From Microcaldota archaeon (GTDB lineage: Archaea; Micrarchaeota; Micrarchaeia; Burarchaeales; JACRGF01), in assembly GCA_016212395.1 (NCBI GenBank), contig JACRGF010000006.1, positions 1-41,442 of the forward strand: a stretch of 41,442 nucleotides of DNA, given 5' to 3'. The stretch's first letter is position 1; every line of letters starts with the position of its first letter. This document shows positions 1-41,442 of the stretch, one piece after another. A program made the position numbers and the translations under genes. The notes under the pieces are model-generated. The model did no database searches and was not told where the DNA came from. It worked only from the letters and a program-made list of their open reading frames with translations.

Positions 1-140
1 ATGGGAACTCTCAGAAACCAGAAAGGAGCAGGAATCTACGAAGTGCTTGCATCAATGGTTGCGACTTGGAACTTGCAGGGAATCAACCCGCAGGTTGCGT
101 TAATTGCTGCAATGCGAGGGAGCAGCTAAACACTTACCAA
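1..140 (+). mobile_element. 3' end of a transposase-like gene (MGTLRNQKGAGIYEVLASMVATWNLQGINPQVALIAAMRGSS*, stop at 127-129), truncated by the window edge; left copy of a terminal inverted repeat
   Basis: Open frame from base 1 to TAA at 127-129. Bases 1-140 are the exact reverse complement of 41302-41441. The C-terminal tail resembles IS66-type transposase tails from memory; family not verified. Confidence 0.6.
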
Positions 141-200
141 TCAAGACAAGTTTTTTAAGCAGGCTCACACTTTATATAACGCGGTTTTTTCAGGTGCGTT

Positions 201-1154
201 ATGTCCTTATCCATTCAAGGCAGACGATTGGCTTTTGCATTCGCATGCGCAGTGCTTAGTTCATGTGCCTATTCTGCCACTCCGCTGAAAGCACGTTCGG
301 CGCATACTGAATGCGAGCAGCACGTGCCGCAATCGCAACTTGCTTCGTGCAAAGATCAAATAGAAACCGTACGCCTTCTCGTAGAGAAAGGCGTCAGCCC
401 CGGCAGCCTGGATGGTTACCTGCAGACTATGCTTCTACACGCTGCTGAAACCAGGCAAGCTGAAATAGTCCAATTGCTGCTTGAAAGAGGAGTTGACCCA
501 AATTCAGAAACCGACGGTTGGACTCCGCTGCATCACGCTGCGGCAAACGGCGACGTTCAAATTATCTCTATATTACTGCAGAAGGGCGCGAAAATAGAAG
601 CTAAAGACGATTCGCGCAGGACTGCACTGCATACAGCGGTAGCTTACGGCCACCTTGAAGCAGTGCGCCTGTTGCTCGGGCGCGGTGCGAATCCAAACAC
701 TGCAAGCAACAACTCTTGGTCTCCTCTCCACTCTGCAGCATCGCAAGGCTACACTGAAATCACCTTGCTGCTGCTTGAAAAAAGTGCAAATCCGAACGCT
801 GAAGATTCCACTCACTGGGTTCCGCTGCACTACGCTGCTGAAAAAGGCAATGTTAAACTAATTCGAGCACTGCTTGAAAAAAAGGCAGATCCATTCATCA
901 AAAACAATGACGGCATGACTGCATTGGACTTAGCGCGCCATCACGACCACCCTGCTGTTGTGCAGTTGCTTGAAAAAGCAATGGGAAAGAAGAGCGAAGC
1001 AGAAGCACAACCGGCAAGCAGCGTGCTCAGGCAACTGCGTCCGTTCTCCAACACGAGCTTGTTCAAGAGGCTTGCAATGCTTCATGCCCGCCAGCCCGCG
1101 CAAACAGCTTCGCGCAATTTTCAAAGACGCGTCATTCAAAGAACACTCTGCTGA
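201..1154 (+). CDS. Secreted/lipoprotein ankyrin-repeat protein
   Basis: Hydrophobic N-terminus with a lipobox-like VLSSC, followed by about five ankyrin repeats (e.g. GWTPLHHAAANGDVQIISILLQKGAKIEAKD, RTALHTAVAYGHLEAVRLLLGRGANPNT). Confidence 0.9.
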   Translation: MSLSIQGRRLAFAFACAVLSSCAYSATPLKARSAHTECEQHVPQSQLASCKDQIETVRLLVEKGVSPGSLDGYLQTMLLHAAETRQAEIVQLLLERGVDPNSETDGWTPLHHAAANGDVQIISILLQKGAKIEAKDDSRRTALHTAVAYGHLEAVRLLLGRGANPNTASNNSWSPLHSAASQGYTEITLLLLEKSANPNAEDSTHWVPLHYAAEKGNVKLIRALLEKKADPFIKNNDGMTALDLARHHDHPAVVQLLEKAMGKKSEAEAQPASSVLRQLRPFSNTSLFKRLAMLHARQPAQTASRNFQRRVIQRTLC

Positions 1155-1249
1155 AAACAATTGCGACGACGCAAATTCACACAATTCATATACTCTCATA
1201 TATACTCCTATTATTCTTCTTTTTAAACAAGCTCTTCTCTTTTAGACGC

Positions 1250-2428
1250 ATGAAGGCGGCAATGGAGCAAGTTCAGCAGCCTCGTGCGCGCGCTTGCGAC
1301 CGCAGGCCTTCGATTATTTCAAAGTTGAAGAATAAGGTTTTGGTTTCAGGGCTCGCGGGCTTTCTGGGAATTGCGGGCACTCTCGGGATTTGTGCTGCTT
1401 TTGGGCATTCGCGTGCGTTTCATGCTCCAAACAGTGATGTTGAAAAAACCGTTCGCGTTGTCAGCGCTTTTCCTTTAAGCGTTTTCCTTTCATGGCGCTC
1501 TGCAGCCATTCTCGATGAAGAGTTTCGCAAGCTTGCGCTCGGGCTTTCGGACGTGGCGTCTCCGCCTCTCACTATTGCTTTAACTCCAGAGCAGAAGGCA
1601 GCGTTTCCACCGCACGTTGCGCAGCAGGCGTTCGTTGCAAAGCTTTTCCTGAAGCACATCATCGCAGAACTTCCGGACGCACTCGAGCGCCTCGGCTTGT
1701 CGTCTGTTCCGAAAGAAGAAATAGCGAAGAAACTAAGCGAATTGAACGTGAACGTGCTTTCGCACGAAGCGTGGGTTTCAACTTTCGGGAAAGGCTCGCG
1801 CGCTGTCGGGTTTTACTTCAACGGAGCCATTCACGTGAAGCTATGCAGCCTGGAGGAAATGGAAAAACAGTCTCCTGCTTCGCTGCTCGACACGCTCCTG
1901 CACGAAACGCTGCACTTCTTGTCCGGCGGAGTGGAATGCCAAAGCCACGAGTCGAAAACGCTGCACGAGTCCTTAACTTCAATTATTGCAATGCAGCTGC
2001 TGTTCAGCGACGCAAGCATTCCCACTGAATTCAAATTAGTAGCCAATTTGGATAAAGAAGCAGTGAAGGAAGGCGCGCGCGACAAGTGCGATGCTCTTTG
2101 GCTTGGCGACGAAGCATCCCCTTCTTACTCCCCGCTTTCCTTGAACGACGAAGTGCAGGAATGGGTTGCACGCGTCAGCTTCCGCTTGCTGCTCGACGCG
2201 TACTTTTCAGGAGACTTTTCGGAAGTGGAAAAGAAAACAGACGCTGTCTTCGGGCCCGGCGCGTTAGCTTTGTTCTTCCCAGCTCCTGACCTTGAACTCG
2301 ACTTGCTGGATTACAACGTGCTCCGCGCAGTTTCAAAAAGAATTTCGCGGGACGTCCTGCTCGCTTCGGAAAAACTTTCCTGCGAAATTGAAGAAGCAAC
2401 TTCACCAGAAGGCGGTCTGCATGAATAA
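1250..2428 (+). CDS. Membrane-anchored protein with an HExxH motif; putative zinc metalloprotease
   Basis: Single N-terminal TM segment (VLVSGLAGFLGIAGTLGICAAF) and LLDTLLHETLHFLSGG (HExxH). No family assigned. Confidence 0.6.
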   Translation: MKAAMEQVQQPRARACDRRPSIISKLKNKVLVSGLAGFLGIAGTLGICAAFGHSRAFHAPNSDVEKTVRVVSAFPLSVFLSWRSAAILDEEFRKLALGLSDVASPPLTIALTPEQKAAFPPHVAQQAFVAKLFLKHIIAELPDALERLGLSSVPKEEIAKKLSELNVNVLSHEAWVSTFGKGSRAVGFYFNGAIHVKLCSLEEMEKQSPASLLDTLLHETLHFLSGGVECQSHESKTLHESLTSIIAMQLLFSDASIPTEFKLVANLDKEAVKEGARDKCDALWLGDEASPSYSPLSLNDEVQEWVARVSFRLLLDAYFSGDFSEVEKKTDAVFGPGALALFFPAPDLELDLLDYNVLRAVSKRISRDVLLASEKLSCEIEEATSPEGGLHE

Positions 2429-2600
2429 TGATTTCGAGTTGCAGCAGAGCTCTGCAAATCGTTTTCCGTTTCGTTCGTGCGAGGCTAGTCCAATGAATGA
2501 GTGGCGGTTTCGAGTTGCGATCGCATCATGCAGTTGTTTTTCTTTTCGTTTGCGAGAGGTTGGCTTTAATGAATAACGATTTCGAGTGGCAGCAAGAATT
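2421..2600 (+). repeat. Three degenerate copies of the HEAT gene start region, ~72-76 bp apart
   Basis: atgaataatgatttcgagttgcagcag (2421), atgaatgagtggcggtttcgagttgcg (2493), atgaataacgatttcgagtggcagcaa (2569). Confidence 0.6.
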
Positions 2601-3243
2601 GTTCAAACTGCGCAGCGCTAAGCCCGCTGACCGCATTTCAGCAGCCCGCGCGCTTTCTTCCAACCCCGAGCCGCGTTCTTCTTATTTTCTCGCGCAAGCG
2701 CTTTACGACGAGCACCCGTTCGTGCGAAAGATTGCAGCACTCGGGCTTTCACGCATTGGAAACGAATGTGCAGTAGCTTCGCTCGTGCGCGTAATTGCTT
2801 CGAAAAACTTTGAAGTGGACAAGGAAGCAGTCGAAGCTCTTGAAAACACGCGGAGCGCTAAAGCAGTAAAACGAATAGTGCAACTCTTAAACAACCCGCA
2901 ACTCCGCCCTGCAGCATTGTTTACAGTACGCCTGATTGCAAACGCGTTTTACAAAAGGCAGGAAACAAGCACTGAAGCAGCGCTCGAATTGGCAAAAGCA
3001 GGACTGCTCCTTTTATTCAATTCAACAAAGCCTTGCGATGAGAAGGAAAAAAAACTTGCAGAAGAAGCCCGCGTTTCCCTCGTGAAGCTCAAGCGCTTGA
3101 AAGAACGCGACCAACGAGATTTGCAAGCGAAAACGCTTCAACTGCAAAAAACCATTCCAACTTCCCCTTGCGCACCCTGCAAAGTAATCGACATAAACAA
3201 ATACCGACCGCCGACACAAACGCGCACGCCCGTAGCGAAATAA
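2569..3243 (+). CDS. HEAT-repeat protein
   Basis: HEAT-like units (DEHPFVRKIAALGLSRIGNECAVASLVRVI...). The ORF opens at 2497, but ATG 2569 (MNNDFEWQQELF) is the more likely start. Confidence 0.7.
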   Translation: MNNDFEWQQELFKLRSAKPADRISAARALSSNPEPRSSYFLAQALYDEHPFVRKIAALGLSRIGNECAVASLVRVIASKNFEVDKEAVEALENTRSAKAVKRIVQLLNNPQLRPAALFTVRLIANAFYKRQETSTEAALELAKAGLLLLFNSTKPCDEKEKKLAEEARVSLVKLKRLKERDQRDLQAKTLQLQKTIPTSPCAPCKVIDINKYRPPTQTRTPVAK

Positions 3244-3329
3244 GCAATGCACATTTTCTTTCATTATGCTCACTACCATAACGCGTATTATTCTGCTTTA
3301 AATACTCTCGTGCTTGCATCCATCCATCG

Positions 3330-3962
3330 GTGAAGGGCATGGCCATGAAACCGAACCTCCTCCCACAAGCTGGTTTTGCGTGCCCTTCTCCCACTCCTCA
3401 ACGTTCCCAGCAGGCGCTTGGGCAACAACCCCGGCTTCCAGGCCCTTTAACTTCCCGCCCTAAACAGTCTGCTGTTGCTGCCACAGAATCGCGTTTGCTC
3501 GCGCTCAAGCTTGAAGGCTTGGCGTTCAAAATACGCGCGTTGAACGAGTCTTCAAAGAAAAACAGCAGAGACAGGCTCGTTCTCTTGCGTGGCGAAGACT
3601 TCGTGCTCGTCCAGCCTTCTGAAGGAAAAGTGTTGAAGAAACTCGGCTCGCTGAAAGAACGCAACGGAACGCCTTCCCTTTCAATTTCTTCCGAAGACTT
3701 GAACTTGAACAGCGCGCAAGCGAAAGGAACAGCATTCAACATCGTGCAATCAGGCGAGTACGGAGTTTCATTCAAAATCGAGGACTCTGAAGTGTCGCGA
3801 ATAGAAAAATTCACTGCACTCGTAGACGCAGACGGTTGCTTCGAGCACGTTGAAGGAGTAGACGCGAACGGAACAATCGCGTTCTTCATCCACTTGAAAG
3901 CATTAAGCAAAGCAATACTCAAAGATTCGAACGAGCAAGAATTAAAGACAGGAACGAACTAG
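3330..3962 (+). CDS. Hypothetical protein, 210 aa
   Basis: Long ORF preceded by an archaeal TATA-like TTTAAATA; no recognised domain. Confidence 0.6.
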   Translation: MKGMAMKPNLLPQAGFACPSPTPQRSQQALGQQPRLPGPLTSRPKQSAVAATESRLLALKLEGLAFKIRALNESSKKNSRDRLVLLRGEDFVLVQPSEGKVLKKLGSLKERNGTPSLSISSEDLNLNSAQAKGTAFNIVQSGEYGVSFKIEDSEVSRIEKFTALVDADGCFEHVEGVDANGTIAFFIHLKALSKAILKDSNEQELKTGTN

Positions 3963-4068
3963 TTTTTCAGTCAAACGAATTTTTTTTGGGAAGCGCGCGT
4001 TCTGCGGAAATAAATAGTTTTTTTTGTTCAACAACTTTCAACGAAACGCGCTCGAGCGCGCTTGAAAA

Positions 4069-5823
4069 CTATTTTTTCTGTTCAACGAATTTCGGGGGCG
4101 GGAGCAAGTGCTCTGCTTTTTCGTAATCGTTCCTCCTCGCGATTTCCGCGCTTTTCAAAAGCGCGTGCGGGGCTATCTCTTCCGATGTAACCCATCCTGA
4201 CTCTGCACCGCAGTGCCCAGTCATGCCTCCCTTGTCGCTTCCGCAAGCGACTATCTGGCTCAACAACTGGTAAGGCGTTCCGATAACTACCGCATCTCGC
4301 ACTCTCTCTACTCTCCCGTCAACGTAAATCCTGAACGTTTCTTTTGGAATGAATTTAAAGTGCCCAGTGTTAGTGTCTACTTCGCCTCCTTCAGACCCGA
4401 CGCAGTACAAACCGTACTCTAACTCTTTCTCCCTGCAAATTTCCTTCAACTGTTCAACAAGCTGTTCAAACGTTTTTCTCTTTCCTCTGCTGGCTTCTAT
4501 CTTCATGTTGCTCATTCGCGGAGTAGGAATGCCTGAATCCGCTTCTTCTTCTTTTCCAATCACGCTGCCAGCCCGAGCGTGTCCGTTTGATTTTACCCCT
4601 TTTTTTCCAGCAGTACCGCGCGAGTGCAAATAACTCTCCAAAACTCCTCTTTTCACGAGCACAACGCGCTGTGCACGCACTCCCTCGTCGTCATACTCGT
4701 ACGAGCCCCACCTTCCCTTGAGCGTCGGGTCGTCTTCAACTCTCACGAACGGAGGTGCAATTTTCTTTCCAATCATTGCTCCAAAGCTTCCAGCATCATC
4801 TTCCACTCCAAGCCTGTGCGCTTCAAGGCCGTGGCCTATTGCCTCGTGCCAGCACACGCCGTGCATTTCGCCGTCCAAGAGAACAGGGTAAACGCCTGGC
4901 TCTTGCTTCGGCGCTTTGCGCAGTTCGGCGAGCTTTGCCACAAGATTTTCAGCCTTTTCATAAATCAAAGCCAAGTCAAGCTTGCTCGGGTCGCGCAAGT
5001 TGAACTGCATTCCAAGTGAATGCTCCTTGCCGTCCAGCACCATTTTGGCATCAAGCGATATCGTCAAGTAAAACTCGCTTGTTTTTATCCGCGTGCCCTC
5101 TGAATTCAGGAAAAACTTTGACTGCTTTTCTACAGAAACGCGCGCGTTGGCAGCAGTTATCCATTTTTTTCTGGCCATCTGTGAAGTCAAAAACTTTAAA
5201 GCGCCAACCAATTCAGATGCGTCGAACTCTGCAAGCTCATCTGTTCGAATGTCAACAATCCTCTCTTCTTCGGATAACACTGTCAATTCTTTTTTTTGCT
5301 TTCCAATTTCTTCAGCGTACGAACTCACTGCTGCGCTTACTGCATTCAATGAACTTCTCCACAACGCCCGCCTCAGCGAGTTGTAATCGTTTTCAAGCGG
5401 AGTGCTGGTATTGCAGTCACAACCCGACCCGCTTCCTTTCTTTCCCCCAACTTTTGCAGCGGTCGTCAACTCGTTGTGCGTTCTCAAATTATCTGAAACC
5501 AGCGCGCCGTCGTTAATCACTATCTTCCTTTCTTCAAACAACTTGAACATGTACGATATCAAGCCAGGGTGGAACTTAACTTTTTTTCCAAACAATTCTT
5601 CCTCAAACTCGTGCCTCATGAACCTGCGCGTTTCCGCCCGCATAGCCCGAAAAACAGTTTCAGCGTCAAGCAAGCACGGCCGTGCCACTCTGCCTGCAAC
5701 AGTTTCAACCAACGCCCGAACGCCAGCGAATTTGCGTCGTGCGACGGCATCCTCCCCACTGTTGTAACACGTTATTTCCCCTTGCCGGCCTGCCCTCCCA
5801 CCAGCAACAACGCTACCCTTCAT
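4069..5823 (-). CDS. tldD: TldD-family metalloprotease
   Basis: Signature MHGVCWHEAIGHGLEAHRLG (TldD HExxxH region) and a glycine-rich C-terminal domain. The ORF extends to 5862 with a GTG start; ATG at 5823 is likely. Confidence 0.85.
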   Translation of the reverse strand: MKGSVVAGGRAGRQGEITCYNSGEDAVARRKFAGVRALVETVAGRVARPCLLDAETVFRAMRAETRRFMRHEFEEELFGKKVKFHPGLISYMFKLFEERKIVINDGALVSDNLRTHNELTTAAKVGGKKGSGSGCDCNTSTPLENDYNSLRRALWRSSLNAVSAAVSSYAEEIGKQKKELTVLSEEERIVDIRTDELAEFDASELVGALKFLTSQMARKKWITAANARVSVEKQSKFFLNSEGTRIKTSEFYLTISLDAKMVLDGKEHSLGMQFNLRDPSKLDLALIYEKAENLVAKLAELRKAPKQEPGVYPVLLDGEMHGVCWHEAIGHGLEAHRLGVEDDAGSFGAMIGKKIAPPFVRVEDDPTLKGRWGSYEYDDEGVRAQRVVLVKRGVLESYLHSRGTAGKKGVKSNGHARAGSVIGKEEEADSGIPTPRMSNMKIEASRGKRKTFEQLVEQLKEICREKELEYGLYCVGSEGGEVDTNTGHFKFIPKETFRIYVDGRVERVRDAVVIGTPYQLLSQIVACGSDKGGMTGHCGAESGWVTSEEIAPHALLKSAEIARRNDYEKAEHLLPPPKFVEQKK

Positions 5824-5948
5824 GACTAGATTTATACGCGAACGTTGTTTAAAAACGTGCACTATGGCGGTTATACTCTAATTCATACTCCTGCTTTAAA
5901 ACGAAAACAACATATTTTAATACGCCGAGATGCAAAACAAGTATTGCT

Positions 5949-7004
5949 TTGAAAGAGGAGGTTTTCATGATTGCTAGAGCAGTTCCCCCAGTGTTCCTTG
6001 ACTTGGACAGGACAGTCATCCGCGGAGTGGGCACTAGAATCCTCGCCAGAAATGTTCCCAGGCAACAGGACGAATATGTTCGCCTCGCAATGGCGTTGAT
6101 GGAGCCGCTTGCTAAACGCAGTGGAAAACCGTTGCTTCCGCGTTCTCTCGCAAGGCAGTATATTGAAGCGAGAAGAGCGTGGGCTTTAAAACAGCGCCGT
6201 GACCCACATGCTGAAACTCCACTCTATGCTGAAGGGGAAGAACACTTGTTTTTCTGCACTCCAACGCGCATTACCGACTGCGCGGAATTCGGGTTGTTCC
6301 GCGCGTGGCGCGACGCGAAAATTTCCGGGACAGACTTCAAGCGAATCCGCGACCGTGTGCTCGAAGGCATGACTAAACAACAACTCCAATTAGCGCAGGA
6401 AGAAGTTGAAACCGCTATAAATACTGGCGTGAAGGAATTTGTCGACTGGTATAAAAGCATTCGCGGAATCGTTTTGATCGCGACGAACACTTGGAAGCCT
6501 TTAGCGCAAGCAGTTGCCAAAGCAGTTGGCGTTGGCCTTGTTGTAGGCGACGAGCCGGAATTTTCCGAAGGCGCGTTCACTGGAAACGTTGAGTTTGTTG
6601 GAAACAAGTGGGACGCTGCATTGAAACTGCTCGAGCAAGCGACTGGAGCAGAACGCAATGTGCTCGCGGCAACCTGCGGAACCATTACTGACATAAGCGT
6701 AGTCTATGCTGAAGGGCGTTCTTCTACTGTGGACGGCAGCAGAACTCCTCGTTTTGTTTCAGTTTGCCGTATTCGAGATGAAAGACGCGCGTTCAGAACA
6801 CCTCCAGACGCGCGCCCTCGGGCTGTTTCTGTTTCTTTCATTGCAGTGGACGATTCTCCGAGCCAGCTTGCTGACGCCCAAAAAAAAGGCGCGTTTGCAA
6901 TAGGCATAAACGTCCCGAAACGCGACCGGAACGCTGCAAAGTCTGTTTCCTTGGCGAGCGACTGGACGGACTTGCAGGTTCTCGTCTCTTCCATCATCTC
7001 CTAA
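5949..7004 (+). CDS. HAD-superfamily hydrolase
   Basis: VFLDLDRTVIRG (HAD motif I, DxDxT) near the N-terminus and SFIAVDDSPSQLADAQKKGAFAIGINVP (motif III/IV-like) near the C-terminus. Confidence 0.75.
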   Translation: MKEEVFMIARAVPPVFLDLDRTVIRGVGTRILARNVPRQQDEYVRLAMALMEPLAKRSGKPLLPRSLARQYIEARRAWALKQRRDPHAETPLYAEGEEHLFFCTPTRITDCAEFGLFRAWRDAKISGTDFKRIRDRVLEGMTKQQLQLAQEEVETAINTGVKEFVDWYKSIRGIVLIATNTWKPLAQAVAKAVGVGLVVGDEPEFSEGAFTGNVEFVGNKWDAALKLLEQATGAERNVLAATCGTITDISVVYAEGRSSTVDGSRTPRFVSVCRIRDERRAFRTPPDARPRAVSVSFIAVDDSPSQLADAQKKGAFAIGINVPKRDRNAAKSVSLASDWTDLQVLVSSIIS

Positions 7005-7078
7005 AATGTTTCCAAAGCGAAAGTTTTTTTAAGCGCGGGAGAGGAATAACCTCTTCTGTTTCTTCAAGGCGTTCGCTC

Positions 7079-8356
7079 ATGGCAACACAACCTCCTGCCA
7101 CGGCAGTGAAAAACACTGCAACTGTTATTCCTTCCCTTCGCGTAGCAGTAAGTCCAGCGTGCAACTTCAACTGCGTCTACTGCCCGCCAAACAAGGGCGA
7201 GCACCGTGACCTTTCAACGCGCTTGAGAAGGCAATGGGACTCAAAGAGAATGGCGCAAATAACTCGAGTTTATTCAAAGCTCGGAGCTCCAAGCATCCGC
7301 GTTACCGGCGGAGAGCCGTTGCACCCTGCAGCGTTCGCGCGCGTCCCGCCTCTTGTTGAAGCAGCTGCAGACGCTGGCGTTGAAGTGCGGGTGAACACTA
7401 ACGGCTACTATGTTGAAGAAAACCTTTCCACTCTTGTTGCAATGCGCGGTCAAGCCACAGCAGGCTTTATGCTTTCAGTCAGCCTTGATGCTACTGACGC
7501 GCGAGAGTTCGCGTTGCTCACGCAAAGCAGTGAGGACGCGTTCGATAAAGTAGTGCGCGGGGCAAGGAAAGCGCGAGACGCGGGCATTCCTGTCCTAATC
7601 AACATGGTGTTGATTGACTTGGACAAGCCTGACAGGCTCGCGCGTGACCCGCACATAATGCTTCCGCGAGTAATAGACAAAATGCTGAAAATGGCCGAGT
7701 TCTGCATTGCTGAAGGATTCGACTTGAAAATCCTCGACTTGAACTGGTACTCACAGCCAGGCAAAATGTTTTGGGAGTCAAATTACTCGAGTGCTACTCT
7801 TGCGTTGGAAGAGTTTTTGAAAGCAGTAGAAGACGAGCGCATTCCCGCGCACGTTCAGTCAAAAATAGTGCGCGAGCCAGGCAACTACGGAATTCCCATG
7901 CCCACGTTCTGGTTCGAGAGCGCGCGCGGAAAGCGAGTGAGCGTCACGTTCAAAGACAGCGAACTCGGAACAACTTACAGCTACTACTGCTATTCATGCT
8001 CGTTGATTCCAAAAACCGGATTGATTCACGCTGAAATGTGCCAGGAAGGATTATACCAATCCGTTCTAACGAGCAATCAAATTATAACTGCATGCAGGCA
8101 CAAGCAAAGCGAACTCGCGACAGACTTGATCCACCAACGAACAGATGCTGACATCAAAGGCGCGCTGCGCAGCTTCCTCACGTGCTTCACGCTCGGTTTT
8201 TTCCAGCCAGTAAAAAACATGGCGCACGAATTAAGATTCCCGCGCACATGGAAAATGCTCGAGCAGTTCCACGCTGAAGTCGCATCAACCCCTCAAACTA
8301 AGCTGGTTGTAGTTAATGAAGAATTAGGGCGACGCAATAGAAAGAAAAGACGTTGA
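7079..8356 (+). CDS. Radical SAM protein, MoaA-like
   Basis: SPACNFNCVYCPPNKG (CxxxCxxC), RVTGGEPL, and a second cysteine set CYSCSLIPKTGLIHAEMC (CxxC-x13-C), the spacing seen in MoaA. No C-terminal GG. Confidence 0.8.
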   Translation: MATQPPATAVKNTATVIPSLRVAVSPACNFNCVYCPPNKGEHRDLSTRLRRQWDSKRMAQITRVYSKLGAPSIRVTGGEPLHPAAFARVPPLVEAAADAGVEVRVNTNGYYVEENLSTLVAMRGQATAGFMLSVSLDATDAREFALLTQSSEDAFDKVVRGARKARDAGIPVLINMVLIDLDKPDRLARDPHIMLPRVIDKMLKMAEFCIAEGFDLKILDLNWYSQPGKMFWESNYSSATLALEEFLKAVEDERIPAHVQSKIVREPGNYGIPMPTFWFESARGKRVSVTFKDSELGTTYSYYCYSCSLIPKTGLIHAEMCQEGLYQSVLTSNQIITACRHKQSELATDLIHQRTDADIKGALRSFLTCFTLGFFQPVKNMAHELRFPRTWKMLEQFHAEVASTPQTKLVVVNEELGRRNRKKRR

Positions 8357-8461
8357 ACTGTTTTTTTCCGTTTTGCGCGAGAATGAGCCTGATTTCCTTT
8401 TACTGCTGCACGACGCAAAAAACAGTTTTTTTTTTCTTTTCGTGCTATGTGCTGACACTGC

Positions 8462-9451
8462 TTATTTTTTCTTTTTGTGCTGTGCGTAAACTTCCTTCAG
8501 CCTCTTTTCTTGCTCTGCCAAATGCTTGCTGCCTCTCTTTGAAGCCAGTTTCACTCCGTCCTTGAAAATGTCGAGGAACGTTGCCTTGTTGTTTGCAGCA
8601 ATATCATATGAATCCACTTTCAGCCAGCACCTTGTCCTGAACCTGTTGCCCCGCATGTACAAGTAGCACGTCCTCGGCTCGTCAACTTCAGTCATGAGCA
8701 TGTTCACTCCGTGAGGATAATCGACAAACCGCGCGTCAACATTCGGCAGCGAAATCACGCGCTTCACGTTCTGCAAAGCAGCCTTGCACTCTTCCAAAGC
8801 CAAGTCTGCGTCGTTGTAAGCATCAAGCACCCAGCCGAACGCGTACTCTATCTGCATGTTCGTCAAGCTCAAAATCTTCAATTCTTTTCTCCTCAACGTG
8901 CGCTCCCACAACCCGTCAACGTAACGCGCAAGCGAATCGAACTTTTCCACTTTCTGCCTTGCCTTCACTATGCCCGGAGTGTAAAAAATAGTTGGAAACC
9001 TTCCCGTAGAATAATAAACGCTCGCGCGCTGCAACTCGCTTCCAAGCGAGTGAAACAACCCATCAACGTCCATCGTCTCAATCAATGGCTTCGCTTCAAT
9101 CGCGTGCATTCCACTCAAAAACCCGCTCACTTTCCTAGTGACTGCCTCTGCCTCTTCAACTTTCCTCAAGTGCGAATCCTTCTTCGATTCTATCGCGTTC
9201 GTTATCCCGTCAACATCCACGACGTAATTCGCAGACTCGCGCCTGCCCACAAGCCCTAATTTTATCAAAAACTTCAACTGGCTGAACAAGTTAGGAGTCT
9301 GAATCATTTTCCCGGTAAGCACGGCATACGCCTTTTCAATGCTCTTCGGATTGCTTTTTTCGCTGTCCTTATTCAAGTTGTAAATAGACATTAAAATTTC
9401 GAACTGCTGATTCGTTATGCCCAGCCAATCAACAATTTCTTCAACGTCCAA
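8462..9451 (-). CDS. Hypothetical protein with a probable N-terminal helix-turn-helix region
   Basis: Long ORF (open to 9730). The likely start is internal (TTG 9451 or ATG 9535), because the upstream part is low-complexity AAACTG-type sequence. Confidence 0.55.
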   Translation of the reverse strand: MDVEEIVDWLGITNQQFEILMSIYNLNKDSEKSNPKSIEKAYAVLTGKMIQTPNLFSQLKFLIKLGLVGRRESANYVVDVDGITNAIESKKDSHLRKVEEAEAVTRKVSGFLSGMHAIEAKPLIETMDVDGLFHSLGSELQRASVYYSTGRFPTIFYTPGIVKARQKVEKFDSLARYVDGLWERTLRRKELKILSLTNMQIEYAFGWVLDAYNDADLALEECKAALQNVKRVISLPNVDARFVDYPHGVNMLMTEVDEPRTCYLYMRGNRFRTRCWLKVDSYDIAANNKATFLDIFKDGVKLASKRGSKHLAEQEKRLKEVYAQHKKKK

Positions 9452-9617
9452 AGCAATCCACCTCCAGCCACACTTGAAACGTTTCGAGTTTTCGGTTTTC
9501 AGTTTTGAGCGCACTGAACACAACCGCCCACACATGACGTAATGAATTAGCCTATACTGCCTGCTATATAAATACTTTTTGCTTTCAATTTGTTTCAAGA
9601 AAGACGAGGTTTTGCGC

Positions 9618-10068
9618 ATGAACAAGTTTTTCGCGTTTTCAATTTCATTCGCTCTACTGCTTTTTTCAGGCTGCACTCTCGTGCCAGGCGTAAACGGTTC
9701 AGACTCAAATCTAGTCGGCGAGTGGCGCATCTATTCTGAAAAATTTTTTACGACGAAGGCGGAAGCAATTCCTTGCAAACTCCAGTAACCCGCAAGCTAG
9801 AGCTGGCTTCTTTCGGATCATGGAATTTCGGCGATTCTTCAGGCACGTGGAGCGTTGAAGAAGCGAGCGAAGAGGACTGGAAAGAATGGGGCGTTGAACC
9901 GTACGGGCCGACTAAAAAACTTGTTTTAAACGGCTGGAGCGGCGATAAAGCAAGCGGCCCTATAGAAGAATCTGATGAGCGAATCGACTTTTTTTGGTGA
10001 TTTACCGTGCCGAACCTCCGATAGTGAACAACGCTGGGCAAGTTCAAATAAAGTTTGGCCACGTTTGA
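9618..10068 (+). pseudogene. Small lipoprotein gene interrupted by two apparent 1-nt losses in poly-T tracts
   Basis: MNKFFAFSISFALLLFSGCTLVPG (lipobox) in one frame. Frame -1 continues as YDEGGSNSLQTPVTRKLELASFGSWNF...ERIDFF. A further shift gives VIYRAEPPIVNNAGQVQIKFGHV*. Both breaks fall at T6 (9744-9749) and T7 (9989-9995). Confidence 0.6.
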
Positions 10069-10137
10069 ACCCTGCTTGCACAAGACAACGCGCGAAAAAG
10101 AAAATTTTATTAAACGCATAATTCATCTTCTCTACTC

Positions 10138-11550
10138 GTGTGGACTACATCTGAAATAGCAATCCCTTCCAACCCGCTAGATTTCATCATCGGCCAAGAC
10201 GAAGCAGTTTCATTCGCGCGCATTGCAGCCAAGCAACGCCGAAACCTCCTGCTCGTAGGGCCTCCGGGCACTGGCAAGAGCCTCATTGCACAAGCGCTCG
10301 CGCACTTGCTCCCGCGCCCGTTGCAGGAAGTTTCCGTGCTTCACAACCCGAGCACTCCTGAAAAGCCGATTCTTGAAGTTCGCTCGCAAGAGCAAATCGC
10401 GAGCGAAGCGAAAACTTTCCACGAAGGAAAAATCGTTTCACTCACGCAAGTTCCATTCCAAGTGCTTGAACGCCTGGGCTTCAAGTGCAAGCGGTGCGGG
10501 TTGACGAGCGACGTAAACGCTTCAGTGTGCCCTGACTGCGGGGCAGACAAGTACAAGAAGGAAACAACCTTGCTCGACGAGTTCACGTTCAGGTTCGACG
10601 CTCCAATCAAGCTCGAAAAAACAGTCCACACTACAATACAAAAAAACGGGCGCGAAGAACGCGCTGCGTTCGAACGCTCTGACGACGGAAAAATATTTCT
10701 GTACGATGGCGAAGCGCTCGCGAAGATAGAAAAGGAACGCCAGCGAAAGCCGCGCAAAATCCTTCTTTCACTGGAAAGAAAAACGTTCGTGCAAGCAACG
10801 AGCGCGAGCGAAACAGAACTGCTTGGGGACGTGAAGCACGACCCGTACGGCGGACACCCGAAAATCGGCTTGCAACCGTTTGAATGCATCGTGCCAGGCG
10901 CTGTGCATGAAGCGCACGAAGGCGTTTTGTTTATAGACGAGTTGAGCACGCTTGGCAGGCTCCAGAAATTCATTCTAACTGCAATGCAGGACAAGCAATT
11001 CCCAATAACTGGAAAAAACGCTTCCTCTACAGGCGCGAGCGTGCGCGTTGACAGCGTGCCCTGCGACTTTATCCTCGTGGGCGCGATAAACACTGCTGAA
11101 GTTCCAAGCCTCCTGCCAGCACTCCGCTCGCGCATTACAGGAAACGGGTACGAAGTGCTCTTGAAAGCAACAATGCCTGAAAACAAGCAGAACAAAGAAA
11201 AGCTCGTGCAGTTCATAGCGCAGGAAATACGCAAGGACGGCAAGATTCCACACGCGGACAAGCAGGCTGTTGAAAAAATAATTTCAGAAGCGAAAAACCG
11301 CGCGAAGCAAATCGACGACAAGAACGGTTACACTCTCCGCCTCCGCGAACTAAGCGGGCTGGTGAAACTTGCTGGAGACCTCGCAGTCTCTGAAGAAGCC
11401 AATGCAATTCAAGCAAAACACGTCGAGCAAGCGCTCGAACGAAGCAAGACAATAGAAGAACAAGCAACAGAACAATACGGCTCGCTGTGGAAAACACAAG
11501 CAAGCGACTACTCAACGAAAAAAAGAAAAAACTCTACAGACGTTGTGTGA
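10138..11550 (+). CDS. LonB-like AAA+ ATPase with an inserted zinc ribbon and no peptidase domain
   Basis: FIIGQDEAVSFARIAAKQRRNLLLVGPPGTGKS (Walker A), GVLFIDELSTL (Walker B), CDFILVGAINTAEVPSLLPALRSRI. Zinc ribbon CKRCG-x9-CPDCG. The ORF ends after the AAA lid. Confidence 0.8.
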   Translation: MWTTSEIAIPSNPLDFIIGQDEAVSFARIAAKQRRNLLLVGPPGTGKSLIAQALAHLLPRPLQEVSVLHNPSTPEKPILEVRSQEQIASEAKTFHEGKIVSLTQVPFQVLERLGFKCKRCGLTSDVNASVCPDCGADKYKKETTLLDEFTFRFDAPIKLEKTVHTTIQKNGREERAAFERSDDGKIFLYDGEALAKIEKERQRKPRKILLSLERKTFVQATSASETELLGDVKHDPYGGHPKIGLQPFECIVPGAVHEAHEGVLFIDELSTLGRLQKFILTAMQDKQFPITGKNASSTGASVRVDSVPCDFILVGAINTAEVPSLLPALRSRITGNGYEVLLKATMPENKQNKEKLVQFIAQEIRKDGKIPHADKQAVEKIISEAKNRAKQIDDKNGYTLRLRELSGLVKLAGDLAVSEEANAIQAKHVEQALERSKTIEEQATEQYGSLWKTQASDYSTKKRKNSTDVV

Positions 11551-11661
11551 ATGCGCAAGCAAGCCACCACTCAAAACCAGATAAACAAAACAACTGCAAA
11601 ACTACTATGAACACCAACCCTCTTAAACACTTTCACACAAAAAAATAAACTATCGATACGT

Positions 11662-11787
11662 TTGGACCTGTAGTTCTGATTCGAACGACAAATCGTTCGA
11701 ATTCACTACACGTCCTCTGCTTCGACTGTGGTCGAAGTCTGTCGCAAACCTCGTGGTTTGCTCCATCGCTTCGCTTGGACCTGTAGT
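11662..11787 (+). repeat. 13-bp direct repeat TTGGACCTGTAGT (11662-11674 and 11775-11787) bracketing an array of short perfect hairpins
   Basis: Hairpins: TTCGAACGA-CAAA-TCGTTCGAA (11680-11701), CTTCGAC-TGTG-GTCGAAG (11720-11737), GCAAACC-TCGT-GGTTTGC (11744-11761). GGACCTGTAGT also pairs, with one mismatch, with ACTACACGTCC. Confidence 0.75.
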
Positions 11788-11883
11788 CGAAAGTTTTATT
11801 GCTTTAACGGCATTAAAACCGATACTGGTTAAGACGCCACCCTTACAAGGTGGAGATTCGGTGTTCGATTCACCGCGGGTCCA
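11777..11883 (+). tRNA. tRNA-Val(TAC) with a 34-nt D-loop intron (11792-11825)
   Basis: Acceptor GGACCTG/CGGGTCC, anticodon arm CCACC-CTTACAA-GGTGG, T-arm CGGTG-TTCGATT-CACCG. Removing 11792-11825 gives a 73-nt tRNA with D-arm GTCGAATGGTTAAGAC. Confidence 0.85.
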
Positions 11884-11884
11884 T

Positions 11885-11953
11885 TAAAAGTTTTCAGTTT
11901 TGGAGTTTTGCAGTTTTCAGTTTTGGAGTTTCGGAGTTTTGCAGTTTTGAGTA
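11885..11953. repeat. Degenerate AGTTTTSAG / CAAAACTG-type short tandem repeat
   Basis: gttttcagttttggagttttgcagttttcagttttggagtttcggagttttgcagttttgag. Confidence 0.7.
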
Positions 11954-11962
11954 GTTTCGTGC

Positions 11963-13378
11963 ATGGTGTTGGGAATGAAGTTTGACAAGAATAATTTCAG
12001 CGAGTGGTTCGGGAAGGTTCTCGAGGAAGCGGACGTCATCGACTTGCGTTACCCTGTGAAAGGCATGCCTATTTACAAGGCGTGGGGCTTTTCGATTTTA
12101 AGGAATTGCTTTAAAATGCTTGAAGGCGAGTTGAACGCTTCAAGCCACCAGGAAATGCTTTTCCCACTGCTAATTCCTGAAGACCAGTTTGCGCGCGAAG
12201 GCGAGCACATTAAGGGTTTTGAAGCTGAAGTGTTGTGGGCTACTCACTCAGGCTTGGAGAAAATGGACCGCAAGCTCGCAGTACGCCCCACGAGCGAGAC
12301 TGTAATGTACCCAATGTTCGCATTGTGGGTGCGCACTCACGCCGACTTGCCGTTGCGCGTTCACCAAACGTGCTGTGTCTACAGGCAGGACACGAAAATG
12401 ACGCGTCCCCTCATTCGAGGAAGGGAAATTTACTGGAACGAAGCGCACTGCGCGCACGCGACAGCTGAAGACGCTGAATCGCAAGTGAAAAAAGCGCTTG
12501 AAATATACGGAGACTTTTACAAAAAATTATGCGTTCCGTTCAAAGCGCTCAAAAGGCCTGATTTCGACAAGTTCCCGGGCGCGGAATACTCTATTGCCCT
12601 TGATGTTGTAATGCCTGACGGCAGGGTGCTGCAAGCTGCTACAGCGCACAATTTGGGGCAAAACTTTTCCAAAGTCTACGGCATTACGTTCGACGACGAG
12701 AAAGGCGCGAAGCAGCACGCGTTCCAAACTACTTATGGAGTGAGCATGCGCTGCCTCGCAGTAGTAGTTGCTTTGCACGGGGACGACAAGGGATTAGTGC
12801 TCCCGCCGGCGATAGCGCCAGTTCAAGTGATTATAATCCCCATTCTTTCAAAAGACGAGAAACAGCCAGTGCTTGAAAAATGCAGGCAGATAAAAAAACA
12901 ATTAATTGCTGAAGGCGTGCGCGTTGACATAGACGAGCGCGAAACTCGCCCAGGCGACAAGTACTACTACTGGGAAGCTCGAGGAGTTCCAGTGCGCATA
13001 GAGCTCGGCCCGCGCGACTTGCAGAATGGGCAGGCAGTAATTGCAACGCGCTTGGGAGAAAAAAAGCAAGTGAAGCAAGAGCAAGTCGTTGAAGAAACAA
13101 GGAAAGCGCTTGCGCAAACAGAAAAAAAACTGTTTGAAAACGCATCCGAAAAACTCGGGCAGCAAACAAGCAAAGCAACAACGCTCGAGCAACTCAAGCA
13201 AACAATTGAAGAGAAAGGCGGTTTCGCGAAAGCAGGCTGGTGCGGCTCTCAAGAATGCGCTGAAACAATAGAGAAGCAAACTACTGCAGAAATACGAGGA
13301 AAAGAAAAGGAAGAAAAAGCAAAATGCATCGCGTGCGGAAAGCAAGGAAGCACGGTTTATATAGCTAAAGCGTACTGA
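11963..13378 (+). CDS. proS: Prolyl-tRNA synthetase (archaeal type)
   Basis: Class II aaRS motifs: AVRPTSETVMYPMFALWVRTHADLPLRVHQTCCVYRQDTKMTRPLIRGREIYWNEAHCAHA; C-terminal zinc-binding-like CGSQECAETI...CIACGKQG...VYIAKAY. Confidence 0.95.
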   Translation: MVLGMKFDKNNFSEWFGKVLEEADVIDLRYPVKGMPIYKAWGFSILRNCFKMLEGELNASSHQEMLFPLLIPEDQFAREGEHIKGFEAEVLWATHSGLEKMDRKLAVRPTSETVMYPMFALWVRTHADLPLRVHQTCCVYRQDTKMTRPLIRGREIYWNEAHCAHATAEDAESQVKKALEIYGDFYKKLCVPFKALKRPDFDKFPGAEYSIALDVVMPDGRVLQAATAHNLGQNFSKVYGITFDDEKGAKQHAFQTTYGVSMRCLAVVVALHGDDKGLVLPPAIAPVQVIIIPILSKDEKQPVLEKCRQIKKQLIAEGVRVDIDERETRPGDKYYYWEARGVPVRIELGPRDLQNGQAVIATRLGEKKQVKQEQVVEETRKALAQTEKKLFENASEKLGQQTSKATTLEQLKQTIEEKGGFAKAGWCGSQECAETIEKQTTAEIRGKEKEEKAKCIACGKQGSTVYIAKAY

Positions 13379-13439
13379 AGCAAAACAACCCAAAACTTAA
13401 CCAACAAAACCTCTAAACCCAAAACTGAAAACATTTAAT

Positions 13440-13558
13440 AGCCCCGTCGTCTAGAGCCTTGAATGACAAATCATTCAAGATTTGTCTGCAAGGCAGACAA
13501 TGGTCAAGGATAGTGGGCTCTGGACCCATTGACATCGGTTCGAATCCGGTCGGGGCTA
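13440..13558 (+). tRNA. tRNA-Gln(CTG) with a 46-nt D-loop intron (13455-13500)
   Basis: Acceptor AGCCCCG/CGGGGCT, anticodon arm GTGGG-CTCTGGA-CCCAT, T-arm ATCGG-TTCGAAT-CCGGT. Intron removal yields D-arm GTCTAGTGGTCAAGGAT and a 73-nt tRNA. Confidence 0.9.
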
Positions 13559-13582
13559 AACTTTTTTTAGAAATAGTTTGCG

Positions 13583-14848
13583 TTACTTCTTTTTCTTTTT
13601 AGCTGCAGCCTTCTTCGCCTGCTTTTTTCCTGCTTGCTTTTCCAGCTTTATTTCTTCGACTATCGCTTGTATTTGCTTTTGTTCTGCTGGTTTTTCTTCC
13701 ACTTTCTTCGGGATAGTCTGCTTGAGCTTGTAAAGCATTTCGTCTATCTTCTGGAGTTCAGCGTCTTGAATCGAGAGTTTAGTTTGAATGTCGCGCGTTA
13801 TCGCGTCTGTTCCAGCTGCCTGCGATTGCACTGGCAGTGATTGCGGCGATTGTGTTTTTTGCCCGCTTTCTCCTTCGTTTTTTTCTTTTTCTTCTCCGCC
13901 TACTTCAGTGATTATTGTTTCTTCGAACGCGCCAGCGTTTTTTTCAGCCATCCTGTCGCGTGCTATTTCCCTCATCGTCGGCTGGGAGTAATCATCTGAA
14001 GCGTCTCCGCCTGTCTGCCTGCCTCTCCCGAAAACAAACACTACCACCAGAATTAATGCAAGCATTATCGCTGCGACTGCGATTGAAGAGTATTCAGACA
14101 GTTGCTGAAGCAAGTTTTTCTCTGCAACTGCTACTGCTGTTATTGGCGTTGAAGTGCTCGTCAGGCTCTCGGCGAAAGTAGTCGCGGCTTCCTCTGCCAA
14201 GTATTCTTCGCTTGGAATAACGTAATCAATTTTTCCAGGCCTTGTCACTACAAAACGCGCTTCACCATTCTCGTCCGTAACCATTCCGACTATAGTGCCG
14301 TTCACTACCGCGTTTACCGCCTCGCCTGCAATCGGCTTTCCAGAGCTTGAAACAATCTGCACATTCAAAGTATCGCCAACGCGCGCTTTCCCTGGCACGC
14401 GCACCGTTGCAAGCGAAGGAGACACTTTCACTTCAACAATGCTTCCCTTCGAAACTTTTTCAAACTCGCAGCCAGTAGTAAAAGAAACGTTTTTCTCTCC
14501 TCCAGCTGGAACGCCCTTTGCTTCACACGAAACACTGCTTCCAGAAATTTTGCATTCAAGCGTTTCCCCGCTGCTTTCAGGCTTGAAGAAAGAACTAGTT
14601 GCGCAGTCTATTGGAAGCTGGACGGCTATCTCCACGCTCTTCACGTCAGTCTTCCTCTCGTTTTCCACAGTCAACACTTCGGTAGTAACACAGCTCGGCG
14701 TGAGCGTTCGAGTAGCAGAGTTGAATATGTTCTCGCACTGTTGCGTCACGTTGCTTGAAACACTCACTTTCTCCGAGTTCAAAGCTTCGCTGAAAACTAG
14801 AGGCGAAAAGAACAACGTCAATATGATTAGCATTATGGTCGTCTTCAC
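13583..14848 (-). CDS. Secreted/membrane protein with signal peptide, C-terminal TM segment and charged coiled-coil tail
   Basis: N-terminal hydrophobic signal (IMLIILTLFFSPLVFSEA), Ig/CARDB-like beta region, TM segment SIAVAAIMLALILVVVFVFG, Lys-rich C-terminus. Confidence 0.65.
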   Translation of the reverse strand: MKTTIMLIILTLFFSPLVFSEALNSEKVSVSSNVTQQCENIFNSATRTLTPSCVTTEVLTVENERKTDVKSVEIAVQLPIDCATSSFFKPESSGETLECKISGSSVSCEAKGVPAGGEKNVSFTTGCEFEKVSKGSIVEVKVSPSLATVRVPGKARVGDTLNVQIVSSSGKPIAGEAVNAVVNGTIVGMVTDENGEARFVVTRPGKIDYVIPSEEYLAEEAATTFAESLTSTSTPITAVAVAEKNLLQQLSEYSSIAVAAIMLALILVVVFVFGRGRQTGGDASDDYSQPTMREIARDRMAEKNAGAFEETIITEVGGEEKEKNEGESGQKTQSPQSLPVQSQAAGTDAITRDIQTKLSIQDAELQKIDEMLYKLKQTIPKKVEEKPAEQKQIQAIVEEIKLEKQAGKKQAKKAAAKKKKK

Positions 14849-14935
14849 GAAGTAGTTTTATGGCGTCTCCCCCTATTTAAATGTTTGCCGAGCAACTCTT
14901 TTTCCAAAGCTTTTATTTTTCGGAGTGTGGAGAGC

Positions 14936-16120
14936 GTGAAGGTTGCGATAGTGTCGGATTTTCATTTGGGCTACGCGCGTTTCGAGGATGACGCGTTCAA
15001 GCAGGCGCGCGAAGCATTCGCCAAAGCAGTAGAATTCGGCGACGTGATTATCCTCGCAGGTGATTTGTTCGACTCTAAAATTCCAAAGCCGGAAACTCTC
15101 TCGCAAGCGTTCGAAATTTTCGAGCAGGCGAAAAAAAAAGAGTGGAAGGCAAAAAAAATCGAGGGAACGTGCTGCCTTCCAGTCGTCTGCGTTCACGGCA
15201 CGCACGAGCGCCGTGGCAGGGAATTCGTCAACCCCATCCAGACGCTTGAAGCAGCAGGCTTTCTCAACAACGCTCACGAAGGAAGAATAGTTTTCGAGCT
15301 CAACGGGGAAACGATTGCAGTCCAAGGCTTGGGCGGAGTCCCAGACGATTATGCGAAAGCTGCGCTTGAAAAGAAAAATTTCACTCCCATTCAAAGTGCT
15401 TTCAATGTTTTCGCGTTTCACCAGACTCTGGCAGAACTCGTGCCTGCAGCGAAAGACTTGCCGGGCGTTGAAGACTTGCCTGAAGGCTTTGACGCGTACG
15501 CGTGCGGGCATTTTCACGCGCGCAAGACAATGCAAGCTGAAGGCAAGCTGATAATAATTCCAGGAAGCACTGTTGTCACGCAAATGAAAAAGGAAGAAGA
15601 GGAAGCGAAAGGATTCTACTTGCTCGACACGAAAACAAAAAAAACAGAATTCGTCAAAATAAACTCGCGCCAGTTTCATTTCCTCGAATTGAAACTAGAT
15701 AATGCGACTGTTGAAGACGCTAGAAAAAAAATACTTGCTGAAATCGAGCGTGTTATTGATGCTTCAACGCTCAACCCAATTATTCGCTTGAAAGTTTCAG
15801 GGACTCTCGCGAAAGGCTTGGAGCCAAGCAACCTTGCAGTGAACGGGATGGAACGCGAGTTTTCAGGGCGCGCTCACGTTGAAATAGACAAGCAACTGTC
15901 CTCTGACTCGCTGAAAGAAAAAATAGATTTTCTGAGAAGCCTGCGGGGCCAGAAAGCTACAGTGCGCGAAATGGGCTTGACTGTGCTGAAAGAAAAACTC
16001 AAGGCTTCAGGCAGCAAGCTAAAGCCCGAGCAAGCGGAAGAATTGTTCGACTCGCTGTGCGAAGGCAGCGAGCAAGCTTTAAAAAAACTAGTGAAAGAAA
16101 CACACAGCAAGGCAGAATAA
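14936..16120 (+). CDS. Mre11/SbcD-like metallophosphoesterase
   Basis: VAIVSDFHLGY, VIILAGDLFDSK, VCVHGTHERRG and CGHFHARKT motifs. Likely GTG start at 14936; the ORF is open from 14885. Confidence 0.75.
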   Translation: MKVAIVSDFHLGYARFEDDAFKQAREAFAKAVEFGDVIILAGDLFDSKIPKPETLSQAFEIFEQAKKKEWKAKKIEGTCCLPVVCVHGTHERRGREFVNPIQTLEAAGFLNNAHEGRIVFELNGETIAVQGLGGVPDDYAKAALEKKNFTPIQSAFNVFAFHQTLAELVPAAKDLPGVEDLPEGFDAYACGHFHARKTMQAEGKLIIIPGSTVVTQMKKEEEEAKGFYLLDTKTKKTEFVKINSRQFHFLELKLDNATVEDARKKILAEIERVIDASTLNPIIRLKVSGTLAKGLEPSNLAVNGMEREFSGRAHVEIDKQLSSDSLKEKIDFLRSLRGQKATVREMGLTVLKEKLKASGSKLKPEQAEELFDSLCEGSEQALKKLVKETHSKAE

Positions 16121-16137
16121 ATTCAGAGGCGGTAAAA

Positions 16138-16332
16138 ATGGATGAAGACAAGGCAGGCATTCAAATCGGCAGGTTGATACTCTCCCTCGCAATGGGTGGC
16201 ATCATCGGCTATACTCTCTACTCCTCCTGGATTTTCGACGACTGGTTCGGAATACCTGACTACGCGGCAATACTAATAGGGTTTATTGCATTCCTCATCG
16301 TCTACCTGCTGTTCACTTACGCGGTGAAATAA
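16138..16332 (+). CDS. Small two-TM membrane protein, 64 aa
   Basis: ATG 16138; MDEDKAGIQIGRLILSLAMGGIIGYTLYSSWIF...YAAILIGFIAFLIVYLLFTYAVK. Confidence 0.55.
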   Translation: MDEDKAGIQIGRLILSLAMGGIIGYTLYSSWIFDDWFGIPDYAAILIGFIAFLIVYLLFTYAVK

Positions 16333-16340
16333 ATAGAATT

Positions 16341-17729
16341 TTACTTTCTTTTTTCTTTTCTCTCCAAGTATTCAGCGTAGCCTGCAGCGTGTTTTAATGC
16401 TTTCATTGCCGCATTCGGAGAGTGGTAAGTGGGCACGCCGTACGAGTCGAGAATCCTGCAGTGAACGTCCGTGTATTCCCCTCCAGTTGCGACTATTATA
16501 ATCGGTTTTTTTCTTTCATCAGACGCTTTAATTATCGCGTTCACGACGTTCGAGTCCAGCCCGACTGTCTGGAATAAGGTTATTACTATAATCACGTCCA
16601 CGTTTTCGTCTTCAAGCAAAGCGTCGAGCGCGAGTTCGTACCTTTTCGAGTCAGCGTCGCCAACCAAGTCAAGCGGGTTTCTTACAGTCACGTAATTCGG
16701 AAGTTTTTCAACAAGCTTCTTTTTCGTGTCGCTCGAGAGTTCAGCGAGCTTCAATCCCGTTTGCTCTGCAGCGTCTGCAGCAAGCACTCCGTAGCCCCCT
16801 CCGTTAGTCATTATGCCTATTCTTTTTCCTTTCGGGAGAGGCTGGTCAAATATTTTTGAAAAGTAGAATAGTTCCATTAATGTTTCCGCTTCGATTATTT
16901 TCGCCTGCTTGAACAACGCCTTGTACGCTTCACTAGAGCCTGCGAGTGCTGCGGTATGCGATTTCGCAGCAGCAGCGCCTCCAACGCTTATTCCCGCCTT
17001 AATCATGATTACTGGTTTTTTCACAGTGACTTTTTTTGCTGCTTCAAGAAACTCCCGTCCTCTCTTTACTCCTTCAACGTAGCACACTATTATTTTTGTT
17101 TTCTCGTCGTTGCCCAAGTACTCGAGCAGCATCGTTTCGTCTATCACTGAAGCGTTTCCGTACGAAACGAATTTTGAAACGCCAAGCCCAGCGCGCGCAG
17201 CCAAGTCGAGAATACACCCGCCTACTGCACCGCTTTGGCTCATGAAGCTCACTCCGCCAACATGCGGCCTGCCCATTTTATACACTGGCAGGAAAACGCT
17301 GTCCACTCTCGACGACGGGTTTAACACGCCCAAGCAGTTCGGGCCTATCACTGCAATTCCGTACTTTCGAGCGATTTCCTCAATTTGCTTTTCGCCTTCA
17401 ACATTCCCAACTTCACTAAACCCGCCTGAAATTATCACTGCGCCTTTCACCCCATTCTCCCCGCACTCGCGCAACGCGCTTGGAACGAATTTAGCCGGAA
17501 CAGCGAAAATCGCGCAGTCAATCTTTCCTTTCACTGCTGAAACGCTCGGGTAGCACTTCAATCCGATTATCTCTCTAGCATTCGGGTTGATAGGGTAAAT
17601 TTTTCCAGCAAAGCCAGAGTCAATAAAATTCTTTACAATCGCATGGCCGACTTTATTCGGCTCGCGTGACGCTCCGATTATCGCAACGCTCTTCGGGTTA
17701 AAGATAGACTCTAAATTCATTTCCATCAC
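16341..17729 (-). CDS. acdA: ADP-forming acyl-CoA/acetyl-CoA synthetase, alpha subunit
   Basis: CoA-binding start SVAIIGASREPNKVGHAIVKNF and ligase-CoA region with SHTAALAGS. Confidence 0.9.
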   Translation of the reverse strand: MMEMNLESIFNPKSVAIIGASREPNKVGHAIVKNFIDSGFAGKIYPINPNAREIIGLKCYPSVSAVKGKIDCAIFAVPAKFVPSALRECGENGVKGAVIISGGFSEVGNVEGEKQIEEIARKYGIAVIGPNCLGVLNPSSRVDSVFLPVYKMGRPHVGGVSFMSQSGAVGGCILDLAARAGLGVSKFVSYGNASVIDETMLLEYLGNDEKTKIIVCYVEGVKRGREFLEAAKKVTVKKPVIMIKAGISVGGAAAAKSHTAALAGSSEAYKALFKQAKIIEAETLMELFYFSKIFDQPLPKGKRIGIMTNGGGYGVLAADAAEQTGLKLAELSSDTKKKLVEKLPNYVTVRNPLDLVGDADSKRYELALDALLEDENVDVIIVITLFQTVGLDSNVVNAIIKASDERKKPIIIVATGGEYTDVHCRILDSYGVPTYHSPNAAMKALKHAAGYAEYLERKEKRK

Positions 17730-18356
17730 TTACTCTACTATTCTCACGTCAACAACATCATACCCTTTCTCGTGCACAATTACAGGGTTCAAATCCAGTT
17801 CTTTCACTTTCTCTTCTTTCACCATGAGCTTGCTCACTTGCATCAACAATTTTCTTATTGCAGTAACGTCTGAAGGAAGCGTCCCGCGCACTCCAGTTAG
17901 CAACGGGTATGTTTTTATTTCGCGAATCATTTCATCAGCATCTTGTTCAGTTATGGGGCAAATTCTGATTGAAACGTCTCGCAACACTTCAACAAACACG
18001 CCTCCAAGCCCGAATATTACGAGTGGCCCGAACTGCGCGTCCCGCTTTCCTCCCACGATAAGCTCTACTCCTTTGCGCGCCATTTTCTGAACAAGCACTC
18101 CATCAACTTTCGCGCTTCCTGCATTGTGAATTATTTCGTCGAACGCGTGCTCGAGCGTTTTTTCACTAGTTATTCCAACGCGCACGCATCCCTTGTCGCT
18201 CTTGTGAGAAATTTCCTTGGAAACAACTTTCAACACTACTGGAAAACCCATTTTTGCTGCAGCTTTCTTTGCTTCCCTCTTGTCTCTCGCAATGCTTCCG
18301 CTAATAACTTTCACGCCGTATTTTTCAAGCAGCCCCACCGCTTGAACGTAATCCAT
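17730..18356 (-). CDS. acdB: ADP-forming acyl-CoA/acetyl-CoA synthetase, beta subunit (ATP-grasp)
   Basis: GFPVVLKVVSKEISHKSDKGCVRVG and GPLVIFGLGGVFVEVLRDVSIRICP; directly upstream of the alpha subunit on the same strand. Confidence 0.9.
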   Translation of the reverse strand: MDYVQAVGLLEKYGVKVISGSIARDKREAKKAAAKMGFPVVLKVVSKEISHKSDKGCVRVGITSEKTLEHAFDEIIHNAGSAKVDGVLVQKMARKGVELIVGGKRDAQFGPLVIFGLGGVFVEVLRDVSIRICPITEQDADEMIREIKTYPLLTGVRGTLPSDVTAIRKLLMQVSKLMVKEEKVKELDLNPVIVHEKGYDVVDVRIVE

Positions 18357-18378
18357 ATTTCAAACCTCTTTTCTTCGC

Positions 18379-19281
18379 TTAAAACTGCGGCTTTAACGCA
18401 AAATAAGCAACGGCAATAGCAGCGACAACAACAAGCAATACTGCAAGCTTCCCGTACTTTCCAGCGTAATACTGCACGCGCGCCTTCATTTTCATCGTCG
18501 CGTCAATCTTCACCGGGCCATCTGAAACTTTTTCAGGAACAGCAACCACTGCAGGCAACGCTTTCACCACTTCTTTCTTCTTCAACTCTCCAGCAGCAAG
18601 CCTTTCCTCTTCGCTTGGATTAACTATCACTGGCGTTGGCGGCTCGAGCATTTCTTCTGGAGAAGCATTGATTTTTTTAGGAAGCTTTTCACCCATTGTT
18701 GCAGGTTCGTCTGAAACGAGTTCGCTCGCAATATTCTCGTCTCCTGCAGGCGCCGGGGAAGGTTCGCGTTCCTCTTCTTCCCTTGCCTGCACGAGCGCCT
18801 TCGTGTACCCTTTCGCCTGGTCTGTCTTCGCGTAACCCTGCTCTGTAAGCATTACTTCAATGCGCGGACTCGGCGAAGCACCAGTCCCGCTCTTTATAAC
18901 GTAATCAATCATTCCCAACTTCGACAGTTTGTAAAGCCTGAACGCCAAGTCCCCAGAGCGAATGTTCAACTGCTGTTCAAGCTTTTCAGGCTCCTTGAAA
19001 CCTAAGCCAGCATGGCTCATCACCGCCATGTCCAACGCGTCCATCTCGCCTGCACTCTTCTCGTCAGCCATCGCGAGCACGCGTTTGCCTTCCTCAGTCA
19101 AACTAACGGGTGTAAAGCCCAGCGACGTTTGAATGTCCACGTAACCCTTGATTTTCAAAGTGCCAAGCACGTTCGCAGCCCCGAACAAAGAAGAATTAAT
19201 CTTCGGCCCGAAACGCTCGACAACACTCTCACCATCAATCTTTTCCAAAACCGCCAAGTCAAGAAAATTCAATTCCTTCAA
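18379..19281 (-). CDS. Membrane-anchored protein with winged-helix-like N-terminus and C-terminal TM segment
   Basis: KLGMIDYVIKS...ITLTEEGYAK-type winged-helix patterns and a C-terminal TM segment (LAVLLVVVAAIAVAYFALKPQF). Start inferred from the TATA box TTTAAATA near 19320. Confidence 0.5.
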   Translation of the reverse strand: MKELNFLDLAVLEKIDGESVVERFGPKINSSLFGAANVLGTLKIKGYVDIQTSLGFTPVSLTEEGKRVLAMADEKSAGEMDALDMAVMSHAGLGFKEPEKLEQQLNIRSGDLAFRLYKLSKLGMIDYVIKSGTGASPSPRIEVMLTEQGYAKTDQAKGYTKALVQAREEEEREPSPAPAGDENIASELVSDEPATMGEKLPKKINASPEEMLEPPTPVIVNPSEEERLAAGELKKKEVVKALPAVVAVPEKVSDGPVKIDATMKMKARVQYYAGKYGKLAVLLVVVAAIAVAYFALKPQF

Positions 19282-19511
19282 AACAACACCTTGAAAACAA
19301 AATTTCCCGCACGAATATTTAAATGTTTGGCATGCGCCCCGCCTAAACAACTGCAAAACCCTGAGAAACAAACCACTCAAAACCACTGCAAAACGCATTG
19401 AAACAAGACACTGCAAAAAACTAGCGCGTGCATGCCCCACGCGTGCTTAAAAAAACTTGCTGTCGATACTAAACCAGTTGCGATTCTTTTGTTTTTCGGA
19501 GTTGGTTTCAA

Positions 19512-20762
19512 ATGAAGTTCACTTTCCTCGGCGCATCCCGCGAAGTCGGCAGGAGCGCAGTTCTTTTCGAGTGCGACAAGCGCGTGATGCTCGACTGCGG
19601 AATCAAAATTCACGGAGAAATGACTGAACGCCCGAAAATTCCGAAGCAACGCGTTGACGCGCTCGTGCTCTCCCACGCGCACTTAGACCACTCAGGCTAC
19701 GCGCCTGCATTGTTTGAAAACGCAAGCCTCCCCGTCTACGCTACTTATCCTACTCAAGCGCTGTGCGAATTGCTGCTTGAAGACTCTGTGCGCGTGCAGG
19801 AAAAACGAGGCTTGGAAATCCCGCTCTTCTCAAAAAAGGCAATGAAAAAATGCCTTCACTCGTTCGTCCCTCTAGTGTACGAACGCAAGCACTCGCTCAC
19901 AGACAAGACGAGCATTACAATGCACGACGCAGGCCACATTCCAGGCGCAGGCATAGTCGAGTTGAACAGCGCGGACAAGAAAGTAGTCTACACCGGCGAC
20001 TTTAAAATGCAGGAAACATTTTCCCACGAAGGCGCACAAACAGTGGAAGATGTTGACGTTCTAATCACCGAGAGCACTTACGCTGGCAAAGAGCACCCTG
20101 ACAGGCAAACGGTGGAGCAGCAGTTGTGCTCTGAAATAGAAGAAACCCTCGAGCAAGGAGGCATTGCTTTGCTCCCGTGCTTTGCAGTGGGCAGAAGCCA
20201 GGAAATACTCCAGCTTTTGTATGACTACAACCCTGAATGGAAGCCTTACGTCGACGGAATGGCAGTGCGCGCTACCCGGCTTATTCAAGAATACCCGAGT
20301 TACTTGAAGGACGCGCGATCGCTCAACAAAGCGTTCCGCAATGCGCAAGTAGTCACTAACCCAGGAATGCGCTTCAAGGCATTGAGAAAGCCAGGCATAA
20401 TCGTTTCCCCTGCAGGCATGCTTGAAGGCGGGCACGCCATCTGGTACTTGCAGAAACTCATTGGAAGAAACGCGAAAATAATTTTCACAGGATTTTCAGT
20501 GCAAGACACGAACGGCTGGCTTCTCATGAACAAAGGCATGATTCACGCAGACGGACGGGAAGTGCGCGTGCCAAACCCCGTGCGCTACTTTGACTTGAGC
20601 GCGCACGCTGGAGAAAAAGACTTGCTCGAATTCGTGCAATGCGCAAACCCGAAAAAAATCTTCTGCATCCACGGCGACCACTGCTCAGGCTTCGCAGAAC
20701 AATTAAGAGAAAAAGGATTCGACGCAGTCGCGCCCATCGCAGGAGAACAATTCGAGTTTTAA
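19512..20762 (+). CDS. Metallo-beta-lactamase/beta-CASP ribonuclease (archaeal CPSF/RNase J-like)
   Basis: ALVLSHAHLDHSGYAP (HxHxDH), VVYTGDFKM, LLPCFAVGRSQEIL, IIVSPAGMLEGGHA, CIHGDH. Confidence 0.85.
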   Translation: MKFTFLGASREVGRSAVLFECDKRVMLDCGIKIHGEMTERPKIPKQRVDALVLSHAHLDHSGYAPALFENASLPVYATYPTQALCELLLEDSVRVQEKRGLEIPLFSKKAMKKCLHSFVPLVYERKHSLTDKTSITMHDAGHIPGAGIVELNSADKKVVYTGDFKMQETFSHEGAQTVEDVDVLITESTYAGKEHPDRQTVEQQLCSEIEETLEQGGIALLPCFAVGRSQEILQLLYDYNPEWKPYVDGMAVRATRLIQEYPSYLKDARSLNKAFRNAQVVTNPGMRFKALRKPGIIVSPAGMLEGGHAIWYLQKLIGRNAKIIFTGFSVQDTNGWLLMNKGMIHADGREVRVPNPVRYFDLSAHAGEKDLLEFVQCANPKKIFCIHGDHCSGFAEQLREKGFDAVAPIAGEQFEF

Positions 20763-21142
20763 TGCAGTTGCTCCCTTTTCTTGACTACCTCCATGTATTC
20801 TACCATTATTTCTTTAGTACCAAACAGCCTGCTGTACGTCACATCTCTTTCCAGCATGTTCGAGTACACTGTTGAAAGAATTTGAAGCCCAAACTCGCGA
20901 ATTTCACGCGAGTTCATTTCAACTATTGCTTGCAAGTTGCTTTCATTCATTTCAACTACTGCACTTACAATTCCTTCGCATGCAGTAGTCCACATCATGT
21001 ATTCAGGAGACACTTGCCTAATTTGCCCTCCTGTTCGCGCTCCGTGCACTTGCGCTACAATAGCAAAAACTTCAAACAAGCTTAATTCAGGTTCGGGCTC
21101 AACGCCATTTCCGCACTCGATGCAGTAATTAATTTGTTCCAA
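20759..21142 (-). CDS. Hypothetical protein, 127 aa
   Basis: ORF overlapping the upstream 268-aa ORF by about 60 bp. Confidence 0.5.
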   Translation of the reverse strand: MEQINYCIECGNGVEPEPELSLFEVFAIVAQVHGARTGGQIRQVSPEYMMWTTACEGIVSAVVEMNESNLQAIVEMNSREIREFGLQILSTVYSNMLERDVTYSRLFGTKEIMVEYMEVVKKREQLH

Positions 21143-21888
21143 GGCTCGCGTTCATAGTTCAATGCAACCAAATCAACTTCGCCACTGCTTCTAAGTTGTG
21201 CTCCTCTCACTCTCTCCATTGTCTGGTGGATAACATTGCACACGTCAGCTTGTTTTGCCTGTTTTCTTAAAACTTCAAGCGTTTCCTGCTTGCTTTTTCC
21301 TATTGTTTCAAGCTTCGCGCTTTCAACTGCTTTCACTGCGAGCGCAACAGCAACAATCACGTCCCCCAGCACTCTCCCCTGCTCATTCAACTTTCGAATA
21401 GACTGTTGAACATTCCTCCCATTTGCAACGTTCAAAACAAGCTGTTTGTCTTCAGCATTCAAGCCTTTCCCTAAAACTCCAAGCGAACCGTCGAAAGCAA
21501 TATCGCACGCGAGTTCAGCAAGCTTTCCCTTGCTCAGCACTCCTTGTCCCTCGTGGTTCCTGAAAACAATCGCTCTCTTCTCCATCCCCGCTTGCTCGTT
21601 AAAGTAAACGTAAGACAATGAAGCGCCAGGAATGTTTGTAACAACGTTTTCAACTTCAATTACTTTCACGCCCCCAACATTAGTGACAGACGCTATTTCT
21701 CCTGTTGCAACGCTTCCATCCTGAGGCCCGAAAAAGAAAAACACGTTTCTAGTTTCAAGAAACGCTGCAACGCGCAAATTGTCCGTCCACGCTTCTCCAT
21801 CCAAATGCAAGTCTACCTTGCATTCGCTCTTAATTATCTTATCTGCTGCCACTAACGGGTGCTCCCCTCTACCCTTCAAGCACCCCAA
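21082..21888 (-). CDS. Hypothetical protein, 268 aa
   Basis: Long ORF with TTG start; no recognised family. Confidence 0.55.
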   Translation of the reverse strand: MGCLKGRGEHPLVAADKIIKSECKVDLHLDGEAWTDNLRVAAFLETRNVFFFFGPQDGSVATGEIASVTNVGGVKVIEVENVVTNIPGASLSYVYFNEQAGMEKRAIVFRNHEGQGVLSKGKLAELACDIAFDGSLGVLGKGLNAEDKQLVLNVANGRNVQQSIRKLNEQGRVLGDVIVAVALAVKAVESAKLETIGKSKQETLEVLRKQAKQADVCNVIHQTMERVRGAQLRSSGEVDLVALNYEREPWNKLITASSAEMALSPNLN

Positions 21889-21890
21889 AA

Positions 21891-22001
21891 CTATTGCTTG
21901 AACTTTTCAGCAAGCTGGCTTTTCCTAACAGTCAAAGCGTCCCTTCCAGCAGGTGCACTGCCTGTTTTCTCTCCCGCCTTGCTTTTCGAAAACCATGCCA
22001 T
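21891..22001 (-). CDS. Possible small ORF, 36 aa (MAWFSKSKAGEKTGSAPAGRDALTVRKSQLAEKFKQ)
   Basis: ATG at 22001, TAG at 21891-21893, directly upstream of the 268-aa ORF. Below the ORF-track length cut-off. Confidence 0.35.
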   Translation of the reverse strand: MAWFSKSKAGEKTGSAPAGRDALTVRKSQLAEKFKQ

Positions 22002-22081
22002 AAAACCACTTTGAAATAAGAAGACTATTATGCCTTTTCAACTATTTAACTTAGCATGTATAATCCAATTTATTCAGAGGT

Positions 22082-23248
22082 GTGCAGTTGAGCCTGCGAG
22101 TTTGCCAGTTGGACCCGTTGTTTTACCCTTACGTGGGTGGTTCAGAGAAGGTAGTGTTCGAGTACAGCAAGCGCTTGGTTGCAAGCAAGAAATTCGACGT
22201 TACTGTGCTCACTTCAACTCTCCCGAACGCAAAGCAACGTACAGAAACAATAAACGGAATAAAAATCGTGCGCACTCCCTCTCTCTACCTCTCGAAGCTC
22301 CCTTCATTCATGCCCCCGCCTTACACGCTCTCCCCCTTCTTCTTGCCTGACTTGCTCAAGCAGAAAGCGGATTTCTTTCACATTCACAACCGCTACTGGT
22401 ACACTCCTGAAGCAGTTGCTTCAGCGAAATTGAAAGGAAAACTCGTTCTCACTCTTCACAACGGCAAGCCTGAAGGCATTTCTCCAATGACCGACTTCTT
22501 CGGCCAGTTGTTCGACTTTGCCTGGGGCTACCAGCTCATGCGCTTGTGCGACAGAATAGTGTGCGTGAGCGACTGGGTGAAACGCGCGACTGTCCCGCGC
22601 GACTGCTGGCATAAGGCAACCGTAGTTTACAACGGAGTTGACGTTGAGAACTACAACCCGAAAAAAAACAGGGAGAAAATACGAAAAAAATTTAATGCTG
22701 GCGACGCTCCTTTGCTTCTCTCTAACGGCCGCCTCGTTCAACAGAAGGGCTTCAAATTTTTGCTCGACGCTTTCGCAAAACTAAAAAAACTCCCTAAATT
22801 CAAGCAAGCGAAACTAGTTATTATAGGAAAAGGACCGTTGAAGGAAGAACTGCTCAAGCAATGCTCGCGAGAAAACATTTCAAACTCTGTTTTCTTTGTC
22901 ACTGGAATTCCAGAGGAAGAACTGCCTCTTTACTATGCCGCGTGCGATTTGTTCGTGCTTCCAACTCTCTGGGAGCCGAGCGCAGTAGTATTGTACGAAG
23001 CGCTCGCGAGCGGCAAGCCAATTCTTACTACCGACGCTGGAGGCAATCCTGAAATCGTTGACGAGAAAAGCGGAGTAATAGTGCCCAAGGCAGACAGCAA
23101 GCATTTACTCGAAAAAATGATTGAGTTGCTTGAAGACGACAAAAAAAGAAAGCAAATGGGCGCGAGCGGTAGAAAGCGGGCTGAAAAAAACTTTACGTGG
23201 GACGTTTGCGCTAAAAACTACGCGAAAGTTTACGAAAGCTTGGTTTGA
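22082..23248 (+). CDS. GT4-family glycosyltransferase
   Basis: YPYVGGSEKVVFEYSKRL N-terminus, LLSNGRLVQQKGFKFLLDAFAKL, FVLPTLWEPSAVVLYEALASGKPILTTDAGGNPEIV. Confidence 0.9.
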   Translation: MQLSLRVCQLDPLFYPYVGGSEKVVFEYSKRLVASKKFDVTVLTSTLPNAKQRTETINGIKIVRTPSLYLSKLPSFMPPPYTLSPFFLPDLLKQKADFFHIHNRYWYTPEAVASAKLKGKLVLTLHNGKPEGISPMTDFFGQLFDFAWGYQLMRLCDRIVCVSDWVKRATVPRDCWHKATVVYNGVDVENYNPKKNREKIRKKFNAGDAPLLLSNGRLVQQKGFKFLLDAFAKLKKLPKFKQAKLVIIGKGPLKEELLKQCSRENISNSVFFVTGIPEEELPLYYAACDLFVLPTLWEPSAVVLYEALASGKPILTTDAGGNPEIVDEKSGVIVPKADSKHLLEKMIELLEDDKKRKQMGASGRKRAEKNFTWDVCAKNYAKVYESLV

Positions 23249-23328
23249 CGAATACGCGAAAGTCTACGAAGAACTCGCGAAGTAAAAATTTGCATGAACA
23301 CGCAAAAGTTTATGAAAGCTTGATTTGA
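23219..23328 (+). repeat. Three degenerate tandem copies of the 3' end of the glycosyltransferase gene
   Basis: Encode ...YAKVYESLV*, EYAKVYEELAK*, EHAKVYESLI*. Confidence 0.7.
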
Positions 23329-23349
23329 AATTCTTTCAAGGTTTTTTTC

Positions 23350-23502
23350 ATGAAAGCCAAATGCCACGAGTGCGGGACTGAATTCAATTTAGACGCTGAA
23401 GAAGGAGACGAAGTCAGGTGCCCGTCGTGCGAACTGTTGTTGCGCGTAGTGATAAAAAGCGTGAACGCCTACAGGTTCGAGACAGTGGAAGAAGAAAAAT
23501 AG
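23350..23502 (+). CDS. LysW-like zinc-ribbon protein, 50 aa
   Basis: MKAKCHECGTEFNLDAEEGDEVRCPSCELLLRVVIKSVNAYRFETVEEEK*. CxxC...CxxC with LysW-like spacing. Not in the ORF track because it is short. Confidence 0.7.
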   Translation: MKAKCHECGTEFNLDAEEGDEVRCPSCELLLRVVIKSVNAYRFETVEEEK

Positions 23503-23509
23503 CACGTTT

Positions 23510-25342
23510 TCACGCTGAAGCTTCAAGTTCGTGAAGTAGCCTTCCAAACTTATCGTTCCGGTTTACTATTTTTTCTATGCCTCTTCCGTCCGCTCCGTTC
23601 TCGAGTGCTTTCAACGCGGCGCGCCTAATAGTTCCTTCATGTTCTCCAAACTTTCTGAACAACCCGTTGCTTGAAAGCAGTTCCCACTCTGGCGCCATCA
23701 ACGCTCTCCGCTGGCCTGCGTCCAATCGTTCCCACACTTTTCTCCTTGCTTGTTCAATTTCCCCGTGTTCGCCGACAATGCGTTCTGCCCTGTAATCTTT
23801 TTGTTGCTCAAGTTCTATCCTCTTCGGCCACCTTCCATTCTTTCTCCTGAATTTTATGAAAACTTCAACGAGTTCTTCCAGCTTGTCTCGTGTTGAGTAC
23901 CTCCTCTTGCAAGTGATTTCTCCAAAACCATTCGCCTTCAAAACCGCGTTCGCGTTCCGAATGTGCACGCTAACACAGTTCCGGTGTATTCCAAGCGCGT
24001 TTCCCGCGTCATCAGTAGTCGCGTTTGGTTTTTTCCTGAAAAAACTGTACGCTTTTCGCTGTGCTGGAGTCAAAAGCAATTCCGGGCGCGTTTCAGTTGT
24101 TTCAAGCCCGAACGCTTTCGCAAACTCTTCGTGCACTGAATACCTTGAACTCCACTTTCCCGTCCTCTTGAAAGGCGCGGGCAGTTTTCTTTTCCTGCAC
24201 GCTTGCGTTATCACCTGCATTTTATCTCCCACGTTCCTCTGCACAATGCCCATCTTCCCCGCAATCTGAATTCTCGTGAGGTTCGGATTTTTAGCGATGA
24301 GTTCAATCAACTCCGCCTGCCTTGAAGTAAAATGCGTTGAAAGCGCTAATTTTTTCTCGCTTTGCGCTTCCTCTTCCGTTCCCTCATTTTCTTCTCCTTT
24401 TGTTTTGCCTTCCCTCAAAACTGCTTTTTCAAACTCTTGTGAAAGCGAGTAATGCGCTTCCATGCGCACGCTATGCTTTTCAAAAGCCTGCAATCCAAAC
24501 AATACAGCGCGCTCGCTTATCAGTCCCAGCGTAGCGTACACAGTGCTCGCGTTTAATTCAAAACGTTCAGCCATTTGCTTTATAGTAACGCCTGGATTTT
24601 CACGCACGTGTTCAACCATTTTTTGCTGTGCTTCAGAGAAAACGCCCAAGCAAATCCTGCTTTCAAGAGTCAACCCGAAGTGTTTCGCGAAACGCGCAGT
24701 GACTTTGTAAAGCGTTGGGTTCCTCCCTCTTTTTTCTACTGGATTTGGAAAACCGTAACTCCTGCACTGTTCCCTCAAACTGTAACACAACTGGTGTTTT
24801 ACTTCTTTTGCACTCGCGCCCGTAGCTTTCGCAATCATGCCCACTGTAGCATAACCTCTGCTTGCCAGGAACAACAGCGTTTTCACTTGAGCCCGCATGA
24901 ACACGTCGCGCAAATTGTAATGCGTTCCAACTTTCGGTTTTTTCTCATTTGCTTCAAACAATTCCGGGTTCAACGCAAGCCAGTAAAAACCGCCGCCAGT
25001 CGCCTTTTTGCCATTAAACGTTTTTACTACCACTGCATTCTGCCCGTACTCCCGCCTAAACTTTCTGTTTAAACCATTCCAAACATCCTTCACTTTTGCA
25101 ATGCCGTCGAACACGCTGTCCGAAGGCAGAACAACTCTCCCAAGCAAAGCGGAAAGCAACTGCTTCTCACGCGCGTTCAACTCTACACGCAAACTATCCA
25201 AATCAGCTCGCGTTATCCTTCTCGCAGCAACCGCCTTCACAATTCCTTCTGCTTCCGCCCTTCTCCCAGCTAAGCGTTCAATAGCATGCGCTCCAGCAGC
25301 AGGCTTTGCACCATGTTCAATCCTTTCAAGTTTCTCATTCAT
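23510..25342 (-). CDS. Protein with multiple winged-helix-like repeats, paralog A
   Basis: About four repeats of helix-turn-helix plus wing ending in YS..EFAKAFGL-like motifs. Paralogous to 25397-27118. Confidence 0.75.
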   Translation of the reverse strand: MNEKLERIEHGAKPAAGAHAIERLAGRRAEAEGIVKAVAARRITRADLDSLRVELNAREKQLLSALLGRVVLPSDSVFDGIAKVKDVWNGLNRKFRREYGQNAVVVKTFNGKKATGGGFYWLALNPELFEANEKKPKVGTHYNLRDVFMRAQVKTLLFLASRGYATVGMIAKATGASAKEVKHQLCYSLREQCRSYGFPNPVEKRGRNPTLYKVTARFAKHFGLTLESRICLGVFSEAQQKMVEHVRENPGVTIKQMAERFELNASTVYATLGLISERAVLFGLQAFEKHSVRMEAHYSLSQEFEKAVLREGKTKGEENEGTEEEAQSEKKLALSTHFTSRQAELIELIAKNPNLTRIQIAGKMGIVQRNVGDKMQVITQACRKRKLPAPFKRTGKWSSRYSVHEEFAKAFGLETTETRPELLLTPAQRKAYSFFRKKPNATTDDAGNALGIHRNCVSVHIRNANAVLKANGFGEITCKRRYSTRDKLEELVEVFIKFRRKNGRWPKRIELEQQKDYRAERIVGEHGEIEQARRKVWERLDAGQRRALMAPEWELLSSNGLFRKFGEHEGTIRRAALKALENGADGRGIEKIVNRNDKFGRLLHELEASA

Positions 25343-25393
25343 TTCAAAACAAGCAACTGTTAATGCGTTTCCTGGTTTAAAAGAACAGCAGTT
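25338..25393 (-). promoter_or_regulatory. Promoter module copy 1, upstream of paralog A
   Basis: TTCATTTCAAAACAAGCAACTGTTaatGCGTTTCCTGGTTTAAAGAACAGCAGTTT (+ strand); TATA-like TTTAAAC on the minus strand. Confidence 0.7.
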
Positions 25394-25396
25394 TGT

Positions 25397-27118
25397 TCAA
25401 GAAGGGGCTATCGTCTTTCCGTTCACATTTCCAAACCCGTGCTTTGAAAGCATGCCGTTCAACGCTGCAATTTTTTCCCGAATCGCTTGCTCGCTTACTC
25501 CCAACTTTCTCGCCGCGCCTGCAACAGTGGAGTTTCGGGTTTCTTGGAAATAACCGTAAACTTGAGCAGTCGTTATTTTCAGTGCATCCGGTTCTTGAGC
25601 GGGTTGCTCTACTGTTTCTTCGCCTTTCCCGAAAAACATTTTCTCAAACTCTTGCGAAAGCGAATACGTTCCTCCATGCATCCTGCTTTCAATGCTGAAC
25701 GGGTTTGGAAGCTCGTGCTTCGCGCACTTTCTTTCTATTGCTTTTATTTTCTGGTGCGTTGAATTATTGCACATTTCAAGCGCTTCATTCATTTCGCGCA
25801 TTACAGCGCCAGGCTTGCCTTTCAAAAACATTATCACTTCAACCTCTTTTTCTGCAAAATACATTGAAAGCTCGTGTTTTTCTTTCGCTTCAAGCTTTAC
25901 TGCACAGGCAAACTTTCGCGTGAGAAAAAGATGATGCGCGCTAGAAACTCCGCTCCTGTAACTTGCAATTGCCTTGTAGCCGAGCAAGTCCGCCTTCCTG
26001 TTAATGTTTTCAACGAGCAACGCGACGTTGTGCGCGCTGCACGCGAGGAACTCTCCTGCTTGCGCTCTCGTGCTTTTCGGATTGCCAGCCAAAAACTCTA
26101 CGAGCTTTCTCTCTCTTTCAGAAAAAATTTCCAAGCTGATGCCGTTGCCCAGCTTCATTTCAAACAAGCTTGAAAACTCTCCGCCCACACAGTAAAGAGT
26201 TGGGTTTGCCTCCTCGCCTGTTATCGCTTGCGGCAATCCGAACCTGCGACATTCCCTGTTTATCGCCGAAGTAACGTAAGTGTAAGCGGTTTCCAGCTTT
26301 ACTCCAGTAGCTTTCGCAATCATTTCAACGCTCGAATACTCGTGTGTTGCAACGTATTCGAGAATGCGCGCCTGCGCTGGCCTGAAAACATCGCGCACTC
26401 CAAAATGAATTCCTGCTACTGGCTTTCTCTCTTCCGCTTCAAATAATTCATTGTTCAACGCAAGCCAGTAAAACTTTCCAGCCTTTGCCCCCCCGCCATC
26501 CAGCGTTTTCACGAGCACAGCGTCCGCGCCGCACTCTCTTCTGAACTCTTGGTTGAGCGCGTTCCACACTTCCCTTGCTCTCGAAACGGTTTTGAAAACA
26601 TCATCAGAAGGCAATACTATCCCGTGAAACAATTTCCGCAAAAACTGCCTTTGCCTCGGAGTAGTATGAACACGCAAACTGTAAACATCTTCTTCCACTA
26701 GCTTTCCATTCCTTTCACGCGCCATGCCTTCAGCAAGCACTCCCCCTGCAATTGCGTGTTCTGGCAGTGCCACTAGAGCGGCACTTGTTTTTTCAATCGT
26801 TGTTGAACCTGATATTTCACGCGCGCTCGGAGCATCCAATTCTCCCAAAATCCGCGTATCTGAATCTCTTGTTCTCGTACAGACAAGCGCCTCACTTAAA
26901 ACTCGTTCCCCGCGTGTTTCCATCACTTCAGCCCGTGGCGGTTTTTCTTTTTGTTCAGGAAATACTTGTTTATGGCGTTCACGTTCTGCTGGTTGTGGTG
27001 CTCTGCCTGCCTGCTTTTCAGCTCGCATTCTCTCCTTTTCTCTCGCCAGCCTTAAAGCTCCTTGCTCTCGCGCTATTCGCGTTGCATGCCTTCCAGTCAC
27101 AATGTCGTTCCACGCCAT
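25397..27118 (-). CDS. Protein with multiple winged-helix-like repeats, paralog B
   Basis: Shares VLPSD.VF..V....VWN.LN..FRRE.G..AV.VKT..G....G.FYWLALN.ELFEA..RKP..G.H...RDVF..AQ with paralog A. The ORF opens at 27205; the likely start is ATG 27118 (MAWNDIVTG). Confidence 0.75.
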   Translation of the reverse strand: MAWNDIVTGRHATRIAREQGALRLAREKERMRAEKQAGRAPQPAERERHKQVFPEQKEKPPRAEVMETRGERVLSEALVCTRTRDSDTRILGELDAPSAREISGSTTIEKTSAALVALPEHAIAGGVLAEGMARERNGKLVEEDVYSLRVHTTPRQRQFLRKLFHGIVLPSDDVFKTVSRAREVWNALNQEFRRECGADAVLVKTLDGGGAKAGKFYWLALNNELFEAEERKPVAGIHFGVRDVFRPAQARILEYVATHEYSSVEMIAKATGVKLETAYTYVTSAINRECRRFGLPQAITGEEANPTLYCVGGEFSSLFEMKLGNGISLEIFSERERKLVEFLAGNPKSTRAQAGEFLACSAHNVALLVENINRKADLLGYKAIASYRSGVSSAHHLFLTRKFACAVKLEAKEKHELSMYFAEKEVEVIMFLKGKPGAVMREMNEALEMCNNSTHQKIKAIERKCAKHELPNPFSIESRMHGGTYSLSQEFEKMFFGKGEETVEQPAQEPDALKITTAQVYGYFQETRNSTVAGAARKLGVSEQAIREKIAALNGMLSKHGFGNVNGKTIAPS

Positions 27119-27138
27119 TAGAATCAGCATGAATTTAG

Positions 27139-27168
27139 GCGTTTCCTTGTTTAAAAGAACAGCAGTTT
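27139..27168 (-). promoter_or_regulatory. Promoter module copy 2, upstream of paralog B
   Basis: GCGTTTCCTTGTTTAAAAGAACAGCAGTTT (+ strand), about 30 bp shared with the other two copies. Confidence 0.7.
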
Positions 27169-27173
27169 TCCGT

Positions 27174-27995
27174 TCAAGCAGTTGCCAGTTGTCGCTGCAG
27201 TTCAAGCAAGTACTCTATTTCTCTTTCCCGCTTGATGGCTTTCAAAGCTTTCCTCCTAACTCGAGCGCTTGCTTTTTCACAATCCGCGATACGCTTGAGG
27301 ATTTTTTCCGCGGAGTTGCTCTCGCGCCCGCTTTCCGCCTTCAGCAATGCGAGAGCTTCAACAACTTTATCATCAGCAGCTTCAACCAAGCTCCTTTCAA
27401 GCTCTACTTTTTTTCCACTTTGCGCGCTTGCCGCCCTAAGCACGACGCGCGTTCGCTCGACGACTTGCTCGAGCGTTCCGTCCCTCTTCGCCTTTTCCAA
27501 GCCCGTAATTTCAGGGCTTGAATCAACCGCGTCCGCGAACAAGTACACTTCATCCTCGAATACGAGGTTTCCAGTTAACGGGCTTACAATCAATTCCATC
27601 AACCTTGCGAGGAAACTTTTCTGCGGCTCTGCGTTGCGCAAAACTTCCCGCGCTGCCTGCTTGAACAACTGTTCAAAAAGCGGTTGCTTCAACGAGAAAA
27701 ACTCGTTGCCCCGTTCCCTCTGCTGAACTTCCAACAGCTTCTCGTAAAACGCCTTCAGCACTTCATTCCTAGAAACGCGCCTGCCCGTCTTCTTGAACAC
27801 TGCCTCGCTCAGCCTGTCAGCCTTCTCTGTTAAAAGCCGTTCAGAAAAAACGTTTTCAGCAGCACGCTTTCCAGCAACGCGTTCTATAGACTGCCGAATA
27901 AGCCACAAGTAATGCTGTTCAGCAATAACACTGCGGGCAGTACCCTGCACTCCCCTTGCTGAAATTAAGCAATCCCCCTGCATAACAAACCCCAC
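27174..27995 (-). CDS. Hypothetical helical protein, 273 aa
   Basis: Long ORF rich in charged helical sequence, upstream of paralog B. Confidence 0.5.
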   Translation of the reverse strand: MGFVMQGDCLISARGVQGTARSVIAEQHYLWLIRQSIERVAGKRAAENVFSERLLTEKADRLSEAVFKKTGRRVSRNEVLKAFYEKLLEVQQRERGNEFFSLKQPLFEQLFKQAAREVLRNAEPQKSFLARLMELIVSPLTGNLVFEDEVYLFADAVDSSPEITGLEKAKRDGTLEQVVERTRVVLRAASAQSGKKVELERSLVEAADDKVVEALALLKAESGRESNSAEKILKRIADCEKASARVRRKALKAIKREREIEYLLELQRQLATA

Positions 27996-28078
27996 ACAAC
28001 GCTAAACGATAAAACAAGCTAACTATAAAAACATTCTCAAACAACGCAACCAGCACCTGCTGCCCAGCATTCCCCATT

Positions 28079-28126
28079 TTAACGCTTGGCACCCTCCCCC
28101 CTAATCCCTTCAAGCAGTTCGTTCAT
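28079..28126 (-). pseudogene. 15-codon stub (MNELLEGIRGEGAKR*) resembling the start of paralog A (MNEKLERIEHGAKPAAG)
   Basis: Sits behind promoter module copy 3 at the same spacing as paralog A's start. Confidence 0.45.
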
Positions 28127-28175
28127 TTCAAAACAAGCAACTGTTGCGTTTCCTCGTTTAAAAGAACAGCAGTTT
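28122..28175 (-). promoter_or_regulatory. Promoter module copy 3, upstream of a truncated N-terminal stub
   Basis: TTCATTTCAAAACAAGCAACTGTTGCGTTTCCTCGTTTAAAAGAACAGCAGTTT (+ strand). Confidence 0.7.
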
Positions 28176-28205
28176 CAATTATTCTCCACTGTTTTTTTTT
28201 TCCTT

Positions 28206-29708
28206 TCACTTTTTTTCTTTCCCGAACAGCAAGTTCAATCCTTTCAGCAATGCTTCTACTGAAACTATTACAATGTCTGTTCCCGCGCTTGCTGCGCTCA
28301 CTTCCCTCCCGTCTTTCTCGAGCTTGATTTTCACGTCTACCAACGCGTCTGTTCCGCCAGTCACTGCGTCCACGTGGTAAGAGGAAAGCTTTACGTTCGT
28401 TCCTCCCAACGCGGTTTCTATCGCGTTAATGGCAGCATCAACAGGCCCGTTTCCAATTGCAGCGCTCACTTTCTCGATTCCGTTAATGTCAAGTTTTACT
28501 GAAGCAGTTGGAGTCAAGTTGCTTCCAGTAAGCGACACGAGCTCTTTTAACTTCACGTGCTGTTCCACAGGCGTCTGCAGAACGTCGAACACTATCACTT
28601 GAAAGTCAGCGTCAGTCATTTCCTTTCCAGAGTCTCCTATTTTTTTCACTTTAGAAAAGATTTCTTCCAACTGCTGCGGAGTAGCTTTCACTCCCAAGTC
28701 CTTCACTTTCAATTCTATTGCTTTCCTCCCGCTGTGCTTGCCTAATTGAATTCTCCTCTTCTGCCCAACCATTTCTGGAGTGATGGGCTCGTAAGTGCCT
28801 TCAGCCTTCAAAACTCCGTCAACGTGAATCCCGCTCTCGTGCGCGAACGCGTTCCTTCCCACGAGTGGCTTGTTGCCGGCAACAGGAACTCCAGTAAGCA
28901 CTGAAACGAATTCAGACAACTCGCTCATTTTCCTCGTGTCCAACGTGTCCACGTTGTAGAAATACTTCAACCCGACAGCCACTTCATCAAGAGGCGCGTT
29001 CCCAGCGCGTTCACCCAACCCGTTCACAGTACAGTGAAGTTCGCGCGCTCCAGCCCTGTAAGCTGCCAGCGTGTTTGCAACTCCGCACGCCAAGTCATTG
29101 TGCCCGTGAAAACCAAGCCTCACTTTCAAGCTCTTGCGAAGCTCTTGCACTGCCTCGAACGCCTTTTCAGGGCAGAATACGCCGACAGTATCGCACAAGC
29201 ACACTCTGTCTGCTCCTGCCTTCACGCTCTCGCTGAACAACTTCTTCAAGTAACTCATTTCAGTCCTGCTCCCGTCCTCTGCAAGCACGTCAACTATAAG
29301 CCCGTGCTTTTTCGCGTGCTCAACGCACTTTACAGTGTCAGCAAGCACTTTCTCCGGAGTGCTCCGAAGTTTTTTCTCTATGTGCAACTTCGAAGTGGAA
29401 ATAACCAAGCAAATCGCGTCAACATCGCAAGAAAGCGCGGCATCAATATCGCCAGTCAACCCACGGCAGAAGCTGGCAACTTCAGCTTTCAAGCCTTCCT
29501 TAGCCATTCGCTTTAACGCCTCGCGCTCGCCCGCGCTCGCAATCGCACTCCCTCCCTCAATAACATCCACGCCCACTTCATCAAGCTTTCGCGCGATGCT
29601 CACCTTCTTGTCTATAGTAAGCGTCAAGCCAGGCGTCTGCTCGCCGTCACGCAACGTCGTGTCCAAAAAGAAAACTTTATCACTCACGCTAACCACCCTC
29701 GAAAACAT
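28206..29708 (-). CDS. 2-isopropylmalate synthase / citramalate synthase / homocitrate synthase family
   Basis: FFLDTTLRDGEQTPGLTL, RLGFHGHNDLACGVANTLAAYRAGARELHCTVNGLGERAGNAPLDEV, HESGIHVDGVLK; C-terminal LeuA regulatory-type domain. Confidence 0.9.
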   Translation of the reverse strand: MFSRVVSVSDKVFFLDTTLRDGEQTPGLTLTIDKKVSIARKLDEVGVDVIEGGSAIASAGEREALKRMAKEGLKAEVASFCRGLTGDIDAALSCDVDAICLVISTSKLHIEKKLRSTPEKVLADTVKCVEHAKKHGLIVDVLAEDGSRTEMSYLKKLFSESVKAGADRVCLCDTVGVFCPEKAFEAVQELRKSLKVRLGFHGHNDLACGVANTLAAYRAGARELHCTVNGLGERAGNAPLDEVAVGLKYFYNVDTLDTRKMSELSEFVSVLTGVPVAGNKPLVGRNAFAHESGIHVDGVLKAEGTYEPITPEMVGQKRRIQLGKHSGRKAIELKVKDLGVKATPQQLEEIFSKVKKIGDSGKEMTDADFQVIVFDVLQTPVEQHVKLKELVSLTGSNLTPTASVKLDINGIEKVSAAIGNGPVDAAINAIETALGGTNVKLSSYHVDAVTGGTDALVDVKIKLEKDGREVSAASAGTDIVIVSVEALLKGLNLLFGKEKK

Positions 29709-29877
29709 AAACCTGAAAGCGAAAACGTGAAAACTCTCTCCGCTCGCGCTAACCCCCCATTAAAACCAAATTCCGTAAATCCTTCAAAAGCTAGAGAAAA
29801 AGCGCAACGCATCCTATGCAAGTTTTTCTGGAATAATCAGACCACCAATTTTCAGTAAATATTTTTGTGCAATACCA

Positions 29878-31209
29878 TTATTTAAACCTGCTGATATCAA
29901 CGAGCAACACTGTTGCTTCGTCAATCCACTTCTCGTAGTTTTCCCGCAGCCCCTTGGGAATGCCAAATTCTTTTCTACCTTTTTTCACAGTACCGTGTTC
30001 GCGTAGACTCGTTGCTATGCGCGCTTCAAGCAATCGTATTACTGTATCATGCAAGCCAGGGTCAACGCCTTCACTCAAATTCAATTTCTTAAAGTAATAC
30101 TCTGCAGCCTCGCGATAACCAAATGTTCCAGCGTTGCCTTTTTCAGCTTGTTCTATTCGCTCGCTCCTGACTTTCTCGGCAACTTCTTCCAAGTCAAGCG
30201 CATACGTTTTTCCAAACATTTCAACGTTGATCGTTTTCTTAACTTCAACTTTCGGTGCTTCAGCCGGCTTGTCTGCCAAGGGTTGCATTTGCGCGACTTC
30301 CCTGTTCCCAGCAAGTTCGAGAGCAAGCGCGCCTGCAACCTCTCTCCGTTCTTCAGCACTCAAGCTCGCAGGCAAGCCTTGCTCCAAGCGAAGGCGCAAA
30401 TACTCTTGTTCAGGCAACTCGTCAGGCTTTCCAGTCCTAAGCTCTGCTTTCACATCTTTATGCAAGAAGAAAGCCCGTCCGCCTACTTGAACCTCGCGCA
30501 ACTCGCCGTTCCGCACTCCTTCCTCCACCACCATGTGCGCAACTCCAGCCAACGCTTCCCTCAAAACCCGCGATGCGTCCGTTCCCTCGAACGCTCTAAA
30601 AGCTGCTCGTTCCAGCGAGACAGCTTCTTTTCCTAATTCAACCGCCTGTTTTTCCAGTCCAGCAGCTTCCTCGCCAAACTTGGCGCTGCCCGCAACGTCT
30701 CCTGCTGCACGCGCGTCATTTTCCCAAATGCGCAGGTTATCCGCCTTTCCACTTTTTTCATGCGCTTCCTCACGCCTCGCGCGAGCAACGATGCCGTATC
30801 TCCCAGCTTGCCCTCCGAACGAAGAGATTCCCTTAAAATCAGCCTTAGCTTCTTCAACGCCTATTTTCTTCCACTCTTCATAAGCCCCGCCGGCAGCAAG
30901 CGCGTACATTTTCTCTGCAAGCGCTTCAACAGACGTGCAGACAAGCCACGGGTTGCCCAGCAACCTCCTCATCTGCCCTTTATCCCATATGGGTACATTT
31001 CGTCCTCCTGAAAGAAGCCACTCTGCAGACATGTATGCTTGTGGATTGCTTATGAAACTGCTCGCGTTAATCCTGACTGTCTGCATTCCGCCATCTTTGG
31101 AATACGCCAGCTCAAGCTCAACCGTTTTTTTAGCAAAATCAATTTGCGCCTTCCAGCCGTTGCCCTCCAAAACCCTCGGCGCTGCAGCAAGAACCTGAAA
31201 TAAAAACAT
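29878..31209 (-). CDS. Hypothetical protein, about 443 aa
   Basis: Long ORF with likely ATG start at 31209; the ORF track gives 31224. No recognised domain. Confidence 0.6.
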   Translation of the reverse strand: MFLFQVLAAAPRVLEGNGWKAQIDFAKKTVELELAYSKDGGMQTVRINASSFISNPQAYMSAEWLLSGGRNVPIWDKGQMRRLLGNPWLVCTSVEALAEKMYALAAGGAYEEWKKIGVEEAKADFKGISSFGGQAGRYGIVARARREEAHEKSGKADNLRIWENDARAAGDVAGSAKFGEEAAGLEKQAVELGKEAVSLERAAFRAFEGTDASRVLREALAGVAHMVVEEGVRNGELREVQVGGRAFFLHKDVKAELRTGKPDELPEQEYLRLRLEQGLPASLSAEERREVAGALALELAGNREVAQMQPLADKPAEAPKVEVKKTINVEMFGKTYALDLEEVAEKVRSERIEQAEKGNAGTFGYREAAEYYFKKLNLSEGVDPGLHDTVIRLLEARIATSLREHGTVKKGRKEFGIPKGLRENYEKWIDEATVLLVDISRFK

Positions 31210-31266
31210 GCCAACACTCCTCAACTGCTTAATACCCTCAATAAAACTTTATTAACTATTCTTTTT

Positions 31267-32376
31267 TCAACTCAAGTGCTCGAGCATCCACTGTTCACCA
31301 CCGCTCATTTCTTCAGGCTTTATTTTCGAAAGAACTTCGAGAACCTGCCCGCCTGCCTTGCGTGATTTTGCCATGAGTTTTTCGAACGCTTCCACTTTCT
31401 CCCAAGTTTGAACAGACGCGCTCGTGCTGTTCAAAGTTGCAGCCAACTCCAGCAACTCGACTCGTTCTTTTAATAGCCTGGCGTTATCAACGTTCGCGAG
31501 TGCAAGCAGTTTTTCAGCAACAGCTTTAATTTCAACTATGCTCAATGATTTCCATTTACCTTCATCGCAAGCGTTCACCTCTCTTGTAAACACGTTCAAC
31601 TCGAACACTGCGAGCACGCGCAAGTCCATCCTCAACTCGTGCGCGAGAAGCAGTTTTATTCCCGCCTCACCGCGCGCTAATTCCATTGCTCTCTCGAAAA
31701 CTGGGCTGTGCAAAGCTCGTTCTAATGCTTCATCGCGTTCTTCAACAAGCAATAACCCGCGCGTTGCTCTTTCCACCACTCGCCTGGCTGTTTCAGCGAC
31801 TAACGCAGGTATTCTCAACTTGTGAATGTAATCAACGAGTGCTTTTTGAACGCGTGCCACTCTTTCCGGAGATTCTCCGCATTCGCGTTCACACCAGTTT
31901 CTTACTTCGCCTGCCAGTTCTCTCAATGCGTCCATAGTTTGTTCAGGCACGACGAACCTCGGGTCCAAGTCAGCGCGAGTGACAACACTCGGAAGCCTGA
32001 GTGCAACGTGCCCGCCAAAAACTTCAAGCACTCCACACTCCCCACAATTCCCACTGCCAGTTGCCTTGATTAATGGAGGAAGATCGTCGAAATACCTTCC
32101 AGCCTCGCGCAGTTCCCTTAAAACAACGCGCGTTTCACGCTCTACACCACTACTGTCATCGCACCGCCCGCAATAATTTTTAATCACTTTTTTAATGTGC
32201 CCAGGGTCCCGTACGTCTGCCTTATTGTGTGCCATGACGTCTATTTGCGGCACGAGGTGTCTAAACAAGGTTTTAACGTTAACACACTCTTTTGAAGTGC
32301 AAGCAACTTCCCTTCTTCTCAAAATTCGCTCTAAGACTCTGTACCTGTGGCTTGGGCCTTGCGCTAAGTTGCTCAT
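31267..32376 (-). CDS. Hypothetical protein, 369 aa, with a putative CxxC...CxxC zinc site
   Basis: ATG start; KNYCGRCDD...GNCGECGVLEVFGGHVAL. Confidence 0.6.
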   Translation of the reverse strand: MSNLAQGPSHRYRVLERILRRREVACTSKECVNVKTLFRHLVPQIDVMAHNKADVRDPGHIKKVIKNYCGRCDDSSGVERETRVVLRELREAGRYFDDLPPLIKATGSGNCGECGVLEVFGGHVALRLPSVVTRADLDPRFVVPEQTMDALRELAGEVRNWCERECGESPERVARVQKALVDYIHKLRIPALVAETARRVVERATRGLLLVEERDEALERALHSPVFERAMELARGEAGIKLLLAHELRMDLRVLAVFELNVFTREVNACDEGKWKSLSIVEIKAVAEKLLALANVDNARLLKERVELLELAATLNSTSASVQTWEKVEAFEKLMAKSRKAGGQVLEVLSKIKPEEMSGGEQWMLEHLS

Positions 32377-32434
32377 TACTCTTATTTTACTGCAAAACGA
32401 GTATAAAAACTATTCACATTCCTGGCTATGCGCG

Positions 32435-33625
32435 TTATACTTTCTGCCTTGCTTCCCAAACTACGTTAGCGACTATCCTCGCGTTCGCTTCTATCGCCAC
32501 GTCGCTTTCCTCAATAGCTTGTTCAAGCACGAACCCGTTCATTTGCCTTGTTGAAACCGTATAATTCACTCCGTCTATTTCAACAACTCCAGGCAACTCG
32601 AGTGTTGCGCTTCTGAAAACAATTTCTTGCATTGGAGAAAGCCGTTCATCCAAATACGCTGAAGCTGCGGATTCATTCGAGGAGAAAGAGAACGTCAAGT
32701 TCAAGCGCGAAGGAGAAAATTCAACCGAAGCGTTTTCACCCAAAATCGTTTTCACGTCTCGCGTGAGCAATGCAGATTCAGTAAAGTTTTTTTCAACTAC
32801 TACAAACTGCCCGTCCATTTTCTCGACGTAAGACAAGTTTTTCAAGAGTTCAGCAGACTCGTTTGAAGGCTGTTCGCTCAAAACAACTAAAGGAATTCTT
32901 TCAACAGTATACTTGAGTTTTTTTGCTTGGGAAAGAGTTTTGCTCAACTGCGTTTCGTCAAAATTGCGTTCTTCCCACGAGAACAGCAAGCTCGCCTTGT
33001 AATCCGAGCCGAGTTTTTTGACTTTCACTGCGAGCGTGGCAGGCTTTTCGTCCGGAATAAGCTGCGGGTTGTACTGCGTCACTTCACTGCCTTGAATGCT
33101 TGCAACCAGCTTCAGCGTGACGTTCGCGCCAACGTCCAATCGAGGGTCGAGCACGAGCGTAGTGTATCCATACGTTGAAGCAATGCGCTTTCCGCTTGCA
33201 GTGTCAAACTCTACTGTTGTAGGAAAAGAAAGCGTTGCAGTAGCAACAAAACGCACTCCCGTCTCGCTTATTTCTCTAGCAATGCTGTTTGCAGTTTCGC
33301 TTGAAGCCAAGTTCAACGAAGTCATGTTCTCGGACAGTTTTGAAACGTACAATACTTTCCCCTGCGTTTTCAACTCGCCAAGTTTTTCTTCAAACTCAGG
33401 AGTAGAACCTGCAACTACGAGTTCCCGCGAGAAAGAAGAAACGCTTGCGTTCACGAACGCAGTCCCCAACACTACCTCCTGCACTGCCTGCTGCACTCCT
33501 GCATCCTGCCCTTGCGAGCTAGGAAGAGACTGGGGCCTGAACGCGAAAACCTCGAGCATGAACACGAGCACGACTCCAACGACTATTACCTTTATTATGT
33601 TTTCTTTCGTAAAATAATTCTGCAT
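32435..33625 (-). CDS. Membrane-anchored extracytoplasmic hypothetical protein
   Basis: N-terminal TM segment IIKVIVVGVVLVFMLEVFAF, then a sequon-containing beta-rich region. Confidence 0.6.
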   Translation of the reverse strand: MQNYFTKENIIKVIVVGVVLVFMLEVFAFRPQSLPSSQGQDAGVQQAVQEVVLGTAFVNASVSSFSRELVVAGSTPEFEEKLGELKTQGKVLYVSKLSENMTSLNLASSETANSIAREISETGVRFVATATLSFPTTVEFDTASGKRIASTYGYTTLVLDPRLDVGANVTLKLVASIQGSEVTQYNPQLIPDEKPATLAVKVKKLGSDYKASLLFSWEERNFDETQLSKTLSQAKKLKYTVERIPLVVLSEQPSNESAELLKNLSYVEKMDGQFVVVEKNFTESALLTRDVKTILGENASVEFSPSRLNLTFSFSSNESAASAYLDERLSPMQEIVFRSATLELPGVVEIDGVNYTVSTRQMNGFVLEQAIEESDVAIEANARIVANVVWEARQKV

Positions 33626-33697
33626 ACCTGCTCTTTTTGAGGGGCAAGTTTTTTAATTGAAACAGTTTTTTCAGAATAGCAATAGGGGGTTTTTAGC

Positions 33698-34390
33698 ATG
33701 GCTGAAAGCGGAGACTTCGTCAAAGCAGAATACACTGGAAAAAGAGTTGCAGACGGAAGAATATTCGACTGCACCAGCGAAAAGACTGCGAAAGAAGCAG
33801 GCATTTACAGCGAACACATGAAGTACGGGCCTGCAGTAATCATTCTCGGAAAGCAGACTGTCATTCCCGGCTTGGACGAGGCTCTGCAAAACGCGAAAGT
33901 AGGCGAGCAACAGACTGTTGAAATTCCTCCAGAGAAAGCGTTCGGAGTGCGGGACCCTGCACTCGTGCGCGTAATTCCCATTTCGGAATTCAAAAAGCAA
34001 GACATCCAGCCCTACCCAGGCATGGTGCTGAACTTGGACAACGCACCGGCGACAGTGAAAAGCGTGAGCGGAGGACGAGTAATGGTTGACTTGAACCACG
34101 CGCTCGCAGGCGACGCAGTCTCTTACACGTTCAAAATAACCGAGAAAATAGAAGGAACAGAAGCGAAAGCAAAAGCATTGCTTGAAAACTCGAGCTTGAA
34201 CGGCGAAGTAAAACTTTCGAAAGAAGTGCTCGAAGCAAAATTCGCGCCTTCAGTGAAGAAAGACTCTGAATTCCTAATGAACAAAGCAGGCTTCGTAACA
34301 GCAGTGCTCGCATTCCTCCCAGACGTAAAAAAAGTCAGCGTAATAGAAGAATACGAAGCAGGAAAAACAGAAGAAAAAGAAAAAAAGTAA
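33698..34390 (+). CDS. FKBP/SlyD-like peptidyl-prolyl cis-trans isomerase
   Basis: FVKAEYTGKRVADGRIFD, VIPGLDEALQNAKVGEQQTVEIPPEKAFGVRDPALVRVIP. Confidence 0.9.
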   Translation: MAESGDFVKAEYTGKRVADGRIFDCTSEKTAKEAGIYSEHMKYGPAVIILGKQTVIPGLDEALQNAKVGEQQTVEIPPEKAFGVRDPALVRVIPISEFKKQDIQPYPGMVLNLDNAPATVKSVSGGRVMVDLNHALAGDAVSYTFKITEKIEGTEAKAKALLENSSLNGEVKLSKEVLEAKFAPSVKKDSEFLMNKAGFVTAVLAFLPDVKKVSVIEEYEAGKTEEKEKK

Positions 34391-34516
34391 ACTTGAAAAA
34401 AAACAGAAGGCAAAGAAAACGATAGAAAGAAAAAAACAGCTGAAAAAGAAAAACAATAACGTGAAAGACAAATTCAGCTAGAAACTTCAACGTTTTCCTG
34501 CCTTGCACTATTCTTA

Positions 34517-34945
34517 TTAAACTGCCCGCTTTTTTCTAAGCGCTTGGTCTAATCCTTTCAATTTCTGGCGTGCTCCGTCTGAAGCTTTTCCGCTTGCAGT
34601 CCGCAATTGCAGGGATGCGATGCCACTGCTCGTTGGATTGCCTGCTTTTTTAAGCATTCCAATGATATTTGCATTTCCACCGCTTGCATAATCCCTCGCT
34701 GTTTTACCCTTGTTATCCACTGCGTTCACGCTCGCCTTGTGGCCAAGCAGAATTCGAACTATAGTCGCATGCTTTCCGATTACAGCATGCATGAGCGCAG
34801 TCTTGCCTTCCGCGTCTTTCGCGTTAACGTCCGCTCCTTCAGCAATTGCTTGCCTGACGCCTTCATTGTCCCCAGCCCTCGCGCACTCAAAAATGTTTCC
34901 AGCCATGCATATCCTTGCGGATAGACTCATTAAAAACGTTCGCAA
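34517..34945 (-). CDS. Ankyrin-repeat protein, 142 aa
   Basis: GDNEGVRQAIAEGADVNAKDAEGKTALMHAVIGKHATIVRILLGHKASVNAVDNKGKTARDYA. Confidence 0.85.
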   Translation of the reverse strand: MRTFLMSLSARICMAGNIFECARAGDNEGVRQAIAEGADVNAKDAEGKTALMHAVIGKHATIVRILLGHKASVNAVDNKGKTARDYASGGNANIIGMLKKAGNPTSSGIASLQLRTASGKASDGARQKLKGLDQALRKKRAV

Positions 34946-35003
34946 TCTTCATTGACGTGCAGCAAACAATAAGCACTTAACTCTTTTTCTCCAATTTTTT
35001 CTT

Positions 35004-38000
35004 ATGAGTGAAAAAAACTTTTCTCTCTTTTTTCTTGTCTGCCTGGTTTCGAGTTTGGCTGTCGCAGGACAGTTTTTTTCAATTTCCCTGCCTTCATGCG
35101 ACGACTACTGCGCGGGCAGCGTGAGCTACGCGAGCGGAAGCTACAACTCTGAAACAGGCGCCTGTTCTTACGCGTCAGCAACCCACTGCAGCAACGGGTG
35201 CGACGAGAGTGGAACAGCGTGCGCTCAAGGAACAACGGGAAGTGAAAGCACGCGCACGACAACTTCAACAACCACTGATTCAAGAGAAACAACTGAAACA
35301 GAAGGAACAGCGTCTGGTTCAACTGCTGATTCGAGCAGGACAACGACTGTTTCAACTGAAACTAATTCTTCAACATCTCGTTCAACTGATTCAAGCAGGA
35401 CAACGTCAACAACTGGAACCGGAGCGACAACGTCGGGTTCAACAACTTCCACGCGCTCGTGCCCCAACTACTGCGCTGACAACGCGCTTTACTCGCGCGG
35501 AACGTTCAATTCAGACTCGAACGAATGCGTTTATTCTTCCCGCACTGTTTGTGCTTACGGTTGCAATGCTGGAGGAACTACATGCGCTTCAACAGCTTCA
35601 GCAACTCCAACTGACTGTTCAGCTTACTGTGCAAACAAAAACTATTACGGCAGGGGAAGCTTCAACACTGCAACAGGAAAATGCGCTTACGCTGTTACGA
35701 TCGCGTGCGATTACGGTTGCAACGCTCAAGGAACAGACTGCGCGCCTGCAAGCAGAACTATTACAATAAATGAAACAACAACTTCAAACGCTTCTCGTTC
35801 AACAACCGTCACGTCAAACGCAACAGCAACAAATGCTTCTCGTGCAAATGCAACTTCAAACGCTTCACGCACGATTGCTTCGAACGCTTCAACAACTTCC
35901 TCTAACGCTTCACGCGCAATAATCGTTTCATCAAACGAAACAATTTCTTCCAATGCTTCTCGTGCAGTTTCAGCAACTTCTTCTAATGCTTCTGTTTCAA
36001 GAGCGTGCTTGGATTACTGTGCTGACGGGTTTTTCTATTCGAAAGGGAATTACAGCGCGCGCTTGAACGAGTGCGTTTACGGCAATCGTCTTGCGTGCGA
36101 GTTCGAGTGCGTTGAAAACGAAACTGTTTGCGCTGAAGAAACCGGAATGGGCGGGGCGCAGCCTGATTTTGAAGTGAAAAACGTTTCTGCAAAAAAACAA
36201 AAGTATCGCTTGGGAGAGAAAATAGAGGTTTTTGCGGATATAGAAGAAATGGAAAATGCCAAAGCGGTTCGCGAGTTTTCAGTGCAGTGGTTCATTAACT
36301 CGACGCCGTTCAAGGACGAACGGATGGCTAACTTCAGCAACAGGGAAAAGAGGAAAGCAAAGTTTGAGTTTACTCCGGAAAAGCCAGGTGTTTACAAGAT
36401 TGAAGTTTTTGCGGACAGCAAGAACGATTTTAATGAAAAAGCAGAGTCTAACAACAAGAACAGCGTTATTTTGAGCGTGCTTGAAGAATACGCTGAACTA
36501 GATTCTGACGAAGACGGCGTGAAAGACTTGCAGGACAAGTGCCAGCAGACTCCCGACGGCATTAAAGTGGACGAGAACGGATGTCCAGCGTGCAAGATTG
36601 ACTCGGATGGAAGCAATTATTTCGAGCAAGGCGCAGTCGGCTACTTTATTTGGGGAGAAGAAATAATGCCTGCAAACCCGAAAGAATACCCTGGAGGATT
36701 CAAAATAGCGTCCACGCTCGATTATGAAACTCCGTTCGAAGACGTTTGCTCTTACGACGGAAAATCAGTGTGGGAGTACTCATGCGACGTTGACGAAAAC
36801 GAGTGCGTTGACGTTGCTGGCAGCAGCGATTTTCTCTACTACCTCGCGTCAGGAAGCTTGAGTGAAGGCAAAAAATGGAAGCTGGAAGAAGCTTACTGCG
36901 TCATCCACCCTGCTACTCCAATTGAAGGCGGGAAAACTGTTTTGGAAAGCCACGCGTGCACGTGCGGTTGCGCGAACGGAGCGTGCAATGAAGAAATCGA
37001 TTCAGATAAGGACGGAACGTTTGATTGCAAAGATGATGATGACGACAACGACGGCGTTGCAGACAATAACGACAACTGCCTTCTGGCTGTGAACGCGAAC
37101 CAGCTTGACACTGACAATGACGGGAAAGGCAACGTGTGCGATGATGACGACGACAACGACGGGTGCGTTGATTCTGACGATGACTCGCCTCTAGTGAAAG
37201 GCCCTGACAAGGACAAGGACGGGATTGCGAATTTTTGCGACAACTGCTGGGAAGAAAAAAATGCATTGCAACAGGATTACGATGGCGACGAAGTGGGCGA
37301 CGTGTGCGACAACTGCCAGTTTACTTTCAACGACTTGCAGATAGACTCTGATGGAGATGATGTCGGCGACGCTTGCGACAACTGCAAGAATGCGAAGAAC
37401 GCAAACCAGAATGACAATGACAATGACGGGCTTGGAAACGCGTGCGACAATTGCCCTAATAATGTCAACGCAAACCAAGCGAATGTAGATAATGACGATG
37501 AAGGCGACGCGTGCGATTGCGACGACGTGCAGCAAGCAGGCTCTGAAACAGGAGTGGACTGCGGCGGAAGTTGCCAAGCGTGCGTTGCGTGCACATGGTG
37601 CGGAAACCAAGTGACTCCAATCCGCATTCGAGGTGATCCAAACACTAATGACAATCTAATCGACGTAGTGTTCGTTCCAGGCACTGAACTCAATGCTACG
37701 ATGAACGTTTACCAAACTCGCGTCATCAATGCAATCCGCTATTATTACTTGACGATGGACGAGCGCAGTGTAGACCCGATTCCTGCGAACTACAAGAACT
37801 TGTTCAACTTTTATTATTACAACGGAGGGTTCGGGCAAATGCCTCCTCCTTGCGCTGGAACGCTTCCAGCAAACTTTTGGGCTGACGCGCCGTTCGCAGA
37901 CACTGGCGCAATAATGACTGTAACGTGGACTGCATGCACGAACGTATTGTACCCCCCAAGCCATTTTTCCGCTCAAGCAAACATGGGCGACTTGATTATT

Positions 38001-39224
38001 CACGAGAGTGGCCATGGAATTTACGGGCTGAGGGACGAGTACTGCGGGAACACTGCTTACGGACAGCAGGCTGACGCTCCAAACATTTGGAGCAGCCTTG
38101 CAAACTGCCAGAACGACGCTGCAGGCGAGCCTGGCTGGAACTTGGGAAACTGCAGGCAGATTCAAGACGTGAACGCGCTCGGGCAAGTAACGTGCCAGAA
38201 AAACTATTGGAGGTACGATCCTGATGCTCCGACGAATTCTTACATGATTGCGTGCGGTGGAAACGGATGCCCCACTGTCGCACCAAACTCTAACTACCAG
38301 TTTTGGGAGGCTGAAGCAAGGCACGTGAACTGGGCGTACGACAACTGGCCTGTCGGAGACACTAAAGGATTTTTGGTTAAATTGAATTTGCGTGACGGAG
38401 TGATGACTGAGTTGAGTTCTCAAGTTGTTTCAAGCCATCCTAACGTCGGGTTGCAGGCAAGAGACTTTACAGTCGAATTGATTGCTGAAGACGGAACTCT
38501 CATGCAGTCTTTCGGAATGGCTGACCCGAGAATACAATTTGGTGAAGAAAGCGTTTACTACAACGAAATAGACTTTCCGTTGTTGTTCGCGTGGCATGAA
38601 GGCTTGCGGAAAGTCGATATTCTCAACAGTTCGACGAACGAGTTCGTGCTTTCAGTGGACTTGCTTAAAGCAATCAGCAGTTTCTGCGAGCAAAACCCTT
38701 CAGAGAAGGAATGCAGTGTGCACGTGGGAAGCGTTGACGTCGTAAACGTAAACCCCGGTGCTGCAACTGGCGGCGTTAGCGGAACAGTTTCAGTGAACAA
38801 CGCGCAAGTAGTGTTCACTCAAGTGAACGGGCAAGTGAATTTCGGAACAGAAGGAACGCAGGCAGTCATCATTCTCGTGAACAAAGAGAAAGGAAAAGCA
38901 ACAATAGAATCAAGCAACCAGACTGCTGAAACTAACGAAACGCTGAAAATAGATTCCGGCAACCTCTACGTGAACGGAAAGCAAGTGAAAGCAAGCCCGC
39001 ATTCTGCAGTTGCAAAAGCGAAAGAAAAAGAAGGCATTAGCGTGGAAAGCGTTGAATTATCAACTAAAAACAGCAAGCCTGCTTATACGATTACCGGAAA
39101 GAAAAACGTGAAAATCCTTGGAGTGCTCCCAACGACAACGCAAGCGAGAGTGCAAGTGAACGCTGAAACGAACGAAGTGGAAAAAGTTTCAAAACCATGG
39201 ATAGCCAACTTTGCAACAGATTAA
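35004..39224 (+). CDS. Large secreted surface protein: four Cys-rich modules, Ser/Thr/Asn-rich linkers, CARDB-like domain, thrombospondin type 3 repeats, HExxH metallopeptidase domain (M64-like)
   Basis: Signal peptide (FLVCLVSSLAVAGQF); four CxxYC...C...C..GC......C modules; DSDGDDVGDACDNC-type repeats; LIIHESGHGIYGLRDEYCG. Confidence 0.85.
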   Translation: MSEKNFSLFFLVCLVSSLAVAGQFFSISLPSCDDYCAGSVSYASGSYNSETGACSYASATHCSNGCDESGTACAQGTTGSESTRTTTSTTTDSRETTETEGTASGSTADSSRTTTVSTETNSSTSRSTDSSRTTSTTGTGATTSGSTTSTRSCPNYCADNALYSRGTFNSDSNECVYSSRTVCAYGCNAGGTTCASTASATPTDCSAYCANKNYYGRGSFNTATGKCAYAVTIACDYGCNAQGTDCAPASRTITINETTTSNASRSTTVTSNATATNASRANATSNASRTIASNASTTSSNASRAIIVSSNETISSNASRAVSATSSNASVSRACLDYCADGFFYSKGNYSARLNECVYGNRLACEFECVENETVCAEETGMGGAQPDFEVKNVSAKKQKYRLGEKIEVFADIEEMENAKAVREFSVQWFINSTPFKDERMANFSNREKRKAKFEFTPEKPGVYKIEVFADSKNDFNEKAESNNKNSVILSVLEEYAELDSDEDGVKDLQDKCQQTPDGIKVDENGCPACKIDSDGSNYFEQGAVGYFIWGEEIMPANPKEYPGGFKIASTLDYETPFEDVCSYDGKSVWEYSCDVDENECVDVAGSSDFLYYLASGSLSEGKKWKLEEAYCVIHPATPIEGGKTVLESHACTCGCANGACNEEIDSDKDGTFDCKDDDDDNDGVADNNDNCLLAVNANQLDTDNDGKGNVCDDDDDNDGCVDSDDDSPLVKGPDKDKDGIANFCDNCWEEKNALQQDYDGDEVGDVCDNCQFTFNDLQIDSDGDDVGDACDNCKNAKNANQNDNDNDGLGNACDNCPNNVNANQANVDNDDEGDACDCDDVQQAGSETGVDCGGSCQACVACTWCGNQVTPIRIRGDPNTNDNLIDVVFVPGTELNATMNVYQTRVINAIRYYYLTMDERSVDPIPANYKNLFNFYYYNGGFGQMPPPCAGTLPANFWADAPFADTGAIMTVTWTACTNVLYPPSHFSAQANMGDLIIHESGHGIYGLRDEYCGNTAYGQQADAPNIWSSLANCQNDAAGEPGWNLGNCRQIQDVNALGQVTCQKNYWRYDPDAPTNSYMIACGGNGCPTVAPNSNYQFWEAEARHVNWAYDNWPVGDTKGFLVKLNLRDGVMTELSSQVVSSHPNVGLQARDFTVELIAEDGTLMQSFGMADPRIQFGEESVYYNEIDFPLLFAWHEGLRKVDILNSSTNEFVLSVDLLKAISSFCEQNPSEKECSVHVGSVDVVNVNPGAATGGVSGTVSVNNAQVVFTQVNGQVNFGTEGTQAVIILVNKEKGKATIESSNQTAETNETLKIDSGNLYVNGKQVKASPHSAVAKAKEKEGISVESVELSTKNSKPAYTITGKKNVKILGVLPTTTQARVQVNAETNEVEKVSKPWIANFATD

Positions 39225-39282
39225 AGCAAAACCAGCCAAAAGCACGCACGCAAAACTGAAGACTCTAAACTAAAGACTATTA

Positions 39283-39489
39283 TAGCCCCGAGCGGATTTG
39301 CGAGTCTCCAGTTCCCAGTTTTGAGTCCTGAAGGTTTTTCGAACCGCTGTCAATGGGTTTCCTTCCCGTGAGGTGCGGTTCTTTTTTCTTTTCTTTTTCC
39401 GCACCCTGCGCTTTTTCTTTTCTTTTCAGCGAGAAAAGAAAAAGGGCGGGCCCAAAGCCCACTATCCTTGGCCACTAGACGACGGGGCT
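39283..39489 (-). tRNA. tRNA-Gln(TTG) with a 93-nt anticodon-loop intron (39359-39451) and a ~41-nt insertion in the T-loop (within 39296-39339)
   Basis: Acceptor AGCCCCG/CGGGGCT, D-arm GTCTAGTGGCCAAGGAT, anticodon stem GTGGG/CCCAT with TTG anticodon, T-stem AGCGG/CCGCT with loop TTCGA...AT split by the insertion. Confidence 0.85.
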
Positions 39490-39640
39490 GTAAAATTGTT
39501 TTGAGTTTCGCAGTTCTGGGTTTCGGTTTTGAATTGTTTTTGCAGTCGTCTTGTCTCGTGCTTTCTTTTTTTTTGTATGAATACTTATATATTCCCCTAT
39601 TATTTTCGTTTTTAAGCGCTGGGCGCTTCTCTTTCTCTTT

Positions 39641-40162
39641 GTGAGCGGTTTTGCAACTGCCCGCGCTCGCGTGTTCAACCGTGCTGGAAACGGTGGAGCG
39701 CAATTGTTTGATTTGGAGAAAAGGCGTTTTGAAAAGTTGTTTGAAAAAACTGAAGTGTTTGCGGAGAGGCTGAAGGACAAGCATTGGTTCACGCGCGTGA
39801 GCGGGTTGAATGGATTGTTTTTGTCCGGGAAAGCTGAAGCGTTCCCGTTCCTATTGAAATCGCTTAAAGACAACGACTCGCGCGTCAGCACTGAAGCGTT
39901 TTACCTCGTGCTCGAGTTTTTGAAGGAGAAAGGAAGCGTGCCGTTGATTTACTCTTTGAACGACGAGTGCAATTTTGTTCGTTTTGCTTCAGCGTTTTTG
40001 CTTGGAAAAAAAGCAGGCGGCAGCGCTGTTGAAGCGCTTCAAGCAAGGCTTCAAAAGGAGGAAGACGCGAGAGTGAAAATCGCTCTCTTGTTGGCGCTCC
40101 AGCAATGCATTCGCGCGCGTTACGACGAAGAATGCAAGAGAGGCGAAAAATTGTCCGCGTAA
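39641..40162 (+). CDS. HEAT-repeat protein, 173 aa
   Basis: DKHWFTRVSGLNGLFLSGKAEAFPFLLKSLKDNDSRVSTEAFYLVLEFL... Confidence 0.6.
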   Translation: MSGFATARARVFNRAGNGGAQLFDLEKRRFEKLFEKTEVFAERLKDKHWFTRVSGLNGLFLSGKAEAFPFLLKSLKDNDSRVSTEAFYLVLEFLKEKGSVPLIYSLNDECNFVRFASAFLLGKKAGGSAVEALQARLQKEEDARVKIALLLALQQCIRARYDEECKRGEKLSA

Positions 40163-40233
40163 TAACCTGCTGGGTATAAATACGAGTTTTTGCATATATT
40201 CATGCTAATTCTCGTTTACGGGTGTTCAAAGTT

Positions 40234-41250
40234 ATGGCGTCAATGCGAGGTTATCAAAGGGGGCAAAGACAGTTGCCTGCACTGAAGTTCCCATTAGGCG
40301 TAGTCACTAAAGATTTTTTGAAAACCTACATTTACGGCTTGGCTTCTAATTATACAGGTGTAACTCGCGCTGAAATAATCGAGTCTTCAACGCGCGAACT
40401 AAAAACTCTCGTGGCAAAAGCAATGCAATCGCTTGTTGAAAGCAAACGAGTTTTAGTTCTCAGAAAGGACGCCGTGCCAAGTTATGCTACAGTTCAAACA
40501 GTTGGAAAGCGATTGGCTGAAGTTGATCCGTTTGCTTCTCCTGTAAATCTTCAGAACATGCAGGACGCGATACTTGAAGCGCTTTCCTGCGTTCGTGAAA
40601 CTACTGAAGCCCACTTGTTTGATTTTTTCAAAGGCAAACTCCTCGTTTTGATAGCGAGAGCGGACAGGGAATTAAAAGAAGAAGGAAAAATAAGGATGTT
40701 TGAGGATTGTTATGAAGTTGCTTACACATCCCGCCCGTTCAAGTTGCGCCAGCCGCCCCGCAGCCCTTACACTCAGCAAGACGTTACGCGGTTTGTTTTG
40801 AAATTGTTGGTTTTAGGAGACAAGAAATGGGAGGAAGTAAAATCACAGTTTGACGGCATTCCTCCAGACAAAAGAAGCGTGGTTTTAGAACAAGCGACTG
40901 AATCTTTAAATGGTTTTATAGCTCGTGGGTTTGTTCGCTTCCAGGATGGCGTGTATTGCTTGAACCCGCATTTGAGCAAGCACGCATGGAATGTTCATGA
41001 CGCTGTGAAAGCGTACTTCAATGCAAACCGGCAGCCCGTGCGTTCTGATTTCGTAGAGCAAAAAGTCGCGCAAAGCATCAATTTGAATGGTGCGTCTGAC
41101 GAAGACAAGCTTCTGCTAGTGTTTGCTGCTCTCGCGCAACTCGAACAACTCGAGTTCATAACTTCATCGAGGCAGCAAATCAATTCAACGAGCGGACAAA
41201 TATTAATTACAGTGTGGACTCCGACGCAGAAACTACTGAACGGCGGATAA
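40234..41250 (+). CDS. Hypothetical protein with possible winged-helix regions
   Basis: Long ORF open from 40222; ATG 40234 is likely (MASMRGYQRGQ). Helix-rich; TRAEIIESSTRELKTLVAKAMQSLVESKRVLVLR looks winged-helix-like. Confidence 0.55.
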   Translation: MASMRGYQRGQRQLPALKFPLGVVTKDFLKTYIYGLASNYTGVTRAEIIESSTRELKTLVAKAMQSLVESKRVLVLRKDAVPSYATVQTVGKRLAEVDPFASPVNLQNMQDAILEALSCVRETTEAHLFDFFKGKLLVLIARADRELKEEGKIRMFEDCYEVAYTSRPFKLRQPPRSPYTQQDVTRFVLKLLVLGDKKWEEVKSQFDGIPPDKRSVVLEQATESLNGFIARGFVRFQDGVYCLNPHLSKHAWNVHDAVKAYFNANRQPVRSDFVEQKVAQSINLNGASDEDKLLLVFAALAQLEQLEFITSSRQQINSTSGQILITVWTPTQKLLNGG

Positions 41251-41301
41251 TGCTTGTTTCGAGTGGTTTTGACTGGGTTTTGATTTGTTTCGCTTAGGTT
41301 T

Positions 41302-41441
41302 TTGGTAAGTGTTTAGCTGCTCCCTCGCATTGCAGCAATTAACGCAACCTGCGGGTTGATTCCCTGCAAGTTCCAAGTCGCAACCATTGATGCAAGCACT
41401 TCGTAGATTCCTGCTCCTTTCTGGTTTCTGAGAGTTCCCAT
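41302..41441 (-). mobile_element. Right, inverted copy of the same transposase 3' end
   Basis: Exact reverse complement of bases 1-140; the flanking bases differ immediately outside the 140 bp. Confidence 0.6.
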
Positions 41442-41442
41442 G

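Follow-up and report, generated by a model that had tools for sequence, protein, structure and literature searches.

A tRNA-Gln(TTG) gene with two predicted introns and a T-loop splice motif in a Micrarchaeota genome

Introduction

The closest described parallels to the locus considered here come from the Thermoproteales, whose tRNAs contain non-canonical and multiple introns of the bulge-helix-bulge (BHB) type (Sugahara 2008; Fujishima 2010; reviewed in PMC4090602, PMC4033280, PMC8450103). The tRNA genes of this order carry 0.84 introns each on average, and Pyrobaculum calidifontis has 71 in 46 genes; a survey of 217 archaeal genomes classed almost 70% of tRNA introns as canonical (PMC8450103). 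A second group of parallels is presented by ARMAN-1 and ARMAN-2, members of a related lineage with an epsilon2 EndA, relaxed splice motifs and several introns per tRNA (PMC4033280, PMC12397907); enzymes of this type reportedly cut relaxed motifs (PMC6379350, PMC12397907). The permuted tRNAs of Thermofilum pendens, the only archaeal ones in the literature examined, are joined at the T-loop position 59/60 (PMC3218864, PMC3978253), and in the Asgard groups Atabeyarchaeia and Freyarchaeia 92-95% of tRNA genes have introns, often at non-canonical sites (PMC11291895).

Here we describe a tRNA-Gln(TTG) gene on a contig of a Micrarchaeota archaeon (JACRGF010000006.1, assembly GCA_016212395.1), the analysed stretch of 41,442 nucleotides being referred to below as the window, together with the remaining tRNAs of the genome. 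The original prediction, made from the sequence by eye, had read the gene as split by two introns and had noted that multi-intron tRNAs are known in some Crenarchaeota; they are documented in the Thermoproteales (PMC4090602, PMC4033280, PMC8450103). Like that group, this genome has many intron positions including 59/60, several introns per gene and similar introns in different tRNAs, there read as transposition; it differs in belonging to another phylum, the Thermoproteales having an (alpha-beta)2 endonuclease. Whereas the canonical site dominates in the survey of 217 genomes (PMC8450103), more of the introns found in this genome lie at 59/60 than at any other site. For ARMAN-1 and ARMAN-2 the papers examined describe neither a lead of 59/60 nor the shared hairpin family (PMC4033280, PMC12397907); the Gln(TTG) gene is linear, unlike the T. 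pendens genes, with only tRNA-Gly(TCC) looking permuted in this genome, and the Asgard groups are an unrelated lineage. Each of these features, 59/60 introns, multi-intron tRNAs, intron transposition and the epsilon2 EndA, is already known (PMC4090602, PMC4033280, PMC8450103). Less expected are the lead of 59/60, an intron family almost restricted to tRNA genes, a permuted-looking tRNA-Gly and an rtcB gene that apparently contains an intron; in the literature searched, with most subscription papers outside the search, we found neither 59/60 as a leading site nor this hairpin intron family in Micrarchaeota.

Results and discussion

Anatomy of the tRNA-Gln(TTG) gene

The gene occupies 39283..39489 on the minus strand and is flanked by two plus-strand ORFs, of which one ends at 39224 and the other starts at 39641. 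It has three exons that together form a cloverleaf: exon 1 (39452..39489, 38 nt, tRNA positions 1-37) provides the 5' acceptor strand AGCCCCG, the D arm and the anticodon stem and loop GTGGG-CTTTGG with the anticodon TTG; exon 2 (39338..39358, 21 nt, positions 38-59) runs from A-CCCAT, with the 3' strand of the anticodon stem, through the T-stem strand AGCGG to the T-loop sequence TTCGAA; exon 3 (39283..39296, 14 nt, positions 60-73) supplies the final T of the loop, CCGCT, CGGGGCT and the discriminator A. They are separated by a 93-nt intron at 37/38 (39359..39451) and a 41-nt intron at 59/60 within the T-loop (39297..39337). The acceptor stem is paired at 7/7 positions and the T-stem, spanning the 41-nt insert, at 5/5, and removal of both introns yields a standard 73-nt tRNA. 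The coordinates and hand-drawn pairings that had been proposed all proved right.

Neither ARAGORN at default settings nor Rfam, when run on the window, recovered the gene, as is expected given its two introns; weak microRNA matches that fall on the intron hairpin are meaningless here. In our intron-tolerant cloverleaf search it scored 35.66, a value of 35 being reached by none of 1380 order-1 shuffled segments (best shuffle 34.1). As this margin is small, the comparative evidence given below is the stronger proof.

The first intron is flanked by a canonical BHB as originally drawn: CTTT/AAGG forms the 4-bp central helix and CCCG/CGGG the inner helix, and each splice site lies in a 3-nt bulge (GG^G and AA^A). 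Under unconstrained folding the minimum-energy structure of the precursor lacks this BHB (designed structure -57.3 versus -77.2 kcal/mol for the minimum) and the anticodon stem has a probability of about 0.06. In sequence, this intron is similar to those of tRNA-Asp and tRNA-Phe (z 9-10). We also observed that in it, as well as in the introns of tRNA-Asp, Phe, Leu(CAG) and His (L007, L008, L029 and L023), the first hairpin has a purine strand that recurs later in the intron, e.g. AAAAGAAAGAAAA, leaving the pyrimidine strand with two possible partners.

Gln tRNAs in related genomes

An intact, intron-free Gln(TTG) in the relative G002 is identical to the spliced sequence at 66 of 73 bases, which upholds the assembly of the exons into a two-intron tRNA-Gln(TTG). 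Further intact copies are present in G006, G007, G014, G015, G016 and G018, while G013 has the 37/38 intron only and G004 is interrupted at both sites, as here (introns of 72 and 99 nt). Among the Gln(CTG) genes, those of G005 and G008 have both introns and that of G001 just the one in the T-loop. These patterns show that the junctions are real and that the introns were gained or lost along different lineages.

The same comparisons bear on the question of whether the gene works. It might be a decayed copy, in which the 37/38 intron is genuine and the T-loop insert mere damage, as the one mismatch in the T-loop central helix could suggest; but the acceptor and T-stems are perfect, the double interruption recurs in G004 and 59/60 is interrupted in 16 other tRNAs of the genome, making decay very unlikely. 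An intact Gln(TTG) elsewhere in the genome, named at the outset as the finding that would speak for decay, was sought with anticodon-arm and 5'-exon searches, and no second copy was found in the roughly 89% complete assembly. We give still less credence to an error of assembly at the T-loop: the assembly is a draft split into 67 contigs, but 59/60 is interrupted in eight other, separately assembled genomes. Judged from its sequence, then, the Gln(TTG) locus is very probably a working single-copy gene with two BHB introns to be spliced out.

A splice motif within the T-loop

For the second intron the original prediction could draw no convincing BHB. Its best helix, TTCG (39343-39340) with CGCA (39302-39299), was right: 3 of 4 pairs form, with a T55-C mismatch, between bulges AA^A and AA^T. 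What did not stand is the absence of a BHB, as a relaxed form with the T-stem as its outer helix is recognizable and all four central pairs form in 34 of 47 comparable inserts; the Gln insert is among the weaker copies of the motif, and the central helix of the G004 Gln(TTG) T-loop likewise has 3/4 pairs. A 6-bp hairpin, CTTCAG/CTGGAG, lies inside the Gln T-loop intron, set back by several bases.

The general form of the motif is as follows: the T-stem serves as outer helix, and TTCR (54-57) pairs as central helix with YGAR, the four intron bases directly before the last three bases of the loop, leaving 3-nt bulges and a cut at 59/60. The 47 inserts comprise 14 from this genome and 33 from eight relatives (G001, G004, G005, G006, G008, G016, G019 and G020). 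The 34 complete helices compare with 2.7% expected from 4-mers within the same inserts, and 20,000 random draws gave at most 8. As the cloverleaf script assigned no score to the TTCR/YGAR helix, the search did not select for it and the count is an independent test. Further, there is covariation between base 57 and the base paired with it (A-T 22, G-C 15, A-C 3, G-T 2; Fisher p 9e-7, a generous value as the sequences are related and not independent). By these counts and this covariation, the TTCR/YGAR bulge-helix-bulge at 59/60 is taken to be real.

Since the T-stem is able to close across the insert, and the T-arm fold is stable, one might suppose that the insert is retained in the mature tRNA as an enlarged, unspliced T-loop. 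The T-loop must contact the D-loop, however; the inserts differ in length (25 to 163 nt) although the tRNAs are otherwise standard, their junctions are placed so that splicing gives back a normal 7-nt loop, the intron end covaries with base 57, and intact orthologues exist. Retention is accordingly a reading with next to no probability, and we return to removal of the insert by splicing.

We infer that the Gln(TTG) gene is expressed and that its precursor would be cut at both 37/38 and 59/60 by the epsilon2-type EndA, with RtcB then predicted to join the exons. In the T-loop, TTCR would give one strand of the 4-bp central helix and the intron would supply YGAR just before the 3' bulge. As nearly every tRNA has TTCR at this place, an intron with a fixed 3' end could settle in almost any of them. 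This near-universality would account for the lead of 59/60 among the intron sites found in the genome, and would offer a simple explanation, in structural terms, of how the T-loop can become a hot spot for introns.

EndA and RtcB

EndA is encoded on the minus strand at L015:1192-2370 as a protein of 392 aa, residues 4-392 of which align end to end with the ARMAN-2 EndA (PDB 4fz2; 389 residues, E 2e-138). A three-unit chain of about 390 aa alignable along its full length with the ARMAN-2 enzyme places it in the epsilon2 type. The catalytic and substrate-holding residues of ARMAN-2 EndA have been named in structural work (PMC12397907). Of these, the residues compared (Y236, H251, K282, Y160, K161, R275 and W384) are all conserved: the protein of this genome has the catalytic Y235, H250 and K281, the ASL residues Y159 and K160, and the bulge-holding R274 and W389. 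Of 20 relatives examined, 18 have EndA whole or in two adjacent frames and G003 has a fragment, while none was found in G008. The guess of an ARMAN-type EndA in the original prediction is thus borne out by a full-length gene, with broad specificity predicted from its type.

RtcB is also encoded in the genome. Its gene (L249; G000:C24, minus strand) has, at ~1515-1551, a 31-nt insert between GGVGY and DINCG, without which it is a single frame of 506 residues. The insert site folds as a BHB (central helix GGTT/GACT, inner helix CGAA/TTCG, -20.3 kcal/mol). In many relatives rtcB is uninterrupted; in some, a long insert that keeps the reading frame lies close to this position and is probably an intein. 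The 31-nt insert is an apparent intron by its sequence and fold; if real, the mRNA of the ligase would itself need splicing.

tRNA census

The prolyl-tRNA synthetase of the genome has its closest matches among Micrarchaeota records, at 51% identity for the best. The census was drawn from targeted stretches of the 1.37 Mb draft assembly (67 contigs, 89% complete) by hand and by script; it is incomplete, biased towards detectable tRNAs and perhaps favours some intron positions. It comprises at least 33 tRNA genes covering all 20 amino acids, 30 of them with introns: the exceptions are Lys(TTT) and Val(GAC), both uninterrupted, and Gly(TCC), which looks permuted. Among the 33 genes found the load is about 1.1 introns per gene. 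The original prediction held that a T-loop intron without a clear BHB would be unusual, but T-loop introns are common in the lineage: 17 of the 37 introns are at 59/60, with 14 in the anticodon loop and six in the D arm. Two introns each are found in seven genes (Gln-TTG, Tyr, Asn, Ile-TAT, Thr-TGT, Glu-CTC and Val-CAC), the T-loop motif of Glu-CTC being poor. The sole copies found for His, Asn and Tyr all carry T-loop introns, which implies that the cell is capable of splicing these. The Rfam tRNA model at its default cut-off recovers 14 of these at least 33 tRNAs, and general tRNA models thus overlook many tRNAs in such genomes. Two further tRNAs in the window, both on the plus strand and recovered by the intron-tolerant search, have D-arm introns: tRNA-Val(TAC) at 11777..11882 (intron ~34 nt) and the other Gln tRNA, Gln(CTG), at 13440..13558 (~47 nt).

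In tRNA-Gly(TCC) (L020; G000:C38, ~1470-1567) the 3' half lies just before the 5' half and the two are joined at 59/60, in the order TGAA-AAT-CCCGG-CGACCGC-A, a short spacer, and GCGGTTG...CCGGG-TTCA-AAT. No 3' half was found within 1.5 kb downstream, and a linear reading with introns of up to 600 nt permitted failed. From this arrangement the gene looks circularly permuted. Its acceptor pair 5-68 is T-A, that of the neighbouring Gly(GCC) being C-G, and the Gly(TCC) of G001 is linear with a 95-nt T-loop intron.

Intron families and their possible spread

A hairpin, CTTTTCTTTCTTTTC..GAAAAGAAAGAAAAG, has six exact copies in the assembly, 6/6 of them within tRNA introns, and the search with it also uncovered tRNA-Thr(TGT), Cys, Glu(CTC) and Val(CAC). 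A related hairpin has 29 copies over six genomes: by script 21 lie in tRNA introns, 19 of the 21 in the T-loop, and among the remaining eight several have a tRNA-like context by eye and one is found just downstream of an intact tRNA. T-loop introns are also shared between different tRNAs, namely Ser(CGA)/Leu(GAG) (z 20) and Ala(TGC)/Asn (z 14); the 41-nt Gln T-loop intron is not a member of the shared hairpin family. Occurrence almost only in tRNA genes would be the pattern left by transposition of tRNA introns.

This leads to a broader proposal, for and against which we see even chances: several Micrarchaeota lineages may carry mobile tRNA introns that use the universal T-loop TTCR as half of their splice motif and could enter nearly any tRNA, the burden having grown until nearly all tRNAs, and even the rtcB mRNA, need splicing. 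In the genome described here, a lineage with another endonuclease type shows a spread of tRNA introns on the scale of the Thermoproteales, which bears on the joint evolution of endonuclease type and intron load.

Other features

At several tRNA genes (L010, L018, L022, L026 and L279) we observed that the opening 11-15 bases of the tRNA are repeated just upstream of the gene; after most of these copies come a palindrome, e.g. ATTAGAACG..CGTTCTAAT, and a sequence partly complementary to the start of the tRNA. Among the protein genes of the window are those for an ankyrin-repeat protein (201-1154) and for a protein of 1406 aa that matches CARDB and thrombospondin type 3 (35004-39224), both possibly surface or interaction proteins.
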